Positions 1-64,000 of a DNA stretch of 64,000 nucleotides are shown here, piece by piece (within the stretch, counting starts at the first letter, position 1; each line of letters opens with the position of its first letter). The position numbers were made by a program, and so were the translations under genes. This DNA is from Spirosoma luteum DSM 19990 (lineage in GTDB: Bacteria; Bacteroidota; Bacteroidia; Cytophagales; Spirosomataceae), in NCBI RefSeq assembly GCF_000374065.1, contig NZ_KB893245.1, positions 930,001 to 994,000 of the forward strand, in the 5' to 3' direction. The notes under the pieces are model-generated. The model did not search any database and had not been told where the DNA came from. It was given only the letters and a program-made list of their open reading frames with translations.

Positions 1-1
1 G

Positions 2-2116
2 CGTACCTATCAGATCAAAGCCATTGAGGCCGTTGAAACTAAACTCCTCCGGGAACCCGGCGACCGCAAAGCACTGGTGGCCATGGCGACCGGCACGGGC
101 AAAACAAGAACAATTATCGGCCTGTGCTACCACCTGATCCAGACCAATCGGTTTAAACGCATTCTCTTTCTAGTCGATCGCACCCTGCTGGGCATCCAGG
201 CGATTAATGCCTTTAAAGACAACAAGGTCGTTGACCTGAGTACGTTTGCCGATATCTACGGGGTGAAGGAGTTGAAACAGGCCCTGCCCGATGCCGAAAC
301 CCGGCTCCAGTTTGCCACGGTACAGGGCATGGTGAAGCGGCTGTTCTATGCCGATGAGGAGGCCACTATGCCCACCGTCGATCAGTATGATTGCATCATC
401 ATCGATGAGGCCCACCGGGGGTATCTGCTCGATAAAGAAATAGATGAAGAGGGACTCAACTTCAAAAACCAGCAGGACTACGTCAGCAAGTACCGCATGG
501 TGCTGGACTATTTTGACGCCTACGCCATTGGGCTGACCGCTACCCCGGCCCTGCACACCACCGAAATCTTTGGCAAAGCCGTTTATACCTACTCCTACCG
601 TGAAGCCGTCATCGACGGGTATCTGATCGACCATGACCCACCCCACCTCATCAAAACGAAGTTAGGCGAAGAGGGTATCAAGTGGAAAGCCGGGGAAAAA
701 CCTACGGCGTTCGATCCGGAGAACAACGAGGTGGTGGAGCTGGACGAGCTGGAGGACGAGCTACAGTTCGACATCGAAGGATTTAATAAACGGGTGCTGA
801 ACGAGAGTTTTAACCGCACGGTGGTAAAGCGGCTGGTGCAGGAACTCGATCCCGACGGTGACGAAAAGACGCTGATCTTTGCCGCCAACGACATGCACGC
901 CGATACCATCGTGAATTTACTGAAAGAGGAATTCCGGGCCATCGGCCTGGCCATTCAGGACGATGCCATCCAGAAAATTACGGGCAAGTCCTACAATCCG
1001 CCGGAGCAGCTAAAACGCTACAAGAACGAGAAGTTTCCGACCATTGCCGTGACGGTCGATCTGTTGACGACCGGTATTGACGTACCAGCTATTTGTAACA
1101 TTGTCTTCATGCGCCGGGTCAAATCCCGGATTCTGTACGAGCAGATGCTGGGCCGGGCTACCCGCCGATGCGATGAGATCGGCAAGGAAATCTTTCAGAT
1201 CTACGATGCCGTCCGGCTTTACGAGGCCCTGGAAGATTATACCCAGATGAAACCAGTGGTGGTGAACCCCACCGCTACGTTTGAGCAGCTGGTGCACGAA
1301 CTACCGGCCATTGATTCGGAGGAGCGGGTGCAGGGGCAAATCGAACAGCTCATCGCCAAACTACAGCGTAAGAAGCACCGAATGACCAGCGACCACGAGG
1401 AATGGTTTAGCTACAATGCCGGCGGGCAACGCCCGGATGACTTTATCCAGTCGCTGCGGGAGCAACCCATTGCCCAAAGCCGGGAACAGCTGCCGAAGCT
1501 AGCCACGCTCTGGCGCTACCTGGACGAGCTGAAATTTGCAGGAAACCCGGTGTACGTATCTGAGCACGAAGATGAGTTTCTGGGCATGGAAACCGGCTAC
1601 GGGCGGGCCAGTAAACCAGCCGATTACCTGGACAGCTTCACCCGGTTCATCCAGGAGAATCAGAATAAAATTGCAGCCCTGAACATCGTTTGCACCCGGC
1701 CGGCCGAATTAAGCCGCCAGTCGTTAAAGGAATTATTGATAGCTTTGGCCCAGGATGGTTACCAGCCCAACGCGATAAAAGCCGCCTGGAAACAGGCCCG
1801 GAACGAAGACATTGGGGCCGACATTATTTCGATGATCCGAACGCTGGCCTTGGGCAGTACGCTGGAGAGCCACGAGGACAAGATCAAGAAGGCGGTCAAC
1901 AAGGTGCGCGCCATGCAGCCCTGGAACAAGGTGCAGCAAAAGTGGATCGACCGCTTTGAGAAGCAGCTATTGGCCGAAACGGTGTTGCAGGTAGATGACC
2001 TGGACGAATCGCCGTTTGCCGATGCGGGGGGCTTTACCCAACTTAACAAAGTGTTCGATAACCGGTTGGGCCAGGTTATCCAGACCATCAATTATCATTT
2101 GTACCAGCAGGCTTGA
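2..2116 (+). CDS. hsdR: Type I restriction enzyme subunit R (5' end outside window)
   Basis: This is the ATP-dependent translocase and DNA-cleaving subunit of a type I restriction-modification complex. The frame is open from base 2, so the start and the N-terminal nuclease domain lie upstream of the window. Visible are the Walker A motif ATGTGKT (about 86-106), the DEAH box in IIIDEAHRGY (404-415), the helicase motif LTATPA, and a second RecA-like domain with VDLLTTGIDVPA and QMLGRATR. The C-terminal part, including FADAGGFTQLNKVFDNRLG, resembles the EcoEI_R_C region of type IB-like HsdR proteins. hsdM and hsdS follow on the same strand, but a DUF559 gene bracketed by palindromes separates hsdR from hsdM. 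The identification is firm; the subtype is inferred. Confidence 0.96.
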   Translation, partial: RTYQIKAIEAVETKLLREPGDRKALVAMATGTGKTRTIIGLCYHLIQTNRFKRILFLVDRTLLGIQAINAFKDNKVVDLSTFADIYGVKELKQALPDAETRLQFATVQGMVKRLFYADEEATMPTVDQYDCIIIDEAHRGYLLDKEIDEEGLNFKNQQDYVSKYRMVLDYFDAYAIGLTATPALHTTEIFGKAVYTYSYREAVIDGYLIDHDPPHLIKTKLGEEGIKWKAGEKPTAFDPENNEVVELDELEDELQFDIEGFNKRVLNESFNRTVVKRLVQELDPDGDEKTLIFAANDMHADTIVNLLKEEFRAIGLAIQDDAIQKITGKSYNPPEQLKRYKNEKFPTIAVTVDLLTTGIDVPAICNIVFMRRVKSRILYEQMLGRATRRCDEIGKEIFQIYDAVRLYEALEDYTQMKPVVVNPTATFEQLVHELPAIDSEERVQGQIEQLIAKLQRKKHRMTSDHEEWFSYNAGGQRPDDFIQSLREQPIAQSREQLPKLATLWRYLDELKFAGNPVYVSEHEDEFLGMETGYGRASKPADYLDSFTRFIQENQNKIAALNIVCTRPAELSRQSLKELLIALAQDGYQPNAIKAAWKQARNEDIGADIISMIRTLALGSTLESHEDKIKKAVNKVRAMQPWNKVQQKWIDRFEKQLLAETVLQVDDLDESPFADAGGFTQLNKVFDNRLGQVIQTINYHLYQQA

Positions 2117-2132
2117 CAAGAAGATTGAAGGA

Positions 2133-2222
2133 ACCACCCCCAACCCCCTCCTAAAACAGGAGGGGGCTTTCCAGGGAAGCCCCTTTATAGCCCCCCTGTT
2201 TTAGGAGAGGGTTGGGGGTGGT
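2133..2222. repeat. Nested 90-bp palindromic repeat, copy 1
   Basis: The outer arms ACCACCCCCAACCCCCTCCT (from 2133) and its near-perfect reverse complement (ending at 2222) pair over about 28 bp with one mismatch. Each arm holds its own smaller palindrome, CCCCCTCCT-aaaac-AGGAGGGGG on the left. The repeat starts 17 bp after the hsdR stop codon and ends 33 bp before the DUF559 start. A second copy of the same architecture with a slightly different arm sequence lies at 2621-2711. The structure is directly visible. That it is a dispersed family in the genome is inference. Confidence 0.93.
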
Positions 2223-2255
2223 CAACACGCAAAACGTTAACCCACTTATGCGCCA

Positions 2256-2618
2256 ATGAGAACCGGCCAATTGAATAATCTAAACGTACTGATGCCTATC
2301 CGGAAGGAGTTGCGCAACAACGCTACAGAAAGTGAACAGTTCCTCTGGCAATTTCTAAAAGGAAATAAGTTGGCGGGCCGTAAATACAGGCGGCAGCATA
2401 GCATCGGATTGTTTATACTGGATTTTTACTGTCCATCCGAGCGGTTGGCTATTGAACTAGACGGAGCGGTGCATGATACTACCGACGCAAAACAACAGGA
2501 TGAAGACCGGCAAAAAGCCATTGAAGGACTATCGATTACCGTGCTGCGTTTTAAAAATGAAGCCGTTCTGAAAAACATTAATCAGGTGCTGGACGAGATA
2601 GAAAAGCATTTTAAATGA
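2256..2618 (+). CDS. DUF559 / Vsr-like endonuclease domain protein
   Basis: This 120-residue protein belongs to the DUF559 family, whose fold relates to very-short-patch-repair and PD-(D/E)XK endonucleases. Visible family signature: LRNNATESEQ (19-28), RKYRRQHSI (42-50), then FILDFYCPSERLAIELDGAVHD with acidic candidates Asp56, Glu67 and Asp69 and His73. An alternative start is ATG 2292 (MPIRKEL), which would give a more typical N-terminus; ATG 2248 is in another frame and stops at once. The gene is flanked on both sides by long nested palindromes, and its stop lies 2 bp before the second one. It interrupts the hsdR-hsdM order, so it is probably a passenger and not a subunit. Its biochemical role is unknown. 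Confidence 0.88.
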   Translation: MRTGQLNNLNVLMPIRKELRNNATESEQFLWQFLKGNKLAGRKYRRQHSIGLFILDFYCPSERLAIELDGAVHDTTDAKQQDEDRQKAIEGLSITVLRFKNEAVLKNINQVLDEIEKHFK

Positions 2619-2620
2619 GC

Positions 2621-2711
2621 ACCACCCCCTGCCCCCTCCTAAAACAGGAGGGAGTTCCAGCGGAACCCTCTTTTTTACCCCCTCCTGTTTTAGGAGGGGG
2701 CAGGGGGTGGT
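2621..2711. repeat. Nested 91-bp palindromic repeat, copy 2
   Basis: Arms of about 32 bp beginning ACCACCCCCTGCCCCCTCCT pair perfectly with the right end (about 2678-2711), and the inner CCCCCTCCT-aaaac-AGGAGGG palindrome is again nested in each arm. The repeat starts 2 bp after the DUF559 stop codon and ends 15 bp before the hsdM start, so any hsdR-to-hsdM transcript would carry it as a stable hairpin directly before hsdM. Arm sequences differ from copy 1 (CTGCC here, CAACC there), so the two are separate family members and not a target-site duplication. Confidence 0.93.
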
Positions 2712-2726
2712 AAAACCAACAAAACC

Positions 2727-4187
2727 ATGAGTGCCGAAGACATTGCCAATAAACTCTGGGGCCTGTGTAACCTCCTCCGCGACGATGGGGTGACCTACCA
2801 CCAGTATCTCAACGAGTTGACCTATATCCTGTTTCTGCGACTGTCGGAACTCAAGAAGTTTGAGGCCGATATTCCCGAAGAATACCGCTGGGGCAAACTG
2901 ACGGCCATCACCGACAATAAAGACCTGTTCGATACCTACCGCGAACTGCTGGCCACCATTTCGGCCAAGTCGGACAATGCAGCCGTGAAGGAGATTTACA
3001 CCAATGCCTCCACCACGCTGCGCAAGCCGGTCAACCTGAAATCACTGATCACCAGCATCAACGCCCTGAACTGGTACGATGAACACGAACAGGACAAGCT
3101 GGCCACCATTTACGAAGAGTTGCTGGAGAAAAACGCCGGGGAGAAGAAATCCGGGGCCGGGCAGTACTTCACCCCGCGCCCGCTGATCAACGTGATGGTA
3201 GAACTGCTGGCCCCGCGCCTGGGCGAACGCTGGAACGACCCCGCTGCTGGTACGTTCGGCTTTATGATTGCCGCCAATGAATATCTGCGCCAAAAGAACG
3301 ACGATTACTACGACCTCGACATCACCGCCCGGACGTTTCAGGTGAACGAAGCCTTCAGCGGTTGCGAACTGGTGCAGGATGCACACCGGCTGGCCCTGAT
3401 GAATGCCAAACTGCACGGCCTGGAAAGTCCTATCTACCTCGGCGACACGCTCTCCGAACTGGGCAAAAGCTTCCGTAATTACGATGGGGTGCTGGCCAAC
3501 CCGCCATTTGGGACCAAGCAGGGGGGCGAACGCCCTTCGCGCGATGATCTGACGTACCTGAGCAGCAACAAGCAGCTCAACTTTTTGCAACATATCTACC
3601 GCTCCCTGCACAAACGCGGGGGCGCGCGGGCGGCCGTAGTGCTGCCCGATAACGTCTTATTTGAAGATGGCGACGGCCGCAAAATCCGGCGCGATTTGAT
3701 GGATAAGTGCAACCTGCACACCATTCTGCGCCTGCCAACGGGCATTTTCTACGCGGCTGGTGTAAAAACCAACGTGCTGTTTTTTGAACGAGGCACTTCG
3801 GAGACGGGCAATACGCAGAAGGTCTGGTTTTACGACATGCGGACCAACGCGCCCAGCTACGGCAAGCGCACACCCTTTACGCGGGCTGCTTTTGCCGATT
3901 TTGCTCGGGCCTACACCGGGGGTATTGACCTTGCCGACCTGAGCGACAATTATGACGGCACCATCGACCACGCCAAACGGGCCACCGTAACCGACGAACG
4001 CTTCAGCTGCCTTACCCGCGAGCAGATTACGGCCAAGAACGACTCGCTGGATCTGGGCCTGATTGCCGACGACAGCCACAGTACCGGCACCGACGATGCC
4101 GAGCCACTCGACATTGCCCGCGAAGCCGCCAATGAATTGAAGGCAATGCACCTTGAATTAGAAAAGATTATTGAACTGCTGGGATGA
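2727..4187 (+). CDS. hsdM: Type I restriction-modification DNA methyltransferase subunit M
   Basis: HsdM transfers a methyl group from S-adenosylmethionine to adenine N6 in the target chosen by HsdS, and with HsdR forms the restriction complex. Seen: an N-terminal helical HsdM_N domain, GQYFTPR (about 145-151), the SAM-binding motif DPAAGTFG (171-178) and the catalytic motif IV NPPF (258-261). The length of 486 residues is normal. ATG 2727 is the first start after the palindrome ending at 2711, and no Shine-Dalgarno is seen. The stop overlaps the hsdS start in an ATGA arrangement, which indicates translational coupling. Confidence 0.97.
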   Translation: MSAEDIANKLWGLCNLLRDDGVTYHQYLNELTYILFLRLSELKKFEADIPEEYRWGKLTAITDNKDLFDTYRELLATISAKSDNAAVKEIYTNASTTLRKPVNLKSLITSINALNWYDEHEQDKLATIYEELLEKNAGEKKSGAGQYFTPRPLINVMVELLAPRLGERWNDPAAGTFGFMIAANEYLRQKNDDYYDLDITARTFQVNEAFSGCELVQDAHRLALMNAKLHGLESPIYLGDTLSELGKSFRNYDGVLANPPFGTKQGGERPSRDDLTYLSSNKQLNFLQHIYRSLHKRGGARAAVVLPDNVLFEDGDGRKIRRDLMDKCNLHTILRLPTGIFYAAGVKTNVLFFERGTSETGNTQKVWFYDMRTNAPSYGKRTPFTRAAFADFARAYTGGIDLADLSDNYDGTIDHAKRATVTDERFSCLTREQITAKNDSLDLGLIADDSHSTGTDDAEPLDIAREAANELKAMHLELEKIIELLG

Positions 4188-5668
4188 TGGAAAATGAATT
4201 GCCAGAAGGGTGGATATTAGCCAAAGTCAATGAATACTTTGAATTGGTAAAAGATAAAATTGAACCCGCTGAAAACACGTCGCTTTCATATGTCGGCTTA
4301 GAGCACTTAATGAAAGGCGGTGGAATTGACGTGACTGGAAATTCAGATGAATTGAAAAGTACAAAATCTGTTTTTCAGAAGGGCGATGTGTTATATGGAA
4401 AGTTAAGACCTTATCTGAATAAACATGCTTTTGTAAATTTTAATGGCGTTTGCTCGACAGATATTCTTGTTTTTAGATCAAAAGAAAATTCTAATAACAA
4501 ATATTTAAATTATTACTTAGGAACGACTGAAGTAATAAGTTATGCAAATGAAAATTCGCAAGGAATAAATCTGCCAAGAGTTTCAGGGACAATAATGGGT
4601 AATTTAGAAATTCCTCTCCCACCCCTTGCCGAGCAAACCCGCATTGTTGCCAAGTTAGATACGGCCTTTGGTCATTTGGAGACGCTGAAAATGGGCTTAG
4701 CCCGCATTCCTGAACTTCTCAAGAAATTCCGCCAAACCGTTCTCACTCAAGCTGTAACGGGGAAATTGACGGAAGAGTGGCGAGAGGAGAATCCTCATAC
4801 AGAAGATTCTAAAATACTACTTGATAGAATCTTTGAGTATAAACAAGAATGGGCAATAGGTGAAGCTTTAAAGGGTAATTCTGAAGCAAGAAGACTATTA
4901 AGTAGACTTAAGCATGCGAAGGAAATTTCCCCTGAAAACATTCCGGATAAGTGGCTACTTGGATCACTATACGATGTCTGTCATTTAGTGGTAGATTGCC
5001 ACAACAAAACGGCACCATATGAGCCATCTGGAATATACTTAGTAAGAACTACGAATGTAAAAAATGGTCAGATAATCTTAGAAGATATAAGATACATTTC
5101 GGAAGAAACTTATGATTATTGGGCACGGAGATGTCCCCCAATGCCAGGTGATATAATCTTCACAAGGGAAGCACCTATGGGCGAAGCAGCAATAATACCT
5201 GATAACATGCAAATCTGTTTAGGACAGAGGACTATGCTGTTGAGAATGCCAGGTAATTTACTGTTAAACAAGTATTTGCTTTACACATTACTTGCTCCAA
5301 CCATGAATAACCAAATAAAAGATAAAGCGGTTGGAATGGGGGTCGAGCATCTACGAGTAGGTGATGTTGAATCATTAATGATTCCACTACCTCCCCTCGA
5401 AGAACAACAAGTAATCGTCAATCGGGTAGAAGCGTTATTTGCCAAATCGGATGCCATCGAAGCGCAGTACCAGTCGCTGAAAGCAAAGATTGACCAACTG
5501 CCGCAGGCGTTACTGGCCAAAGCCTTCCGGGGCGAGTTGGTGCAACAAGATCCCACCGATGAACCAGCCTCGGTGCTGCTGGAGAAAATAAAGGGATTAA
5601 CGGAAGCTGTCGGGGGCAAAAAGAAAACCAAAGCCGGGCAAACGTCGCTGGCGTTTATGGAGGAGTAG
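4184..5668 (+). CDS. hsdS: Type I restriction enzyme specificity subunit S
   Basis: HsdS recognises the bipartite DNA target through two target-recognition domains (TRDs). It has 494 residues. The conserved spacers are visible: the central repeat with IPLPPLAEQTRIVAKLD (about 145-160) followed by a helical linker and LTQAVTGKLTEEWREE, and the C-terminal repeat with IPLPPLEEQQVIVNRVE followed by LLAKAFRGELV. The TRD stretches (about 4190-4610 and 4790-5385) are clearly AT-richer than the conserved segments and than hsdM, which fits replacement of TRDs by recombination. It overlaps hsdM by 4 bp. Target specificity cannot be read from the sequence. Confidence 0.96.
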   Translation: MMENELPEGWILAKVNEYFELVKDKIEPAENTSLSYVGLEHLMKGGGIDVTGNSDELKSTKSVFQKGDVLYGKLRPYLNKHAFVNFNGVCSTDILVFRSKENSNNKYLNYYLGTTEVISYANENSQGINLPRVSGTIMGNLEIPLPPLAEQTRIVAKLDTAFGHLETLKMGLARIPELLKKFRQTVLTQAVTGKLTEEWREENPHTEDSKILLDRIFEYKQEWAIGEALKGNSEARRLLSRLKHAKEISPENIPDKWLLGSLYDVCHLVVDCHNKTAPYEPSGIYLVRTTNVKNGQIILEDIRYISEETYDYWARRCPPMPGDIIFTREAPMGEAAIIPDNMQICLGQRTMLLRMPGNLLLNKYLLYTLLAPTMNNQIKDKAVGMGVEHLRVGDVESLMIPLPPLEEQQVIVNRVEALFAKSDAIEAQYQSLKAKIDQLPQALLAKAFRGELVQQDPTDEPASVLLEKIKGLTEAVGGKKKTKAGQTSLAFMEE

Positions 5669-5712
5669 TATTGGCTTCCGGCACTGTACGCAAAGCCATC
5701 AGCGTTTTTTCT

Positions 5713-6129
5713 ATGACCCCAACCGAAACGCAAAGCCATACAGAACGCCTGTACGGGTACAGCCTTACCGACTGGCAACCCCTCTTCGCGTTTATCCCGC
5801 AGATGGAGTCGTCGGAGCAACTCACCGGAGATGCTTTAGAAAACCTGGTCTGGGACTTTGTCCGGGCAAGCACTCGCACCCCTAACATTGAGATTGTATT
5901 TGACTGGCCCAACTGGCACGAGGGCAAAGCCGTGGTAATGCAGCCCAAACTAACGTTCGAACACTACGACTTACTCACCCTCTGTATGTTCATCACGGCC
6001 ATTGTTCGGGCCGAGCGGTTTAACGAAGGCATCCTTATGGATTGCTACGAAAGAGGGATTATCGTAAGCGTTCTCAAAGCCATAAAAGCGCGTGTAGAAG
6101 AGCATTTCCATCAACCTGGATCTTATTGA
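5713..6129 (+). CDS. DUF6508-like protein downstream of hsdS
   Basis: This small soluble protein of about 138 residues resembles the DUF6508 family, whose function is unknown. Recognisable features are an N-terminal segment ending in a run of aromatic and acidic residues (YSLTDWQPLFAFIPQMES) and a C-terminal helical part, HYDLLTLCMFITAIVRAERF then ERGIIVSVLKAIKARVEE. ATG 5713 is chosen. A TTG at 5671, directly after the hsdS stop and preceded by GGAGGAG, is an alternative that adds 14 residues and would couple it to hsdS. The position suggests cotranscription with the hsd genes; any role in restriction is inference. Confidence 0.68.
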   Translation: MTPTETQSHTERLYGYSLTDWQPLFAFIPQMESSEQLTGDALENLVWDFVRASTRTPNIEIVFDWPNWHEGKAVVMQPKLTFEHYDLLTLCMFITAIVRAERFNEGILMDCYERGIIVSVLKAIKARVEEHFHQPGSY

Positions 6130-6651
6130 TCTGATATTGTTCCCCTGGCTGACACCGGAAAACGGCTTTATCTTTCGTGTCCTAGTACTGAGTAGTCTGG
6201 CTCTTGAATGGGAGCATAATCTTGCCTGCCAAAACTGCCATTATCTGACGCAACAGCCTGGTCTTGCCGACAACTACTGTAAAAGTACTCGCCAATATGA
6301 AGTTATATCATTACGCTGACAAGATAGGACTCGGAAAGTACAAAGGCCTAACCCTCAGGCAGATTTATCAGGGAACCTTGTCCATAGATAACAGTCCGGT
6401 GGCTGATCGCCAATGGGGGTCAGTTCGCAAATCAGCAATGGATAGTTTCGTGATATAAAATTAACCCGTTGCAACAACTCTATTGTGTATTGTTCCTACA
6501 ATCCGCTACCCGTGAACTCAGTATGTAGGGCAAATGCAATTCAGATAAGCATTACCAATAAGCAGGCGCTACTGATGGCAATAGTTGACCAAATCCTACC
6601 CACGAAAACTGCCGATACATCCGCGTCAGTAGCTGACATTGACCAACTGGT
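6130..6651. other. Decayed stretch after the hsd operon
   Basis: No intact gene is convincing here. An open frame at 6264-6458 contains KLYHYADKIGLGKYKGLTLR (from 6300) followed by QIYQGTLSID, which has the composition and motif style of a real protein but stops abruptly, so it may be a gene fragment. The right part holds the methyltransferase relic listed separately. No transposase remnant, tRNA or clear hairpin was seen. Confidence 0.4.
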
Positions 6652-6684
6652 TTACAGGTTATATTTCCCCATAACACTCAACTG
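6551..6684 (+). pseudogene. Relic of a DNA methyltransferase / type IIG C-terminus
   Basis: The frame reads ALLMAIVDQILPTKTADTS followed by ASVADIDQLVYRLY and then diverges. The pattern VDQIL-K-(x)n-DTSA-(x)n-IDQLVYxLYGL is the usual extreme C-terminal tail of Eco57I/TaqI-like restriction-methyltransferase proteins in Bacteroidota. Here only the tail remains, and it breaks right after VYRLY where family members continue with GLTEEE. No upstream catalytic part is present. I read it as debris of a second restriction-modification gene next to the type I operon. The recognition rests on one short motif from memory. Confidence 0.45.
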
Positions 6685-6915
6685 ATCTAAAAACTGGGTC
6701 CTTTTGTAAGGGCCAAAACGTTTGTCCTGCACACTGATTAATATACCATCACTGGCGGCAGAGAACTATACACCCTGCTCTGAAAATACCTTTTCAATCG
6801 CTTCGTAGGTCTGTCTGTCGGCCAGATTTGTGGTTATGTAAATTGAATTAGCTTCTTCCAAGGGGGTACGCTGCCCGTAAGCCACATGTAAGGCAACGGA
6901 AAGCAGAATGGCCAT
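6652..6915 (-). pseudogene. Small secreted protein interrupted by an in-frame TAG
   Basis: From ATG 6915 the frame encodes a signal peptide (MAILLSVALHVAYGQ) and then a Bacteroidota-like start of a mature domain (ANSIYITTNLADRQTYEAIE, KVFSEQGV), reaching TAG at 6768-6766. After the TAG the same frame stays open to TAA 6654-6652 (FSAASDGILISVQDKRFGPY and onwards). A point mutation of a Tyr or Gln codon would explain this. The 3' end overlaps the methyltransferase relic on the other strand, so the extent of true coding is uncertain. The function is unknown. Confidence 0.35.
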
Positions 6916-7130
6916 GCAAAAGCCGGGTGTCAGTAAACGGAAGAATTTCGTGGCCGCCGATAACAAGAGGTTACACTTGCGCAGGAATACATGGATCAAC
7001 GCGAACTATGAGAGTTTTGACCACCTAGTGACGGGCCGCTGGTGTGGTAGGACGTTTACAGGAAAATGCTGTTTTGAACCAATTTGCGTACCTATAGCAC
7101 GTCAACTTGCTCATAATCATCGATAAACTC

Positions 7131-7373
7131 TTATAATTCGCGAAGATTTAGCTTCTGGCGAAGGAAATCGAAACCAGCAATGCCATATATAAATAGGGCT
7201 GAAAATTTAAAGGCCGCTTGCCCGGAAATATCAATCGAGCCCCTTTGTTCAACCAGCTTGACCCAGACTGATGCCAAACTGTACAGGTGCAGGGCCAGAA
7301 AACAACCAATAGCTAGGCTGATAATAATAATACCAATTAATGCTAATCGCCGGGTGGAGTGAAGTGAGTTCAT
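7131..7373 (-). CDS. Small two-helix membrane protein, hypothetical
   Basis: The 80-residue product starts MNSLHSTRRLALIG, has a strong first transmembrane segment (IIIISLAIGCFLALHLYSLA), a short loop with charged residues, and a second hydrophobic segment (FKFSALFIYGIAGFDFL) ending in a basic tail. No family is recognised. The neighbourhood is decayed and there is no operon partner, so this may be a real small membrane protein or a leftover of a larger one. Confidence 0.42.
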   Translation of the reverse strand: MNSLHSTRRLALIGIIIISLAIGCFLALHLYSLASVWVKLVEQRGSIDISGQAAFKFSALFIYGIAGFDFLRQKLNLREL

Positions 7374-7857
7374 GGTGTATACTTCGATAAGTCAAGTAAT
7401 GGATACCCTGTGGCAATTTGTCTGCCAAGTAACCTATCGGGCACGTTTATTTATCTTTTGGTTTCCATTCCGGATGTATTCATATGATAAAGGTGATAAC
7501 ATACCTGTTTTGGGTATTTATCTGTTGTCCGGTAGGGAGCCAATAAGCCATTAGTATATAGCAATTACGGGGCTACCTGTGAACTATTATCCACATAAAT
7601 GGTGGCTTTTTTGGACAGAGATGGCATGCCAACGGGTGAGTACAGGACGAGTTTGGCTATGAGTTCTGGAAGATAACCGCTGCTTAGTCTATCAGGATGA
7701 CACCCCACTAGGGCTTGTAAAACAACTGTATCCTATATCCGGATGGGTGGTACCTGAACAAATTTTGGCGAACTAGTCCATCTTTTCTGAACAAAAAAAA
7801 TCCCGGCTAGTTAATTAGCGGTTGAAAATAATTCATTACACTAAAAACTGTATAGTT
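7374..7857. other. Gene-poor stretch
   Basis: No gene is supported. A 60-codon frame at 7372-7554 (+) has no recognisable content. A short frame near 7680-7775 (+) reads RCLVYQDDTPLGLVKQLYPI followed by SGWVVPEQILAN and is protein-like, but it has no start codon after its upstream stop; it may be a relic. The last 60 bp before 7858 should contain the promoter of the Lys/Ala-rich secreted protein, but no clear Bacteroidota -33/-7 pair was found. Confidence 0.35.
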
Positions 7858-8178
7858 ATGAAAAAGGTAATCATGGTTGCTTCAGTGTGTGCCATGCTGC
7901 TGATAGCTCAAGATGGATTTTCTCAGGCGGCTCAGGAAACCAAGGCAGCCAAGAAGGAAATGAAAGCGGAAAAGAAAATGGCAAAAGCCCGCGAACTTAA
8001 CACCAATGCCGCTACGGGCAAAGGTGTAGAGGTTGCCGGTGTATCGGACCCCAATACCCGTAATGCTAAAGCGGATCGAAAAATGGAAAAGGCCCAGAAG
8101 AAAGTGATTAAAGCCGATGCCAAAGAATTGAAGGCCGCAGCCAAAGACAAGAAAAAGCAGGCTGCTGGTGTCAACTAA
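7858..8178 (+). CDS. Small secreted Lys/Ala-rich protein
   Basis: ATG 7858 gives MKKVIMVASVCAMLLIAQ, a clean signal peptide (basic N-end, hydrophobic core, cleavage near GFSQA), followed by about 85 residues rich in lysine, alanine and glutamate with repeated KAxKKEMKAEKKMAKA-like stretches that should form long amphipathic, highly basic helices. A longer start at 7822 would spoil the signal peptide. It is followed by a good terminator hairpin (8216-8250), so it is probably monocistronic. Such proteins are common in Cytophagales; the role, perhaps periplasmic binding to acidic polymers, is unknown. Confidence 0.75.
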   Translation: MKKVIMVASVCAMLLIAQDGFSQAAQETKAAKKEMKAEKKMAKARELNTNAATGKGVEVAGVSDPNTRNAKADRKMEKAQKKVIKADAKELKAAAKDKKKQAAGVN

Positions 8179-8215
8179 CATTACGCACTAATCTCACCTC
8201 ATTACTAAACCTGAA

Positions 8216-8250
8216 AAAGCTCCATCGTAACGGGTGGAGCTTTATTTTTT
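8216..8250 (+). terminator. Rho-independent terminator
   Basis: AAAGCTCCA pairs with TGGAGCTTT across a 10-nt loop and is followed by a T-rich tail. It lies 38 bp after the stop of the secreted Lys/Ala-rich protein. Confidence 0.85.
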
Positions 8251-8334
8251 GCTGTTTTTCCGTAAGTTACTGGCGAATGGGAAAAAGGGTAAGGGCCATT
8301 GGGGCATTATCCCCTTCAATAATTCGTATCCTCC

Positions 8335-8494
8335 TATCCGTGGCCTACTGGCATTGCCATGATCAGGTTAGCCTGACATCCTTCGGCAAGTTTTCTGGTG
8401 GCTTCCGTTCCATCCTGGGCATAAGTTAGCGTTATGCCTGATGGCAGGGCTGAATGTGTTGGGTTAGCAAGAATAAATCATCACCATCAACCAT
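8335..8494 (-). pseudogene. Frameshifted response-regulator receiver relic
   Basis: Reading leftwards from ATG 8494: MVDGDDLFLLTQHIQ, which matches the start of a receiver domain (VVDDDxxFLLxxHI), but this frame stops near 8431. The neighbouring frame continues the same domain: LPSGITLTYAQDGTEATRKL, then AEGCQANLIMAMPVGHG up to TAG 8337-8335. The phospho-acceptor region that should read LIIMDMNMP is degraded to LIMAMPVG. Both the frameshift and the loss of the aspartate show it is non-functional. An intact receiver gene lies 260 bp away on the other strand. Confidence 0.5.
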
Positions 8495-8754
8495 AATTAT
8501 GGTAAAATTCAAAGGTAGGTGCGTGTTTGGATTTCACGGGAATAAATAGGTTGATAATCAACTTTTTAAGCTGTTACCTGTACTGGCAGGTAACTAACCC
8601 CCTTTGGTAATGGACTGTTCAGGTTAATTAATAAAACATTAAATGGTCTACTAACCAGGGGGTTAGTAGTTGTTTTATGCACTGAAATCAAGTATCATTG
8701 TACACCTACGAAGCCCGCTCCTGCTAGTATACCACCGTTTAGCTCAACTGATTT
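8495..8754. other. Intergenic region before the response regulator
   Basis: No gene is seen. A short inverted pair CTAACCCCCT...AGGGGGTTAG (near 8595 and 8660) could form a hairpin upstream of the response-regulator gene. Otherwise nothing is recognisable. Confidence 0.3.
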
Positions 8755-9150
8755 ATGTGTACCTCTACCGTATGGGTAGTTGATGATGATGAAGACGATC
8801 AGCTGTTTATTCGAACAGCGTTTGCCAGTGGTAAACAGCCTATCGAGGTCTTTTCCCTAAGCGACGGTTCAGAACTATTACCCAAGCTGGGTGAATGTGT
8901 CGAATTACCCGGTCTGATACTGTTGGATATTAACATGCCCCGAAAGAATGGTTTTGAAACCCTGATAGAACTACGGGCTGTTCCTGCCTATGCCGATATA
9001 CCGGTTGTCATGCTAACGACCTCATCGGAAGCAGAAGAACGTAATCGTTCGCTGGCATTAGGAGCCAATCAGTTTCTAACGAAACCCCTGTCGTACGATC
9101 AATTGAAATTACTGGCAGAAGAGTTGAGTGATGAATGGAACCTGGTTTAA
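8755..9150 (+). CDS. Single-domain response regulator (Rcp1-like)
   Basis: A 131-residue stand-alone CheY-like receiver with no output domain. It has the acidic pocket Asp10/Asp11/Asp12 in VVDDDEDD, phospho-acceptor Asp58 in LILLDINMPRKNGFE, Thr88/Thr89 in VVMLTTSSE and Lys110 in FLTKPL. The DDDEDDQLFIRTAF start is typical of the Rcp1/CheY-like group paired with phytochrome-type or hybrid histidine kinases in Bacteroidota. No kinase gene lies nearby, so the partner is encoded elsewhere. It converges with dnaE. Confidence 0.93.
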   Translation: MCTSTVWVVDDDEDDQLFIRTAFASGKQPIEVFSLSDGSELLPKLGECVELPGLILLDINMPRKNGFETLIELRAVPAYADIPVVMLTTSSEAEERNRSLALGANQFLTKPLSYDQLKLLAEELSDEWNLV

Positions 9151-9243
9151 CTTTTCCATTAAGCCAGGTACGTACCTGTCGCAGTCATATTATATTACGC
9201 TAAACTTTTTCGTAAAGCGTACTCGCCAAACCCTTAGTCAGGC

Positions 9244-12200
9244 TTACGCCACCTTACAACTCACGCCCTCCATGGCCTGTAACGCGCGCAGAAACGTGTT
9301 GGCAGGGTGAACTTTCAGGGTGCGTGATTGCAGACTGACTTCAATGCGCTCCTGATGGTCCACCACATTCAGCGATAGGGTGCAGGTGCCGGGGTGAGCA
9401 TTGACGAGGTCGTTTATCTGTGCAACCAGTTGCGCACTAAGCGAGTCGATGGTAAGCGATACACGGAGTTCCTTGCAGAATTTCTCGCGCATTTCGGTGA
9501 GGAGCCGGATGGTGACTGCCTTAAATTCCAGGTTATCCGAGTTCCAGCGATTCTGGGTTTTGCCGGTGATGTGCAGGAACCGCCCCACCTCAATGTACTG
9601 CCCCAGCCGAACATAATCTTCCCCGAACAGGGCCAGTTCGATAGACGTATTATAATCCTCAATCTTGAAGATGCAGAACGGGTTACCGTTTTTGGCAATC
9701 TTGGTCTGCATAGCCGATACGATACCTGCTACCTTGATTTCGGGCTGGCGCGTTTCGTAGATTTTGTCCAGCGTGCAGTTGCAGAAGCCGTCTAGTTCCA
9801 GCCGGAATTCGTCGAGCGGGTGGCCGGTGATGTAGAACCCGACTACGTCTTTCTCGAATTTGAGTTTTTCGATCTGGTTCCACTCCGTTACCACAGGCGG
9901 TTTAGGCCGGGAGAGCATGGGTTCTCCGCCCATCATCGCCCCAAACAACGACTGCTGGGCGGCTGCCTTTTCGGCGTGGTAGTTGTTGGCGTAGCGGATA
10001 ATTTTGTCCAGGAAGGGCGACGTATCACCTTCCGCCAAGTCGAAATACTGCGCCCGGTGGTATTCATCGATGCTGTCGAAAGCACCCGCGTAGGCCAGTG
10101 ATTCAAATGTTTTTTTGTTGACCGTTCGGAGGTTGACCCGGATGGCGAAGTCGAAAATATCGTTGAAAGGGCCACCAGCATTACGCTCTTCGATGATGGC
10201 TTCTACGGCGGCATCGCCCGCGCCTTTGATACCACCCAGCCCAAACCGGATTTCGCCCTTTTTGTTGACCCCGAAGAACCGCTCTGATTCATTCACATCC
10301 GGCCCTAACACCGGCAGGCTGAGGTTTTTACATTCTTCCATGAAGAACGTAATCTTATCAATCGTGCCCAGGCAGCTGGTCAACACGGCGGCCATATACT
10401 CCGATGTGTAGTGGGCTTTGAGGTAGGCGGTCTGGTACGCCACGAAGGCATAACAGGTGGAGTGCGATTTGTTGAAGGCGTAGGACGCGAAGGCTTCCCA
10501 GTCGGTCCATACTTTTTCGCAGACTTTCAGGTTCAGGCCGTTTGCTTTGCAGCCGTCCATAAACTTGCCCTTCATCTTGTCGAGCACGTCTTTCTGCTTC
10601 TTCCCCATGGCTTTCCGCAGCACGTCGGCATCACCCTTGGTAAAGTTGCCGAGTTTCTGCGACAGCAGCATCAACTGCTCCTGATACACCGTAATGCCGT
10701 ACGTGTCGCCCAGGTACTCTTCCATTTCGGGCAGGTCGTACTTAACTTCTTCGCGGCCGTGCTTGCGGTTAATATAATTCGGAATGTAGGCAATCGGGCC
10801 GGGACGGTAGAGGGCGTTCATAGCAATGAGGTCCTCGAAGCGGTCGGGCTTGAGGTCCTTCATGTGCTTTTTCATCCCATCCGATTCAAATTGGAAAATG
10901 GCGTTGGTTTCGCCCCGCTGAAATAGTTCGTAGGTTGCCGGATCGTCGAGTGGAATGTTATCTATCTCAATGGTTTCGCCGTGATTCTGCTTGATCAGGC
11001 GCAGGCATTCTTTGATGATGGTCAGGTTGCGAAGTCCCAGAAAGTCCATCTTGATTACGCCTGCATCCTCAATCACTTTACCCTCGTACTGGGTAATAAT
11101 CAGGTTCGTATCTTTCGAAGTCGATACCGGTACAATGTCCGATAAATCACTGGGGGCAATGATGATACCGGCGGCATGGACGCCCGTGTTCCGTACCGTC
11201 CCTTCCAGTCGACGTGCCTGTTTCAGTACATTTTGGACTTTCTCGGTATCAATCATTTTCATCGTGCGACCCACACTTTGGTCGCCCGATTCCAGGGCCC
11301 GCATCTTCTTCACGTTCTCCACCTCGTCGGGCTGGATCAGGTTGGATAACCCGCCCGGCCCGTCGATGGGGTCCTCAAAAATGCGCTTCAGTGTCATGTT
11401 ATAGGTTGGCTTGTCGGGTACAAGCTTCGCCAGCATATTAGCATCGCTCAGGGGTAGGTCCATTACGCGGGACACGTCCTTGATAGCCGATTTAGCCGCC
11501 ATGGTGCCGTAGGTAACAATAGCCGCAACCTGTTGCTTGCCGTACTTTTCCACCACATAATCAATCACTTTCTGCCGACCTTCGTCGTCAAAGTCGGTGT
11601 CGATATCGGGCATTGACTTCCGGTCGGGGTTGAGGAACCGCTCGAACAGAAGGTCGTATTTAATTGGGTCGATGTTGGTGATACCGGTACAGTAGGCCAC
11701 CACCGAGCCTGCCGCCGAACCACGCCCTGGTCCAATCATAACGCCCAGATCGCGCCCGGCCTTGATGAAGTCCGATACAATTAGGAAGTAGCCCGCGAAC
11801 CCCATCGTTCGGATGGTAAACAATTCAAAATCTATGCGTTCCTGCACATTGGGTAATATGTCAACATACCGTTCTTTGGCCCCCGTGTAAGTGAGGTGGC
11901 GCAGGTATTCCCACTGGTTCAGGACATCGTCGGTATGCTGCTGGAACTCTTTGGGAATGGGGAAGTTGGGCAGCATAATATCGCGCTTCAGCTTCAGCAC
12001 GTCCACCTTGCCCACAATCTCGTTGGTATTGTCGATAGCTTCGGGCAGGTCTTTGAAGAGCGTGCTCATCTCCTGCGTGTTCTTGAAATAGAACTGGTCG
12101 GAGAAGAAGGCAAAGCGGGTATTCTTCGGCATCACATCATCGTCGCTGAAATCCTTCATCGACGGGGTGCTCTGCTTTTCGTTGGTGTTCACACACAGCA

Positions 12201-12861
12201 GAATATCGTGCGCTACCCAGTCGTCCTGATCCACGTAATGCGAATCGTTGGAGGCAATAATCTTGACGTTGTACTTCCGGGCAAACTTGATTAATACTTC
12301 GTTGGCCTTAATCTGGTCAGGAATCTCGTGGCGTTGCAGTTCAACGTAATAATCCTCGCCGAATCGGTCGAGCCACCATTTGAATTCAATTTCGCCTGCT
12401 TCCTCGCCCTTTTTTAGAATCGTTTTGGGCACGCTGGCCCCAATGCAGCAGGTGGAGGCAATCAGGCCCTCTTTGTACTGCTCAATCAGGGCTTTAGTCA
12501 CGCGCGGGTATTTGCCATACAGCCCCTCCATGTAGCCCAGGGAGCAGAGTTTCGCCAGGTTTTTGTAGCCCTGTGCGTTTTTGGCTAACAGCAACTGGTG
12601 GTACCGAACGTCTTTTTGCTCTTTGGTAAACTGTTTTTTGTGGTGATCCTCCACTACGTAAAACTCACAGCCCACAATGGGCTTGATACCCTGCTTACTG
12701 GCTTCGGCCACAAACTCGAATACACCGAACATATTGCCGTGGTCCGTAATGGCAACGGCGGGCATATTATCGGCTTTAGCCTTGCTAATCAGCTTCTTGA
12801 TATTGGCCTGCCCATCGAGCAACGAGTATTGGGTGTGGCAGTGGAGGTGGGAGAATTGCAT
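9244..12861 (-). CDS. dnaE: DNA polymerase III subunit alpha
   Basis: The replicative DNA polymerase catalytic subunit, 1205 residues, full length. Visible in order: N-terminal PHP domain starting HLHCHTQYSLLDGQ with further metal-binding histidines (AITDHGN), the palm with PDIDTDFDDEGR (catalytic acidic residues at about 419-423), GPGRGSAAGS, the FNKSHSTCYAFVAYQTAYLK segment in the fingers, the helix-hairpin-helix region, and a C-terminal OB domain with VAGIVSAMQTKIAKNGNPFC. The start at 12861 begins directly with the PHP motif. It is monocistronic and converges with the response regulator. Confidence 0.98.
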   Translation of the reverse strand: MQFSHLHCHTQYSLLDGQANIKKLISKAKADNMPAVAITDHGNMFGVFEFVAEASKQGIKPIVGCEFYVVEDHHKKQFTKEQKDVRYHQLLLAKNAQGYKNLAKLCSLGYMEGLYGKYPRVTKALIEQYKEGLIASTCCIGASVPKTILKKGEEAGEIEFKWWLDRFGEDYYVELQRHEIPDQIKANEVLIKFARKYNVKIIASNDSHYVDQDDWVAHDILLCVNTNEKQSTPSMKDFSDDDVMPKNTRFAFFSDQFYFKNTQEMSTLFKDLPEAIDNTNEIVGKVDVLKLKRDIMLPNFPIPKEFQQHTDDVLNQWEYLRHLTYTGAKERYVDILPNVQERIDFELFTIRTMGFAGYFLIVSDFIKAGRDLGVMIGPGRGSAAGSVVAYCTGITNIDPIKYDLLFERFLNPDRKSMPDIDTDFDDEGRQKVIDYVVEKYGKQQVAAIVTYGTMAAKSAIKDVSRVMDLPLSDANMLAKLVPDKPTYNMTLKRIFEDPIDGPGGLSNLIQPDEVENVKKMRALESGDQSVGRTMKMIDTEKVQNVLKQARRLEGTVRNTGVHAAGIIIAPSDLSDIVPVSTSKDTNLIITQYEGKVIEDAGVIKMDFLGLRNLTIIKECLRLIKQNHGETIEIDNIPLDDPATYELFQRGETNAIFQFESDGMKKHMKDLKPDRFEDLIAMNALYRPGPIAYIPNYINRKHGREEVKYDLPEMEEYLGDTYGITVYQEQLMLLSQKLGNFTKGDADVLRKAMGKKQKDVLDKMKGKFMDGCKANGLNLKVCEKVWTDWEAFASYAFNKSHSTCYAFVAYQTAYLKAHYTSEYMAAVLTSCLGTIDKITFFMEECKNLSLPVLGPDVNESERFFGVNKKGEIRFGLGGIKGAGDAAVEAIIEERNAGGPFNDIFDFAIRVNLRTVNKKTFESLAYAGAFDSIDEYHRAQYFDLAEGDTSPFLDKIIRYANNYHAEKAAAQQSLFGAMMGGEPMLSRPKPPVVTEWNQIEKLKFEKDVVGFYITGHPLDEFRLELDGFCNCTLDKIYETRQPEIKVAGIVSAMQTKIAKNGNPFCIFKIEDYNTSIELALFGEDYVRLGQYIEVGRFLHITGKTQNRWNSDNLEFKAVTIRLLTEMREKFCKELRVSLTIDSLSAQLVAQINDLVNAHPGTCTLSLNVVDHQERIEVSLQSRTLKVHPANTFLRALQAMEGVSCKVA

Positions 12862-12973
12862 GGTTTCCGCTAATTACTGGCTTAAAAATAACCACTTTCA
12901 GCGGGGAAGCGGCAAGGTTGCCGGGAGAATTTCTGCAGAATTCAAGTAACCGGCTGATGGTGAAACAACTGAG

Positions 12974-13588
12974 TTAAATTAACTCTTTTACCGCTTTTGA
13001 AATCCGTCGTTTTACTTCAGGCCACGTAATGCCTTTCAGTACTATCGGATCCGCCTGGGCTTCAGCATCATCAAAGTAGGTCAGGGAGCGAACCACATAC
13101 CCTTGATCGCTATTGGTGTATTTTAATTTAAAAAGTTGAAGCATCTGCTCCAGCGTAAAATGATTGAGCAATTCGGCCATGTCCCAGAAACCTTTTTTTG
13201 CACCCCGCCCACTAACGGCCCCTAGTTTCATGGCAATCACATCATCAACTGACCAAAGTCGGATAGCTGTTTCTTCCGTAAAGTCAACCAATAGCGGATA
13301 ACGATGAGCCAGCAGATTAACTTTTACCATGTCAATCATCAGGCTAAGTGTATTTTTTCCTTCGTCCGTTTTAACAATTCCGGGAAAATAGCTTACCAGT
13401 TCGTCAAATACGTCTGCTTCCGAAAAAGACTGATTGGTGAATAAATCAAGGTCGATTGATAACCGGTGCCCGTACCGCAGTGAAAGGTTTGTGCCACCAG
13501 CCAAAGCGAATTGGTTAAGTGTAGGCAATTGCATAAGCTTTTTTAAGAGTTCCAGGGTAGCGGGTTTGACTGTTGCCGTTTGTAGCAT
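12974..13588 (-). CDS. AbiEii/AbiGii-type nucleotidyltransferase toxin
   Basis: A 204-residue protein of the AbiEii (DUF1814) family, toxins of type IV-like abortive infection and toxin-antitoxin systems that act as nucleotidyltransferases. Catalytic features seen: GGTNLSLRYGH (31-41) and the metal-binding SIDLDLF with Asp46 and Asp48, then the characteristic VDDVIAMKLGAVSGRGAKKG and a downstream WDMAELL segment. The start at 13588 lies inside the upstream antitoxin-like gene in another frame, so the two genes overlap by 46 bp. It is last in a minus-strand group with a DUF6922-like gene and nuclease fragments. Confidence 0.9.
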   Translation of the reverse strand: MLQTATVKPATLELLKKLMQLPTLNQFALAGGTNLSLRYGHRLSIDLDLFTNQSFSEADVFDELVSYFPGIVKTDEGKNTLSLMIDMVKVNLLAHRYPLLVDFTEETAIRLWSVDDVIAMKLGAVSGRGAKKGFWDMAELLNHFTLEQMLQLFKLKYTNSDQGYVVRSLTYFDDAEAQADPIVLKGITWPEVKRRISKAVKELI

Positions 13589-13839
13589 CGAAACTGATCG
13601 GGAGTAAGATCAAATATAGTGCAACAGAAGGAAAGCGTTTTCTTCTTGAGATAGGCTGCCTGAGTAATCTCTGTTTTTACGCGTTCATGACCGTAATAGC
13701 GTAATACCTCCAGCATATCGTCCCACAAGCCGTAGTTCATCACTTTTTCAATGATAAACCGGGCGTTGGTCTCGTAATCGAGCGATTGCATATCTACATC
13801 CCAAAATGCAGTGGGAGAGAGCGTGGGTATCGTATTCAT
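13543..13839 (-). CDS. DUF6922-like antitoxin of the AbiEii pair
   Basis: 98 residues, starting MNTIPTLSPTAFWDVDMQSL, with FIIEKVMNYGLWDDMLEVLR then YYGHERVKTEITQAAYLKKK. This is the pattern of a family (DUF6922) regularly found directly upstream of AbiEii-type toxins in Bacteroidota and presumed to be the antitoxin. The long 46-bp overlap with the toxin and the ATGA overlap with the small upstream frame point to coupled translation. No DNA-binding motif is obvious. The antitoxin role is inferred from position and family. Confidence 0.78.
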   Translation of the reverse strand: MNTIPTLSPTAFWDVDMQSLDYETNARFIIEKVMNYGLWDDMLEVLRYYGHERVKTEITQAAYLKKKTLSFCCTIFDLTPDQFRCYKRQQSNPLPWNS

Positions 13840-14021
13840 TGTGGGAAAGCTATATTGAGGAGTTGTTGCGCTTTTTTGAGATTTTCCAGCGTGGCGGCTA
13901 TGTCTAATTTGCTATCGGTCATTACGCGATACTCACCTTGCCAGCGGGCTATTGTCATCCAATAGCCTTTTGGAAATTTTGTAATCTTTACTGGTGTTCC
14001 AATTTGATCGCTGGTCTTCAA
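13836..14021 (-). CDS. Small frame, possibly the C-terminal fragment of a PD-(D/E)XK nuclease
   Basis: A 61-codon frame with only a TTG start (14021-14019), 9 bp after the stop of the nuclease fragment and ending in an ATGA overlap with the antitoxin-like gene. It reads FPKGYWMTIARWQGEYRVMT followed by a helix LENLKKAQQLLNIA. The composition is coding-like. The TTG-only start and position suggest that it is the tail of the PDDEXK_4-type nuclease whose head lies just upstream, with the middle deleted and the frame shifted. The alternative is a small independent third component of the toxin-antitoxin operon. Confidence 0.45.
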   Translation of the reverse strand: MKTSDQIGTPVKITKFPKGYWMTIARWQGEYRVMTDSKLDIAATLENLKKAQQLLNIAFPQ

Positions 14022-14029
14022 TAAACTTT

Positions 14030-14293
14030 CTAGTTTATGTCAATTAGAATGTCTGGTTTCCCGACCTGCCTTCTCACTTCAACGGTTTTAAGTATTGCTT
14101 CTGCATAATTCAACTTTTTTCTAATCATCGAAACGACAAAACGCTGAGCAATTTCATGAAGCCCAACATTAATGTTAGCATCGATATCTTTGTACTTCGG
14201 GTCTGCCCAGGCGGCTAACCAGCAGATGAAAGCGTCTTGCGATAACTCACTGGTAGCGTATTGAAATAGATTAGGGCGGTCCTGATTTTTCAT
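14030..14293 (-). pseudogene. N-terminal fragment of a PD-(D/E)XK nuclease family protein
   Basis: From ATG 14293 the frame gives MKNQDRPNLFQYATSELSQD and AFICWLAAWADPKY, the characteristic beginning of PDDEXK_4-type nuclease-superfamily proteins, and continues to VEVRRQVGKPDILIDIN before TAG. In the family the PD of GKPDILI is followed within about ten residues by the ExK half of the active site (IEDK). Here the protein stops exactly before that, so it would be catalytically dead. Length is about 87 residues against several hundred expected. It heads the minus-strand group leading to the AbiEii-type toxin. Confidence 0.6.
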
Positions 14294-14493
14294 CGTGGAG
14301 ACAGGTTCGATAGTATGGCGGCAAGATACGGATTTGACCAGTACCCCAATTAGTTTCGACTGGCTAGTAAGACAGGTAAGCAAGTTTTAGGAGCAGCTAA
14401 TTGCCTGAATGGTAACGACATAACGTCTTGACTAAGCTATCATTCTACTTTCAGTACTTTACTCATTGGCTATCAATGCATTTTTTTATCCAC

Positions 14494-14513
14494 AAAGTTG
14501 CATATGCAACTTT
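14494..14513. promoter_or_regulatory. Perfect 20-bp palindrome, probable MarR operator
   Basis: AAAGTTGCATATGCAACTTT is a perfect inverted repeat with no spacer, ending 19 bp before the marR ATG at 14533. Its length, symmetry and position are as expected for an autoregulatory MarR dimer site. The binding itself is inferred. Confidence 0.7.
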
Positions 14514-14532
14514 ACTTTCTAATCTTTAGGCT

Positions 14533-14940
14533 ATGAATACCGAAAACTACTGCATTGCGGGTCGGTTGCGGATGCTGGCTCGGGTAATGACGGGGCGTTA
14601 CAACGATGCGTTTACGCAGGAGGGGGTAACTTTTGCTCAGGCGGGTTTACTCATGCGCATTTTCGCCCAACCGGGCATTCGTCAGGCTACCTTGTCGAAA
14701 CAGTTGCAGATCGAAAAATCGGCGATGAGCCGGGATGTGCAACTTCTGCAAAAGAATGGCTGGCTGACCGATAACCTCCGCAATGGCCTTTTCCTGACCG
14801 AAGAAGGTACCCTGCTGGCCAAGCGATGCCATAAGATATGGAAAGCCTTAAATCAACAGGTATGGGAAGAAATTGGTCCCGACACTGTGGCGGGCCTGTC
14901 CGCTTTTTCTGATAAAATTCTAATAACGAACACCCAATGA
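14533..14940 (+). CDS. MarR family transcriptional regulator
   Basis: A 135-residue winged-helix regulator. The MarR architecture is visible: an N-terminal dimerisation helix, the recognition part QATLSKQLQIEKSAMSRDVQ (residues about 52-71), the wing GLFLTEEGTLL, and a C-terminal helix. It probably represses its own operon through the 20-bp palindrome 19 bp upstream. The stop overlaps the dinB-like start (ATGA), and two more genes follow on the same strand, so the operon probably has four genes. The ligand is unknown. Confidence 0.93.
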   Translation: MNTENYCIAGRLRMLARVMTGRYNDAFTQEGVTFAQAGLLMRIFAQPGIRQATLSKQLQIEKSAMSRDVQLLQKNGWLTDNLRNGLFLTEEGTLLAKRCHKIWKALNQQVWEEIGPDTVAGLSAFSDKILITNTQ

Positions 14941-15410
14941 CTACACAACTATTATCCCAAATCTGGCTGGCGAACCAGAATGCTGCACAAGGCCCTATTC
15001 GCAAACTGACTCCCGATAACTACCGCAACCGCCTGACGCCCGAAACGGCTTCGGCGGGATTCATTGCCCTGCACACGGCGGAGGTAATTCACCGGTTTGC
15101 CAGCATGTTATTTGGTCGGGACGTTACGATTACCCTACAGGCGGTAGGGGGCGTTTCAGACGAGGGAAAACCCCTCGATTTGGCCGCTGTTCAGCAATTG
15201 GTAACGGACAGCTTCGAACTGATTGCCGACCATATTCAGCAAGTCAGCAACGAGCAGTGGACGGAGGTTATTTCGTCGCCCTTTGGTGAAGTACCCCGGA
15301 TGCAGCTCCTTGTCTTTCTAATGCACCACAATTCGTACCATGCCGGGCAGATTGCGCAGGCTATCAAGAAGGGAAAAGCGCTTCAACCTGACTCCGTTCA
15401 GCCTTTGTAA
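14937..15410 (+). CDS. DinB superfamily protein
   Basis: A 157-residue four-helix-bundle protein of the DinB/YfiT-like superfamily, many members of which are metal-dependent thiol S-transferases. The metal-site signature is present: HTAEVIHRF (first His) and HHNSYHAGQIAQAI near the C-terminus. It overlaps marR by 4 bp and is presumably regulated by it, which suggests a detoxification job, but the substrate is unknown. A second, secreted DinB protein is encoded at 53070-53618. Confidence 0.88.
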   Translation: MTTQLLSQIWLANQNAAQGPIRKLTPDNYRNRLTPETASAGFIALHTAEVIHRFASMLFGRDVTITLQAVGGVSDEGKPLDLAAVQQLVTDSFELIADHIQQVSNEQWTEVISSPFGEVPRMQLLVFLMHHNSYHAGQIAQAIKKGKALQPDSVQPL

Positions 15411-15435
15411 GCCTGAACTGTAGACCAACGAAAAA

Positions 15436-15966
15436 ATGAAGCCGTCTTTTTTACAAACCACACGGAAAGAGTCAGCCAGTACGTGGCGATTTCGACAGTT
15501 GATGAATTGGTATCCCATGTATTTTGGAACGGGTGGTAAAATCCTGTTCTGGTCGGGCGACTCCCGCGAAGTACACATTCGTCTGCGCCGAAATCTGTGG
15601 ACGTACAATTACGTGGGTACCATTTTTGGCGGCAGCCTGTTTTCTGCCGGTGACCCGTTTTATATGCTGATGCTATTACGAATACTGGGCAACCAGTACG
15701 TCGTCTGGGATAAATCGGCCAGCATTCAATTCCGTAAACCGGGGCGACAGACGCTCTACGCTCGATTTGAACTGACGGAGGAAAAAATTGAGCACATCCG
15801 GCAGGAGGTAGCAGCTGGTGGAAAAACCGAGCAAACATTTACCCTGGATTGGGTTGATGAAAACGGGGTTGTCCATGCAAAGCTTGAGCGGCTCTGCTAC
15901 ATTGCGGACAGGCGGTTTTATGAACAACGCAAAAACGATCGGCAGCAAACACGGCTTTATCGGTAA
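15436..15966 (+). CDS. DUF4442 hotdog-fold protein
   Basis: A 176-residue protein of the DUF4442 family, which has the hotdog fold of acyl-CoA thioesterases. Visible family stretches are LMNWYPMYFGTGGKI, the segment NYVGTIFGGSLFSAGDPFYM and VWDKSASIQFRKPGR. It lies 25 bp after the DinB gene and 6 bp before the hydrolase, so cotranscription under MarR control is likely. The acyl substrate, if any, is not known. Confidence 0.87.
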   Translation: MKPSFLQTTRKESASTWRFRQLMNWYPMYFGTGGKILFWSGDSREVHIRLRRNLWTYNYVGTIFGGSLFSAGDPFYMLMLLRILGNQYVVWDKSASIQFRKPGRQTLYARFELTEEKIEHIRQEVAAGGKTEQTFTLDWVDENGVVHAKLERLCYIADRRFYEQRKNDRQQTRLYR

Positions 15967-15972
15967 TTAGTC

Positions 15973-16641
15973 ATGATGCAGGAGAAGCATTTATCGGTTC
16001 AGCGCACAGCCCGGTACTATACTATCGGCGAACTGACGGATCAAACGAAAAACATCTGGTTCTGCCTGCATGGGTTTGGGCAACTGGCGCAGTACTTCGG
16101 GCGGAAGTTCACTGATTTGGCCGATGGCGAAACGGTTATTGTGGTGCCGGAGGGGTTGTCCCGGATGTACCTCAACAACGACTATAAGCGGGTGGGAGCC
16201 TCCTGGCTTACCCGCGAAGACCGTGACCACGAAATCAGCGATTTCATCGGCTATCTGAACGAGCTCTACGACAATATTATGGACCGCTGCGACCCCGAAA
16301 AAGTACATATCACGGTACTCGGTTTTTCGCAGGGGGCGGCTACAGCCTGTCGGTGGCTGAATGCGGGTCACGTTCGGGCCGACCGGCTTATTTTGTGGGC
16401 GGGCTACTTCCCGCAGAGCGTATCGGGGATGATTCAGCCGGAGACGTTGACCAATACGGAAACGCATTATGTGTACGGAAACCAGGACGAATACATCCAG
16501 GAAATACCTGACATCGATGGCTACCTGAATCGTCTGAAAACGGATATCCCAACCCTGAGAATCACGGCTTTCGACGGTGAACACCGCGTGGAATCAGAGG
16601 TGTTGAAGCAGTTAGTGGCCATCACGCAATCGATTCCGTAG
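15973..16641 (+). CDS. Alpha/beta hydrolase (carboxylesterase/phospholipase-like)
   Basis: A 222-residue serine hydrolase of the small carboxylesterase/phospholipase group. Seen: the oxyanion-hole strand WFCLHGFGQLA, nucleophile elbow GFSQG with Ser119, the acidic residue in YVYGNQDEY and the C-terminal FDGEHRV carrying the likely catalytic His. No signal peptide, so cytoplasmic. It is the last gene of the marR operon. Its 3' end overlaps the convergent gene by 30 bp, so the two transcripts are antisense at their ends. Confidence 0.9.
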   Translation: MMQEKHLSVQRTARYYTIGELTDQTKNIWFCLHGFGQLAQYFGRKFTDLADGETVIVVPEGLSRMYLNNDYKRVGASWLTREDRDHEISDFIGYLNELYDNIMDRCDPEKVHITVLGFSQGAATACRWLNAGHVRADRLILWAGYFPQSVSGMIQPETLTNTETHYVYGNQDEYIQEIPDIDGYLNRLKTDIPTLRITAFDGEHRVESEVLKQLVAITQSIP

Positions 16642-17358
16642 CCGTTGGAAGAAAGTGAGTTTTTTGTAACCTCCAACCGTGATAACCTCGCCCAAAGCCG
16701 CTGAGTCTTCATGCAAGCTAATCAAGGGTGCGTTTAGTTGGCCGGACTTCAATTGTATCTCTTGGGTCAGGTAGCCAATGCTGGCTATTTGCAGAGTAAT
16801 CTGATCACTCGTGAGTTCAGTCGGTATGCGAACCTGAAAATGGCCTTCGGCATCCGTATTGGCCCCTCTATTCGTTCCTTTAATAACAACAGTGGCTCCC
16901 GAAAGAGCCGCGTGCGTCGCCTGTTCAATTACCCGGCCCGTAATGACCCATACCGAATCGGTCACTATATCTTCGCCCATAATGGGCAACACTGAAGGGA
17001 TAGCTAAGTCGGTGATGTGTTGCCGGGTTGGCTCGAGTGGGGCTGGTAACGTGTTGGCCTGTGCCGCTTGAAGGCCAAGTAGACCAGCTGTCAGCAAACT
17101 AAAAATCCGGGCGGGTGACCGTGAAACTGGTGGATCAACGGATAACACCCGGCCAAGTTGCCCCGCCCGAAAGCGACCACATCCCGCCCCCTTCTTTTGC
17201 GCCAACAGGCTGATAACCTGCTGATCGGTCAGGGTGGAGAAGTCTACCACCGTCTTCTGACAGCTCGTACAGAATCGTCCCGCTTCCAGGGTTTCCATGT
17301 CCTGCCAGCGCTGCGGGCAGGGTGTTGGAATCGTAAGATGAACCGGTTTTATAGCCAT
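16612..17358 (-). CDS. Zinc-finger-like membrane protein with CarboxypepD_reg domain
   Basis: 248 residues. The N-terminus has a small cysteine motif (PTPCPQRW, then RFCTSCQKTVVDFS with Cys30/Cys33) typical of a Cytophagales family, followed by a basic stretch, one transmembrane segment (IFSLLTAGLLGLQAAQA) and a periplasmic carboxypeptidase-regulatory-like beta-sandwich with WVITGRVIEQATHAALSGAT and GANTDAEGHFQVRI. Cytoplasmic head and periplasmic beta domain are inferred from the order. Function is unknown. The 3' end overlaps the hydrolase gene. Confidence 0.82.
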   Translation of the reverse strand: MAIKPVHLTIPTPCPQRWQDMETLEAGRFCTSCQKTVVDFSTLTDQQVISLLAQKKGAGCGRFRAGQLGRVLSVDPPVSRSPARIFSLLTAGLLGLQAAQANTLPAPLEPTRQHITDLAIPSVLPIMGEDIVTDSVWVITGRVIEQATHAALSGATVVIKGTNRGANTDAEGHFQVRIPTELTSDQITLQIASIGYLTQEIQLKSGQLNAPLISLHEDSAALGEVITVGGYKKLTFFQRLRNRLRDGH

Positions 17359-17434
17359 ACGCTGGTCCTTGTTGCTAATCAGCCGTTATTTCCTCTAAAC
17401 TAAAAAATAAATGACTGGCCGACAACTGCTGCCG

Positions 17435-18187
17435 TTACTTCCGGTGAATAGTCTGGGCCCCGGCCTGGGCCCCGGCCAGAATGGTCATGTCGGCGATGGT
17501 AACGTGGGCGGGAGCCGTAACGGCAAACACAATGGAATCGGCAATGTCCTCGGCGGTGAGGGGGGTAAAGCCCTGATAAATTTTGTCGGCCCGCTCTTTA
17601 TCGCCTTTGAACCGCACCATTGAAAACTCCGTTTCCACCGCGCCAGGCGCAATATTGGTCACTTTAATACCGTGCTGGGTTAAATCCAGCCGCATACCGT
17701 TGCTGAGGGCTTCCACGGCGGCTTTACTGGCGCAATACACTGCTCCATTCGGATAGGTTTCTTTGCCCGCCACCGAACTCAGGTTCACAATATGGCCCCG
17801 TTTGCGGGTTACCATGCCGGGCATAACCGCCTTCGACACGTACAATAACCCCTGCACATTGCCATCAATCATCTGGTCCCAGTCAGCAGGGTCTCCGTCC
17901 TGAATAGCCGACATCCCATAGGCATTGCCCGCACTATTCACCAGAATATCAATTGCCTGCCATTCTTCGGCTAGGGTGTTAATGGATTCATAGACCTCTA
18001 CCCAGTTGCGTACGTCGAAATTGAGGGTCGTAACCAGCGTTTTTGCTCCCAGGTACTCCTGCATTTCGTCCAGCCGTTCCTGTCGGCGGCCACACAGAAT
18101 CAAACTAAAATCAAGGTCAGCGAAGGCTTCGGCGGTGGCGCGGCCAATGCCGGAGGTTGCGCCGGTAATAAGTGCAATACGAGCCAT
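17435..18187 (-). CDS. SDR family NAD(P)-dependent oxidoreductase (YdfG-like)
   Basis: A 250-residue classical short-chain dehydrogenase. It has the dinucleotide motif TGATSGIG (8-15), NSAG (84-87) in place of NNAG, and the catalytic Ser138, Tyr151 and Lys155 (YCASK). Sequence features such as LCGRRQERLDEM resemble NADP-dependent 3-hydroxy acid dehydrogenases of the YdfG type. ATG 18187 is preferred because the fold starts directly there; the in-frame ATG 18217 would add ten residues. It is monocistronic. Confidence 0.92.
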   Translation of the reverse strand: MARIALITGATSGIGRATAEAFADLDFSLILCGRRQERLDEMQEYLGAKTLVTTLNFDVRNWVEVYESINTLAEEWQAIDILVNSAGNAYGMSAIQDGDPADWDQMIDGNVQGLLYVSKAVMPGMVTRKRGHIVNLSSVAGKETYPNGAVYCASKAAVEALSNGMRLDLTQHGIKVTNIAPGAVETEFSMVRFKGDKERADKIYQGFTPLTAEDIADSIVFAVTAPAHVTIADMTILAGAQAGAQTIHRK

Positions 18188-18507
18188 AGAAATGATAGAA
18201 AAGAAATGAGTCCGCAAAGATAAACGTACAATCGGAGGTTTGAGGAAGATGACCGTTTAATCAGAAAATTGGATTTCAGGAAAATCATTATTTCTCCAGT
18301 TAATGTGCTGTTTAAAAGGGTGTTACTTGATAAATGGCTATGACAGGGAAAATAGCAGGCGGTTTTTGGTTAAGTTTTTGCAATGTCCTCTCAGGATGTG
18401 GTTTTGGACAAAAACGAGTTATCGGGTCGTCTGAAAACTACTGGCCCACCCTTACCCCGTATTATTCCTTTATAGGCTTTTTTTATAACCACTCTCGCCG
18501 GTCCTCT

Positions 18508-19497
18508 ATGTTACCAGAATTTTCGATTGTTATTCCTACCTACAAACAACCGGCCGTATTGCTCAAATGCCTTGATGCACTCAGTCGTCAGCGACTGCCG
18601 CGCAACCAGTTTGAGATTATAATAGTGGGTGAAGACGACTTACCCGAAACTGAAACCGCCGTTCAGCTATTTGCCAAACAGATTGCCCGGAACGGTGGCC
18701 CGCTGGAAGTTCGTTACCTCAGTCAGCCCGAACGGAAAGGGCCAGCCGCAGCCCGGAACCGGGGCTGGCGGGCCGCCCGGGGCCGTATTATTGCGTTTAC
18801 CGACGAAGATTGCCTGCCCGAACCGGGATGGCTTTCGTCGGCACTTCCCGGTTTTCAGCGTGGTGCCCAGGTCATGACGGGTCAGTTGCGGGTCCATTTG
18901 CCCAACCGGCCAACCCCCCTCGACCGTACCGCTATGTTGCTGAAACGAACCGATTTTCTGTCCGCCAACTGCCTTTGCCGAAAATCTACGCTGGAGCGGG
19001 TTGGCGGTTTTGAAGAAGCCTTCAACACGGCCTGGCACGAAGACAGTGACCTTCAGTTTAAATTTATTCAAGCAGGTATTCCTATCGGCAAATGCCCCGA
19101 AGCCGTAGTAGTCTACCATATCCGACCTTATCCCTGGTATGGTCTTTTACACGATGAGCGTAATAACAGCTACGATGCACTGCTGTATAAACGACATCCC
19201 CGCTTATTTCGGGAACGGATTCCGTCCCACCGGCGGCAGACATTCCATTATTATGCGGCTGTATTGAGTATGGCCATCAGCCTTATTGGCCTGCCGATGG
19301 GTCAGGCTGCTATTTCTCTAACCGGCTTAGGGGTATGGGTAGCCTTATCGGTAGACCTGGTTATGCGATACCTTCCCAGTTACCCACTTTCCTGGCCAAT
19401 CATCAAGCATGCTATCATTACGGCACTGGCAACCCCGTTCTTATCGGTTTACTGGCGCCTGCATGGAGCCTTCAAATACAAAGTATTGTATCTGTAA
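18508..19497 (+). CDS. Family 2 glycosyltransferase with C-terminal membrane segments
   Basis: About 329 residues from ATG 18508, the start that places FSIVIPTYKQPAVLLKCLDA at the N-terminus; the longer frame from 18334 has an unlikely leader. GT-A fold features: IVIPTYK, AAARNRGWRAARG, the acidic FTDEDC (99-101) as DxD equivalent, and WHEDSDLQFKF. Hydrophobic segments at the C-terminus (AVLSMAISLIGLPMGQAAI and following) should anchor it in the inner membrane. It stands just upstream of the ebo genes but is separated by 206 bp, so the link is uncertain. The sugar and acceptor are unknown. Confidence 0.9.
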   Translation: MLPEFSIVIPTYKQPAVLLKCLDALSRQRLPRNQFEIIIVGEDDLPETETAVQLFAKQIARNGGPLEVRYLSQPERKGPAAARNRGWRAARGRIIAFTDEDCLPEPGWLSSALPGFQRGAQVMTGQLRVHLPNRPTPLDRTAMLLKRTDFLSANCLCRKSTLERVGGFEEAFNTAWHEDSDLQFKFIQAGIPIGKCPEAVVVYHIRPYPWYGLLHDERNNSYDALLYKRHPRLFRERIPSHRRQTFHYYAAVLSMAISLIGLPMGQAAISLTGLGVWVALSVDLVMRYLPSYPLSWPIIKHAIITALATPFLSVYWRLHGAFKYKVLYL

Positions 19498-19655
19498 GAA
19501 TTTGACAGTTGTATAGTAAACAATACCCGCTTCTCGATGTCGTGTAAAGCATAGGGGAAACTCGCAAAAGCCGAATTAGTAGCGTAAAAAGCCTGCTTTT
19601 AGGCTAAAGACCCGAATACAAACAGTATTTTAAGGAACCAATAACGATTTGATTG

Positions 19656-19663
19656 TATTTTTG
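19656..19663 (+). promoter_or_regulatory. Possible Bacteroidota -7 element (TAnnTTTG) before eboD
   Basis: TATTTTTG matches the Bacteroidota -7 consensus TAnnTTTG and lies 40 bp before the eboD start. No good -33 TTTG is found at the expected distance, so this is weak. Confidence 0.25.
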
Positions 19664-19703
19664 ACAGACAGAGACAGTATTACTCAACTGGCTTTGTCTG
19701 TTC

Positions 19704-20870
19704 ATGAATCATTTGCATCAGGCGTTTAGCGTTCGGTTTACGTACACCGTTTTTTTTACCGAGCGACTTTTTGATCCGACCAATTCCGTACTTGCCGATT
19801 TCTTTACTCAGCAGGTAAATGGCGAAATCCGCAAAAAAATCCTGTTCGTTATCGACTCGGGAGTGCTCGATACCCATCCATCTCTCAAAGCGGACATAAG
19901 CGCGTACTTTGCTCAACTAACTGGTGCGGTTGACCTTGTCTCCGATATACTCATCATCCCTGGTGGGGAAACAGCCAAAAATGAACCCGCTTACGTTGAA
20001 CAGATCGTTGATGCCGTTGATCGCTATGGTGTGGACCGGCATTCGTACGTAGTTGGTATCGGGGGCGGTTCGGTATTGGATTTGGTAGGCTACGCAGCCG
20101 GTATTTCGCACCGGGGTATCCGCCACATCCGCATCCCAACAACGGTACTCTCCCAGAATGACTCCGGCGTCGGTGTTAAAAACGGCGTGAACTACCGGGG
20201 TAAGAAAAACTTCCTTGGCACCTTCGTCCCCCCCGTAGCGGTGTTCAACGATAGCCAGTTTTTAACCACGCTCGACGACCGCGACTGGCGGGCGGGCATT
20301 GCCGAAGCGGTAAAAGTAGCACTCATCAAAGATGTCGCTTTTTTCGAGTGGATCGAGACTAATGCCGAAGCACTGGCCACCCGGGATAAATCGGCGATGG
20401 ATTACCTCATTCACCGCTGCGCGGAAATGCACCTGACCCATATCTCGGGGGGCGACCCGTTTGAGATGGGCTCTTCCCGACCACTGGATTTTGGGCACTG
20501 GAGTGCCCACAAACTCGAACAACTCACCAATTTTGACCTGCGCCACGGCGAAGCGGTCGCTATTGGTATTGCGCTGGATAGTTTGTACTCCCAGCAAATC
20601 GGCTGGCTCACCGAAGCTGATACCAACCGAATTCTGACTACGCTGCGTACCCTTGGCTTTTCGCTCTACCAACCGATGCTGGATGCCAATAATAGCGAAG
20701 GCGTGTTGAAAGGGCTGGCCGAGTTCCGGGAGCATCTGGGCGGGCAGCTTACCATCATGTTATTGAAGAGCCTTGGCAAGGGCGTAGAAGTACACGAAAT
20801 GGATGCCGACCAGATTCGGCGGGCCATTGCCACCCTGAAAGAACAGGAACAACAGGCGCTACCCGCATGA
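19704..20870 (+). CDS. eboD: 3-dehydroquinate synthase-like protein EboD
   Basis: 388 residues of the sugar-phosphate cyclase / 3-dehydroquinate synthase superfamily. Visible are the NAD-binding stretch GIGGGSVLDLVGYAAGISHR, PTTVLSQNDSGVGVKNGVN, and metal-ligand regions GIAEAVKVALIKD, DFGHWSAHKLE and RHGEAVAIGI. The ATGA overlap with a gene for EboE, followed by an EboF-like phosphatase, identifies it as EboD of the edb/ebo locus and not as the housekeeping aroB. Ebo proteins are needed in other bacteria for export or trafficking of metabolite precursors across the membrane; eboA, eboB and eboC are not adjacent here. Confidence 0.88.
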   Translation: MNHLHQAFSVRFTYTVFFTERLFDPTNSVLADFFTQQVNGEIRKKILFVIDSGVLDTHPSLKADISAYFAQLTGAVDLVSDILIIPGGETAKNEPAYVEQIVDAVDRYGVDRHSYVVGIGGGSVLDLVGYAAGISHRGIRHIRIPTTVLSQNDSGVGVKNGVNYRGKKNFLGTFVPPVAVFNDSQFLTTLDDRDWRAGIAEAVKVALIKDVAFFEWIETNAEALATRDKSAMDYLIHRCAEMHLTHISGGDPFEMGSSRPLDFGHWSAHKLEQLTNFDLRHGEAVAIGIALDSLYSQQIGWLTEADTNRILTTLRTLGFSLYQPMLDANNSEGVLKGLAEFREHLGGQLTIMLLKSLGKGVEVHEMDADQIRRAIATLKEQEQQALPA

Positions 20871-22111
20871 AAACACTCCTTGGACACCTTGGCTACTGCA
20901 CTAATATTCATGCAGGCGAAACCTGGACGGACCACTTTGCGGCCTTACAGGAAGCCATTCCTACCCTGAAACAGCGACTTTCGCCCGATGCGCCGTTTGG
21001 CATCGGACTGCGGCTCTCCAACATAGCCAGCGAAGAACTGGAACAACCCGATAACCTGGTGGCTTTCCAGCACTGGCTGGCCGATAACGATTGCTACGTT
21101 TTTACGATGAACGGATTTCCGTTTGGCGGCTTCCACGATGTTCGGGTAAAGGATCAGGTACACACCCCCGACTGGACTACGGAAGCAAGGGTTGAGTATA
21201 CCAAACGGCTGTTTCGGATTTTGTCCGTGCTGCTGCCCGTCGACGAGCTGGGAAACCCCATACAGGGGGGCGTTTCTACCTCGCCACTATCGTACCGGCG
21301 CTGGTTTGAGTGGGAACTGCCCGCAGCCCGCGATCATATTTTTTCGCAGACTACGCAGAACGTTCTTGAGGTGGTGGCCGAACTGGTCCGGCTGCGGCAG
21401 CAAACCGACCGGCTCATGCACCTCGATCTGGAACCGGAACCCGATGGCGTGATTGAAACCGCCGATGAGTTTATCGCCTGGTTTACGGATTACCTGTTGC
21501 CCATGGGTATCGAGCAACTGAGCGAGCAGTTTGGCCTGACCGACGAAGAAGCGGAAGCTACCATCTGCGAACACGTCCGGCTGTGTTACGATGTGTGCCA
21601 TTTTGCCGTTGGCTACGAACGCCCGGCCGAGGTGCTGGACAAACTCAAAAACTACGGCCTGCGCGTTGGTAAAATCCAGATTAGCGCGGCCTTGAAAGCC
21701 GAATTTCCTGACACTTCGGCAGAACGGGAAGCCGTGCGGCAGTCCTTTGGGCAGTTTAACGAGCCAACATATCTGCATCAGGTAGTGTCGAGAACACAGG
21801 TAGGCGGGTTGTTGCGCTTTCCTGATTTACCCGAAGCACTGGCTGCTTTTAGCGACGATCATGCCGAATGGCGGGCTCACTTCCACGTTCCCCTTTTTGT
21901 GGATGACTACGGCGTGCTGAAGTCCACCCAGGATGATATTCGTGAGGTGCTGCGTCTACAGGCCGAACGGGCGTTTACGAGTCAGATGGAAGTGGAAACC
22001 TATACCTGGGGCGTATTGCCCGGTGAATTGAAAAAAGAGTTGATCGACTCTATTGAACGGGAGTTGACATGGGTGAGTAAATTAATTATGAATGAGCAAA
22101 TGAGTGAATAA
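20867..22111 (+). CDS. eboE: Metabolite traffic protein EboE
   Basis: 414 residues with a sugar-phosphate isomerase-like TIM-barrel, as in EboE. Typical stretches: LGHLGYCTNIHAGETW at the start, YVFTMNGFPFGGFH, LDLEPEPDGVIE and the His-containing CYDVCHFAVGYERP, which are probable metal-site segments. The start overlaps the eboD stop by 4 bp. The substrate of EboE is unknown in the family; the call rests on sequence style and gene order D-E-F. Confidence 0.88.
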   Translation: MKTLLGHLGYCTNIHAGETWTDHFAALQEAIPTLKQRLSPDAPFGIGLRLSNIASEELEQPDNLVAFQHWLADNDCYVFTMNGFPFGGFHDVRVKDQVHTPDWTTEARVEYTKRLFRILSVLLPVDELGNPIQGGVSTSPLSYRRWFEWELPAARDHIFSQTTQNVLEVVAELVRLRQQTDRLMHLDLEPEPDGVIETADEFIAWFTDYLLPMGIEQLSEQFGLTDEEAEATICEHVRLCYDVCHFAVGYERPAEVLDKLKNYGLRVGKIQISAALKAEFPDTSAEREAVRQSFGQFNEPTYLHQVVSRTQVGGLLRFPDLPEALAAFSDDHAEWRAHFHVPLFVDDYGVLKSTQDDIREVLRLQAERAFTSQMEVETYTWGVLPGELKKELIDSIERELTWVSKLIMNEQMSE

Positions 22112-22183
22112 CCATCAGACAGAGCATCGCTCAGACGACCCGGTTATCATTCATCATTTATAATTCATTAGTCTACATTAGTT

Positions 22184-23572
22184 ATGAAAAAGACCGTAGT
22201 ACTCGACGTTGTGGGCTTGTCTTATTCGCTGATTGGCGAGCACACGCCTTTTCTGAAGCAGTGGTTTGCCAGTAAACACCAGGCTACCATTGACCCTATG
22301 CTTCCGGCTGTTACCACCTCTGTACAGTCTACGTATGTAACGGGCAAATGGCCCAGTGAAACGGGTATTGTGGGCAACGGCTGGTACGACCGAACCGATG
22401 CAGAAGTGAAGTTCTGGAAGCAGTCGAACAAGCTGGTAGCGGGCGAGAAAATATGGGAAGCGGCCAAAAAGATTGACCCCAATTTCACCGTTTCTAAAAT
22501 GTTCTGGTGGTACAACATGTACTCCACCGCCGACTTTTCGGCCACGCCCCGGCCACAATACCCGTCGGACGGCATGAAGCTTCCGGATTGTTATACTCAC
22601 CCCGCTGACCTGCGTGATAAATTACAGCAGGAACTCGGCACCTTTCCGCTGTTTCAATTCTGGGGGCCTGCTACTACCATCAAATGCAGCCGCTGGATTG
22701 CCGATGCTTCTCTGCTGGTCGACAAATGGCATAACCCGACGCTGACGCTGATTTACCTGCCGCATCTGGACTATTGCCTGCAAAAGTTCGGCCAGGATTT
22801 TTCGGTAATAGCCAAAGACCTGCGCGAGATTGACGACGTTTGCCGGGACCTGATTCAATACTACGAAAAACAGGGCGCCGAAGTAATTGTCCTGTCAGAA
22901 TACGGGATTACGAATGTGAGCAAGCCCATCCACATCAACCGGATTCTGCGCGAAGCGGGCATGATTCGCTACCGGGAGGAGCGCGGACTGGAACTGTTTG
23001 ATGCGGGGGCATCACCCGCCTTTGCTACACCGGATCACCAGATGGCCCACGTTTACATCAACGACCCGTCAGTGGCTGACAAGGTCAGGACATTGCTGGA
23101 AAAAACGCCGGGTATCGAGTTAGTGCTGGACAAGGCTCAGCAGAAGGACTATCACATTGATCATGAACGGTCTGGTGATTTAGTTGTGGTGGCTGATGCC
23201 GACAGCTGGTTTACCTATTATTACTGGCTCGATGATGCCCGCGCCCCGGACTATGCCCGTCTGGTAGCCATCCACCAGAAACCCGGCTACGATCCCGTCG
23301 AGATGTTTATGGACCAGACCAACCCACTTATCAAACTGAAAGCCGGGTACAAATTAGGGCGTAAACTACTCGGCTTCCGGTATCTGATGAACGTCATTTC
23401 CCTGGATGCAACCCTCATCAAGGGGTCGCACGGGCGGGTGGATATAGCACCCGAGCACCACCCGGTATTTGTGAGCAGTCGGAACGTTGGGAAATCAATG
23501 AAAGCGACGAGTGTTTACGACCAAATCTGGAATACGCTTACCGTCGACACAGCGCAAAAACAGATTCTGTAG
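22184..23572 (+). CDS. eboF: Alkaline phosphatase family / nucleotide pyrophosphatase-like protein EboF
   Basis: 462 residues of the alkaline-phosphatase superfamily (type I phosphodiesterase/nucleotide pyrophosphatase). Metal and active-site elements: Asp8 in VVLDVVGLS, the nucleophile Thr in PAVTTSVQSTYVTG (44-45), LPHLDYCLQKFG, VLSEYGITNVS and GSHGRVDIAPEHHPVF. No signal peptide, so it acts in the cytoplasm. It follows eboE after 72 bp and completes an eboD-E-F set. Substrate unknown. Confidence 0.86.
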   Translation: MKKTVVLDVVGLSYSLIGEHTPFLKQWFASKHQATIDPMLPAVTTSVQSTYVTGKWPSETGIVGNGWYDRTDAEVKFWKQSNKLVAGEKIWEAAKKIDPNFTVSKMFWWYNMYSTADFSATPRPQYPSDGMKLPDCYTHPADLRDKLQQELGTFPLFQFWGPATTIKCSRWIADASLLVDKWHNPTLTLIYLPHLDYCLQKFGQDFSVIAKDLREIDDVCRDLIQYYEKQGAEVIVLSEYGITNVSKPIHINRILREAGMIRYREERGLELFDAGASPAFATPDHQMAHVYINDPSVADKVRTLLEKTPGIELVLDKAQQKDYHIDHERSGDLVVVADADSWFTYYYWLDDARAPDYARLVAIHQKPGYDPVEMFMDQTNPLIKLKAGYKLGRKLLGFRYLMNVISLDATLIKGSHGRVDIAPEHHPVFVSSRNVGKSMKATSVYDQIWNTLTVDTAQKQIL

Positions 23573-23611
23573 GTTCTTGGTTATTACGTTGAAAGCCTGT
23601 AATTTACCTGT

Positions 23612-24163
23612 ATGAAAGCCCTCATCGTCCTTCTGTTGTTGGTTTCTGCCTGCGCATCGCACCGTACACCAACTGTAAACGCGCCGGCTGATGGTGCTGA
23701 GTACTATCAGCGCAGTCAACCGGTTGCTGGCTTTCAACAACGACTTTATCCCGACCCGGAAGGCGGATTGGGGCACTCGCAGGACCCCGATATCAAGGTA
23801 ACGGATATCCGACTCACAGCTACGTATACGGTATTGTACATGCGGTACGGCAAAGACCCGGACGGGCGGAATAACAATCTTTACGGGTCGAGTGCTATTT
23901 CGTTCAATCCAAAGGCCGTGTTAGCGTCGGCGGATGGCAAAAAAACGTACGCACTGCTTAAAACGGAAGGTATTCCGATGTCACCCGAAACACTTGACAT
24001 TAAAAATGATCAGCGGATACCCTTTGTGCTTTACTTCGAGCGGCTGGACCCCGGCATTGAGTCCTTCGATTTGTTCGAGTGTAAGAGCGATAACGAAAAT
24101 TCCTGCTTCAATGTGGCTGGTATGACCGTCCGGAATCCAGACCGCTCTGCTGGTTCAAATTAG
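23612..24163 (+). CDS. Hypothetical lipoprotein
   Basis: 183 residues with a lipoprotein signal: MKALIVLLLLVSAC, lipid-modified Cys14. The mature part is a probable beta domain with IKVTDIRLTATYTVLYMRYG and FVLYFERLDPGIESFDLFEC, and two extra cysteines (FECKSDNENSC) that may form a disulfide. No family is recognised. It lies 39 bp after eboF and could be read through from the ebo transcript, though no functional link is evident. Confidence 0.78.
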   Translation: MKALIVLLLLVSACASHRTPTVNAPADGAEYYQRSQPVAGFQQRLYPDPEGGLGHSQDPDIKVTDIRLTATYTVLYMRYGKDPDGRNNNLYGSSAISFNPKAVLASADGKKTYALLKTEGIPMSPETLDIKNDQRIPFVLYFERLDPGIESFDLFECKSDNENSCFNVAGMTVRNPDRSAGSN

Positions 24164-24377
24164 GGTAGGGCTTCGTTCGATGGCCTGGCCCTACGTGCGA
24201 AACCCAACAGGCTGTACCGGACGTAGACTGAATCCAAGTTGCTCCTCTATTTAGCAAATTTTCTTGTGGACTGCACTTACTACCCGTACCTACTGCCCAT
24301 TTTTTCTGCTTATCCACACACCGAACGCCCGGATTAGACGTTACAAAGAAAGTAACCCTATCTAGTTAGTGCTGATT

Positions 24378-24890
24378 ATGTCTTCTTTTGCCCGTATTAT
24401 TTCCCGTTCCCGCGTACCTCTTCTTTTAGCTGTCGGTGTCTTTTTTAGCCTCGTTGCGATTGCCCAGGTTGCCTTAAACTACCGATTGCTAACCAGCTAT
24501 ATATTAGATGCTGATGCCTCTGTCAATAGGGAAAAGCCTACGCTGCTTGTGTTTGAACAGGCCGATGAGTTTGGGAAAGCCTTCAAACCAGATGATACCG
24601 GCAAACGGCCTACTCCCATAAATTTTACGAAAGAGACGGCAATTGGCATTGTCATCCCGCCTACCAGCAAGCCCCCTAAGCTATCGGTCAGCCGGGTGTT
24701 TGTGCAGGATTCCGTTCTGACGGTTCGCTATATTCGCCTGAAGGATACGACCGTAATTAATCATCCGTTGCCTGCTGTGGTTCAGCCTATGCTGCTGCTG
24801 GCTATTCCGAAGCAAACCGTTCTGAAAACCCGGCTTATCGAAAATGGAAAAGTTGTGCAGACGATAACGACCAAGCAAAAAGACAGCTAG
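24378..24890 (+). CDS. Hypothetical membrane-anchored protein
   Basis: 170 residues from ATG 24378 (a GTG at 24369 is possible). An N-terminal transmembrane anchor (LLLAVGVFFSLVAIAQVAL) follows a basic stretch, then a periplasmic part with repeated short beta strands (LSVSRVFVQDSVLTVRYIRL, VVQPMLLLAIPKQTVLKTRL). No family is recognised. Its stop directly abuts the stop of the convergent SMP-30-like gene with no intervening base. Confidence 0.72.
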   Translation: MSSFARIISRSRVPLLLAVGVFFSLVAIAQVALNYRLLTSYILDADASVNREKPTLLVFEQADEFGKAFKPDDTGKRPTPINFTKETAIGIVIPPTSKPPKLSVSRVFVQDSVLTVRYIRLKDTTVINHPLPAVVQPMLLLAIPKQTVLKTRLIENGKVVQTITTKQKDS

Positions 24891-25805
24891 TTATTCCACG
24901 CCTTTCACCCGCATTGGCAGCGTATACACCGACTCCGTTGCGGTGATGAACAGTACATTCCGCCCCTTGCCGCCAAAGCAGAGATTACCCACCCAGCGGG
25001 ATGGAACCGGAATAGTACCCAGTTTTTCTCCAGCCGGTGAATATACGGTTACGCCTTTGCCCGACAGGTAAAGATTACCCTGATTATCGAGCGTCATACC
25101 ATCGGAACCCTGCGAAACAAACAGCTGGCGATTCGTTAATGCCCCATCGGCGGCAATGTCGTACTTATACGTCTTGCCAGCCCGGATGTCGGCCACGTAC
25201 AGGTGCTTCCCGTCGGGCGTTCCCACAATGCCGTTGGGCTGCTGTAGATCGGCATCAACGATGATGGGTTGCTGTTTCCCTTTGGGCAGGTAATACACCT
25301 TCTGCCCGTCGATATCCGGCTTTTTTCGCTCCCAGTAATCGCGCTGGTAATAGGGATCGGTGAAGTAAATGTTGCCTTTGGGGTCAATCCACAAATCGTT
25401 CGGGCCGTTCAGTTTCTTACTGTCAAAGTCGGTGAGCAGAACGGTAATTTTCTTATCTGGGCTGATGGACCATAATTCGTTTTTAACATCGGCACATGAA
25501 ATCAGATTCCCCTTTTTATCGAAGTACAGCCCGTTTGAGCGGCCTGTTTTATCCATGTACAGGGATAATTCACCGTTTGTGTCGTACCGCCAGATTTTAT
25601 CATTGGGCTGGTCGGTGAAGTAAATGTCCCCTTTCTTATTGACGGCCGGACCCTCGGTGAAGGTAAACTGACTGGACACCTGCTTAAGCTCCGCATTCGG
25701 AGCTACCACGGACAGCGAATCAAGTCTGCCAGACTGAGCCTGCATAGTTGCTGCAATAGCCATCATTCCTAAAAATATTAATCCTGCTTTGCCGTAGTAG
25801 TTCAT
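24891..25805 (-). CDS. Secreted SMP-30/gluconolactonase-like protein
   Basis: About 304 residues with a signal peptide (GLIFLGMMAIAATMQAQ) and a six-bladed beta-propeller of the SMP-30/gluconolactonase/LRE family. Blade-like repeats are visible: FTEGPAVNKKGDIYFTDQ, RSNGLYFDKKGNLISC, GPNDLWIDPKGNIYFTD, QQPNGIVGTPDGKHLYVAD and GSDGMTLDNQGNLYLSG. The Glu of FTEGP, Asn of GPNDL and Asp of SDGM are the usual divalent-metal ligands. It probably hydrolyses sugar lactones in the periplasm. ATG 25823 is an alternative start six codons upstream. Confidence 0.9.
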   Translation of the reverse strand: MNYYGKAGLIFLGMMAIAATMQAQSGRLDSLSVVAPNAELKQVSSQFTFTEGPAVNKKGDIYFTDQPNDKIWRYDTNGELSLYMDKTGRSNGLYFDKKGNLISCADVKNELWSISPDKKITVLLTDFDSKKLNGPNDLWIDPKGNIYFTDPYYQRDYWERKKPDIDGQKVYYLPKGKQQPIIVDADLQQPNGIVGTPDGKHLYVADIRAGKTYKYDIAADGALTNRQLFVSQGSDGMTLDNQGNLYLSGKGVTVYSPAGEKLGTIPVPSRWVGNLCFGGKGRNVLFITATESVYTLPMRVKGVE

Positions 25806-25823
25806 ATACCTGTTTAAATACAC

Positions 25824-26216
25824 AATGTAGTACGTTTAATGTACTCTCGTTGCTTTACGCAAAAAGAACACGTTAAACTTACCGCTACGAACCAACTTAA
25901 CCTAACCAATTCGCTAAGTGAAGGTACACTACCCATCAAAATTAGGAAACTGACCACCGCCCTATAAGCATTTAACTAAAGTGAAATATGCGTAGCCTTG
26001 TACTGGACCCTTAATGTGGGTTACCAAATGCTATCAGCATTCGGCTAAATACCGGATGGCCTACTGGCCATCATGCCAGAGAGACCTTAATTAGGCACTA
26101 TATAAAGGTTAACCCGGCTAACCAGCAACAGAAGAAGATTTAAATAACAGTGGAGTTAAAACTCCGAAGACCGCAAATGTGCGATTGGTGAAGGGGATTA
26201 TCTGTAAGTTTATAGA
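25824..26216. other. Intergenic region without recognised feature
   Basis: This 393-bp AT-rich divergent region must carry promoters for the SMP-30-like gene and the SDR gene. A short inverted pair GTACGTTTAATGTAC lies near its left end. No coding frame, RNA gene or known repeat was recognised. Confidence 0.4.
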
Positions 26217-27080
26217 ATGAAACCAGCGAGTAAAAATATTCTGATTACCGGCGTTTCCACGGGTATCGGCTACGGGGCCGCCAAACAGTTTATACAGAGA
26301 GGATACACTGTTTTCGGCAGTGTACGAACACCGGATGATGCCAACCGGATACGGGCCGAACTAGGCGAATCATTTACACCCCTCGTATTCGACGTGACCG
26401 ATGCTGAAGCCATTGCCCAGGCCGCTCAGTTTCTGACGAATCACCTGGCTGGTAGTGGTCTGGGCGCCTTAATCAATAATGCGGGCGTGGCCATTGGTGG
26501 TCCCATTCAGGACCAGCCGATGGATGTATTCCGGCAGCATTTTGAGGTCAACGTACTAGGACTGGTACAGGTTACGCAGGCGTTTTTACCGCTGCTGGGG
26601 GCCCGGGAGAATCACCCGGTAAGGCCAGGTCGGATTCAGAACATCAGTTCGGTAAACGGGCAGGTAGCCATTCCCTTTATGGGCGCTTACGTGGGGTCTA
26701 AACACGCCGTAGAAGGGCTGTCGCACAGTCTGCGCCGGGAACTGGCCCTGTTTGGTATTAAGGTGATTATTGTGGGGCCGGGAGCTGTGAAAACCCCCAT
26801 TTGGGGTAAGGGAACGGATATCAGCCGATATCAGAACACGCCTTATTACCCCGCCATGCAGTGGTTTCTGAAACAGGTTGAATCGGCAGAAGCGCGTGGC
26901 TTATCGGTCGATTACCTGGGGAAATGGTTGGTCGACATTCACGAAACTTCCCGGCCCCGCATTCGGTATGCGCTGGTACCCAACAAACTCATGAGCTGGA
27001 CACTGCCCCGGCTGTTGCCTGTTCGTGCCATGGACTGGGTTCTGGGGCGAATCAGCGGGCTGAAACCGACTAAACACTAA
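26217..27080 (+). CDS. SDR family oxidoreductase
   Basis: 287 residues, classical short-chain dehydrogenase: TGVSTGIG (11-18), NNAG (87-90), Ser144/145, Tyr158 and Lys162 in AYVGSKHAVEG. The extended C-terminus (IRYALVPNKLMSWTLPRLLP) is typical of the retinol-dehydrogenase-like group, and could contact the membrane or the substrate. It is followed after 7 bp by a UlaG-like hydrolase gene on the same strand, so the two are probably cotranscribed. Confidence 0.92.
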   Translation: MKPASKNILITGVSTGIGYGAAKQFIQRGYTVFGSVRTPDDANRIRAELGESFTPLVFDVTDAEAIAQAAQFLTNHLAGSGLGALINNAGVAIGGPIQDQPMDVFRQHFEVNVLGLVQVTQAFLPLLGARENHPVRPGRIQNISSVNGQVAIPFMGAYVGSKHAVEGLSHSLRRELALFGIKVIIVGPGAVKTPIWGKGTDISRYQNTPYYPAMQWFLKQVESAEARGLSVDYLGKWLVDIHETSRPRIRYALVPNKLMSWTLPRLLPVRAMDWVLGRISGLKPTKH

Positions 27081-27087
27081 TCTTCAG

Positions 27088-27951
27088 ATGGTACTCAAGC
27101 CTGCCTTTCAGAAAGATGACGAATTACTTACCGACATTGCCGAATGCCGTAGCCAACCCGACCGGCTGCACATCTGGTGGCTTGGTCAGAGTGGTTTTTT
27201 GCTGCAATTTGCAGGTAGCCATCTGCTGTTCGATCCCTACCTGTCCGACTCGCTGAGTCGAAAATACGCCGATACCGACAAGCCGCACGTGCGTTTGTCA
27301 GAACGGGTTATTGACCCCGCCCGGTTGACAATGATTGATGTAGTTACCTCAAGCCACAACCACACCGACCATCTGGATGCCGGCACGTTACGCCCCCTTA
27401 TGGCGGCCAATCCCGCGCTGCAATTCGTTATCCCCGAAGCCAACCGGGTTTTTATTGCCGACCGGCTGGGGTGTGATCCCGCATGGCCGGTTGGACTGAA
27501 CGACGGCCAGTCGGTCACGATTGGCCCGTTTACGTTTTACGGCGTTCCGGCCGCTCACAACGAACTGGAGCGCGATGACGCGGGGCACTGTAAATTCATG
27601 GGATTTGTGGTCGAACTAGGCGGAGATAACGGTGGGCCATTCCGTGTATATCACTCCGGCGACACGCTCTGGTACGATAGTATGGTGGATATACTCCGGC
27701 CCTTTGCGGTCGACGTTGCCTTCCTGCCCATCAACGGCAACAAACCCGAACGGCGGGTGGCCGGTAACCTCAACCCCGACGAAGCCGCCCGATTGGGCCG
27801 CGCTATAGAAGCAAAGCGAGTTATTCCGCATCATTACGATTTGTTTGCCTTCAACACCGCTGACCCCAACGAGTTTATACTGGCCTGTCAGCAGTACGGG
27901 ACACCGCATCAGGTGATGCAGTTGGGGGAGCGAATAAGCCTGAGCCGGTAG
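27088..27951 (+). CDS. UlaG-like metallo-beta-lactamase-fold hydrolase
   Basis: 287 residues. The MBL-fold metal motif is SSHNHTDHLD with His90, His92, Asp94 and His95; IWWLGQSGFLLQF and LLFDPYLSD are typical of the UlaG (L-ascorbate-6-phosphate lactonase) branch, and YHSGDTLWYD and PHHYDLF hold later ligands. No signal peptide, so cytoplasmic. The start is 7 bp after the SDR stop. The true substrate is unknown. Confidence 0.9.
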   Translation: MVLKPAFQKDDELLTDIAECRSQPDRLHIWWLGQSGFLLQFAGSHLLFDPYLSDSLSRKYADTDKPHVRLSERVIDPARLTMIDVVTSSHNHTDHLDAGTLRPLMAANPALQFVIPEANRVFIADRLGCDPAWPVGLNDGQSVTIGPFTFYGVPAAHNELERDDAGHCKFMGFVVELGGDNGGPFRVYHSGDTLWYDSMVDILRPFAVDVAFLPINGNKPERRVAGNLNPDEAARLGRAIEAKRVIPHHYDLFAFNTADPNEFILACQQYGTPHQVMQLGERISLSR

Positions 27952-27969
27952 TATAAACGGTCTAGTCCC

Positions 27970-28059
27970 TTTTTGTCATGCTGACGAAGGAAGCATCTTC
28001 GGGTAAGGCATTCTGTTTTCCAGTTACTGAAGATGCTTCCTTCGTCAGCATGACAAAAA
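27970..28059. repeat. Perfect 31-bp inverted repeat ending at a start codon
   Basis: The left arm (27970-28000, beginning TTTTTGTCATGCTGACGAAG) and the right arm (28029-28059) are exact reverse complements, separated by 28 bp. Motifs of the type GTCATxCTGACGAAGGAxGxATCTTC recur in intergenic regions of Bacteroidota, so this is probably a member of a dispersed palindromic family. Here it begins 19 bp after the hydrolase stop and ends 4 bp before the next ATG. Confidence 0.9.
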
Positions 28060-28063
28060 AGAT

Positions 28064-29293
28064 ATGAAAAACTACCCTTTTGCTTGCCTGATTATCCTGG
28101 CTTCAGTGCTGGCGCAACTCGATTCCGTTGGGCAGAGTACGCCGGACTTTAAAATTCAGGTGGTCGATAGCCAGATTAGTATCGGGTATGGGCTGGCCAT
28201 TGGCGATGTGGATGGCGACCGAAAAGCCGATATTTTGCTGGCCGACCAGAAAGAAATTGTCTGGTACAAGAACCCCGGCGACAAAACATCACCCTGGAAA
28301 CGATACGTGATGGCGGCAAACCTGACCCCGCAGGATAACGTGTGCATTGCTGCCCGCGACCTCAACGGCGATGGTCGGGTAGAGGTGGCCGTTGGCGCAG
28401 GCTGGAACCCGTCAGAAACCAGTGACAGTACCAAATCGGGTGCTGTTTTTTACCTGATTCGGCCACAGGACCCAACCCAACGATGGGAACCCGTGCGCTT
28501 ACCCCACGAAGTAACCACTCACCGGATGCGCTGGGCCAAAGTTGGCGCAGATAGCTACCAGTTGGTGGTGGCCCCCCTGCACGGGCTGGGCAATAAAGAC
28601 GGTAAGGGGAGGGGTGTGCGTATATGGGGGTACACGTTTCCAAAGAATCCGAAAGGAATCTGGAACCAGCATCTGGTAGACTCAACTTTGCACCTTACTC
28701 ATAATTTTGACGTGTGGGAAGATGGAAATGCGACCGGCATGATTGTGGCCAGTAAGGAAGGGGGACAGATTTTTCGGTGGCAGAAAAATAAGTGGCAACC
28801 TGTTGATGACGAATCAGCCAGCAATACGCTGGATATACTCAATAAAGGCGTTAGCGGCATCGGCGAAATCCGGCGCATGGACAACGGCCAGCGAATCGCT
28901 ACCATTCAACCGATGCACGGCAATCTGCTTCAGATAGAGACTGGATTTTACTCCTTCCGCGAACCCCGAAAACCTGTTGATGAAAAAGAAATTACCCTCA
29001 TTACCGACATATTCAATCAGGGGCATGCGCTGGTGTGCGGGGATTTTCTGGGTCTGGGCAGCGACCAGATAGTGGCTGGCTGGCGAAATCCCAATGCTGG
29101 AGGGAAAGTAGGCGTCCGGCTATTCAAACAAAAAGAACCAGGCAATATGGAAGGATACCCGCTGGACGACAGCGTTAGTATGGCCTGCGAAGATATGCAA
29201 GCCGCCGACCTGGACGGCGATGGTGACCTGGACCTGATCGCATCCGGCCGGTCAACGCACAACGTACTGATTTACTGGAATGGGCTGAAATAA
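28064..29293 (+). CDS. Secreted FG-GAP/VCBS repeat protein
   Basis: 409 residues with a signal peptide (CLIILASVLAQLDSVGQ). It contains FG-GAP-like beta-propeller repeats with calcium-binding DxDxDG loops: GDVDGDRKADILLAD, RDLNGDGRVEVAVG and ADLDGDGDLDLIASG, plus related blades elsewhere. No catalytic domain is recognised. The start codon lies 4 bp after a long palindrome, so the messenger probably starts inside or after it, or is structured at the 5' end. The stop is 2 bp before a 62-bp palindrome. Confidence 0.88.
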   Translation: MKNYPFACLIILASVLAQLDSVGQSTPDFKIQVVDSQISIGYGLAIGDVDGDRKADILLADQKEIVWYKNPGDKTSPWKRYVMAANLTPQDNVCIAARDLNGDGRVEVAVGAGWNPSETSDSTKSGAVFYLIRPQDPTQRWEPVRLPHEVTTHRMRWAKVGADSYQLVVAPLHGLGNKDGKGRGVRIWGYTFPKNPKGIWNQHLVDSTLHLTHNFDVWEDGNATGMIVASKEGGQIFRWQKNKWQPVDDESASNTLDILNKGVSGIGEIRRMDNGQRIATIQPMHGNLLQIETGFYSFREPRKPVDEKEITLITDIFNQGHALVCGDFLGLGSDQIVAGWRNPNAGGKVGVRLFKQKEPGNMEGYPLDDSVSMACEDMQAADLDGDGDLDLIASGRSTHNVLIYWNGLK

Positions 29294-29295
29294 GC

Positions 29296-29357
29296 TTACG
29301 GTATTTGGTTTAAGGTTTTCGGTTAGCTAACCGAAAACCTTAAACCAAATACCGTAA
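29296..29357. repeat. 62-bp perfect palindrome between convergent genes
   Basis: Two exact 31-bp arms with no spacer meet at 29326/29327; the left arm begins TTACGGTATTTGGTTTAAGG. It fills almost the whole gap between two convergent stops (29291-29293 and 29362-29364). It could end transcription from both sides, but it lacks a T-run, and a spacer-free palindrome of this length can extrude as a cruciform. Confidence 0.93.
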
Positions 29358-29361
29358 ACTC

Positions 29362-29715
29362 CTAATCTATCTGATTGGTGAAGTTCCGCAGCGCGTTGGC
29401 CAACTGCTCAAGCTGGTGAGCGTTCGTTTCGTCAACCATTGGTTCGTGCGAAATGGTCAGGGTGTGGCTGGCCATGTTGAGCATCAGCGTACGAATTAGT
29501 TCATTATCGTATTCACCGGTTTTAAGGTGATCGCGCAGGGTTTCAATTTCCGACAGAATCCGGCCGATACCAATAGAACCGGGTAGCGCATTTAGCCAGC
29601 CTTCGAGTAGCAACAATCCCCGTTCGGCCGAAATATCTGCTTGTGTGCCATCGCCAAATGCTCCCAGCGTGTCGGTGAGCATTCGCTGTTCCAGTGTTTC
29701 TTCGGTATCTTCCAT
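29362..29715 (-). CDS. Hypothetical soluble acidic protein
   Basis: About 117 residues from ATG 29715 (the longer frame to 29805 adds an unlikely leader). All-helical by composition, acidic, with AERGLLLLEGWLNALPGSIG and a C-terminal LEQLANALRNFTNQID. No signal peptide or membrane segment. No family is recognised. It is divergent from arfB. Confidence 0.66.
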   Translation of the reverse strand: MEDTEETLEQRMLTDTLGAFGDGTQADISAERGLLLLEGWLNALPGSIGIGRILSEIETLRDHLKTGEYDNELIRTLMLNMASHTLTISHEPMVDETNAHQLEQLANALRNFTNQID

Positions 29716-29849
29716 ACTATAGTCAATGGTTTTAATGATTGTCAGAATAAACGTGTCGCCACTCCGTTTGTTTGGTTTTTGAGTGTATAATTGAGTAAAT
29801 CGCATGTCATCAGCTTACCCTTACAGCTAAACAAGTTCGTCAACGTCAG

Positions 29850-30254
29850 ATGGATTTTACCCGCCTACAACCCGATCTACAGTATCAATTTGCCCGGAGT
29901 GGCGGTGCCGGTGGGCAGAATGTCAATAAAGTAGCTACCAAAGCCGAGCTGCGTTTCAATGTCCGTAATTCTTCGTTATTGACCGACGAGGAACGGGCAA
30001 TTCTGGAAGAAAAATTAGCCAGCAAGCTGACGACCGAGGGCGAACTGGTGCTGACGCATCAAACCGAGCGGACGCAGCTGGCTAATAAAGAGAAGGTAAC
30101 GAAGAAGTTTTACCGACTGATTGAAAAAACGTTTGAAGTCCCCAAACCCCGCCGGGCAACCAAACCCTCAAAGGCATCGGTAGAGGAACGTATTACCAGC
30201 AAAAAAAAGAAGGGCGATACAAAAGCAGGCCGCCGAAAAGTCAACCCGGATTAG
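29850..30254 (+). CDS. arfB: Alternative ribosome-rescue factor / aminoacyl-tRNA hydrolase ArfB
   Basis: 134 residues. The release-factor GGQ loop is present (SGGAGGQNVNKV, Gly21-Gly22-Gln23) in an N-terminal domain 3-like fold, and the basic unstructured tail (KPSKASVEERITSKKKKGDT) is as in ArfB/YaeJ, where it enters the empty mRNA channel of stalled ribosomes. It hydrolyses peptidyl-tRNA on ribosomes without a stop codon. The length suits ArfB and excludes full-length release factors. Confidence 0.94.
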   Translation: MDFTRLQPDLQYQFARSGGAGGQNVNKVATKAELRFNVRNSSLLTDEERAILEEKLASKLTTEGELVLTHQTERTQLANKEKVTKKFYRLIEKTFEVPKPRRATKPSKASVEERITSKKKKGDTKAGRRKVNPD

Positions 30255-30255
30255 A

Positions 30256-30732
30256 TTATAAGGACAGTTGAACTGGCGTGTATCCCATCGCTCGAAGGTA
30301 GTCCAGGATCGCCCTGCGTTGCGTTAGCGTTTGCGCTCCATATCGACCGGACCGGTTATTGATGTACACTTGACTGTCAGTACCAAACCAACACTCACCA
30401 CCCTAATATGCCTTTTCTCCCCCGGTAATATTGGTGTGGCAAACTACTTTTCGAGCCGCGAACGGATTGGATGTCGACTCCGCCAATAATTTCAGTCCTG
30501 ATTCGTCAATAATCCACAGGTATTTTCCATCCATGGGTGGGTCGCCATTCGTAACAAGAGCAGGATCAACCTGTATAATACTGACAGAGTTACCCTTCCG
30601 ACCAAGGTCGATGATGTAGTCGATAAAGATGATATCTTCACCATCGAGTACTCGCCGGGTAAACTGAGTTCTTTCAAAGGGCGAAACCGCGGGACCTAGG
30701 CGGGTTTTCCACTCATCGGTTAACTCATTCAC
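30256..30732 (-). pseudogene. Unknown protein gene interrupted by an in-frame TAG
   Basis: From ATG 30732 the frame runs 109 codons (ending HTNITGGEKAY) to TAG at 30405-30403, then stays open in the same frame for 48 more codons, GGECWFGTDSQVYINNRSGR then YGAQTLTQRRAILDYLRAMG, to TAA at 30258-30256. The segment after the stop looks more strongly protein-like than the part before it. CAG to TAG (Gln to amber) is the simplest change, giving KAYQGGECWFG. The gene overlaps its upstream partner by 8 bp. The family is not recognised. Whether it is dead, truncated or read through cannot be told. Confidence 0.62.
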
Positions 30733-31219
30733 TCTGTTGCAACCGGACGTAGCCTTTCTCTTTGGCCTTTTCGAGGATCTCCAGGCTAAATCGCTTTAAT
30801 GCATCAATTGCCCTGATTGGTTGCAACGGCCCAAAATCGGCTTCCGTCAATTCATTCCTGGTAGAAACAAGATATGTTCCGCTGGAATTAGTGTAAAATG
30901 AAAATGGCGCTCTGGCAAACAGTTTTTTAACTGTATTATCGTCCAGGAGTCGGGTCCGTTTCACCGCACGGCTAACTCTATTCGAACCCAGGAGAGAGTC
31001 CAGATACCATATATCATGCGGTTTGTCCAAGTATTCGTTCGGCAATAGGTAAATCAGCATCTCATTCCAGAACACGGGTTTACTTCCCTTCGGGCGCCTG
31101 ATTCGTAGACCCGTAGGCTTTTGTATTGCTTTTTCGACTCCGTCCATAATCGCCCGTTGCTTTTGCAACGGGAGCGCTATGATCTGATCGACATACTCAT
31201 CTACTGATACCTGGCTCAT
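30725..31219 (-). CDS. Hypothetical protein, partner of the amber-interrupted gene
   Basis: 164 residues, soluble, basic in the middle (GLRIRRPKGSKPVFWNEMLI) with a helical C-terminus (LKRFSLEILEKAKEKGYV). The stop overlaps the start of the following gene by 8 bp, so the two are translationally coupled. I do not recognise the family. A two-gene unknown pair with tight overlap is compatible with a toxin/antitoxin or effector/immunity unit, but nothing in the sequence proves this. Confidence 0.68.
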   Translation of the reverse strand: MSQVSVDEYVDQIIALPLQKQRAIMDGVEKAIQKPTGLRIRRPKGSKPVFWNEMLIYLLPNEYLDKPHDIWYLDSLLGSNRVSRAVKRTRLLDDNTVKKLFARAPFSFYTNSSGTYLVSTRNELTEADFGPLQPIRAIDALKRFSLEILEKAKEKGYVRLQQSE

Positions 31220-31294
31220 GCTGTTTACAACTAACTGGTTACGATCTATAAACGAAAAAACGGAGAAACGACGTTCACATCAAGCAATAAGTTG

Positions 31295-31969
31295 TTACAA
31301 CTCCCGAATTTTGATATCCCGGTACCAGACGCGCTCTTTGGGGCTATGATTTTGCAGGGCTATTTTGCCTTTGGCGTGGGGCGTAGCATAAGGCCAGTCG
31401 GCAAATTTACTTTTGGCAACCATCGCTTTCCACTCGTCAGTACCATACATGTAATCCACTACTTTTTTGCCGTTCAGGAAATGCTCGACATGGTTATTAT
31501 TCACCACAATCCGTCCCTTGTTCCATTCTCCGGGTGCTTTGGCAACGGTGAAATCCGAGGGGGGCATTACGTCGTAGTTGGCACCCGTCATCTGGGTATC
31601 CTTCAGCTTGTAAAGTTTCCCTTCGCCATCCAGATAGCCTTTGTCGTCAATCACCTGGTACTCAGGACCAGACATGTACGTAGACTTGATATCGGGGCTG
31701 TCGATGATTTTATACACAACGCCACTATTACTGCCTTTGGGAATTTTAAATTCAAACTCCAGTTCAAAGTTTTCATATTCTTTGTCAGTCACCAGGTCAC
31801 CACCAGTACCGTCGGGTGTTAGGGCTCCCTCTTCAACGGACCAGCCAACAACGCTATCCTTATGGTAGCTATGCCAGCCTTTTATTGTTTTCCCATCAAA
31901 AAGGGATGTCCATTTGCCGGGTTTGAAGGCAACTACCAACAAGAGTGATAAAGTAAGTAAGGTTTTCAT
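31295..31969 (-). CDS. Secreted DUF1080 (3-keto-disaccharide hydrolase-like) protein
   Basis: 224 residues, signal peptide (LLTLSLLLVVAFKPG), then a DUF1080 concanavalin-like domain: SLFDGKTIKGWHSY, ALTPDGTGGDLVT, FELEFEFKIPKGSNSGVVYK, GPEYQVIDDKGY and the C-terminal IALQNHSPKERVWYRDIKIR. Family members bind or cleave 3-keto-glycosides in the periplasm. It follows a zinc alcohol dehydrogenase and an MFS gene on the same strand, a context compatible with sugar or sugar-acid use. Confidence 0.93.
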   Translation of the reverse strand: MKTLLTLSLLLVVAFKPGKWTSLFDGKTIKGWHSYHKDSVVGWSVEEGALTPDGTGGDLVTDKEYENFELEFEFKIPKGSNSGVVYKIIDSPDIKSTYMSGPEYQVIDDKGYLDGEGKLYKLKDTQMTGANYDVMPPSDFTVAKAPGEWNKGRIVVNNNHVEHFLNGKKVVDYMYGTDEWKAMVAKSKFADWPYATPHAKGKIALQNHSPKERVWYRDIKIREL

Positions 31970-32082
31970 AGGGTTTCTGTTTTTGAGTAAAGATAGAATT
32001 TTCTTACCTATAGAGAAAACGGAGGTTTTCGTAAAAACGATGTCTTAGTCTACGGTATTAGCAGGGACACGGGTACTTTTAC

Positions 32083-33399
32083 TCATCGTAATTCCTTCGA
32101 TGGAATCGTGAATGCCATCAGGCCCGCCACCAGCAGAGGGAGCGAAAACAGCAGAAATAGCATGGTCCGGCTTACGCCCGCGTCCGACAGCAGGCCAAAC
32201 AGGGCCGGGCCAATAATGGCACCAAAACGTCCCACACCCGTTGCCAGGCCCATACCTGTAGTGCGAATTGCCGCCGGATACACACGGGCGATTGTGGGGT
32301 AAAAGCCGTTGAAACCACCCTGCACAAAAAAGCCGATTAAAAACGTCATACCAAACATCAGCCCGTAAGCCATCGACAGCGTACCGTAGCCAATCATAGT
32401 ACCAAAGGCGATGACCATAAATCCCAGAATCAATTGGCGCAGGCCCGTTCTGGCGGCCAACAACCCGAATAAAGCACTGCCCACAAAGGCACCCGCATTC
32501 AGGGCCGAACCAATATAGGTGGCCAGGTCGAAGGGCATACCGGCTTCTTTTGCCAGCGTGGGTACCCAGCTCATGAGCGTGTAAAGCGTGAGAAAGCCAA
32601 AAAATATACCCACCCACAGCCGCCATGTCGAACCCCGGTAGGCCGGAGCAAACAGGTCTGTCGGGCGGGTGGTAGTTGCCTGTGCGGGTAATGCAGGCAG
32701 GCTGTCGACGGTGGCCAGGTTCATGCGAACCAGCAGTTTATTAAGTTGTTTTAACGCATTTTTTGGTTGTTTCTCAAGTAGAAATGCCATGGACTCCGGC
32801 ATGAACAACAGAATACACACCAGCATTAGGGCAGATACCAGCCCGGCTACCAGATACGCCGACCGCCACCCAAACAGCGGTACGGCCCAGGCCGTGAAAA
32901 ATCCCGCCAGAATAGCCCCGACAGGCCACCCCGCCTGCACCAGTCCGACGGTAAAATCGCGTCGTTTGTTGTTCGAAAATTCAGCCGCTACAGCCGCCAG
33001 ATTCGCCAGAATACCGCCAATGCCCAGCCCCGTTACTACCCGAAACACCAGCAGTTGCCAATAGGCCGATACGACCGATGAGAGCAGCATACCCGCCGTA
33101 ATCAAACTCAGCGAGATAATAAATACCGTCCGCCGACCAATTGTATCGCCCAGTGGGGCCAGCAGAAAACAGCCAGCCGTCATGCCCGCCAGCCCCGCGC
33201 TGAACACGTAGCCAAGTTCGGTTTTCGAGAGACCCCACTCGCGGGTAATTTCTGAGCCGGTAAACGATACCACCAGTACGTCGATGCCATCGTTCATGTT
33301 CAGGATGAAACAGATAGCCACCAAAAGCAGTTGAAACGCCCCCATCGGGCGGTCATCAAGCAGGGTTTTAAGGTCAGTTTCGGGTAAAGAAGTCGTCAC
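32083..33399 (-). CDS. MFS transporter, aromatic/sugar acid:H+ symporter-like
   Basis: 438 residues with 12 predicted membrane segments. MFS signature LAPLGDTIGRRTVF follows helix 2, and the N-terminus with NMNDGIDVLVVSF (an Asp in helix 1) resembles the AAHS group that carries aromatic or sugar acids. The central cytoplasmic loop lies at about 190-240. It sits 120 bp after the zinc dehydrogenase gene on the same strand. The substrate is inferred from context only. Confidence 0.9.
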   Translation of the reverse strand: MTTSLPETDLKTLLDDRPMGAFQLLLVAICFILNMNDGIDVLVVSFTGSEITREWGLSKTELGYVFSAGLAGMTAGCFLLAPLGDTIGRRTVFIISLSLITAGMLLSSVVSAYWQLLVFRVVTGLGIGGILANLAAVAAEFSNNKRRDFTVGLVQAGWPVGAILAGFFTAWAVPLFGWRSAYLVAGLVSALMLVCILLFMPESMAFLLEKQPKNALKQLNKLLVRMNLATVDSLPALPAQATTTRPTDLFAPAYRGSTWRLWVGIFFGFLTLYTLMSWVPTLAKEAGMPFDLATYIGSALNAGAFVGSALFGLLAARTGLRQLILGFMVIAFGTMIGYGTLSMAYGLMFGMTFLIGFFVQGGFNGFYPTIARVYPAAIRTTGMGLATGVGRFGAIIGPALFGLLSDAGVSRTMLFLLFSLPLLVAGLMAFTIPSKELR

Positions 33400-33518
33400 T
33401 ATGGTTAGTTTGAATATACAATGATACGGAGTTTTGGGTTAGAGATGGAGGCTTAGCCACCAGCCGAATAGGCATCTTTCGGTAGTCGAACGGGCAGGAT
33501 TATTAAGCTTTTGTTCCG

Positions 33519-34538
33519 CTATATGGATACAACCAGTTTCGTTTCCAGCCCACCGGCGGCCGTTTCCAGGGCTGTTTGGAGATTGCGAAGCGGGTGGTGC
33601 GACGAGATGATAAACCCCGGACGAATCACACGGGCCTGAATGAGCTGGAGCGTCCGCTGAAAATCGAACGGGTGGTCGTAGATGATGGATGGCACGAGGT
33701 GAATACCTTCGCGGGCTACCTTCAAAGGCGTAAACGCAGCCGGTTTTTCGGACAGTCCTACCAATACCACCTCCGACCCTCGTGGAGCGGCCGACGTAGC
33801 TAGTGAGGCCGTAATTGCCGAGCCGGCACACTCGAATACCGCACACACATCATTGCTGAGCCAAACGTCGGCCAGCATACGGCTTTGCTCGGCTGGGGTA
33901 GATTCACCAGTTGGGCTTACTGATTCGGCACCGAGGTCTGTAGCTATTTTTACCTTATCGGCATTGCGTTCAGTTACAAAAACGCGGTAGCCGAGTGCCA
34001 GCGCGAGGTGTGTTAACAACAAACCAATGGCTCCCAGCCCAATTACCGCGATGGTGTCACCTGGTTTCGCCCCCGACAGGAACAGGGCGTGTACGGCCAC
34101 CGCCATGGGCTCCACCGTTACAGCATCGGCATCCGAAACAGTATCAGCAACGGCCCAGCAATAGTCGGCTGGCAGGGTGATGTACTCCGCAAAGCAGCCG
34201 GGTTCGTTCAGGCCGATGGTGCGCTTATTGGGACAGATGGTACCTCGTCCGGACAGGCAGTAACGGCACTGCCGACACGGGATGTTTGGCTCGATTATCA
34301 CCCGCTCCCCAACTGTCCGCTCCATAACGCCTGCCCCCAAACTGTCGATAATCCCCAGGCCCTCGTGGCCAATAACAGTAGGCTGGTTCAACAGCCGATG
34401 CCCCAGAAACAGGTGTACGTCGGAGCCGCAGATGCCCACCTGGTTTAGCTTCACACGCACCTCACCAGCTCCAGGTTTGGGCAGTGGTACGTCGCGCAGG
34501 GTGATGTGGCCGGGGATGTCCAGAAAAGCAGCTTGCAT
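33519..34538 (-). CDS. Zinc-dependent alcohol/polyol dehydrogenase
   Basis: 339 residues of the medium-chain dehydrogenase family from ATG 34538; the open frame upstream of that has no domain. Catalytic zinc ligands Cys37 (GICGSD) and the GHEG motif (57-60), structural zinc cysteines Cys88, Cys91, Cys94 and Cys102, and the NAD-binding VIGLGAIGLLLTHLA are present. The pattern fits the sorbitol/L-idonate/galactonate-type dehydrogenases. With the MFS transporter and the DUF1080 gene it may form a sugar-acid use operon. Confidence 0.92.
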   Translation of the reverse strand: MQAAFLDIPGHITLRDVPLPKPGAGEVRVKLNQVGICGSDVHLFLGHRLLNQPTVIGHEGLGIIDSLGAGVMERTVGERVIIEPNIPCRQCRYCLSGRGTICPNKRTIGLNEPGCFAEYITLPADYCWAVADTVSDADAVTVEPMAVAVHALFLSGAKPGDTIAVIGLGAIGLLLTHLALALGYRVFVTERNADKVKIATDLGAESVSPTGESTPAEQSRMLADVWLSNDVCAVFECAGSAITASLATSAAPRGSEVVLVGLSEKPAAFTPLKVAREGIHLVPSIIYDHPFDFQRTLQLIQARVIRPGFIISSHHPLRNLQTALETAAGGLETKLVVSI

Positions 34539-34695
34539 GTTCTTGCAGGGCAAAGAAGTAGGGTGCCAAAAGTGGATGTCCACAGGAGTGATACCCAAAA
34601 TGTGGCCTAAAAATACCACGAATTTTCTCAGTTGGGCCCAAAATAAGGATAAAACGAGGAGGGACGGGCCATGTTGGTTGTCGTGTGCTATAGCG

Positions 34696-34743
34696 AAAAA
34701 AATGGGGGCTAACACAGCGTTCCCGCGCTGAATCAGTCCCCAT
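34696..34743 (-). terminator. Probable terminator of the disordered-protein gene
   Basis: On the minus strand AATGGGG pairs with CCCCATT around an inner CAGCG/CGCTG stem, and the hairpin is followed by a run of T. It lies about 20 bp after the stop of the gene at 34765-35811. Confidence 0.7.
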
Positions 34744-34764
34744 TCATTCTTTATCCAGACCTGT

Positions 34765-35811
34765 CTAGGTAGCCATATCGCGGGTCGCGTCGGGGTCATT
34801 GTATTTTCGGTCCAGACCTTCAGTCGATTTCTGGTCGGAGCGGTCCGGGCCAGATACCATATCCTGCGCCTTTACGCTACTCTCGTCAGTCATTTCGCGG
34901 GGCATGTTCCGGGCTTCCTTTGCTTCTTCGGGCCGCTCACCTGGTTTGTGTTCAGCGTTGTCTTTCGCATTTACATCGTACGGCCGGGCGGAGTCCCCGG
35001 TGTTTGGTTTCACTTGCATTCCTTCTTCCGAACCCGGTTCAGCAGTGGCTCCTTCGTCCAGCCCTTCGTACTTTGTTTCGGGTATAGCTCCATCCGGTTT
35101 TGGGCCGTTGGTTGGCACCACTCCGGGGGCAGTCGAGGTAAACGTTTGCGCGTTAATCTCGTGTGAGCGGTCGGGTTGGTCGGGCTCCTGAATTTCGGGC
35201 GTTACCGGATTGGGTGAACCCGGCAGGTCAGGTATTTCCGGACCCGGTACGGGGGGAGCCGGGGGCGTTTCGGGAATACCCGGAACGGGTTGCATCGGAT
35301 CAGGGCTACCCGGCGTGGCCGGTATCATGTCGCCCGTTGGCTGACCAGTGCCTATCACGTTCCAGCCACCAAATGAGTTGGTTGGCGTCGTGTTATCGTT
35401 TTTTTTTGTCGATTCTGCCGACTCCTGTTCGGAGGGGAGACCGGTATTGACCGTAGCGCCGGCATCCGGATTACCCGTAATCTCAGCTACGGCAATGGCT
35501 GGTTCGGCATTTGTCTCGTCCAGTGTCTCGTTACCAAGACCTTCGCCAGCCTGGAGGGCCGCTTCGGAGTTTTCATACGTTTTGCCACGCAGTTCGTCGC
35601 CCTGAAGGCTACGTTCTTCGTCAGAACTGTATCGATTTCTGAGCTGTCCGTCTACAACATCGTCTTCCGTGTCGCCAATGGGGGTTAATTTACCATCAAC
35701 GAGTTTAACCATATTTGTTTCGGCCTGGTCGGCTCCGAACTTAGTATCTGCATTTTCGTTCGAAACCAGGTTAGCCTGTTGAGCGCCATCGCTAAGGGTT
35801 GAATCTTCCAT
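34765..35811 (-). CDS. Large acidic, intrinsically disordered hypothetical protein
   Basis: 348 residues without any predicted fold: rich in Glu, Asp, Pro, Gly, Ser, Thr and Asn, almost no aromatic or long hydrophobic stretch, no signal peptide and no membrane segment. The centre (about 165-215) is a proline-rich tract (PGIPETPPAPPVPGPEIPDL and similar). The frame is long and clearly coding by composition. No family is recognised. Possibilities include a hydrophilin/stress-protective protein; this is inference. Confidence 0.72.
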   Translation of the reverse strand: MEDSTLSDGAQQANLVSNENADTKFGADQAETNMVKLVDGKLTPIGDTEDDVVDGQLRNRYSSDEERSLQGDELRGKTYENSEAALQAGEGLGNETLDETNAEPAIAVAEITGNPDAGATVNTGLPSEQESAESTKKNDNTTPTNSFGGWNVIGTGQPTGDMIPATPGSPDPMQPVPGIPETPPAPPVPGPEIPDLPGSPNPVTPEIQEPDQPDRSHEINAQTFTSTAPGVVPTNGPKPDGAIPETKYEGLDEGATAEPGSEEGMQVKPNTGDSARPYDVNAKDNAEHKPGERPEEAKEARNMPREMTDESSVKAQDMVSGPDRSDQKSTEGLDRKYNDPDATRDMAT

Positions 35812-35897
35812 AATTAGTAGTGTCTGTTCTTTTGGTATAGGGAAAACAACCGGGAACCGAAAAGGTTTTTGGTGGCTAACACGGACAGAAATTCGCG

Positions 35898-38885
35898 TTA
35901 CTTCAGAGCATTGAAAAGGATTTCGGCGGGGTGCAATGCCTTACGGCCCGTTCCATCTTTTATCTGGTGGCGGCAACTGGTACCAGCGGCTGAGATAATG
36001 GCACCTTCGGCCTGACGAACCGCGGGAAACAACACCAGTTCGCCAATTTGCATCGACAGGTCATAATGTTCTGCTTCGTAGCCAAACGAGCCAGCCATGC
36101 CACAACAGCCCGATGGTATCAACTGTACGGTGTAATTCGGGGGTAATAACAGGACTTTTTTGACCGGAATCATACTGGACAGGGCTTTCTGGTGGCAGTG
36201 GCCGTGTACTTTCACGACCTGGGTATCGGTGGTGAATAACGTACGGTCGATTCGTCCGGCATCGGCTTCGCGGGCCAGCCATTCTTCAAACAGAAAAACG
36301 TTTTTGGCCAGCCGAAGCGCATCCTCTTTCAATTCTGCCGGAACCAGGTCGGGATATTCGTCGCGGAAGGTCAGGATGGCCGATGGTTCCAGCCCAATCA
36401 GGGGAGCATCCTCCGATACAATGTCCTTAAGCAGAGCCACATTCCTGATGGCGAGTTGCTGAGCCTCTTTCACCAGCCCTTTCGATAAATACGTCCGGCC
36501 ACTTTCAACGTGCCGGGGAATGCCAACGGTGTATCCCAAACGCTCCAGGAGCTGCGTAGCTTTCTGGCCTACTTCCACATCGTTGTAATTGGTAAATTCA
36601 TCGCAGAAGAGAAGGATTGACCGACCCGCCGGGCGGGTGCCATTCGGTTCACTTCTCAACGAAAACCACTTCTTTAACGTTGTCTTCCCCAGTTCCGGCA
36701 TGGAGCGGTTAGGGTGGAAACCAACGGCCCGGTTGGCCATTCTGCTCAGTGCGGAGGAGCCGTAAATACCGTTGTAAGCCCAGGGGGCCAAACTGGCCAG
36801 TGACATCAATTTAGTGAAGTTCCCTACCAGCCGTGCCCGGAGCGGAATGCCTTTTCGTTCATACTGCTGCTGCAAAAATTCGGCCTTCATTTTAGCCATG
36901 TCGACGCCCGACGGGCATTCGGCTTTGCAGGCTTTACAGGATAAGCATAGGTCCAGCACGTTTTTTACGGCTTCATAGTCGTGGTCGGTGGGGGTGTCCT
37001 GATTGCTGTAAAAATGCCGTAGCATATTAGCTCTGCCGCGGGTGGTATCACTTTCCCGACGGGTAGCCATGTAACTGGGGCACATTGTCCCGCCCGAAAT
37101 TTCGGTTTTGCGGCAATCGCCGGAGCCGGAGCATTTTTCGGCCAGTTCCAGTAATCCGCCTTCGTTCGAAAAGTCGAACACCGTTTTTGGCTGGGGAAGA
37201 ACTATATCCGCCACGTAGCGCAGGGATTCGTTCATAGGCGGGGTATCCACTACCTTACCCGGATTGAATACATTATGCGGGTCCCAGAGGGCTTTTACGT
37301 CCTTACATAACTGGTAATTCTCGGGTCCGAGCATGAACGCGATGCACTCACCCCGTAGCCGGCCATCGCCGTGTTCGCCGGACAGAGAGCCACCGTATCG
37401 TTTGACCAACTGCGCCGTATCCATCAGCAAGGCCCTGAAATCGGTGCGCCCCGCCGATGTTTTTAGATTCATCAATGGCAGAGCATGAATTTCGCCCGCT
37501 CCCGCATGAGCCGAGAACTGGAGCCGAAGGCCATACTGTTCCCACGCCAGCCGGCCGAGGTCATCAATAAAATCCGGCAGGTCGAGCACATCCACCGCCG
37601 TGTCTTCAATAACGTTCACCGGTTTAGCGTCGCCGGCAACGTTGTACATCACGCCCAGTCCGGCCTTGCGCAGTGCCCAGGGTTTCTTGGTTTCCTCATC
37701 AAACAGAATAGGGTAGGTATAGCCCAGCCCTTTTTCGGTCAGTTCCCACACGAAGGCTTCGGCCCGCCGGGTGACGGCCTCCAGCGTGTCGTCAAAAAAC
37801 TCGACCATCAGAATCGCCGTGGGGTCGCCCTCTACAAAGGTGCGGTTCTTGCTTTGCTCAATGTTGACTTTGGTCAGTTGCAGAATGTGATCGTCCACCA
37901 GTTCGGAGGCCGAACAGTTGTGCGCCAGCGCCACCAGATTCGCTTCCAGTGATTGCCGTATGGTGGAAAAATGAGCGCAGACCAGCGCAATTTCTTTAGG
38001 AGGTAAGGGCAGCAAATTCAGTTTGGCTTCGGTGATGAAGCAGAGCGTCCCTTCCGAACCGGCAATGAGGGAGGCAAAGTTGAATAGGGGTCCCGTCTGT
38101 TGCGATTCCGACGGAACAAAAAACGCTGCCAGTGCATCCAGAGCGTAGCCCGTGTTCCGGCGCGTAACGGTTGGTTTGGGATACCCGTCGTGAATTTGCT
38201 GCTGCATGGCCGGTTGCGACAGCCAGTCGCGGAACTGAACGTACAGCCGTTGTTCGAGCGGACTTACTACGTTTTCCCCCCGGCATTTGGCATCGAACTG
38301 CTCCTGAGTGAGTGGGCCGAAGGTGACATCGGCTCCGTCGCTCAGGATGGTACGTACCTCCAGCAGATGGTCGCGGGTGGTGCCCCAGATAATGGAGTGC
38401 AATCCGCAGGAGTTATTGCCAATCATACCGCCAATCATGGCCCGGCTGGCGGTACTGGTTTCCGGTCCAAACAGCAGTCCGTACGGTTTCAGAAAAGCGT
38501 TCAGGTCATCGCGGATAACACCCGGTTGTACGCGTACCCACCGCTCCTGTTCGTTGACTTCCAGAATCTGCCCGAAGTATTTTGAAATATCGACCACGAT
38601 ACCGTTCCCCACTACTTGCCCGGCCAGTGACGTACCGGCAGCGCGCGGAATAAGCCCGACCGGCGTTCCGGCTACTTTATGCTGTTGCGTAAACCGCAGC
38701 AGTTTCTTAATGTCGGCTACGGATTTTGGCAGAGCTACCGCGACGGGTATTTCCTGATAGACCGACGCATCCGTTGCGTACAGTACGCGCTGGGCCGTAT
38801 GCGCTGGGGACTCATCGAAATACAGGTCACCCTCAAAGCTGGGCAACAAGGTAGAAAAAGGCAGTTTTGGCGAAACGAGGAACAT
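35898..38885 (-). CDS. FAD-linked oxidase fused to Fe-S (CCG) domain
   Basis: 995 residues: an N-terminal FAD-binding (vanillyl-alcohol-oxidase type) domain with PRAAGTSLAGQVVGNG and GNNSCGLHS, a FAD-oxidase C domain with LSGEHGDGRLRGE, two 4Fe-4S motifs (CSGSGDCRKTE and CLSCKACKAECPSG) and a C-terminal CCG-type domain (VHGHCHQKAL, PSGCCGMAGSFGYE). This arrangement is that of D-lactate or 2-hydroxyglutarate/glycolate dehydrogenases of the YdiJ type. It oxidises a 2-hydroxy acid and passes electrons to the respiratory chain; the exact acid is not known. Confidence 0.93.
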   Translation of the reverse strand: MFLVSPKLPFSTLLPSFEGDLYFDESPAHTAQRVLYATDASVYQEIPVAVALPKSVADIKKLLRFTQQHKVAGTPVGLIPRAAGTSLAGQVVGNGIVVDISKYFGQILEVNEQERWVRVQPGVIRDDLNAFLKPYGLLFGPETSTASRAMIGGMIGNNSCGLHSIIWGTTRDHLLEVRTILSDGADVTFGPLTQEQFDAKCRGENVVSPLEQRLYVQFRDWLSQPAMQQQIHDGYPKPTVTRRNTGYALDALAAFFVPSESQQTGPLFNFASLIAGSEGTLCFITEAKLNLLPLPPKEIALVCAHFSTIRQSLEANLVALAHNCSASELVDDHILQLTKVNIEQSKNRTFVEGDPTAILMVEFFDDTLEAVTRRAEAFVWELTEKGLGYTYPILFDEETKKPWALRKAGLGVMYNVAGDAKPVNVIEDTAVDVLDLPDFIDDLGRLAWEQYGLRLQFSAHAGAGEIHALPLMNLKTSAGRTDFRALLMDTAQLVKRYGGSLSGEHGDGRLRGECIAFMLGPENYQLCKDVKALWDPHNVFNPGKVVDTPPMNESLRYVADIVLPQPKTVFDFSNEGGLLELAEKCSGSGDCRKTEISGGTMCPSYMATRRESDTTRGRANMLRHFYSNQDTPTDHDYEAVKNVLDLCLSCKACKAECPSGVDMAKMKAEFLQQQYERKGIPLRARLVGNFTKLMSLASLAPWAYNGIYGSSALSRMANRAVGFHPNRSMPELGKTTLKKWFSLRSEPNGTRPAGRSILLFCDEFTNYNDVEVGQKATQLLERLGYTVGIPRHVESGRTYLSKGLVKEAQQLAIRNVALLKDIVSEDAPLIGLEPSAILTFRDEYPDLVPAELKEDALRLAKNVFLFEEWLAREADAGRIDRTLFTTDTQVVKVHGHCHQKALSSMIPVKKVLLLPPNYTVQLIPSGCCGMAGSFGYEAEHYDLSMQIGELVLFPAVRQAEGAIISAAGTSCRHQIKDGTGRKALHPAEILFNALK

Positions 38886-38969
38886 AAAATGGTTCTTTAT
38901 TCAATACATAAAGGTACGAACAAAGCGATTTTACTACGTGTCTCTCCTGGGTTCGAATCCGGCAAAAGA

Positions 38970-39011
38970 GCATCCCTCAGCGGACGATTTTAATCGTCCG
39001 CTGAGGGATGC
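38970..39011. repeat. Perfect 20-bp hairpin repeat
   Basis: GCATCCCTCAGCGGACGATT (38970-38989) pairs exactly with 38992-39011 over a 2-nt loop. It lies between the M28 peptidase gene and the FAD oxidase gene, both on the minus strand. It can be an intergenic repeat or a transcription barrier; the T-run needed for a classical terminator is weak. Confidence 0.85.
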
Positions 39012-39108
39012 ATTCCGATTACTCGGTATCACTGCCGGGAGGGGCGTAAGCGCAGATTTTTTGTGTAAACAATACCCGAAAAGGTTAACAGGGAAGCGAG
39101 TGGCTGCC

Positions 39109-40488
39109 CTACCGTAAATTGGGTACGGGTAATACTGGTAATCCCTCGTTGCCATCCTCACTCACGGCCTGCACCGCGAAGTAGTAATTGTCTTTGGAGT
39201 AGGGGAGGGTCATGCCGAGTTTAGGGGTGAAGAATTTCTTCTGCCAGAAAGGCCAGTACGTTTCGCGCATCAGCACGTAGTAGCCTTTCACTTTACCGGC
39301 TTTGGGTGCCTGCCAGTACAACGTAGTTGAGTTGGCCAGGGTCCGAACATCGATGGTTACCTGCTGGGGCATGGGGGGCGATTTGGCCAGGTTCGTCAGT
39401 GTGGCGAGGTTGAGGGCGGTATTTTTGCGGAGATAGTCGAAATCCATAAACTTGATCAAGTCACCGTATTCAATACCATCCTGCGTCCGCAAATCCTGGT
39501 GCTGGTGTTCGTAGTTCTCATTCATCTCGGTCATCCGAACGGCGGCAAAACCGCGTTGCACGTACGGCGTATGGTCGCCCCCGCGCAGATAGCGGTCATT
39601 ACGGTACACCATTACAACTTCCAGGTTTTCGACGTAACGTTCGCCCACTTCTTTCAGATACCGGGCCAGGGTGCGGGCTTTTCCGTCATTCTCATTACCA
39701 AATCGCTGTATCTGGCCAATACGCCCCGTTGTGTCTTTGAGCAGTACACTTGGTAGTCCTTCGCTGAAAACGCGCAACCGGGTATTATCAATGATGCGGG
39801 TGTCGGAACTGTTGTTGCTGCCCATAATGTCGTTGTTTAGGACGGCTTCTAGGTTCCATTTTTCCTTCAGGGCCCGCTCCGCTAGATGCTCGGCGCCCAG
39901 TAATCCCTGCTCCTCGCCGGTGAGGGTAACGAAGATAACCGTAGCGGGAAACGACGATTTGCTCATAACCCGGCAGAGTTCGATGACAGCAGCCGTACCG
40001 GACCCATCGTCGTTGGCACCCGGTGCGTCGGATTCCCGGTTCATGACGTTGGTTACCCGGCTATCCATATGGCCCTGCACAATAAATATACGGTTGTCGT
40101 TGGGGTCAGTGCCTTTGAGGGTGGCCATCACGTTACCCATGTTGGCGGGCTTGTCTACGCGTCGCCCGTCGGGTTGCAGCATCCAGGTATCCAGCATGGC
40201 CGTCATGCGCCCGTTCGACTGTTTGGCGTATTGCTGGAACTTGCCCAGAATCCACTGTCGGGCAGCTCCCAGTCCTTTTTTGGCAACGGCAGCATTCGCA
40301 TCGGCGGGAACACTCAGCGTGTGGCGGGTCCCGAAACTAACCAGCCCCGTTACGTGCGCCCGCAGGCTATCTGCCGATACCTGCGCAACCAGGTCGGCAA
40401 TTTGCGGGTCACGGTTGATGATGACCGTTTGGGAAAAAGCGGGTAACGTACCCAGTAAAAAGGCAACGGGAAGGAGTTGTACTTTCAT
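39109..40488 (-). CDS. Secreted M28 family zinc peptidase
   Basis: 459 residues, signal peptide (LLPVAFLLGTLPAFSQ), then an M28 aminopeptidase-type domain with two-zinc ligands: His140 and Asp142 (VQGHMDSR), bridging Asp160 in GANDDGSGTA, Glu192/193 in LTGEEQGLLG, and later histidines including RGGDHTPYVQRG. The C-terminal region (VTIDVRTLANSTTLYWQAPK) looks like a fibronectin-III-type domain. Probably a periplasmic or outer-surface aminopeptidase. Confidence 0.92.
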   Translation of the reverse strand: MKVQLLPVAFLLGTLPAFSQTVIINRDPQIADLVAQVSADSLRAHVTGLVSFGTRHTLSVPADANAAVAKKGLGAARQWILGKFQQYAKQSNGRMTAMLDTWMLQPDGRRVDKPANMGNVMATLKGTDPNDNRIFIVQGHMDSRVTNVMNRESDAPGANDDGSGTAAVIELCRVMSKSSFPATVIFVTLTGEEQGLLGAEHLAERALKEKWNLEAVLNNDIMGSNNSSDTRIIDNTRLRVFSEGLPSVLLKDTTGRIGQIQRFGNENDGKARTLARYLKEVGERYVENLEVVMVYRNDRYLRGGDHTPYVQRGFAAVRMTEMNENYEHQHQDLRTQDGIEYGDLIKFMDFDYLRKNTALNLATLTNLAKSPPMPQQVTIDVRTLANSTTLYWQAPKAGKVKGYYVLMRETYWPFWQKKFFTPKLGMTLPYSKDNYYFAVQAVSEDGNEGLPVLPVPNLR

Positions 40489-40770
40489 GAAGTTGATGAT
40501 TAGTGGGCGAAGCTACTAAAAAACCGGCAGGGTGCCGCGCGCCGTTATTCACTAATTAGTGGCAGGATGGGCACTAGCGGGCGTTGGAGAAGGGTAGGCG
40601 ATGAAGCCCATAACGCGCACGCTTTTAAGCCATCACCGAAAAAGTGGTTTTAATGCACGGGACGGATAAAGAATAATCGTAAACTTATGGTCGGATTCTC
40701 CGTTCAGGTTAGGGGTAAGACCAGCGGATAACCGTTGATGAATTTGCCCTCGCCTATTAGTTATTACTGT

Positions 40771-41325
40771 ATGCCTGCTATCGAACCCGACCTCAAAAAA
40801 GCTATCGTCCGAATGCCGGGCGTGGAAAAAGACAAGCTGCTGCTGCGCCTGGTAGCTAAAGACGCTGTGCTGACCGAAAGGCTCCAGTTCGAGCTGGTCG
40901 AAGAAGGCAGGACCATCGACGAACGGCGTAAACTGATTCGGGACTTCATCGACCGAACGGCCCAAATTCATGCCGATACACCCGGCTGGCTGATGATGGA
41001 TATGCGGACCGTGGCAGGTTACATCACCCGCCACCTGAAAGTAACCAAGGATAAATATGGCGAGGTGGACCTGATGCTGTACACCCTTAACACCTTTTAC
41101 GACCACAACGCGCATCTATTGCAGAAATATAACTCCCGTTCCGATTCGGCGGCCGAATACATTGCCAAACGGACGGACATGATTCTGAAGAAAGTCGTTA
41201 AGCTCGATCCTGATTATTACATTGAATTCGCCGGGGGTATCAATAAACTCCTAGGTTGGATTCATAATACAGCCCCTGCTCACTACGCCCGGCAGCTTGG
41301 GTTGCCTGCCGATTGGCAGGTGTGA
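40771..41325 (+). CDS. Hypothetical soluble protein
   Basis: About 184 residues from ATG 40771 (MPAIEPDLKKAIVRMPGVEK); two ATG/TTG codons just upstream would add 12 residues. Helical and charged throughout, ending in GWIHNTAPAHYARQLGLPAD. No signal peptide. No family recognised. The product seems to be common in Cytophagales as a stand-alone gene, but I cannot assign a function. Confidence 0.72.
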   Translation: MPAIEPDLKKAIVRMPGVEKDKLLLRLVAKDAVLTERLQFELVEEGRTIDERRKLIRDFIDRTAQIHADTPGWLMMDMRTVAGYITRHLKVTKDKYGEVDLMLYTLNTFYDHNAHLLQKYNSRSDSAAEYIAKRTDMILKKVVKLDPDYYIEFAGGINKLLGWIHNTAPAHYARQLGLPADWQV

Positions 41326-41410
41326 TATTTATAGAATACTGATGGCTTCGTTAATCTGTTTGAGCAATAAATAAACCCTGAGTTATGTTTCTATAAATGT
41401 AGTATGCAGT

Positions 41411-42334
41411 ATGAGTACAAATCAAACCGTTTTAATTACCGGGGGCACCGGCGACATTGGTCGTCGGCTGACGCAGTTGCTGCTCCAGCAGGGTTATCAG
41501 GTTGCTTACCTGAGCCGAAGTAACAAATCCATTCCTGATGTGACCGTTTATCAGTGGGATATAAAAAAAGGACACCTCGACCCGCAGGCCATTGCTACCG
41601 CCGACCATATAATTCATTTGGCGGGGGCTGGCATTGCTGATGAACGCTGGACCGACCAGCGTAAGGAGGAGATTCTCAAAAGCCGTACCCAATCCACAGA
41701 CCTGTTGACGCAGGCGCTGACCAAAAATAAACACCATGTGAAGTCATTCATTGCTTCCTCGGCCATTGGCTATTACGGGGCCGACACCGGCGACCGGCCC
41801 ATGACGGAAACCAGCGTTGGCGGTACCGATTTTATGGCGCAGGTTGTGCGGGCCTGGGAACGCTCCGAAGAGCAGGTAGCGGCACTCGGTATCCGAACCG
41901 TGAAACTGCGCACGGGCGTAGTGCTGACCATGACGGGCGGAGCGTTGCCTAAACTAGCGCAACCCGTTAAGCTGGGGGCGGGGGCGCCCATTGGGTCCGG
42001 GCAGCAGTACATATCCTGGATTCACCTCGATGACCTGTGCCGGATGTACATGCAGGCCTTAACCGATGAATCGTGGCAGGGAGTGTATAACGCCGTAGCG
42101 CCCAGCCCGGTCACCAACGAAACCCTGACCCGTGCCATTGCCGATGTACTGCACCGGCCAATGATTCTGCCCAACATTCCCACCTTTGTTATTAAGCTGC
42201 TCTACGGCGAAATGGCCATCGTGGTAACGGGCGGTAACTACGTACTAAACAAGCGTATTGCCGAAGAAACCAGTTTCACGTATCAGTTTACCGATGTAGG
42301 AACGGCCCTGGAGAATCTACTCTTGAATGGGTGA
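41411..42334 (+). CDS. TIGR01777 family NAD-dependent epimerase/SDR protein
   Basis: 307 residues, extended-SDR fold with ITGGTGDIGRRL (10-21), HLAGAGIADERWT (the TIGR01777 hallmark), SSAIGYYG with the catalytic Tyr, RTGVVL and a C-terminal domain of unknown role. Function of the family (related to YfcH and plant SulA-like proteins) is not established. The stop codon TGA lies inside the left arm of a palindromic repeat. Confidence 0.93.
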   Translation: MSTNQTVLITGGTGDIGRRLTQLLLQQGYQVAYLSRSNKSIPDVTVYQWDIKKGHLDPQAIATADHIIHLAGAGIADERWTDQRKEEILKSRTQSTDLLTQALTKNKHHVKSFIASSAIGYYGADTGDRPMTETSVGGTDFMAQVVRAWERSEEQVAALGIRTVKLRTGVVLTMTGGALPKLAQPVKLGAGAPIGSGQQYISWIHLDDLCRMYMQALTDESWQGVYNAVAPSPVTNETLTRAIADVLHRPMILPNIPTFVIKLLYGEMAIVVTGGNYVLNKRIAEETSFTYQFTDVGTALENLLLNG

Positions 42335-42406
42335 ATACTGGAATGAGTGAATGAATCAACAGTTGGCTTGTGCCTGCGTTATTCATTCACTCATTCCAGT
42401 ATTCAC
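42331..42406. repeat. 26-bp inverted repeat overlapping a stop codon
   Basis: Arms GTGAATACTGGAATGAGTGA... (42331-42356) and the exact reverse complement (42381-42406) are separated by 24 bp. The left arm contains the TGA stop of the TIGR01777 gene, the right arm ends 11 bp before the stop of the convergent enolase-superfamily gene. The words GAATGAGTGAA and GTGAATGAG recur in the repeats at 62409-62471 and 63488-63543. Confidence 0.9.
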
Positions 42407-42416
42407 TCAGTCAACA

Positions 42417-43859
42417 TTAACTCCATTCCCGGTCGGCGGAATCCTTCGTATTCCAGTTCTCGGTGGGGGCAAACCAGGTAGCTCCTTTTTTGAGGAATTT
42501 TTTGGCTGCCTCTTCGTTCAGTTCAACGCCGAGACCTGGCCGGTCAGGGACCTTAACGAACCCTTTTTCAACGATGGGTTTGATGCCCGTTACAATGTTC
42601 TCCCATCCCTCCACATCGACGCCGTGGTGTTCGAGAGCAACAAAGTTCTCCGTAGCAGCCGCGCAGTGAACATTGGCCATCATGGAAATGGGCGACCCGG
42701 CAAAGTGCATCGCCATCGGAATTCCGGCTTCTTCGGCATAGTCGCCAATCTTCTTCGTTTCCAGCAACCCGCCTGATGAGGCCAGATCGGGATGAATCAT
42801 ATCGACAGCTCGCGCGTCGATGAGTTTTTTGAAATTTTCTTTCAGATAGATATCCTCTCCGGTTAGCGTTGGGGTATCTATTGCATCCGAAACCTGTTTC
42901 CATTGATCGGTGTAGAACCAGGGGATCAAATCTTCCAGCCAGGCTAGCCGGAAGGGTTCCATTGCCTTTCCAATCTGAATGGCGGTATTGACATCGAAGT
43001 GCCCAAAATGGTCAGCAGCCAGTGGGGTGTCGTAGCCAACAATTTCCCGCACCCGCCCTACGTGGTCCACTAATTTATCCAGCCCTTTTTTTGTAACCTG
43101 AATGCGGGTGAAAGGGTGTTTTGTGTTGGCATAATTCCCCACCTTTCCCGGTTCTGAATCGCTCCACTGCCGCTTCACGCTCCAGTTACTCCCATTGACC
43201 AGTAATCCCGGCTGATCGGCGAGCATACCGATTCCAAAATCCATTTTCAAAAACGTATAGCCCTGATCTTTACGCTTCTTCATATTCTCCGCAAACCCCT
43301 CGTAGGTATCGGCTTCCGGTGTATCGGCATAGAGCCGGACAAAATCGCGGTATTTTCCACCCAGCAACTGATAGGCGGGCACGTTGTAGGCTTTTCCGGC
43401 CAGATCCCACAGGGCCATCTCTACACCACAAACGCCACCAGCCGCCCGGCTTTGCCCACCAAACTGCTTGATTTGTTTAAATACCTGCTCAACGTTACAG
43501 GGGTTCTTGCCCAATAGCCGACTTTTGAGCATCAGGGCGTAGTTGGCACTGGCTCCATCACGCACTTCGCCCCAGCCTACCAGACCCTGATTGGTATCAA
43601 TCCGGATAATAGGGCTGCTGAAAGGCACCCCGTTCAGAACGGCCACGCGTAAATCGGTAATTTTCAGGTCTGCCGGTTTCGAGTCGCGCGGGACTTTCTG
43701 GGTGACAAATTCCAGTTCCTGATCCACCGAATGTGGGCTCGGCTTGTTATCAAACATAAAACCAAGAGACAGCCCACCCAGCCCGGCGTTGCGCAAAAAG
43801 TCACGGCGATCAGGGGAGGGAGAGCCGGAAGCGGCTAATCGGGACAACAAGTTTTTCAT
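42417..43859 (-). CDS. Tat-exported enolase-superfamily dehydratase/racemase
   Basis: 480 residues. The N-terminus has a twin-arginine signal (DRRDFLRNAGLGGLSLG). The mature part is a mandelate-racemase/muconate-lactonizing enzyme-type barrel: FLKMDFGIGM (Lys of the KxK-like motif), metal ligands in LAADHFGHFD, WLEDLIPW and TGEDIY, then MHPDLASSGGL-like and MAMHFAGSPI with the catalytic His. It probably dehydrates or epimerises a sugar acid. Two RraA-like genes are divergently transcribed 230 bp away, which suggests a joint pathway. Periplasmic location is inferred from the signal. Confidence 0.9.
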   Translation of the reverse strand: MKNLLSRLAASGSPSPDRRDFLRNAGLGGLSLGFMFDNKPSPHSVDQELEFVTQKVPRDSKPADLKITDLRVAVLNGVPFSSPIIRIDTNQGLVGWGEVRDGASANYALMLKSRLLGKNPCNVEQVFKQIKQFGGQSRAAGGVCGVEMALWDLAGKAYNVPAYQLLGGKYRDFVRLYADTPEADTYEGFAENMKKRKDQGYTFLKMDFGIGMLADQPGLLVNGSNWSVKRQWSDSEPGKVGNYANTKHPFTRIQVTKKGLDKLVDHVGRVREIVGYDTPLAADHFGHFDVNTAIQIGKAMEPFRLAWLEDLIPWFYTDQWKQVSDAIDTPTLTGEDIYLKENFKKLIDARAVDMIHPDLASSGGLLETKKIGDYAEEAGIPMAMHFAGSPISMMANVHCAAATENFVALEHHGVDVEGWENIVTGIKPIVEKGFVKVPDRPGLGVELNEEAAKKFLKKGATWFAPTENWNTKDSADREWS

Positions 43860-44088
43860 GGCAAAGGGATTTGAGGTTATGTTTATAGCTACTGGCGTGA
43901 CTCACTCTTTATTTTGTGCAACGCCATACGGGTATATAAATAAACGAATGGCAGTATTTTACTCATGCTCCGTTCTTTTTGATTCGACGGATAGGGATGT
44001 CTGGTAACTGACGGATGAAAAGCTCATAATCAGACCTATATCCTGTTTGTTCACCCTAAACGCATGTATTGACCCCTTAAACTAGACC

Positions 44089-45027
44089 ATGAAAGCACAA
44101 ACACGATTTTTGTTAACCGTCCTTGCCCTGGCGGGGAGCCTGGCAGCCCACGCCCAGCGGGTAGGGTCAACGCCCGACTACGTCACTACTTTAACCGCCA
44201 GCTGGAAAGGAGAACGATTGCCCGATGGCCGCCCGAACGTTTCTGACCTGGTACTGGACCGCCTGCAAAACTGCACACTGGAGCAGATATGGGGCTATCT
44301 GAGTAATAAGGGCTACCGAAATCAGGTGGAGAAAAACTGGCTTATTCTTAAGCCCGGCGAAACCATGACGGGGCGGGTGGTAACGGCTCAGTTTATGCCC
44401 ACCCGCCCCGACCTCGACAGTATGGTGCGGGCAGCGGGCAAAACCGAAGGCCGCTCCCAGAAGGGGGGAATCAATATCTGGCCCATCGACATCCTGAAGA
44501 AAGGGGATGTTTACGTGGCCGATGGTTATGGCAAGATTAAGGACGGAACCCTGATTGGGTCAAGCCTGGGGAATGCCATTTACGGCAAAACGGGCAAGGG
44601 CGTTATCTTCTACGGTTCAGTTCGGGATATGCAGGAACTGAAAGATACCAAAGGGTTCAATGCCTGGGTGAAAGGACAGGATCCATCGTACATCAAAGAC
44701 ATGACGCCCACTTCCATCAATGCCCCGATTCGGATTGGCGACGTTACCGTGTTGCCCGGCGATGTGGTGTTTGCCAATGAATACGGGGTGGTTTTTATTC
44801 CGGCTCACCTGGTAGAAGGCTTGGTATCTGCTTCGGAAATGACGGCCCTGCGCGACGAATTCGAGCGAGTACTGTTGCAGCAGGGAAAATACCCATCCGG
44901 CGAAATTCATGGTGATTGGTCCGATAAGATAAAGGGAGAGTTCAGAACGTGGGTGGCCAAATACCCCAAAAAATTAGCCATCACGACTAAAGAAATAGAA
45001 ACGTACCTGGCAAAAGAAGGCCATTAA
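44089..45027 (+). CDS. Secreted RraA-like protein (HMG/CHA aldolase-like), copy 1
   Basis: 312 residues with a signal peptide (LLTVLALAGSLAAHAQ). RraA/HMG-aldolase fold features: WPIDILKKGDVYVADGYGKI, GSSLGNAIYGKTGKGVIFYG, SVRDMQELKD with the RD motif, and VLPGDVVFANEYGVVFIPAHLVE. Family enzymes cleave or decarboxylate 4-hydroxy-4-methyl-2-oxoglutarate-like acids; export to the periplasm is unusual for an aldolase but common for this Bacteroidota subgroup. It is followed after 12 bp by a paralogue. Confidence 0.9.
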   Translation: MKAQTRFLLTVLALAGSLAAHAQRVGSTPDYVTTLTASWKGERLPDGRPNVSDLVLDRLQNCTLEQIWGYLSNKGYRNQVEKNWLILKPGETMTGRVVTAQFMPTRPDLDSMVRAAGKTEGRSQKGGINIWPIDILKKGDVYVADGYGKIKDGTLIGSSLGNAIYGKTGKGVIFYGSVRDMQELKDTKGFNAWVKGQDPSYIKDMTPTSINAPIRIGDVTVLPGDVVFANEYGVVFIPAHLVEGLVSASEMTALRDEFERVLLQQGKYPSGEIHGDWSDKIKGEFRTWVAKYPKKLAITTKEIETYLAKEGH

Positions 45028-45039
45028 TTCACTACCCTG

Positions 45040-45972
45040 ATGAGATTCAGTGCTGCTTTTTTGCTTCCTTTTTGGGTTGCACTTTACGTTTATGTTCCCT
45101 TATCGGCGCAAACAATTCCGAAAGACGAACTGGTTTTTCTAACGTCCGACTGGAAAGGAGAACGATTCCCGGATGGTCGGCCTAAAATTTCTGATGCCCT
45201 AGTAGAACGGGCCAAACACATCGGGATTGATGATGCCTGGACTGTTTTGAAGAATGAAGGCTACACCAATCAGTTTGAAGGGGGTTGGAAATTGATACAG
45301 AATGATGTGCCGGTAACCGGGCGGGCCGTAACGGCGATGTTCATGCCCAGCCGACCCGATGTGGAGAAAAACATTAAAGAGCGGGGAATTACCAAACAGG
45401 GACGAAAAGGGAACACCAACACCTGGCCCATTGAAACGTTAACGAAAGGGGATGTGTATGTAGCCGATGCGTTTGGCAAAATTGGCGGGGGCACCCTGAT
45501 GGGGGCTACCCTAGGGAATGCCATCTTTAGTAAAACGGGAAACGGCGTTGTTTTCGACGGGGCCGCCCGCGATTTGCAGGAGCTGCAGAACATCAAAGGA
45601 TTCAACGCATTCGTCCGCGATTTTCACCCTTCTTTTCTGGAAGAAATGGTATTGATGGGCCTCAACTCTCCCATTCGCATTGGGCGCGTTATGGTGCTGC
45701 CGGGCGATTTGGTTATTGCCCAGCGGGAAGGTGTTCTTTTTGTGCCAGCCCACCTGGCCGAGCAGGTTGTCAGTACTGCTGAGTTCGTTACCCGCAAGGA
45801 CCTGTTTGGCTTCGAGATGGTCAAATCTGGGCGCTACACAACCGGCCAGATCGACAGCCAGTGGACGGAGGAAATCAAAACAGCGTTTCTTACCTGGTTA
45901 GGTAAGCACCCCGAAGCGGGAACCATGACTAAAACTGAGTTAGACAAAGTAATGAGTAAACGAACCTGGTAA
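45040..45972 (+). CDS. Secreted RraA-like protein, copy 2
   Basis: 310 residues, signal peptide (LLPFWVALYVYVPLSAQ), about the same domain as copy 1 with WPIETLTKGDVYVADAFGKI, GATLGNAIFSKTGNGVVFDG, AARDLQELQNI and VLPGDLVIAQREGVLFVPAHLAE. The two proteins share the WKGER-PDGRP-ISD/VSD start and many blocks, so they arose by tandem duplication. A strong terminator follows at 45987-46028. The two might form a mixed hexamer or act on two related acids. Confidence 0.9.
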   Translation: MRFSAAFLLPFWVALYVYVPLSAQTIPKDELVFLTSDWKGERFPDGRPKISDALVERAKHIGIDDAWTVLKNEGYTNQFEGGWKLIQNDVPVTGRAVTAMFMPSRPDVEKNIKERGITKQGRKGNTNTWPIETLTKGDVYVADAFGKIGGGTLMGATLGNAIFSKTGNGVVFDGAARDLQELQNIKGFNAFVRDFHPSFLEEMVLMGLNSPIRIGRVMVLPGDLVIAQREGVLFVPAHLAEQVVSTAEFVTRKDLFGFEMVKSGRYTTGQIDSQWTEEIKTAFLTWLGKHPEAGTMTKTELDKVMSKRTW

Positions 45973-45986
45973 GGAGTGGTTTTAAT

Positions 45987-46028
45987 CACAAAAAAGCCTT
46001 CCCCCGTTCAGGGTAAGGCTTTTTTGTG
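45987..46028 (+). terminator. Rho-independent terminator after the RraA pair
   Basis: CACAAAAAAGCCTT pairs exactly with AAGGCTTTTTTGTG around a C/G-rich core and short loop. With A-runs and T-runs on both sides it can end transcription in both directions, from the RraA genes and from ppiD on the other strand. Confidence 0.9.
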
Positions 46029-46050
46029 TGATGCCAGAGACAACGAACTG

Positions 46051-48171
46051 CTAATAAAACTTAGCCCGTTTGTCTTCTACTTTAGCCGCATCTTTGATAG
46101 CTTCGTTGATATACAGGCTAATCCGGGACGTGTTGTTCTGCTGAATCTGCGTTTTATACATCGTATAGTCTGCCACGGCCGGGGCTGGCGTTATGGATGT
46201 TGTTTCCATCATCAAAACACCGCCTTCACCAATAAATGGTTTTGAGCGTTTACCCGGCTTGAGACCAAAAGTTTTACCCAGCGCAATCGGATCTACACCG
46301 GCACTACGCAGGAACCCCGTTGCCAGATTAACGTCTTCGGCTGTTTCTACCAGTGCACCGGAACCATACTTCTGAGCAATACTTTCCAGTGTGCCAGTAG
46401 CATTTCCCAGTTTGCTGATAATCTGTTCCCCCTTCAGTTCGTTACGAACTTTGGCGGTGAGCTCATTACGGTAGTCATTCAGTGTCACCTTGTCCTTATC
46501 TGTCTTGTTGGTGAGTACGGCAATAACGTATTGATCACCCACTTCAAACGGTTCAGATACATCGCCCACATCAGTTTTATCATTAAAAGCCCAGCGCACA
46601 ATCTGCCGTACTTCGGTACCCGCCAAGGCGTTGATTTGAGCGGCTCCTTCCGGAATACGCTCGGCGGTAGCCATAACCAGCGACTTGTCTTCTTTCACTT
46701 TGGTATCAAATGCTTCCCTGGTATGCACATCCGAAGCAAACTGATCCGCTTTCCGCAGGGCTTCATCCCGCGTAATCTGACTGGGAGAAATCGTTTTGCC
46801 GATGGCAGCAATACGGTACAATACATTTGTTTTGGGCTCCGTCACTTTGATGATGTGGTAGCCAAATTCGGTTTCGACCAGACGGGGAATCAACCCTTCT
46901 GACGAAGCGCCAAACACTGCCGACTCAAACGGTTTCACCATTTGGCCATTGTTCTTAAAATACCCAAGGTCGCCACCAGCGGACCGGGAACCATCATCGC
47001 TGTTTGTTTGCGCCAGTGCCTCAAAGCTGGCACCACCCTGAATCTGTTTCAGGATACCCTCGGCCCGCCGACGGGCATCTGCTTTGGCAGAATCGGCCAG
47101 CCCTTTGGTCTGGATCAAAATATGGCTGGCACGGGCGGTGAAATTGGTATCCCTCTTGGTACCGCCGTACTTATAGATGAAATAGGTGTTGCCTTCGCGG
47201 AAGGGACCGTAAATGCCCCCCTGTGTAAAGCTTGGAATAGCATCCTGAAGTTGCTGGGGCATTTCTCCGGCGGTCAGGTAAAGAGGAACCCGAACATCAC
47301 TATTTTGCTGAGCAAAAACGGAGTCGTTTTGGGCCGCTCCCAATCCACGAGCCAGCGATTTGATTTCGGTGTACAGCGTCGCACTATCTTCTTTGGATGG
47401 AGCCACCGAAAAAGTTACGTACTGGATAGACCGGCTATCGGTGCCGGGATACTCATCCTTGTGCTTGTCAAGATAACTCTGCAACTGTGAGTCCGTCACC
47501 TTTACGGTCGTGTCGTTGATCGCGTAAAAGGGAACGAACAAAAACTTCACGTTAGCCTTGGCATTCTGCGCCTGATATTCTTTTTGAGCTTCAGCCGTAG
47601 TAGCAAACACCGACATCGTCATCAACCCTTCGTACTTTTCGCGCAGACGGTTTGATTTCAGATTATCTTCGAAGCTGGCCCAGGCTGCCTGCTGCTGAAC
47701 CGGCAGATTTTTCAGCCCTTTGAGGTAACTGATGATAGAGCTCTTATCGAAAACGCCCGTTTGAGGATTGGTAAACGCCTGCCGCACAGTAGGACTTATG
47801 TTGTTCCCCTGTACCATGTCGACCAGCTCTTCGGGCGATACTTTCAGGCCCAGTTTGTCGAACTGTTTTTGGTACGCAATTTCAAACAGCATCTGATTCC
47901 AGGCTTGCTCCCGAATCTGACCCATTTCCTGCTCGGCTGGAGCACGGCCAGTTTGCTGCTCATATTGCGCCCGAATTTCATCCACTTTCGCATTGAAATC
48001 CTGATAGTCAATAGATTGGCCGTCAATAACACCAACTTCCTGCTGGTTTCCACCAAACAGCTGACTACGGCCACCGAGCAAATCACCCCCTACAATGAAC
48101 AGTAGTAAACTGACAGCAATGACGCCGACAGCCAACCCTGAACGTTCTCTAATCTTATTAATGACAGACAT
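46051..48171 (-). CDS. Membrane-anchored peptidyl-prolyl isomerase (PpiD/SurA-like)
   Basis: 706 residues from ATG 48171 (MSVINKIRERSGLAVG). A single N-terminal transmembrane segment (LAVGVIAVSLLLFIVGGDLL) is followed by a SurA_N-like helical chaperone region, a PpiC-type rotamase domain (ASHILIQTKGLADSAKADAR, SAGGDLGYFKNNGQMVKPFE, EFGYHIIKVTEPK) and a long C-terminal part with a second rotamase-like half. This is the PpiD arrangement, a foldase for exported proteins. It lies 189 bp after a TolC gene. Confidence 0.9.
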   Translation of the reverse strand: MSVINKIRERSGLAVGVIAVSLLLFIVGGDLLGGRSQLFGGNQQEVGVIDGQSIDYQDFNAKVDEIRAQYEQQTGRAPAEQEMGQIREQAWNQMLFEIAYQKQFDKLGLKVSPEELVDMVQGNNISPTVRQAFTNPQTGVFDKSSIISYLKGLKNLPVQQQAAWASFEDNLKSNRLREKYEGLMTMSVFATTAEAQKEYQAQNAKANVKFLFVPFYAINDTTVKVTDSQLQSYLDKHKDEYPGTDSRSIQYVTFSVAPSKEDSATLYTEIKSLARGLGAAQNDSVFAQQNSDVRVPLYLTAGEMPQQLQDAIPSFTQGGIYGPFREGNTYFIYKYGGTKRDTNFTARASHILIQTKGLADSAKADARRRAEGILKQIQGGASFEALAQTNSDDGSRSAGGDLGYFKNNGQMVKPFESAVFGASSEGLIPRLVETEFGYHIIKVTEPKTNVLYRIAAIGKTISPSQITRDEALRKADQFASDVHTREAFDTKVKEDKSLVMATAERIPEGAAQINALAGTEVRQIVRWAFNDKTDVGDVSEPFEVGDQYVIAVLTNKTDKDKVTLNDYRNELTAKVRNELKGEQIISKLGNATGTLESIAQKYGSGALVETAEDVNLATGFLRSAGVDPIALGKTFGLKPGKRSKPFIGEGGVLMMETTSITPAPAVADYTMYKTQIQQNNTSRISLYINEAIKDAAKVEDKRAKFY

Positions 48172-48360
48172 TTCGCTTTTAACAGTCAATTTAGCCCGCA
48201 AAATAACAATTTTCCTTCGTGCAATACAAGGAAAAATCGTTTCGTAACGGGTGTTCGTGGGTGTATCGGCTTACGAAGTGCGTCCGGGTCAGGTAGTTTT
48301 TGTACAACTACACTGGCTCATCCCATAAAAGAAGCGTATGGGCAGGTCATAGCCCGGTGC

Positions 48361-49749
48361 TTACTGGGCAAGTTCCTGGGTTATTGTGCTGCTCAAGCGC
48401 AGGAGTTCGATTTCGGCCGCCTTCGCATTATACTCGGCCTCAATCAGGCGGGTTTGGGCATCGATGGCGTTACGCTGCACGTTACGAAACTCAACAAAGG
48501 TTGAGTTACCAATGCGGTATCGGTCATACGCAATGTCAACGTTCTGGTTAGCCAGCAGGTTATTCTGAACCTCTAAATTAAGCAGTTTTAAACTGTTCTG
48601 GTAAAGCTGATACGTTTGTGCCATGGCCGATTGGAGCTGTAATCGCTGGTCATTTTCCTGGCTCTGGGCGATAATTGTGTTGACACGGGCATTCTGCACC
48701 TGACGTTTGAGGTTGTAGCCGTTGAAAATTGGAATGGTAGCCTGAATTAGGTAAGTAGGGCCACTTGCCCGACCCGTTTTTATACCGAAGCCCCCCTGGT
48801 TGTCAATAAACTGGTAGTTGTACCCCGTTTGAGCCGTAACAAGCGGCAGAAGCTGCGCATTGGCCAGTTCTGTATTCAGGTTGGCAACGGTACGGTTCAG
48901 TACAGCCGCAGCCAGTTGCGGGTTATTTGAATTCAGCGATTGCTGAAGCGGCTCCAGCTGTAGATCTGGCTGAGCAATGATAGTATCGCGAACAGAAAAC
49001 TCCGTTTGAGGCTCCCGAACCAGTAACCTGTTCAGAATTATTTTAGCATTGCGCAATGCCTGCTCCTGCGAAAGTAAAGCAGCGCTATCCGTGTTATAAT
49101 CGACCTGGGCACTCAGGAAATCTACTTTCGAGCGTGTCCCCACTTCGTAATTGGCCCGCGCCAGTTCAAGCCGCTCCCGCGAAATATCGAGTGCCTGGCT
49201 AAAGGCAATGAACCGCTGCACCTGCCGAACAACATCGTAGTAGCTGGTAGCCACCTGCGCCATCGTAGACTCTACATTGGCACGGGTATTCACCGTACTT
49301 ATCTGAAGAAATTGCTGCAGCTGCGTATAAAGCGACCGGCGGGCGTATCCATTGAAAACGGTGTATGTTACATTAACGCCCACGTTACTGGTACGGTTAA
49401 ATGCCCCATTCACCTGCAACGGAGGTCGGTTTGCATCCAGATACGTTTGCCGCAGACTTTGCAGACTACCATTTGAATTCAGGTTGCCGGTTATCGTGGG
49501 CAGATAGCCCGCGTTCCCTTTTGAGTAATTATTCCGGGCAATATCCTCCTGCGAGCGATTGATCTGAACCTGATAGTTTTTCTCGACCGACTGACTAACA
49601 GCCTGCTGTAAGGTTAGCAACTCTCCGGTCTGAGGCAGGGTGGCTACCGTATACGTTCGCTGCTGAGCACGTTGAATAGCATTAGGAAGTTGTTGAGATA
49701 AAGCGGGGAGTGATAAAAAGACAAGGAGAACCCAACGGTTGTGTTTCAT
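48361..49749 (-). CDS. TolC family outer-membrane efflux protein
   Basis: 462 residues, signal peptide (WVLLVFLSLPALSQQ), two internally repeated halves of long helices and beta segments typical of TolC/OEP: LLTLQQAVSQSVEKNYQVQI at the start and IPIFNGYNLKRQVQNARVNT in the second half, ending LRLSSTITQELAQ. It should form a trimeric outer-membrane channel for an RND or ABC exporter, but no pump genes are adjacent. ATG 49749 is chosen since it begins the signal peptide. Confidence 0.93.
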   Translation of the reverse strand: MKHNRWVLLVFLSLPALSQQLPNAIQRAQQRTYTVATLPQTGELLTLQQAVSQSVEKNYQVQINRSQEDIARNNYSKGNAGYLPTITGNLNSNGSLQSLRQTYLDANRPPLQVNGAFNRTSNVGVNVTYTVFNGYARRSLYTQLQQFLQISTVNTRANVESTMAQVATSYYDVVRQVQRFIAFSQALDISRERLELARANYEVGTRSKVDFLSAQVDYNTDSAALLSQEQALRNAKIILNRLLVREPQTEFSVRDTIIAQPDLQLEPLQQSLNSNNPQLAAAVLNRTVANLNTELANAQLLPLVTAQTGYNYQFIDNQGGFGIKTGRASGPTYLIQATIPIFNGYNLKRQVQNARVNTIIAQSQENDQRLQLQSAMAQTYQLYQNSLKLLNLEVQNNLLANQNVDIAYDRYRIGNSTFVEFRNVQRNAIDAQTRLIEAEYNAKAAEIELLRLSSTITQELAQ

Positions 49750-49855
49750 TGAATTGAGATTAACAAGGACAATTAGCACAAAAATACGAGAAACTGTCAT
49801 TCGCTGGTGTCTAATCAACTTTCACTTATCTTGCATGCTTTCTCTGTCAATCGGT

Positions 49856-51487
49856 ATGAAATGTCTTTCCCTGTTGCTTTTTACTCTGTCAATGCTCCTG
49901 GCGGGCTGTTCTTTTAAGGAAAAAGCAGATTTGCTGGTTACCAACACGCGGGTGTATACCGCCGATTCAAGCTTCTCTACGGCCACGGCTTTCGTCATTA
50001 AAGAGGGAAAATTTCTGGCTGTAGGCCAGGCCAGTGCGCTGGCTGAGAAATACGACCCTGTGAGCACGGTGGATCTGGCCGGGAAACCGGTTTACCCCGG
50101 CTTTTACGATCCACATTCTCACTTCCTGGGGCTGGGCCAGGTGCTTGACCAGGCCGACCTGGTAGGAGCTGCCTCCTACGATGAGGTAATCGAGCGACTC
50201 AAAACATTCCACAACGCTCACCCCGATGTGATGTGGCTTACGGGGCGGGGCTGGGACCAGAACGACTGGCCCGAACAGGTATTCCCGACAAAAGAGAAAC
50301 TAGATGCGGCTTTTCCAACTGTTCCCGTCGCCCTCATGCGCGTAGATGGCCATGCCCTGCTGGTCAATTCAAAGGCATTACGCCTGGCGCAGGTAACGGC
50401 GGGGTCGAAGCTGGCGGGTGGTGAGGTGATGCTCGCCAATAACCAGCCAACGGGCGTACTGGTCGACAATGCCATGCAACTTATCAAGCGGGTAATTCCT
50501 CAGCCCACCGTGGCGGACAAAGCCCGGATGCTGCTGAATGCGCAAAAGGCCTGCGTGGCACTGGGGTTGACAACGGTTTCTGACGCGGGAATAAGTCCGG
50601 ATGAGATCAAACTCATTGACAGCCTGCACAAGGCGCGTAAACTCAAAATTCGCGATTACGCCATGATTAGTCTGGGCGAACCCAATATGGACTATTTCCT
50701 GAAGCGGGGTCCGTTCCAAACTGAACGACTAACCGTCCGTTCGTTTAAACTGTACGCCGATGGGGCCCTCGGCTCGCGGGGTGCCTGCCTGCGTAAGCCC
50801 TATAGCGACCGGCCCGAAACAACCGGCTTTTTACTCCTCAGCCCGGCCGAACTGGAACGCGTAACGAAGCTCCTGTATGCCTCAAACTTCCAGGCCAATA
50901 CGCACTGCATCGGCGATTCGGCGAACCACCTGATGTTAGACTTATACGGTAAACTGCTAAAAGGGAAAAATGACCGGCGGTGGCGGATTGAACACGCGCA
51001 AGTCGTGTCGCCGGAGGATGTCTGGTTATTTGGGCGATACTCGATTATTCCGTCCGTACAACCTACTCATGCTACATCGGATATGTACTGGGCTACCGAC
51101 CGGTTGGGGCCGATTCGGGTAAAGGGTGCGTACGCATTCAAGGACTTAATGAATCAGAACGCAATGATTGCGTTTGGCAGCGACTTCCCGGTGGAGGCTG
51201 TTAATCCCCTGTTTGGATTTCACGCGGCTGTAGCCCGTCAGGACGCTAAAAACTTCCCGCCGGGCGGGTTCCAGATGGAAAATGCCGTCGACCGGAAATC
51301 GGCGCTGCTGGCCATGACGCGCTGGGCTGCCTATGCCTGTTTTGAGGATCAGTTGCGCGGCAGCATCGCCCCCGGAAAACAAGCGGACTTTGTGATTCTT
51401 GACCGCGATATTATGTTTGCACCAGCCAATCAGCTTCGCCAAACCAAGGTGCTACAAACCTGGATTGGTGGCGAGCGGGTGTATTGA
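49856..51487 (+). CDS. Lipoprotein amidohydrolase (YtcJ-like)
   Basis: 543 residues from ATG 49856, lipoprotein signal MKCLSLLLFTLSMLLAGC. Amidohydrolase_3-type metallo-hydrolase: PGFYDPHSHFLGLG (HxH metal ligands), MRVDGHALLVNS, YADGALGSRGACL, ANTHCIGD with a His, RRWRIEHAQ and IAFGSDFPVEAVNPL with the catalytic Asp, ending GKQADFVILDRDI. Location is the outer or inner membrane, facing the periplasm. Substrate unknown. It is divergent from the TolC gene. Confidence 0.92.
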   Translation: MKCLSLLLFTLSMLLAGCSFKEKADLLVTNTRVYTADSSFSTATAFVIKEGKFLAVGQASALAEKYDPVSTVDLAGKPVYPGFYDPHSHFLGLGQVLDQADLVGAASYDEVIERLKTFHNAHPDVMWLTGRGWDQNDWPEQVFPTKEKLDAAFPTVPVALMRVDGHALLVNSKALRLAQVTAGSKLAGGEVMLANNQPTGVLVDNAMQLIKRVIPQPTVADKARMLLNAQKACVALGLTTVSDAGISPDEIKLIDSLHKARKLKIRDYAMISLGEPNMDYFLKRGPFQTERLTVRSFKLYADGALGSRGACLRKPYSDRPETTGFLLLSPAELERVTKLLYASNFQANTHCIGDSANHLMLDLYGKLLKGKNDRRWRIEHAQVVSPEDVWLFGRYSIIPSVQPTHATSDMYWATDRLGPIRVKGAYAFKDLMNQNAMIAFGSDFPVEAVNPLFGFHAAVARQDAKNFPPGGFQMENAVDRKSALLAMTRWAAYACFEDQLRGSIAPGKQADFVILDRDIMFAPANQLRQTKVLQTWIGGERVY

Positions 51488-51578
51488 GTGTATTTTTCAG
51501 TTGGCAGATAAAAGAGATTATTTTTCGTATGGATGGAAAGAGACCCGCTGATTAAGGGTACGGAAAGTGGTATTCGGT

Positions 51579-51833
51579 TTAGCGGGGTCGTTGGCCGCGC
51601 TGAATTCGGGTTAGTTCATCCAGCAGATAATCCAGTCCATTCAGTCTGATTTCATACATGGTTTGCAACAGCATCCCCAGCTTACCCGCCGGAAAGCCCT
51701 TCTGCACGAACCACTCCAGGTACGAAATGGGTAATGTCCGGATAAGTTTGTCCTTGTATTTGCCGAAAGGCATTTTGTAGGTTAGCAATTCAGTCAATAG
51801 TTCGGGGTTGCCGAAGGCTGGTTCTCCTGTCAT
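51579..51833 (-). CDS. DUF3820 protein
   Basis: 84 residues with the DUF3820 core MPFGKYKDKLIRTLPISYLE (about 20-39) followed by WFVQKGFPAGKLGMLLQTMYEI. Family function is not established. It starts 18 bp after the LD-carboxypeptidase stop on the same strand and is probably cotranscribed. Confidence 0.88.
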   Translation of the reverse strand: MTGEPAFGNPELLTELLTYKMPFGKYKDKLIRTLPISYLEWFVQKGFPAGKLGMLLQTMYEIRLNGLDYLLDELTRIQRGQRPR

Positions 51834-51851
51834 ATCGTTTCTTTTTACTAG

Positions 51852-52883
51852 TTACACCACTGCCGGTTCGAGCAGTCGGATAGTGCCTGCTGTGGCATCA
51901 ATTTCCGCGTCGATACCCAATGGTACGGTAAATTTATCCTTAATGTGGCCAATCATGGCACCGGTAAAGGCGGGTTTGTTTAAGGGAATGATGTGCTCGG
52001 TCAGTATATCGCCCAGGGTCAACGAGCCGTAGCTACCGCCCTTCGGTTCGCAATCGGTGCACTTGCCGAAAACAAAACCCGCCAGCTGATTCAGGATACC
52101 CGCCAGTTTGAGCTGGGTCAGCATCCGGTCTACGCGGTACGGTTCCTCATGCGTATCTTCAATGAACAGGATGGTATTCTGCCAGTCGGGGAGGTAGGGC
52201 GAACCAACCAGGTGACTCAGTACGGTAAGGTTGCCGCCCACCAGCCTGCCCCGCGCCAGACCCGGTTTAATGGTGGTTATTCGGTCCTGTACCTGGGTGA
52301 GGTTATCGCCTTTCTCGGTGGGGTTACGCATGGTTACGGCTTCGCCTTCGATAAGGACCCGCCGGAGCCAATCCACCGTATAGGCATTGAAGGTAGCCGA
52401 GCCTACCAGGCCATGCATCGTTACTAAACCAGTTTTTGCGTATATGGCCAATAGTAAAGCCGTAATGTCGCTGTAGCCAATCAGAATTTTTGGATTGCGT
52501 CGAATCAGGTCATAATCAATCAGAGGCAATAGTCGGGCGGAGCCCCAGCCGCCGTGAATCGCCATGATGGCTTTCACGTTTTTATCGTCGAACAAGGCGT
52601 GCAGGTCGGCAACCCGGTCGGCATCGCGCCCGGCCAGGTAGCCGTAGCGGTCGTACACGTGCGGTCCTATTTTCGTTTTAAATCCCAGTGCCAGCAGCGA
52701 TTCCTGCGCGATGGCCACCGTTTGCGGGTCGTAAGCCGGAGCAGCCGGGCAGAATAACCCGATAGTGTCGCCGGGTTGTAATCGTTCTGGTTTTACGATG
52801 GCAACGGGTGGTTGCTGAAAGGGAGTCAGCGGGAGAAGCGGGACGACGCTGGCAGCCTGTAAAAATGAACGACGGGATGGCAT
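51852..52883 (-). CDS. LD-carboxypeptidase (peptidase S66)
   Basis: 343 residues from ATG 52883, beginning with a signal-like MPSRRSFLQAASVVPLLP. S66 fold features: GLFCPAAPAYDPQ, AIHGGWGSARLLP with the conserved nucleophile region, GYSDITALLLAIY, GRLVGGNLTVLSHLVGSPYLP, ILFIEDTHEEPYRVDRML with the catalytic Glu, and GAMIGHIKDK with the catalytic His. It trims the D-Ala from murein tetrapeptides in recycling; the N-terminal signal suggests an exported form. Confidence 0.9.
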   Translation of the reverse strand: MPSRRSFLQAASVVPLLPLTPFQQPPVAIVKPERLQPGDTIGLFCPAAPAYDPQTVAIAQESLLALGFKTKIGPHVYDRYGYLAGRDADRVADLHALFDDKNVKAIMAIHGGWGSARLLPLIDYDLIRRNPKILIGYSDITALLLAIYAKTGLVTMHGLVGSATFNAYTVDWLRRVLIEGEAVTMRNPTEKGDNLTQVQDRITTIKPGLARGRLVGGNLTVLSHLVGSPYLPDWQNTILFIEDTHEEPYRVDRMLTQLKLAGILNQLAGFVFGKCTDCEPKGGSYGSLTLGDILTEHIIPLNKPAFTGAMIGHIKDKFTVPLGIDAEIDATAGTIRLLEPAVV

Positions 52884-53069
52884 TGGTAAAAGTGATATCA
52901 GTGGCAGAAAGATACTGGAAAGCAACTTATCGGCCAAGCCATTGAGCGACTTCGCCTGACCCTCCTTTTATTTTGATGAAGAAAGGGTTACTTTCGGGAC
53001 AACGGTCCCGGTGCTCCGTTCAGAAATCGGCTTATAAACCGTGCGTCACAACCCAACCAATTTATCAGT

Positions 53070-53618
53070 ATGCTAATCAAATCACGTTTACAATTCATGG
53101 TTGCCCTCGCAGGCTTGTTCTGGGTATTTTCGGCTGCAGAAGCCGCTGCCCCATTCACGACAATTACCCAGATGACGACCGACTGGCAACGGGCCAAAGA
53201 ATACACGAAAGAGTACCTGGATACGATGCCCGAAGACGGTGTTAACTTCAAACCAACCCCCGAAATTCGCTCGTTTGCCGAACAGATGCTACACCTGGCT
53301 TCAGCCAACTATGGCTTTGGGGCAACTGCCAGTGGTAAAGCCAACCCCATGCAGGGAAAGAAAATGGAAGAAATGGCTGACCTCAAAACCAAAGAGGCAC
53401 TAACGAAAGCTGTTATGGACAGCTACGATTTTATGCTGGACGCGGTGAAAGGTATGACCGATACTCAACTGGCCGAATCCGTAAAAATGGGGCCGCGCGA
53501 AATGACGCGGGAGGTCGTGCTGGCGAAAGCCTTCGAGCACCAGACTCACCACCGGGGGCAATGTACCATCTATATTCGGATGAAAGGGGTTAAGCCACCC
53601 AATGAAAAATTGTTTTAA
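53070..53618 (+). CDS. Secreted DinB family protein
   Basis: 182 residues with a signal peptide (QFMVALAGLFWVFSAAEAA) and a DinB four-helix bundle: FAEQMLHLASANYGFG (first metal His), and the C-terminal EHQTHHRGQCTIYIR holding the HxxxH-type pair. Secreted DinB proteins are frequent in Bacteroidota; their reaction is unknown. A terminator follows directly. Confidence 0.9.
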   Translation: MLIKSRLQFMVALAGLFWVFSAAEAAAPFTTITQMTTDWQRAKEYTKEYLDTMPEDGVNFKPTPEIRSFAEQMLHLASANYGFGATASGKANPMQGKKMEEMADLKTKEALTKAVMDSYDFMLDAVKGMTDTQLAESVKMGPREMTREVVLAKAFEHQTHHRGQCTIYIRMKGVKPPNEKLF

Positions 53619-53623
53619 CGGAC

Positions 53624-53655
53624 AAAAAGGCTTGCCGGTGGCAGGCCTTTTTTTG
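53624..53655 (+). terminator. Rho-independent terminator
   Basis: AAAAAGGCTTGCC-ggt-GGCAGGCCTTTTTTT forms a hairpin with a T-run, 5 bp after the stop of the secreted DinB gene. Confidence 0.9.
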
Positions 53656-53684
53656 TAGTAAGAAACGCTCTCGAGCAGGGTGTA

Positions 53685-53852
53685 TTAATCCTGCTCCGTG
53701 GCAGCCGGTAAAACTGAAGGCTGCAATTGCCTCACCAGAGAGGACGTGAAGTTAGTTTCAGCGAACAAAACGTACCCGATGCCGCCAACAATGACCGATT
53801 GATGGATAGAGTCGAATTGCCTGGTGCCGGGCAGTATTAGCCGGTTGATGCG
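53685..53852 (-). pseudogene. Possible degraded coding remnant
   Basis: Within the 332-bp gap 53619-53950 the minus strand reads RINRLILPGTRQFDSIHQSV then IVGGIGYVLFAETNFTSSLV to TAA 53687-53685, with no start codon after the upstream TGA 53855-53853. A neighbouring frame (RERNVYVCCSDASTG) could continue it upstream, implying a frameshift. The composition is protein-like but I do not recognise the family. Nothing else was seen in this gap apart from the terminator at its left end and a weak hairpin near 53896-53935. Confidence 0.25.
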
Positions 53853-53950
53853 TCAGAGCAGCACACGTAAACATTCCGTTCACGAAATATGTTGGTAGGG
53901 TAACGCAATAATTTGCGCTATTCCCAACCTACCACTACAGTTTACTGACG

Positions 53951-55318
53951 ATGATTCGATTTTTAACGGGACTGGCAACAGTGCTATTGATGGCGCAGTG
54001 CCAGCAGTCAAAACCAGAGGCACCCAAAGCGGAGGGGTTTGACCCGCCTATTCCATCAACGCTCTCCTATGTTGCCGGGCCAATTACGTTTCCATTACAG
54101 GTATTAAGGGATAAAATCAATCAGGCACTCGACCCCGTGCTGATTGGTAAGGAAACACCGGATGGTAAAGTGAAAGGCATCGTTTCATTTCGGGTCAAAC
54201 GCATGGGGTCGGTTCGGGTTGAGTACGTCGATCAGCAAGTGGTCCTGTCGGCACCCCTGCAAATGTGGCTCACCAAACCGTTTAGTAAAGACACGACCCC
54301 GCCCGATAAGCCATTTTGCGCGATGGAGGTCAACTTCAAGACGCCAATCAGCGTAACATCCAACTGGCGGATAGCCAGCCATACCACGTTTTCGGATTAT
54401 ACGTGGCTTCGTAAACCCGAAATGCGTTTGTTAGGGGCCAATATTTCGATGACCAATATGGTCCAGCGGATTCTGGATAAACATAAAACGGATATTGAGC
54501 AGGCTATCGACTCCGCTGTTTATGAAAAACTGCGGTTGGACCAGATGATAGAACCCACCTGGCGCGACTTGCAGGAACCCATGCTTATCGATAAAAAATA
54601 CGGCCTCTGGCTACTACCAAACCCTGTTAGTGTGGCAGCGGGTAAGGTAGAAGGCAATGATAAGCAGCTAACAGTGCCCCTGCGCATTGCTTTTGAGACA
54701 TCGACAAAGATAAAGCCTGAAACACCGGAATACACCAAAACACCCCTGCCTTCATTACAGAAACGGGAACAGGTACCGCTCGTATCTGACCTGCACCTGA
54801 TGAGTTATATTCCGTATGCCGACATTAACCGTATGCTGGCCATAACGGTCAATAAACGGGATAAAAAAATGGCAATGGGTAGCCTGACGCTTAAAAGTGC
54901 ATCGGTATACGGCGGGCAGCGTGCGTTGATTGTGAAGGCCGATGTGGAAGGACTCTTCGACGGTACGGTATACCTGAAAGGCAGGCCCGTATTCGATACG
55001 TTGACCAATACATTGAAGGTGGATAGTCTGGACTTTGATGGGGAAAGCGGCAGTATTTTATCGAAAAAAGCGGGTGCCCTGTGGCACGATAGTCTCCGCA
55101 AGCTGCTGGAGGAATTGATTACCATTAAACTGGGCGACGATATTGCCAGTCTGCCCAATAAAATAAACGAAGCGTTTGAAAAAGGACCCGGCAAAAAAAC
55201 GGATATGGGCATCCGTACCTTCCAGTTTGTGCCCCAGAAAATTGCCATCCGGCCTGATGGAATTCAGGCCCTCATCCACGTAAAATCGACCATCGCCCTG
55301 CGGGTTGATGCATTATAA
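53951..55318 (+). CDS. DUF4403 family protein
   Basis: 455 residues, N-terminal lipoprotein-like signal (LTGLATVLLMAQCQQSK). The DUF4403 pattern is visible: STLSYVAGPITFPLQVLRDK near the start, RVKRMGSVRVEYVDQQVVLS, and repeated beta-rich halves ending ALIHVKSTIALRVDAL. The family consists of large periplasmic beta proteins related to lipid-binding (BPI/SMP-like) tubes; the role is not known. It is followed by an MtfA-like peptidase gene after 53 bp. Confidence 0.9.
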   Translation: MIRFLTGLATVLLMAQCQQSKPEAPKAEGFDPPIPSTLSYVAGPITFPLQVLRDKINQALDPVLIGKETPDGKVKGIVSFRVKRMGSVRVEYVDQQVVLSAPLQMWLTKPFSKDTTPPDKPFCAMEVNFKTPISVTSNWRIASHTTFSDYTWLRKPEMRLLGANISMTNMVQRILDKHKTDIEQAIDSAVYEKLRLDQMIEPTWRDLQEPMLIDKKYGLWLLPNPVSVAAGKVEGNDKQLTVPLRIAFETSTKIKPETPEYTKTPLPSLQKREQVPLVSDLHLMSYIPYADINRMLAITVNKRDKKMAMGSLTLKSASVYGGQRALIVKADVEGLFDGTVYLKGRPVFDTLTNTLKVDSLDFDGESGSILSKKAGALWHDSLRKLLEELITIKLGDDIASLPNKINEAFEKGPGKKTDMGIRTFQFVPQKIAIRPDGIQALIHVKSTIALRVDAL

Positions 55319-55371
55319 TGATGAAGCCTGAATAGCTTCGATGCGTAACTAAACCGAAAGAGAGTTAGCCA

Positions 55372-56157
55372 ATGATTTTTTTAGGGAGCATACTTGTACT
55401 GATAGCAGGCTGGCTTGGCTGGCGGTACTGGCAACGGAAAAGCCGGGAATCCCAACCGCTGCCCGCTACGTATCCCCGGCTTTTGCAGGAACACGTGGCC
55501 TATTACCAGTCGCTGAGCGATGAAAAAAAACGGCTGTTTGAGGAGCGGGTGAACCGTTTTCTGCACGATGTCCGCATCGAAGGGGTTGAAACCACCGTAG
55601 ACGATGTCGACAAGGTGCTGGTTGCCAGCAGTGCCATTATCCCAATTTTTGGCTTCGACGACTGGTATTATCCACTCACGAATGTGCTGCTTTACGAAGG
55701 CAGTTTTAATAAAGACTATCAAACCACCGGCGAAGGCCGTAACATATTGGGCATGGTAGGCGAGGGGGGGGCATTGCAGAGTACCATGGTGCTGTCTAAA
55801 CCAGCGTTGCACGAAGGCTTTGCCAACGAGAACAGTAAAGGCAATACCGGTATTCACGAATTTGTTCACCTGCTCGACAAAGCCGACGGGGCCACGGACG
55901 GCTTACCGGAACACTTGATGGAACAGGAATACGTTAAACCCTGGCTAAAACTGATTCACCGGAAAATTAACGAAATCAAGGCCGACCAGTCAGACATTAA
56001 CCCGTACGGCATCACTAATGAAGCGGAGTTCTTCGCCGTAGTGTCGGAGTACTTCTTCAAACGACCGAATTTGTTGCGGGAAAAACACCCAAAACTGTTT
56101 GCCCGGCTGGAAGAAATTTTCCGGCAGAATCCCGCAGAAGCCGATAAAGGTCTGTAA
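55372..56157 (+). CDS. MtfA-like M90 zinc peptidase
   Basis: 261 residues. An N-terminal membrane segment (FLGSILVLIAGWLGWRYW) precedes an M90/MtfA domain: LLQEHVAYYQSL, VASSAIIPIFGFDDWYYPLT, the zinc motif HEFVHLLDKADG (HExxH) and NEAEFFAVVSEYFFKRP with the third ligand Glu. MtfA in Escherichia coli binds Mlc and controls glucose uptake; here the anchored N-terminus is the usual Bacteroidota form and the target is unknown. Confidence 0.92.
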   Translation: MIFLGSILVLIAGWLGWRYWQRKSRESQPLPATYPRLLQEHVAYYQSLSDEKKRLFEERVNRFLHDVRIEGVETTVDDVDKVLVASSAIIPIFGFDDWYYPLTNVLLYEGSFNKDYQTTGEGRNILGMVGEGGALQSTMVLSKPALHEGFANENSKGNTGIHEFVHLLDKADGATDGLPEHLMEQEYVKPWLKLIHRKINEIKADQSDINPYGITNEAEFFAVVSEYFFKRPNLLREKHPKLFARLEEIFRQNPAEADKGL

Positions 56158-56195
56158 AACAGGTTGTACATTGCGCTTTGTCACAACCTGTAGCC

Positions 56196-57485
56196 ATGGA
56201 AAAAACACTACTCGTCTACCTGCTTCTCGCTTCGTCCGCTCTACTTGCCCAAACTCAATCAAGCAGCCTGAAAGTCAACCAGCAACGAATCGATGGCCGA
56301 CTCCTGGAACTGGCAAAATTCGGGGCGCAGCCCGGCGGGGCATCCCGCGTGGGGTACAGCAAAGCCGATCAGCAAGGCCGCACCTACTTTATTGGGCTGA
56401 TGAGAAAAGCCGGACTCGACGTAAGCATCGACTTCGCAGGGAATATCATTGGGCGACGGAAGGGAAAAAATCCGGCCCTGAAACCCATCGGTTTTGGGTC
56501 GCATATCGACACGGTGCCCAACGGAGGTAATTACGACGGCACTGTTGGCTCCGTGAGCGGCTTGGAACTGGTTGACGTGCTTAACGAAAATAACATCGTA
56601 ACCGAACACCCGCTCGAACTGCTGATTTTTTCCAATGAAGAAGGTGGCACCATCGGCAGCGGGGCCATGATTGGTAAAATCACGCCAGCCGCGCTGAAAG
56701 CGGTAACCCAAAGCGGCCTGACCATGGCCGACGGTATCCGGGCCATTGGTGGTAATCCCGATAGCCTGAGCAAAATGGTTCGTAAAAAAGGAGACCTGGC
56801 CGCTTTTGTTGAGCTACACATCGAGCAGGGTGGAATCCTGGAGAAGGAGAACCTGCAAATTGGTGTAGTAGAAGGCATTGTGGGCATTGAAGATTGGGAG
56901 GTAACGATTCTGGGTACGCCCAACCACGCCGGTACTACACCCATGAACAACCGGCACGACGCGATGCTGGCAGCCGCCAAACTGACCATTGCCATCAACG
57001 AAGTAATTACAAGTCACGAAGGCCGACAGGTGGGTACGGTGGGAAAAATTGCGGTAGAACCGGGCGCGTACAACGTCATTCCGGGTAAAGTGATGCTGGG
57101 TATGGAAATCCGCGATTTGTCGTACGATAAAATCTGGAGTCTGTTTCGCGAGGTAGAAAACAGGGCAAAGGAGATTGCCAGAGTCTCTGGCACAACCATT
57201 ACATTCCGACAACCATTAACGCCGGTGACCCCCGCCCTTACGGCCAAACCGATTCAGGATAAAATTATTCTTGCCGCCAAATCGCTGGGTTTTTCCTACC
57301 GGACTATGCAAAGCGGGGCCGGGCACGATTCGCAGGAAGTGTCCCACATTGCACCGGTGGGTATGATTTTTATTCCCAGCGTGGGCGGCATCAGTCATTC
57401 GCCCAAAGAGTTTTCGAAAGGGGTGGATATTGCCAACGGAGCTACCGTACTGCTGCAAACGGTACTGGCGCTGGACCGGGAGTAG
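56196..57485 (+). CDS. Secreted hydantoinase/carbamoylase family amidase (M20 fold)
   Basis: 429 residues from ATG 56196 with a signal peptide (LLVYLLLASSALLAQTQ). M20-like two-metal amidase: GFGSHIDTVPNGGNYDGTVG (His and Asp ligands), FSNEEGGTIGSGAMIG (Glu-Glu), ELHIEQGGILE, TPNHAGTTPMNNRHDAM of the dimer lid, and SGAGHDSQEVSHIAPVGMIF with the last His. Family members are N-carbamoyl amino acid hydrolases, allantoate amidohydrolases or beta-ureidopropionases. The secreted form is unusual and the substrate is unknown. Confidence 0.92.
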   Translation: MEKTLLVYLLLASSALLAQTQSSSLKVNQQRIDGRLLELAKFGAQPGGASRVGYSKADQQGRTYFIGLMRKAGLDVSIDFAGNIIGRRKGKNPALKPIGFGSHIDTVPNGGNYDGTVGSVSGLELVDVLNENNIVTEHPLELLIFSNEEGGTIGSGAMIGKITPAALKAVTQSGLTMADGIRAIGGNPDSLSKMVRKKGDLAAFVELHIEQGGILEKENLQIGVVEGIVGIEDWEVTILGTPNHAGTTPMNNRHDAMLAAAKLTIAINEVITSHEGRQVGTVGKIAVEPGAYNVIPGKVMLGMEIRDLSYDKIWSLFREVENRAKEIARVSGTTITFRQPLTPVTPALTAKPIQDKIILAAKSLGFSYRTMQSGAGHDSQEVSHIAPVGMIFIPSVGGISHSPKEFSKGVDIANGATVLLQTVLALDRE

Positions 57486-57606
57486 GGCCAGAAACACCAT
57501 TTTTCCGGAAGAATCGAAACCGTGAGCGGTAAGATGGCCATTGTCAGCGTAGGCTTATTAGCAGTATAGTCTATGCGGCTACGCGATCCACGGGTCAATG
57601 AAAAAC

Positions 57607-58857
57607 TCACCAGCGCACCTGCCCGTCGCCCACGACAATCCACTTCTCGGTGACCAACTTTTCAAGGGCAAATGGTCCACGGGCGTGGAGTTTTTGGGTT
57701 GAAATGCCAATTTCGGCGCCCAATCCGAATACTCCCCCATCGGTGAAGCGGGTAGAGGCATTGGCATACACGGCAGCGGCATCGACTTCGCGCAGAAACT
57801 GGTCAATAAGGGATTGATTCTGCGACAGAATCGCTTCGGAATGCCGGGAGGAGTAGTTCTGGATGTGCGACAGGGCTTCGTCCAGACAATTTACTACTTT
57901 CACGGCGCATTTGTAATCCAGAAACTCGCGGCCAAAATCGTCGGGCTGGGCGTGTTGCAGGTTGGAATAACCAGCTTTCTCAAAAATGGGATAAGCAATT
58001 TCGTCGGCGAACACGGCTACATTCCACTTCGCAAAATCGTCCGTCAGCATAGGCAGAAAACGGTCAGCAATGGATTCGTCGACCAGCACGCAATCCAGCG
58101 AATTACAAACCGACGGGCGTGAGACTTTGGCGTTCACGACAATGGCAGCAGCCTTCGTCAAGTCCGCTGATGTTTCGACGTAGGTGTGGCATACACCGGC
58201 ACCGGTTTCTATGGTAGGCACAAGCGAGTTTTTGCGGACAAACTGAATCAATGACTCCGACCCACGTGGAATGATAATATCCACGTAACGGGTTGCGGTA
58301 AGTAATTCATTGACCACCGCTCTGTCTGGCGGGAGCAGGGTAACGGCCGCTTTGGGTACGTTGAACTCAACCAATACACCTTGAATCAAACTAATCAGGT
58401 ACCGGTTCGAGAAATCGGCTTCTTTGCCTCCTTTCAACACGCAGCCATTTCCCGACCGCAGGCAAAGGGAGGCTACATCGACGGTAACATTTGGGCGGGC
58501 TTCGTAAATGACGCCCACGACTCCAAGTGGCACCGCGATTTTCTTCAGGGTCAAGCCCTGCTCAATGGTTCGTTCCACTATCACTTCGCCCGCCGGGTCG
58601 GGCAGAACGGCTACTTCGCGCAGGCTCTTTGATAGGTCAGCGACGCGGGCTTCGGAAAGTTTCAGCCGGTCGTATTTGGGGTCCGTTTCCAGCATCCGGT
58701 GGAGGTCCTTTTGATTCTCGGCCAGAATGTTGGCGGTATGGTCGGACAATACATCGGCCAGCCGATTGAGTAAATCCGTTTTTTGGACTGGCGTTAACCG
58801 CCGAACAACGGCAGCGGCTTGTTGCGTCGCCTGGAGGAGTGGAGTAATGGTGTTCAT
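57607..58857 (-). CDS. proA: Glutamate-5-semialdehyde dehydrogenase
   Basis: 416 residues. It reduces gamma-glutamyl phosphate with NADPH in proline synthesis. Aldehyde-dehydrogenase-fold motifs: the nucleotide region GVIYEARPNVTVDVASLCLR, LIIPRGSESLIQFVRKNS-like, and the catalytic Cys in KVSRPSVCNSLDCVL. The start ATG 58857 follows the TAA of the tumE-like gene by one base. proB is upstream on the same strand, separated from proA by the toxin-antitoxin pair. Confidence 0.97.
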   Translation of the reverse strand: MNTITPLLQATQQAAAVVRRLTPVQKTDLLNRLADVLSDHTANILAENQKDLHRMLETDPKYDRLKLSEARVADLSKSLREVAVLPDPAGEVIVERTIEQGLTLKKIAVPLGVVGVIYEARPNVTVDVASLCLRSGNGCVLKGGKEADFSNRYLISLIQGVLVEFNVPKAAVTLLPPDRAVVNELLTATRYVDIIIPRGSESLIQFVRKNSLVPTIETGAGVCHTYVETSADLTKAAAIVVNAKVSRPSVCNSLDCVLVDESIADRFLPMLTDDFAKWNVAVFADEIAYPIFEKAGYSNLQHAQPDDFGREFLDYKCAVKVVNCLDEALSHIQNYSSRHSEAILSQNQSLIDQFLREVDAAAVYANASTRFTDGGVFGLGAEIGISTQKLHARGPFALEKLVTEKWIVVGDGQVRW

Positions 58858-58858
58858 G

Positions 58859-59239
58859 TTAAGCTTTTTGTAATTGGTCGCCGATGTAAATGAGTACATC
58901 GATAAGGACCACATCAAAACTATCAGTTACAACTTCCTGACCGGTTCGGTAGTCGTGCCGGTGATGCGGAAAAGAGGCAATTTTAGGGAAATGCGGAACG
59001 TTGTCCCACCGAACAAGCCAACTATCACTGGCAGTTTGCCATTGAAAAGCATATTTTCTGATCGTGCTGGTGATGTATTCATTCGTGTAAAGAACCGACT
59101 CGTCGATAAATTCTATGCGCAGCTTCATGTGAAATTTGTCGGCGGTATGATCATGAAGAAGAACTTTGAGTCTGTGTACGATTGGTCTGTCTTCTAAAGA
59201 AGCCAATTCACTGGTTATCAGCGATACGTAAAGATTCAT
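58859..59239 (-). CDS. TumE/DUF6516-like toxin
   Basis: 126 residues resembling TumE (DUF6516) toxins: VLYTNEYITSTIRKYAFQWQ, SWLVRWDNVPHFPKIASFPH and HHRHDYRTGQEV, then a C-terminal VVLIDVLIYIGDQL. The start overlaps the preceding gene in an ATGA arrangement, and the stop lies one base before the proA start. The family is described as the toxin of a type II pair with TumA; its molecular target is not known to me. The assignment rests on the RWDN-PHHP-like and FPHHKH-like blocks plus gene order. Confidence 0.82.
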   Translation of the reverse strand: MNLYVSLITSELASLEDRPIVHRLKVLLHDHTADKFHMKLRIEFIDESVLYTNEYITSTIRKYAFQWQTASDSWLVRWDNVPHFPKIASFPHHRHDYRTGQEVVTDSFDVVLIDVLIYIGDQLQKA

Positions 59240-59505
59240 TCGACGATCTCTATTGACCCCCGTTTTATCTCTTCGATACTTTGGATTACGTCGGGAAGCA
59301 TACCCACAGCCGCTGACCAGTCTATGTTATCGTCCCACTCTTCGAATACTTCTTTCTGCGCCGTTTCGATGTGTTTTTCAAATTCAGCCAGTGTCATGCC
59401 ATACTTGCGTTCCATTCGGGTAATCGTTTCTTCGTAGCGGTGTTTCTGAGCCAGATAGTCGATCATGACCCATTGCTGCACGGTTTGTTTGGTTACCTGT
59501 ACCAT
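59236..59505 (-). CDS. TumA-like antitoxin
   Basis: 89 residues, helical and acidic (TRMERKYGMTLAEFEKHIET, then AQKEVFEEWDDNIDWSAAVG), directly upstream of the TumE-like gene with a 4-bp overlap. The sequence style ERKYGMTLAEFE-x-FEEWDD-DWxA is that of the small antitoxin partners of DUF6516 toxins. No DNA-binding domain is seen. It begins 42 bp after the proB stop. Confidence 0.75.
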   Translation of the reverse strand: MVQVTKQTVQQWVMIDYLAQKHRYEETITRMERKYGMTLAEFEKHIETAQKEVFEEWDDNIDWSAAVGMLPDVIQSIEEIKRGSIEIVE

Positions 59506-59547
59506 ATCGAACGCAGTTAAGGAACAAAGTTGGCTAAAAAAAATGGC

Positions 59548-60582
59548 CTACAAAAGAACGATGTCGTTGGCATTGGCTACTTCAACGTTTTGCTGGTTAG
59601 GCTGCTGAACTAACGTTTCTGACGAAATCCGGGTTCGGGCCACGGCGATGGTTGTCTGTGTCTCGTCTAAAATCTCAATCATCTCACCAGTGGCAAATTC
59701 GCCCAGTACGGCCCGAACGCCTACCGCCAGCAGACTTCGCCGTTGCTGCAAGGCCCGCACGGCTCCCGCGTCTATCTGCACGCGCCCAACGGCTAAACTG
59801 CCACTGGCCAGCCACCGGTTTCGGGCCGACAGGGCGATGGGATGCGGAACAAACTCGGTTCCGGTTTCGCCCCGCAATGCCCGCGAAAGGCCATCGGGTT
59901 CGCTCAGCCCGAAAATGACCACCCGAATGCCCATGCGCGTAGCCAGTTTGGCAAAGGTCAGTTTGGAGGCCATACCTCCCAGTCCCATCGCCGACTTATC
60001 AGTTCGGACAACGCCAAAGATGCGCTCATCGAAGTCGGTCACCTGGCGGATAATCTGCCCATTGGCATCCAGCAACCCACCCACCGAAGTGCAGAGCATC
60101 AGGGCCTGGGCACCGAAGCCAACGGCAATCAGGGTTGCCAGTTCATCGTTGTCCGAAAACTTCAGTTCCCGGTTGCTCACTACGTCATTCTCATTGGCAA
60201 TCGGAATTAAGCCATTAGCCCACAGTTCTTCATACGTCTGTTTGAGTTGCAGAAATTGGTCGCGGTTGGCAAAGTGATGCCGTTCGCATAGGCTCTGGGC
60301 AATGGAAATGCCGTATATAGAAAAGAAGCGGGAGTACTGGTTGAGCAATAGCAGATTGCCAACAGCCGCTGCGGCCTTTCGCTGGGTAATATCGCCCCGA
60401 TAGTCCCGAATAAGGGATTTTCCGGCACCTACAGCCCCGGACGATACCAGTACAATGCGGTAGTGTGGATGCAGGGCTGCTACCTGACGGGCAATATCCA
60501 CCATAACGGGTTCATTGGGTTCGCCGGTTGGTTTGGTAATGGAAGCCGTACCAAACTTCAGCACAAGAACAGGCTTTGACAT
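59548..60582 (-). CDS. proB: Glutamate 5-kinase
   Basis: 344 residues. It phosphorylates glutamate in the first step of proline synthesis. Amino-acid-kinase fold: VLKFGTASITKPTGEP, VLVSSGAVGAGKSLIRDYRG, ANENDVVSNRELKFSDNDEL with the metal-binding Asp, and GLGGMASKLTFAKLATRMGI. The C-terminal part (LAVGVRAVLGEFATGEMIEI) is a shortened or divergent PUA-like domain. The start ATG 60582 directly begins the fold. Confidence 0.96.
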   Translation of the reverse strand: MSKPVLVLKFGTASITKPTGEPNEPVMVDIARQVAALHPHYRIVLVSSGAVGAGKSLIRDYRGDITQRKAAAAVGNLLLLNQYSRFFSIYGISIAQSLCERHHFANRDQFLQLKQTYEELWANGLIPIANENDVVSNRELKFSDNDELATLIAVGFGAQALMLCTSVGGLLDANGQIIRQVTDFDERIFGVVRTDKSAMGLGGMASKLTFAKLATRMGIRVVIFGLSEPDGLSRALRGETGTEFVPHPIALSARNRWLASGSLAVGRVQIDAGAVRALQQRRSLLAVGVRAVLGEFATGEMIEILDETQTTIAVARTRISSETLVQQPNQQNVEVANANDIVLL

Positions 60583-60697
60583 GCGGGCAAAGATACAGGT
60601 TTCGGTTTTTGGTATTCAGTTTACGGGAACTGTAAACCGAGTTATTCCACCGTTACAATAGCCCCCGAAAATCTAAAACCGTAAACCGGATACTACT

Positions 60698-61306
60698 TCA
60701 CACCCGCTCGGAAACTTCTGCCGTAAACCGGGCTTTCTGGCGGAGGCCTTTTTTAAGTTGCCGGAGATAATCTGCCTTGGGGATTTCAATCGCTCCATAC
60801 CGCCGTACGTTGTCGTTGATAAACTGGGTGTCGAGCAGCGTGTATTGTTGCTGGCGCAGAATAAGAATGAGGTGATGAAAGGCAACTTTAGAGGCATTGC
60901 TAACCTGGGAAAACATGGATTCCCCAAAAAAAACGGACCCCATTGCCACTCCATACAACCCACCCACCAGCCGATTGTCTATATACGTTTCAACACTGTG
61001 CGCCAGCCCCATTTCGTGCAGTTCCGTATAGGCATCAACAATCTCATTGGAAATCCAGACGCTGTCATCCTCCGAGCGGGGTACGGAGCAGGCACGCATA
61101 ACATCGGTAAAAGCTGTATCGATACGAATCTCAAACTGGTTCCGGTTCAGAACGGGGCGGAGCGATTTGGCTGGTTTATAGCTGTGAATAGGAATAATGG
61201 CTCGCGGATCGGGCGCGTACCAATATAACGTACCGTCGGCATCGGCCATTGGAAAAATGCCGTTGATATACCCGTAAATCAGGTCGTCGGCGGTCAGTCT
61301 GTTCAT
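60698..61306 (-). CDS. aat: Leucyl/phenylalanyl-tRNA-protein transferase
   Basis: 202 residues. It adds Leu or Phe to N-terminal Arg or Lys, making N-degrons for ClpS/ClpAP. The family signature is seen: DLIYGYINGIFPMAD, YWYAPDPRAIIPIH, SVPRSEDDSVWISNEIVDAYT, GLAHSVETYIDNRLVGGLYG, FFGESMFSQVSNASKVAF and a C-terminal LLDTQFINDNVRRYGAIEI. It lies 115 bp upstream of proB on the same strand; the gap holds weak repeat-like words. Confidence 0.96.
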   Translation of the reverse strand: MNRLTADDLIYGYINGIFPMADADGTLYWYAPDPRAIIPIHSYKPAKSLRPVLNRNQFEIRIDTAFTDVMRACSVPRSEDDSVWISNEIVDAYTELHEMGLAHSVETYIDNRLVGGLYGVAMGSVFFGESMFSQVSNASKVAFHHLILILRQQQYTLLDTQFINDNVRRYGAIEIPKADYLRQLKKGLRQKARFTAEVSERV

Positions 61307-61491
61307 AAAACCAGGGGCGCAGTCGTATCAACAAAGATAAAAAAAACGGGTAGAAAGGTATTGAGTTTGCGAATAGATACACCGAATTTAGAAAACATGG
61401 TTAAAATAATGCCAGAACCCGGTAAAGGCGAAGGCGTACTGTCAGGCATAATTCGGAACTTTGACTATCTGATTTTAACTCGTTTTACTAC

Positions 61492-62397
61492 ATGAACGTT
61501 TCTGTACAATGGGAAGGCGTTTACCCCGCGCTACTGACCCCCTTCACGGCTGATGGCCAGGTCGATTTGCCGCTTTTCGAGAAAAATCTCCACGCTCAAC
61601 TTGATGCGGGTGTTCACGGATTCATCATTGGTGGTTCACTTGGCGAAGCCAGTACCCTGTTGCACGACGAGAAAATGGCGTTGCTAAAGTCGGCACTGGC
61701 GGTGTGCGACGGCAACGTGCCGGTACTGGTCAACATTGCCGAACAGGGTACGAAAGTCGCTATTGGGATAGCAAAAGATGCCGAAGCCAATGGGGCCGAC
61801 GGGCTGATGCTGCTGCCGCCCATGCGCTACCCGGCCGACGCCCGCGAAACAGTAGCGTTTTTTAAGGCCGTAGCGCAGGAAACATCGCTGCCGGTCATGA
61901 TTTATAACAATCCCTACGATTACAAAATCATGACTACCGTAGCCATGTTTGAGGAACTGGCCGAACTGCCCAACATTCAGGCGGTAAAAGAATCGACCCG
62001 CGATCTGACGAATATTACCCGGATGCGGAATGCCTTCGGCAACCGCTTTAAGCTGATGGGCGGTGTGGACACATTGGCACTGGAAGCCCTGTTGCTGGGT
62101 TGTGACGGCTGGGTGGGCGGTCTGGTGGACGCCTTCCCACAGGAAACCGTGGCTATTTACAACCTGGCCAAAGCGGGTCAGGTGGCCGAAGCGCTGGAAA
62201 TATACCGCTGGTTTATGCCGTTATTGGAACTGGATATTCACCCAAAACTGGTACAATACATTAAACTGGCCGCTCAGGCAACGGGCATCGGTTCGGAACA
62301 CGTGCGGGCACCCCGCCTGCCACTCATCGGCGCCGAACGCGAACAGGTGCTGGCTATCATTGAGAAAGCAATGGCGAACCGGCCGGTATTGGTATAA
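61492..62397 (+). CDS. Dihydrodipicolinate synthase family protein, probable hydroxyproline-pathway enzyme
   Basis: 301 residues of the DHDPS/NAL superfamily. Schiff-base Lys166 (IQAVKESTRD), Tyr138 (VMIYNNP), and the IGGSLGEASTL motif at 47-57 are present. The genes that follow are a hydroxyproline epimerase and a FAD-dependent oxidoreductase, so this is probably the deaminase/decarboxylase-type step of D-hydroxyproline breakdown (1-pyrroline-4-hydroxy-2-carboxylate deaminase). The specific reaction is inferred from the neighbours; a plain dapA is unlikely here. Confidence 0.88.
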   Translation: MNVSVQWEGVYPALLTPFTADGQVDLPLFEKNLHAQLDAGVHGFIIGGSLGEASTLLHDEKMALLKSALAVCDGNVPVLVNIAEQGTKVAIGIAKDAEANGADGLMLLPPMRYPADARETVAFFKAVAQETSLPVMIYNNPYDYKIMTTVAMFEELAELPNIQAVKESTRDLTNITRMRNAFGNRFKLMGGVDTLALEALLLGCDGWVGGLVDAFPQETVAIYNLAKAGQVAEALEIYRWFMPLLELDIHPKLVQYIKLAAQATGIGSEHVRAPRLPLIGAEREQVLAIIEKAMANRPVLV

Positions 62398-62408
62398 AGA
62401 GTGAACGT

Positions 62409-62471
62409 GTGAATGAGTGAAAGAGTGGCTGACACGCCAGCTTTCGCTTACTCACAATTTCGCTCATTCAC
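62409..62471. repeat. Degenerate inverted repeat
   Basis: GTGAATGAGTGAAA (62409-62422) and TTTCGCTCATTCAC (62458-62471) are inverted with one mismatch. It is an imperfect relative of the repeats at 42331-42406 and 63488-63543, and lies between two genes on the same strand. Confidence 0.65.
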
Positions 62472-62481
62472 TTTTTAAATT

Positions 62482-63486
62482 ATGGCTGAATTTCATTTTT
62501 TCTGCATCGATGCCCATACCTGCGGTAATCCGGTGCGGGTAGTAACGGGGGGCAGCATTCCGTTTTTGTCCGGCGAAAGCATGAGCGAGAAGCGGCAGCA
62601 CTTCATGCGTGAGTACGACTGGATTCGGCAGGGGCTGATGTTCGAACCGAGGGGGCACGACATGATGTCGGGCAGCATTCTCTATCCACCTACCGACCCC
62701 GCCAATGATGCGGGCGTATTGTTCATCGAAACATCGGGTTGTTTGCCCATGTGCGGGCACGGCACCATTGGGACCGTAACCGTAGCCATCGAGCAGAATC
62801 TGATTACGCCCAAAACGCCGGGCATGCTGAATCTGGAAGTGCCCGCCGGACTGGTTCGAGCGGAGTACGTGCAGGAAGGGAAGAAGGTGACGTCAGTGAA
62901 AATTACCAATATCAAATCGTATTTGGCAGCTGAAAAACTAACCGTTGAATGCCCGGACCTGGGCGAATTGACTGTCGATGTTGCCTACGGTGGTAATTTC
63001 TACGCTATCGTTGACCCGCAGCCTAATTTCCCCGGCCTGGAACACTATAAAGCCGAGCAACTTATTGGCTGGGCGCGGGAAATGCGCCAGCGTATGAACG
63101 AGCATTACACGTTTGTTCATCCCGAAAACCCAACCATCAATGGTCTGAGTCATATCCTCTGGACGGGGAAGCCACTTCAGGAAACCTCCACCGCCCGCAA
63201 CGCCGTTTTTTATGGCGATAAAGCTATCGATCGGTCGCCGTGTGGTACGGGAACGTCGGCCCGGATGGCGCAGTGGTATGCGCAGGGGCGATTGAAGCCG
63301 GGTGATGTCTTTGTACATGAGAGTATTATCGGGTCTATTTTCAACGGGCGAATCGAAGCCGAAACAGCCTTGGCAGGTCAACCCGCCATTGTACCCAGCA
63401 TTGAAGGATGGGCCAGAATACACGGGTATAATCACCTAATTCTGGACGACGAAGACCCCTACGTTCACGGCTTTCAGGTAATCTAA
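62482..63486 (+). CDS. 4-hydroxyproline epimerase (proline racemase family)
   Basis: 334 residues. Proline-racemase fold with two catalytic cysteines expected for an epimerase: Cys91 in GCLPMCGHGTIGT and Cys254 in DRSPCGTGTSARM. The threonine variant seen in dehydratase members is absent, so epimerase activity is expected. It starts FHFFCIDAHTCGNPVRVV, typical of 4-hydroxyproline 2-epimerases. With the neighbouring lyase-type and FAD genes it forms a hydroxyproline catabolic set. Confidence 0.93.
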   Translation: MAEFHFFCIDAHTCGNPVRVVTGGSIPFLSGESMSEKRQHFMREYDWIRQGLMFEPRGHDMMSGSILYPPTDPANDAGVLFIETSGCLPMCGHGTIGTVTVAIEQNLITPKTPGMLNLEVPAGLVRAEYVQEGKKVTSVKITNIKSYLAAEKLTVECPDLGELTVDVAYGGNFYAIVDPQPNFPGLEHYKAEQLIGWAREMRQRMNEHYTFVHPENPTINGLSHILWTGKPLQETSTARNAVFYGDKAIDRSPCGTGTSARMAQWYAQGRLKPGDVFVHESIIGSIFNGRIEAETALAGQPAIVPSIEGWARIHGYNHLILDDEDPYVHGFQVI

Positions 63487-63487
63487 A

Positions 63488-63543
63488 GAGTGAATGAGCG
63501 AAAGAGCGATTGCTCTGGATATCGCTCTTTCGCTCATTCACTC
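63488..63543. repeat. Perfect 23-bp inverted repeat
   Basis: GAGTGAATGAGCGAAAGAGC... (63488-63510) and the exact reverse complement (63521-63543) flank a 10-nt loop. It starts 2 bp after the epimerase stop and ends 16 bp before the next start codon. Arm words GTGAATGAG are shared with the repeats at 42331 and 62409. Confidence 0.9.
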
Positions 63544-63559
63544 ATTCGCTCTTTATAAA

Positions 63560-64000
63560 ATGCACATCGGTATTATTGGCGGAGGAATCATCGGCCTGAG
63601 TTCAGCCTATTATCTGCATAAGGCGGGCCACCGCATAACGGTATTTGACCAGGGACCCATTGCCGATGGGTGTTCTCTTGGTAATGCGGGGATGATTGTG
63701 CCCAGCCATATTATTCCGCTCGCCCAGCCGGGTATGATGGCTAAGGGAATGCGCTGGATGCTGAAATCGACCAGCCCCTTTTATGTGAAACCCCGCTTAA
63801 ACGCGGACCTGATGCGATGGGGCTGGTTATTTTACCGGCACTCGACTCCCGAACACGTAGAACGATCTATTCCACTCCTGCGCGATTTGAGTTTGCTTAG
63901 TAAAACGCTATATCAGGATTTGGCGGCTAATGGTGACCTGGATTTTGAATGGCAGGAACGAGGGCTGTTCATGCTCTATAAAACAGCGGCTGCGGAACGC
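63560..64000 (+). CDS. FAD-dependent D-amino-acid dehydrogenase-like protein (3' end outside window)
   Basis: The frame opens at ATG 63560 and is still open at the window edge (147 codons). The start MHIGIIGGGIIGLSSAYYLH is a DAO-type FAD-binding Rossmann motif (GxGxxG), followed by VFDQGPIADGCSLGNAGMIV, typical of D-amino-acid dehydrogenases. In the hydroxyproline setting it should oxidise D-hydroxyproline made by the epimerase. The C-terminal part is not visible. Confidence 0.9.
   Translation, partial: MHIGIIGGGIIGLSSAYYLHKAGHRITVFDQGPIADGCSLGNAGMIVPSHIIPLAQPGMMAKGMRWMLKSTSPFYVKPRLNADLMRWGWLFYRHSTPEHVERSIPLLRDLSLLSKTLYQDLAANGDLDFEWQERGLFMLYKTAAAER

Follow-up and report, generated by a model that had tools for sequence, protein, structure and literature searches.

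Bacterial genomes commonly contain short palindromic repeats, and the locus described here raises the question of what ties such repeats to a particular gene. In the window (the whole stretch of 64,000 nucleotides that was analysed), two nested palindromes enclose a small gene of the DUF559 family inside a type I restriction-modification operon (Table 1), and it is asked below whether the gene and the palindromes belong together, how the unit came to lie there and what the gene product might do to the palindromes.

The unit in the hsd operon and its predicted nuclease

The preliminary description of this DNA had reported a palindrome, a DUF559 gene and a second palindrome as one unit between hsdR and hsdM, and the arrangement is real, as judged from coordinates, Pfam matches and folding z-scores; the spacing of 2 bp between the stop of the gene and palindrome 2 is also correct (TGA ends at 2618, the palindrome starts at 2621). 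The z-scores refer to folding as single-stranded DNA, in which none of 200 shuffles of either palindrome folded equally well. The outer arms of palindrome 1 read ACCACCCCCAA.../...GGGGGTGGT, and each contains an inner hairpin, CCCCCTCCT-AAAAC-AGGAGGGGG, whose right-arm copy is degenerate. The hairpin CCCCCTCCT-loop-AGGAGGGGG, designated class A, is found once within every palindrome arm of the unit, and the arms at 2133-2166 and 2678-2711 each form, alone, a 9-bp hairpin with a 5-nt loop. The core CCTAAAACAGGAGG, with at most two mismatches, has exactly four sites in the window, all of them in these arms, and 0.56 were expected. The earlier view of the two palindromes as separate family members has to be given up: they form one family, with core, loop and outer ACCACCCCC in common, and arms of palindrome 1 pair with arms of palindrome 2 at 88-94%.

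Table 1. Features of the unit and of its host operon (window positions)
Feature	Position	Strand	Basis
hsdR, host gene, 3' part in window	2..2116	+	Pfam EcoEI_R_C, ResIII
Left linker, hsdR stop to palindrome 1, 16 bp	2117..2132	.	Sequence; counterpart absent in G126, G103
Nested palindrome 1	2133..2222	.	Arms 2133-2164/2191-2222, 94% complementary; z -8.3
Inner class-A hairpin, left arm of palindrome 1	2144..2166	+	Sequence; folds alone
DUF559 (PF04480) gene, ATG 2256 to TGA 2618, 120 aa	2256..2618	+	Pfam, alignment, model
Nested palindrome 2, same class as palindrome 1	2621..2711	.	Arms 2621-2655/2677-2711, 97% complementary; z -10.8
Inner class-A hairpin, right arm of palindrome 2	2678..2700	+	Sequence; folds alone
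Right linker, palindrome 2 to hsdM start, 15 bp	2712..2726	.	Sequence
hsdM, host gene	2727..4187	+	Pfam N6_Mtase, HsdM_N
hsdS, host gene	4184..5668	+	Pfam Methylase_S

The DUF559 protein of the window matches PF04480 with E = 5.7e-31 and 107 bits (gathering cut-off 20.6), its structure model has a pLDDT of 85.8, and it looks like an intact predicted nuclease of the Vsr/EDxHD type with a PD-(D/E)XK-like fold. The Pfam match and the predicted fold agree with the earlier description of a PD-(D/E)XK/Vsr-like protein in the position of the Y1 transposase. The nearest solved folds, by structure and by profile, are NGO0050 (3hrl) and the homing endonuclease I-Bth0305I (3r3p), the catalytic domain of the latter being recovered with a profile E of 6.6e-5 and a Foldseek E of 7e-4 (TM 0.73 on target); I-Bth0305I is described as a dimer with a long target (PMC3943268). 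In an alignment of 48 DUF559 proteins, E27, D56 and D69 do not vary and H73 almost never does, which makes them candidate active-site residues, the invariance at residues 53-60 being inflated by the use of FILDFYCP as one search peptide. Their spacing equals that of E73, D102, D115 and H119 in Caulobacter VsrA, as given in PMC12907096. Elsewhere in the window, positions 12974-13839 hold two overlapping minus-strand ORFs of 204 and 98 aa, the longer of which resembles, by eye, an AbiEii-type nucleotidyltransferase.

Association of DUF559 genes with C-rich palindromes

A DUF559 match is present in 69 of 150 genomes of the family (that of the window included), with 105 matches overall and a single one in the window genome. 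Sixty of the 105 were taken, comprising 50 stand-alone genes (at least 89 bits, frame of at most 225 codons), 8 in long frames and 2 partial ones, and two stand-alone copies with broken frames were excluded from arm scoring and from the protein tree, leaving 48. A motif-free search found 1.225 inverted repeats per kb within 250 bp of the 50 stand-alone genes (30 repeats, at 24 loci) and 0.121 per kb at 4-8 kb, and the repeats were C-rich in 32 of 35 cases within 500 bp of DUF559 as against 7 of 77 beyond. Inverted arms across the gene, with a score of at least 14, bracket 26 of the 48 DUF559 genes; segments taken at random reach that score in 4 of 792 cases and neighbouring genes in 5 of 394. 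The genomes are related, so that p-values overstate independence. Mismatched flanks, with upstream and downstream sides from different loci, pair in 124 of 2234 combinations because classes are common to loci. Within 320 bp, 44 of the 50 genes have a C-rich hairpin of some class, compared with 18 of 1908 random windows and 6 of 394 other genes (1 of 120 when these are at most 600 bp long), a count that is partly circular, as classes A-E were derived from the flanks themselves, whereas the arm scores are motif-free.

Hairpins stand on both sides of 21 of the 50 genes, only upstream of 9, only downstream of 14 and on neither side of 6. The gene can sit within a single palindrome, in the order arm-gene-arm (L155, L161, L196), or between two full palindromes as in the window (L185, L190). 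The neighbours are mostly co-oriented with DUF559 (left 36/44, right 32/46, both 27/42), and this, together with the in-frame copies described below, is consistent with dependence on host transcription and sometimes translation. Units at L152, L153, L162, L165, L196 and probably at further loci seem, by eye, to share one pair of co-oriented host genes as neighbours across genera. At L172 (G002 C12:931897-932298), palindrome hairpins recur every 127 bp next to DUF559, and one 127-bp unit is missing in G038.

Loci outside the family were picked by protein similarity alone (best 80 of 126), and the removal of 6 without enough flank and of 2 long frames left 72 (frame of at most 300 codons). Inverted arms bracket 50 of these 72 genes compared with 9 of 1864 control segments, 47 of the 1864 coming from the two excluded long-frame loci, and hits fall in 8 named phyla; in the remaining 22 stand-alone genes, the inverted arms stay below threshold. 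By phylum, the arm-bracketed genes are 36/46 in Bacteroidota, 5/8 in Cyanobacteriota, 3/7 among unassigned loci and 1/1 each in Acidobacteriota, Armatimonadota, Nitrospirota and three candidate phyla, and five further phyla with one locus each had no inverted arms. A shorter-span inverted-repeat scan of the same 80 loci, which found arms in a minority only, is replaced by this longer-span scan. None of five DUF559 loci from a plasmid collection, E. coli and N. gonorrhoeae included, reaches the arm threshold (scores 8-12), though the Neisseria gene has C-rich repeats on both sides. DUF559 genes are thus flanked by palindromes far oftener than other genes, a point that the preliminary description had put up for testing, both within the family and outside it, and the link between DUF559 and its cognate palindromes is close to certain. 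A literature search, incomplete in coverage and not extending to ycjD or box C, found no paper on this link; in a study of Legionella evolution, segments with a transposase and DUF559 are named among recombination hotspots (PMC12308824).

The hairpins fall into five classes by core: A (CCTCCT), B (CTCTCC), C (CTCCCC), D (CCCT) and E (CTCAAGAG). On a maximum-likelihood tree of the 48 proteins, class changes 8 times, compared with a mean of 23.1 after shuffling and with no value as low in 200 shuffles; 42 of the 48 proteins have a class, the 6 classless ones are uncounted, and L183, with hairpins of two classes, was treated as class A. Where a genome has more than one DUF559 gene, classes are combined (G054 has A, B, D and D; G080 has A, C and D; G131 has A and B), and the proteins of these genomes are spread over the tree, mostly beside same-class ones, with L156 (G054, class B) loosely placed.

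Copy number follows DUF559 presence, as had been put forward for testing, and does so class-specifically. At least five class-A hairpins occur in 9 of 17 genomes with a class-A DUF559, in 2 of 52 with another DUF559 and in 2 of 81 with none, and the corresponding figures for class B are 14/15, 13/54 and 6/81; these include assignments made by eye, of G013, G039 and G049 to class A and of seven genomes with in-frame copies to class B (G117 being judged on its translated arms alone), and DUF559-flanking hairpins are counted throughout. With regex-assigned stand-alone genomes alone, the fractions become 9/14, 2/55 and 2/81 for class A and 7/8, 20/61 and 6/81 for class B. Reversed control patterns gave 0-2 per genome among the matches listed. 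The highest loads are 212 class-A hairpins in G016 and 103 class-B hairpins in G065, many of those listed for the latter sharing their CGT loop with the arms of its in-frame DUF559, and the window genome has 7 class-A hairpins. Exceptions with hairpins and no DUF559 match are G008 (13 B), G077 (18 B) and G023 (11 A), the assemblies of G077 and G023 being incomplete.

Gene-less copies are dispersed as REPIN-like inverted doublets with a spacer: in G002, at least two hairpins were counted in 12 of the 14 palindrome clusters that were read, and paired hairpin spacings are seen in G016, G052 and G065. Terminal inverted repeats round a gene thus coexist with gene-less copies, as in TIR/MITE pairs. 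The distribution of class on the tree and the class-specific copy number strongly suggest that DUF559 recognises the palindromes and spreads them. Association, class co-variation and the insertion polymorphism described below are shown by sequence, and cleavage and movement by DUF559 are putative steps.

Occupied, empty and in-frame sites

Both close hsd operons lack the unit, with hsdR-hsdM gaps of 3 bp in G126 (HsdM 88%) and 4 bp in G103 (89%); six distant HsdM matches (49-50%) were read upstream of hsdM only, had no hsdR end there and are uncounted. These empty junctions, which the preliminary description had named as a test, indicate that the unit was gained at, or lost from, the window junction. 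A fixed component of the type I restriction-modification operon was rejected on these two operons. Of the three outcomes that the preliminary description had named as refutation (DUF559 genes elsewhere free of palindromes, palindromes as frequent in genomes lacking DUF559, a unit fixed in the operon), none was observed.

Close DUF559 relatives (G131, G004, G039) sit between a gene X and ksgA. Of 30 ksgA loci, 5 had an end of X that a script could identify and 4 more had one that was identified by eye. At the X-ksgA junction, the unit is present in G131, in G004 and, in decayed form, in G039; nothing lies there in G106, G143 and G187, and the junction holds a palindrome lacking the gene in G098, a remnant of one in G175 and other sequence in G173. 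Over 17 kb compared between G002 and G038 (91% identical), all three gene-less palindrome sites are common to both genomes, with no presence/absence difference; loops and spacers are exchanged and the interior orientation is inverted, a pattern that resembles conversion and inversion more than fresh insertion and tells against simple mobility. The sequence comparisons established no target-site duplication, the empty sites being too diverged for boundaries and G002/G038 offering no clean pair, and they showed no excision or transposition event. Unrelated nested-palindrome families (e.g. GTAAAATGTATAATG..., GAAAGAGTGAAAGAGCG...) were noticed at L296 13339-13454 and 8633-8892 (G002), L191, L186 and L162, and two repeat copies of such families in G002 are missing at the matching G038 site.

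Some DUF559 units lie, unexpectedly, in frame inside host genes, a placement that the preliminary description had not noticed, any more than that of the gene within a single palindrome. Hosts of the long-frame copies, eight of which were read by Pfam, include IleRS, MetH, UvrA, methylmalonyl-CoA mutase, a PDDEXK_1 protein and an intein in a DNA methyltransferase, and another in-frame copy lies, by eye, at the junction of two CoA-transferase subunits. Inverted arms are present in 19 of 20 in-frame copies and in 0 of 528 control segments, the 20 being 17 from the family-genome matches plus L235, L245 and L250, with the host of L100 unread and the RecQ-linked L246 and L239 (arm scores 25 and 30) left out. 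When 8 long-frame loci were tested by ORF borders, a class hairpin was found at 1 and an inverted repeat within 250 bp at 2. Translated, the arms give Pro/Ser/Gly-rich linkers such as PHPQPLSRGEGG. An IleRS query from G024 matched in 147 of the 150 genomes, and among 30 IleRS loci read, 6 from five genera have the module at the same loop, 23 are plain (82-91 residues) and 1 is ambiguous; a Pfam scan of the IleRS copy L104 found no intein domain. The mixture of occupied and plain IleRS loops is compatible with homing into an empty allele, as far as sequence comparison can tell.

At L245 (G158, a cyanobacterium), a DUF559 with C-rich arms lies within a DNA methyltransferase intein, and DUF559 is listed among the intein genes of a cyanobacterium in PMC9403480. 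At L246 and L239 (G166, G167), a DUF559 unit stands immediately before the frame of a RecQ-like helicase (by eye), and at L246 the frame continues through the palindrome into the helicase.

Putative mechanism, alternatives and related systems

Taken together, these observations make it probable that the segment 2133-2711 is one copy of a selfish system in which the Vsr/EDxHD-fold nuclease DUF559 would drive the spread of its cognate nested palindromes. DUF559 would bind and nick or cut a hairpin arm of its own class, either extruded as a cruciform or exposed as single-stranded DNA at the replication fork, and repair would use another copy as template, so that the palindrome, alone or together with the gene, is placed in the cut or at a new site. 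Gene-carrying and gene-less forms could then both spread in a homing-like manner; the gene would lean on host transcription and at times on host translation, and readable arms may make insertion into operons and ORFs tolerable.

A different role for the enzyme, in which it handles the palindromes rather than spreading them, as a Vsr-like repair or resolving nickase for cruciforms and mismatches that palindrome-rich cells need and that would therefore stay with them, is rather unlikely. It would agree with the Vsr-type fold, with Caulobacter VsrA, a DUF559 protein proposed as a mismatch-repair enzyme and tied to mismatch repair and SOS (PMC12907096), with the exchange of loops and spacers at orthologous palindromes, which repair or conversion would give, and with a copy number that tracks the gene. 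It does not account for the arms on either side of the gene itself in 50 of the 72 outside loci, for the units in frame in IleRS, MetH and UvrA, or for one and the same site being sporadically empty or occupied. A homing endonuclease for which palindromes dispersed by another agent are only landing sites, to be cut and then occupied by a copy of its gene, would fit the sequence and fold kinship to I-Bth0305I, the one DUF559 copy within an intein and the 9 of 50 loci with one hairpin on each side of the gene. Such a visitor is very unlikely, since hairpin class tracks the clade of the protein, the copy number of a class goes with the matching protein and no other mobiliser was found, only 4 of 30 Y1 loci carrying a C-rich hairpin, the same short one in each case, in G000.

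The remaining alternatives make DUF559 incidental. That the palindromes are transcription terminators or mRNA stabilisers accompanying small operon genes is suggested by their strong hairpins, many of them intergenic, and is highly improbable in view of the matched small genes, of which only the single one noted above carries such a hairpin, and of the hairpins on both sides of 21 of the 50 genes and in frame inside ORFs; the terminator hypothesis was rejected on the small-gene control. The palindromes might also be REPINs of a RAYT (Y1 transposase), with DUF559 as a bystander, an explanation that is largely refuted and retains next to no probability. The doublet architecture is that of REPINs (PMC3116915), and 10 of 11 genomes examined have Y1_Tnp matches; G106, however, has 44 class-A hairpins and no Y1_Tnp match, 26 of the 30 Y1 loci lack these hairpins and no GTAG tag was found in the arms read. 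RAYTs are therefore not needed for the palindromes, and mobilisation by them was rejected on G106 and the 30 Y1 loci. G000, the window genome, has 12 Y1_Tnp matches, and a short GCCCTTTAGGGC hairpin lies close to the four copies that were examined.

In behaviour, the units look most like known RAYT systems. RAYTs cut single-stranded REP hairpins, and the spread of these is attributed to them (PMC3733652, PMC8266576, PMC3116915). In REPtrons and REPINs with their RAYT (TnpA-REP), in TIRtrons (TIRYT) and in the units described here, usually a single gene for a DNA-cleaving enzyme (a predicted nuclease in the present case) is flanked by palindromes, gene-less palindromes are dispersed as inverted hairpin doublets, and enzyme and class go together. 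REPtrons have an HUH/Y1 enzyme and a GTAG tag, whereas the product of the window gene is a PF04480 protein with a PD-(D/E)XK-like fold and the arms are C-rich, begin with ACCACCCCC or similar and, where read by eye, bear no GTAG tag; in-frame insertion into housekeeping ORFs also sets the DUF559 units apart. The likeness to REP/REPIN-RAYT systems drawn at the outset is thus apt as an analogy and fails as membership: the unit is no REPtron, since enzyme and tag differ, and by comparison looks REPtron-like in behaviour. CGTC-tagged REPs were ruled out as the same family, as their stems are 8-9 bp, start with A/T and have other tags (PMC3733652); for this large set of repeats, that survey found no dedicated enzyme.

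With EDxHD homing endonucleases such as I-Bth0305I, the units have in common a sequence and fold kinship, the sporadic occupation of a conserved gene and the presence of DUF559 in inteins, and they differ in that no intron was seen, an intein was present in one case read, and the gene has flanking palindromes of its own and gene-less copies. Rickettsia palindromic elements likewise lie in frame within protein genes, and in the available part of PMC10969869 no nuclease module is described for them. The Vsr endonucleases, Caulobacter VsrA included, have the fold in common with DUF559, and the candidate E, D, D and H residues stand at VsrA spacing; Vsr nicks DNA at mismatches (PMC12907096). E. 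coli Vsr is partnered with a cytosine methyltransferase, whereas the partner of DUF559 is a palindrome family.

The evidence suggests that DUF559 units are a hitherto unrecognised kind of selfish DNA. More tentatively, with chances a little short of even, DUF559 nucleases may be the founding enzymes of a separate prokaryotic class of selfish DNA, which would cut hairpins, disperse its own palindromes, leave gene-less REPIN-like copies and lodge in frame (IleRS, MetH, UvrA) as a translated, non-spliced passenger. If true, a widespread second enzyme family with palindromes of matching class would mean that something other than a RAYT can drive palindromic repeats, and a role would be assigned to a domain still named DUF559. 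A nuclease module inside core enzymes, apparently unspliced, also bears on how proteins acquire insertions.

A possible further case is ycjD of E. coli K-12 (b1289; NC_000913.3 1351407-1351760, L381), a DUF559 gene between sapF and fabI. A 370-bp query taken from behind ycjD matched in 5375 of 5426 genomes, at a median of 17 places per genome, and its repeated core is about 57 bp long and C-rich; presumably it resembles the box C repeats of E. coli. Like the palindromes of the DUF559 units, the repeat is C-rich, hairpin-like and dispersed, with one of its roughly 17 copies per genome directly behind the DUF559 gene; unlike them, it lies downstream only, with no inverted arms across ycjD at threshold. 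Among 60 of 5401 records sampled across the spread (1 small record dropped), the median is 20 places for the 37 ycjD+ records and 5 for the 22 ycjD- records, a difference confounded by phylogroup. If the proposal holds, ycjD and the scattered C-rich repeats of E. coli would be one such system, the repeats would gain a candidate mobiliser, and the presence of both in K-12 makes the idea open to test in E. coli. No clean empty site was found between sapF and fabI, two ycjD- strains having efflux-type genes (eef in O157 Sakai) beside sapF or fabI in place of ycjD. Matches in Azospirillum comprise 33 plasmid records for the E. coli repeat downstream of ycjD and 8 records for the protein of the window.
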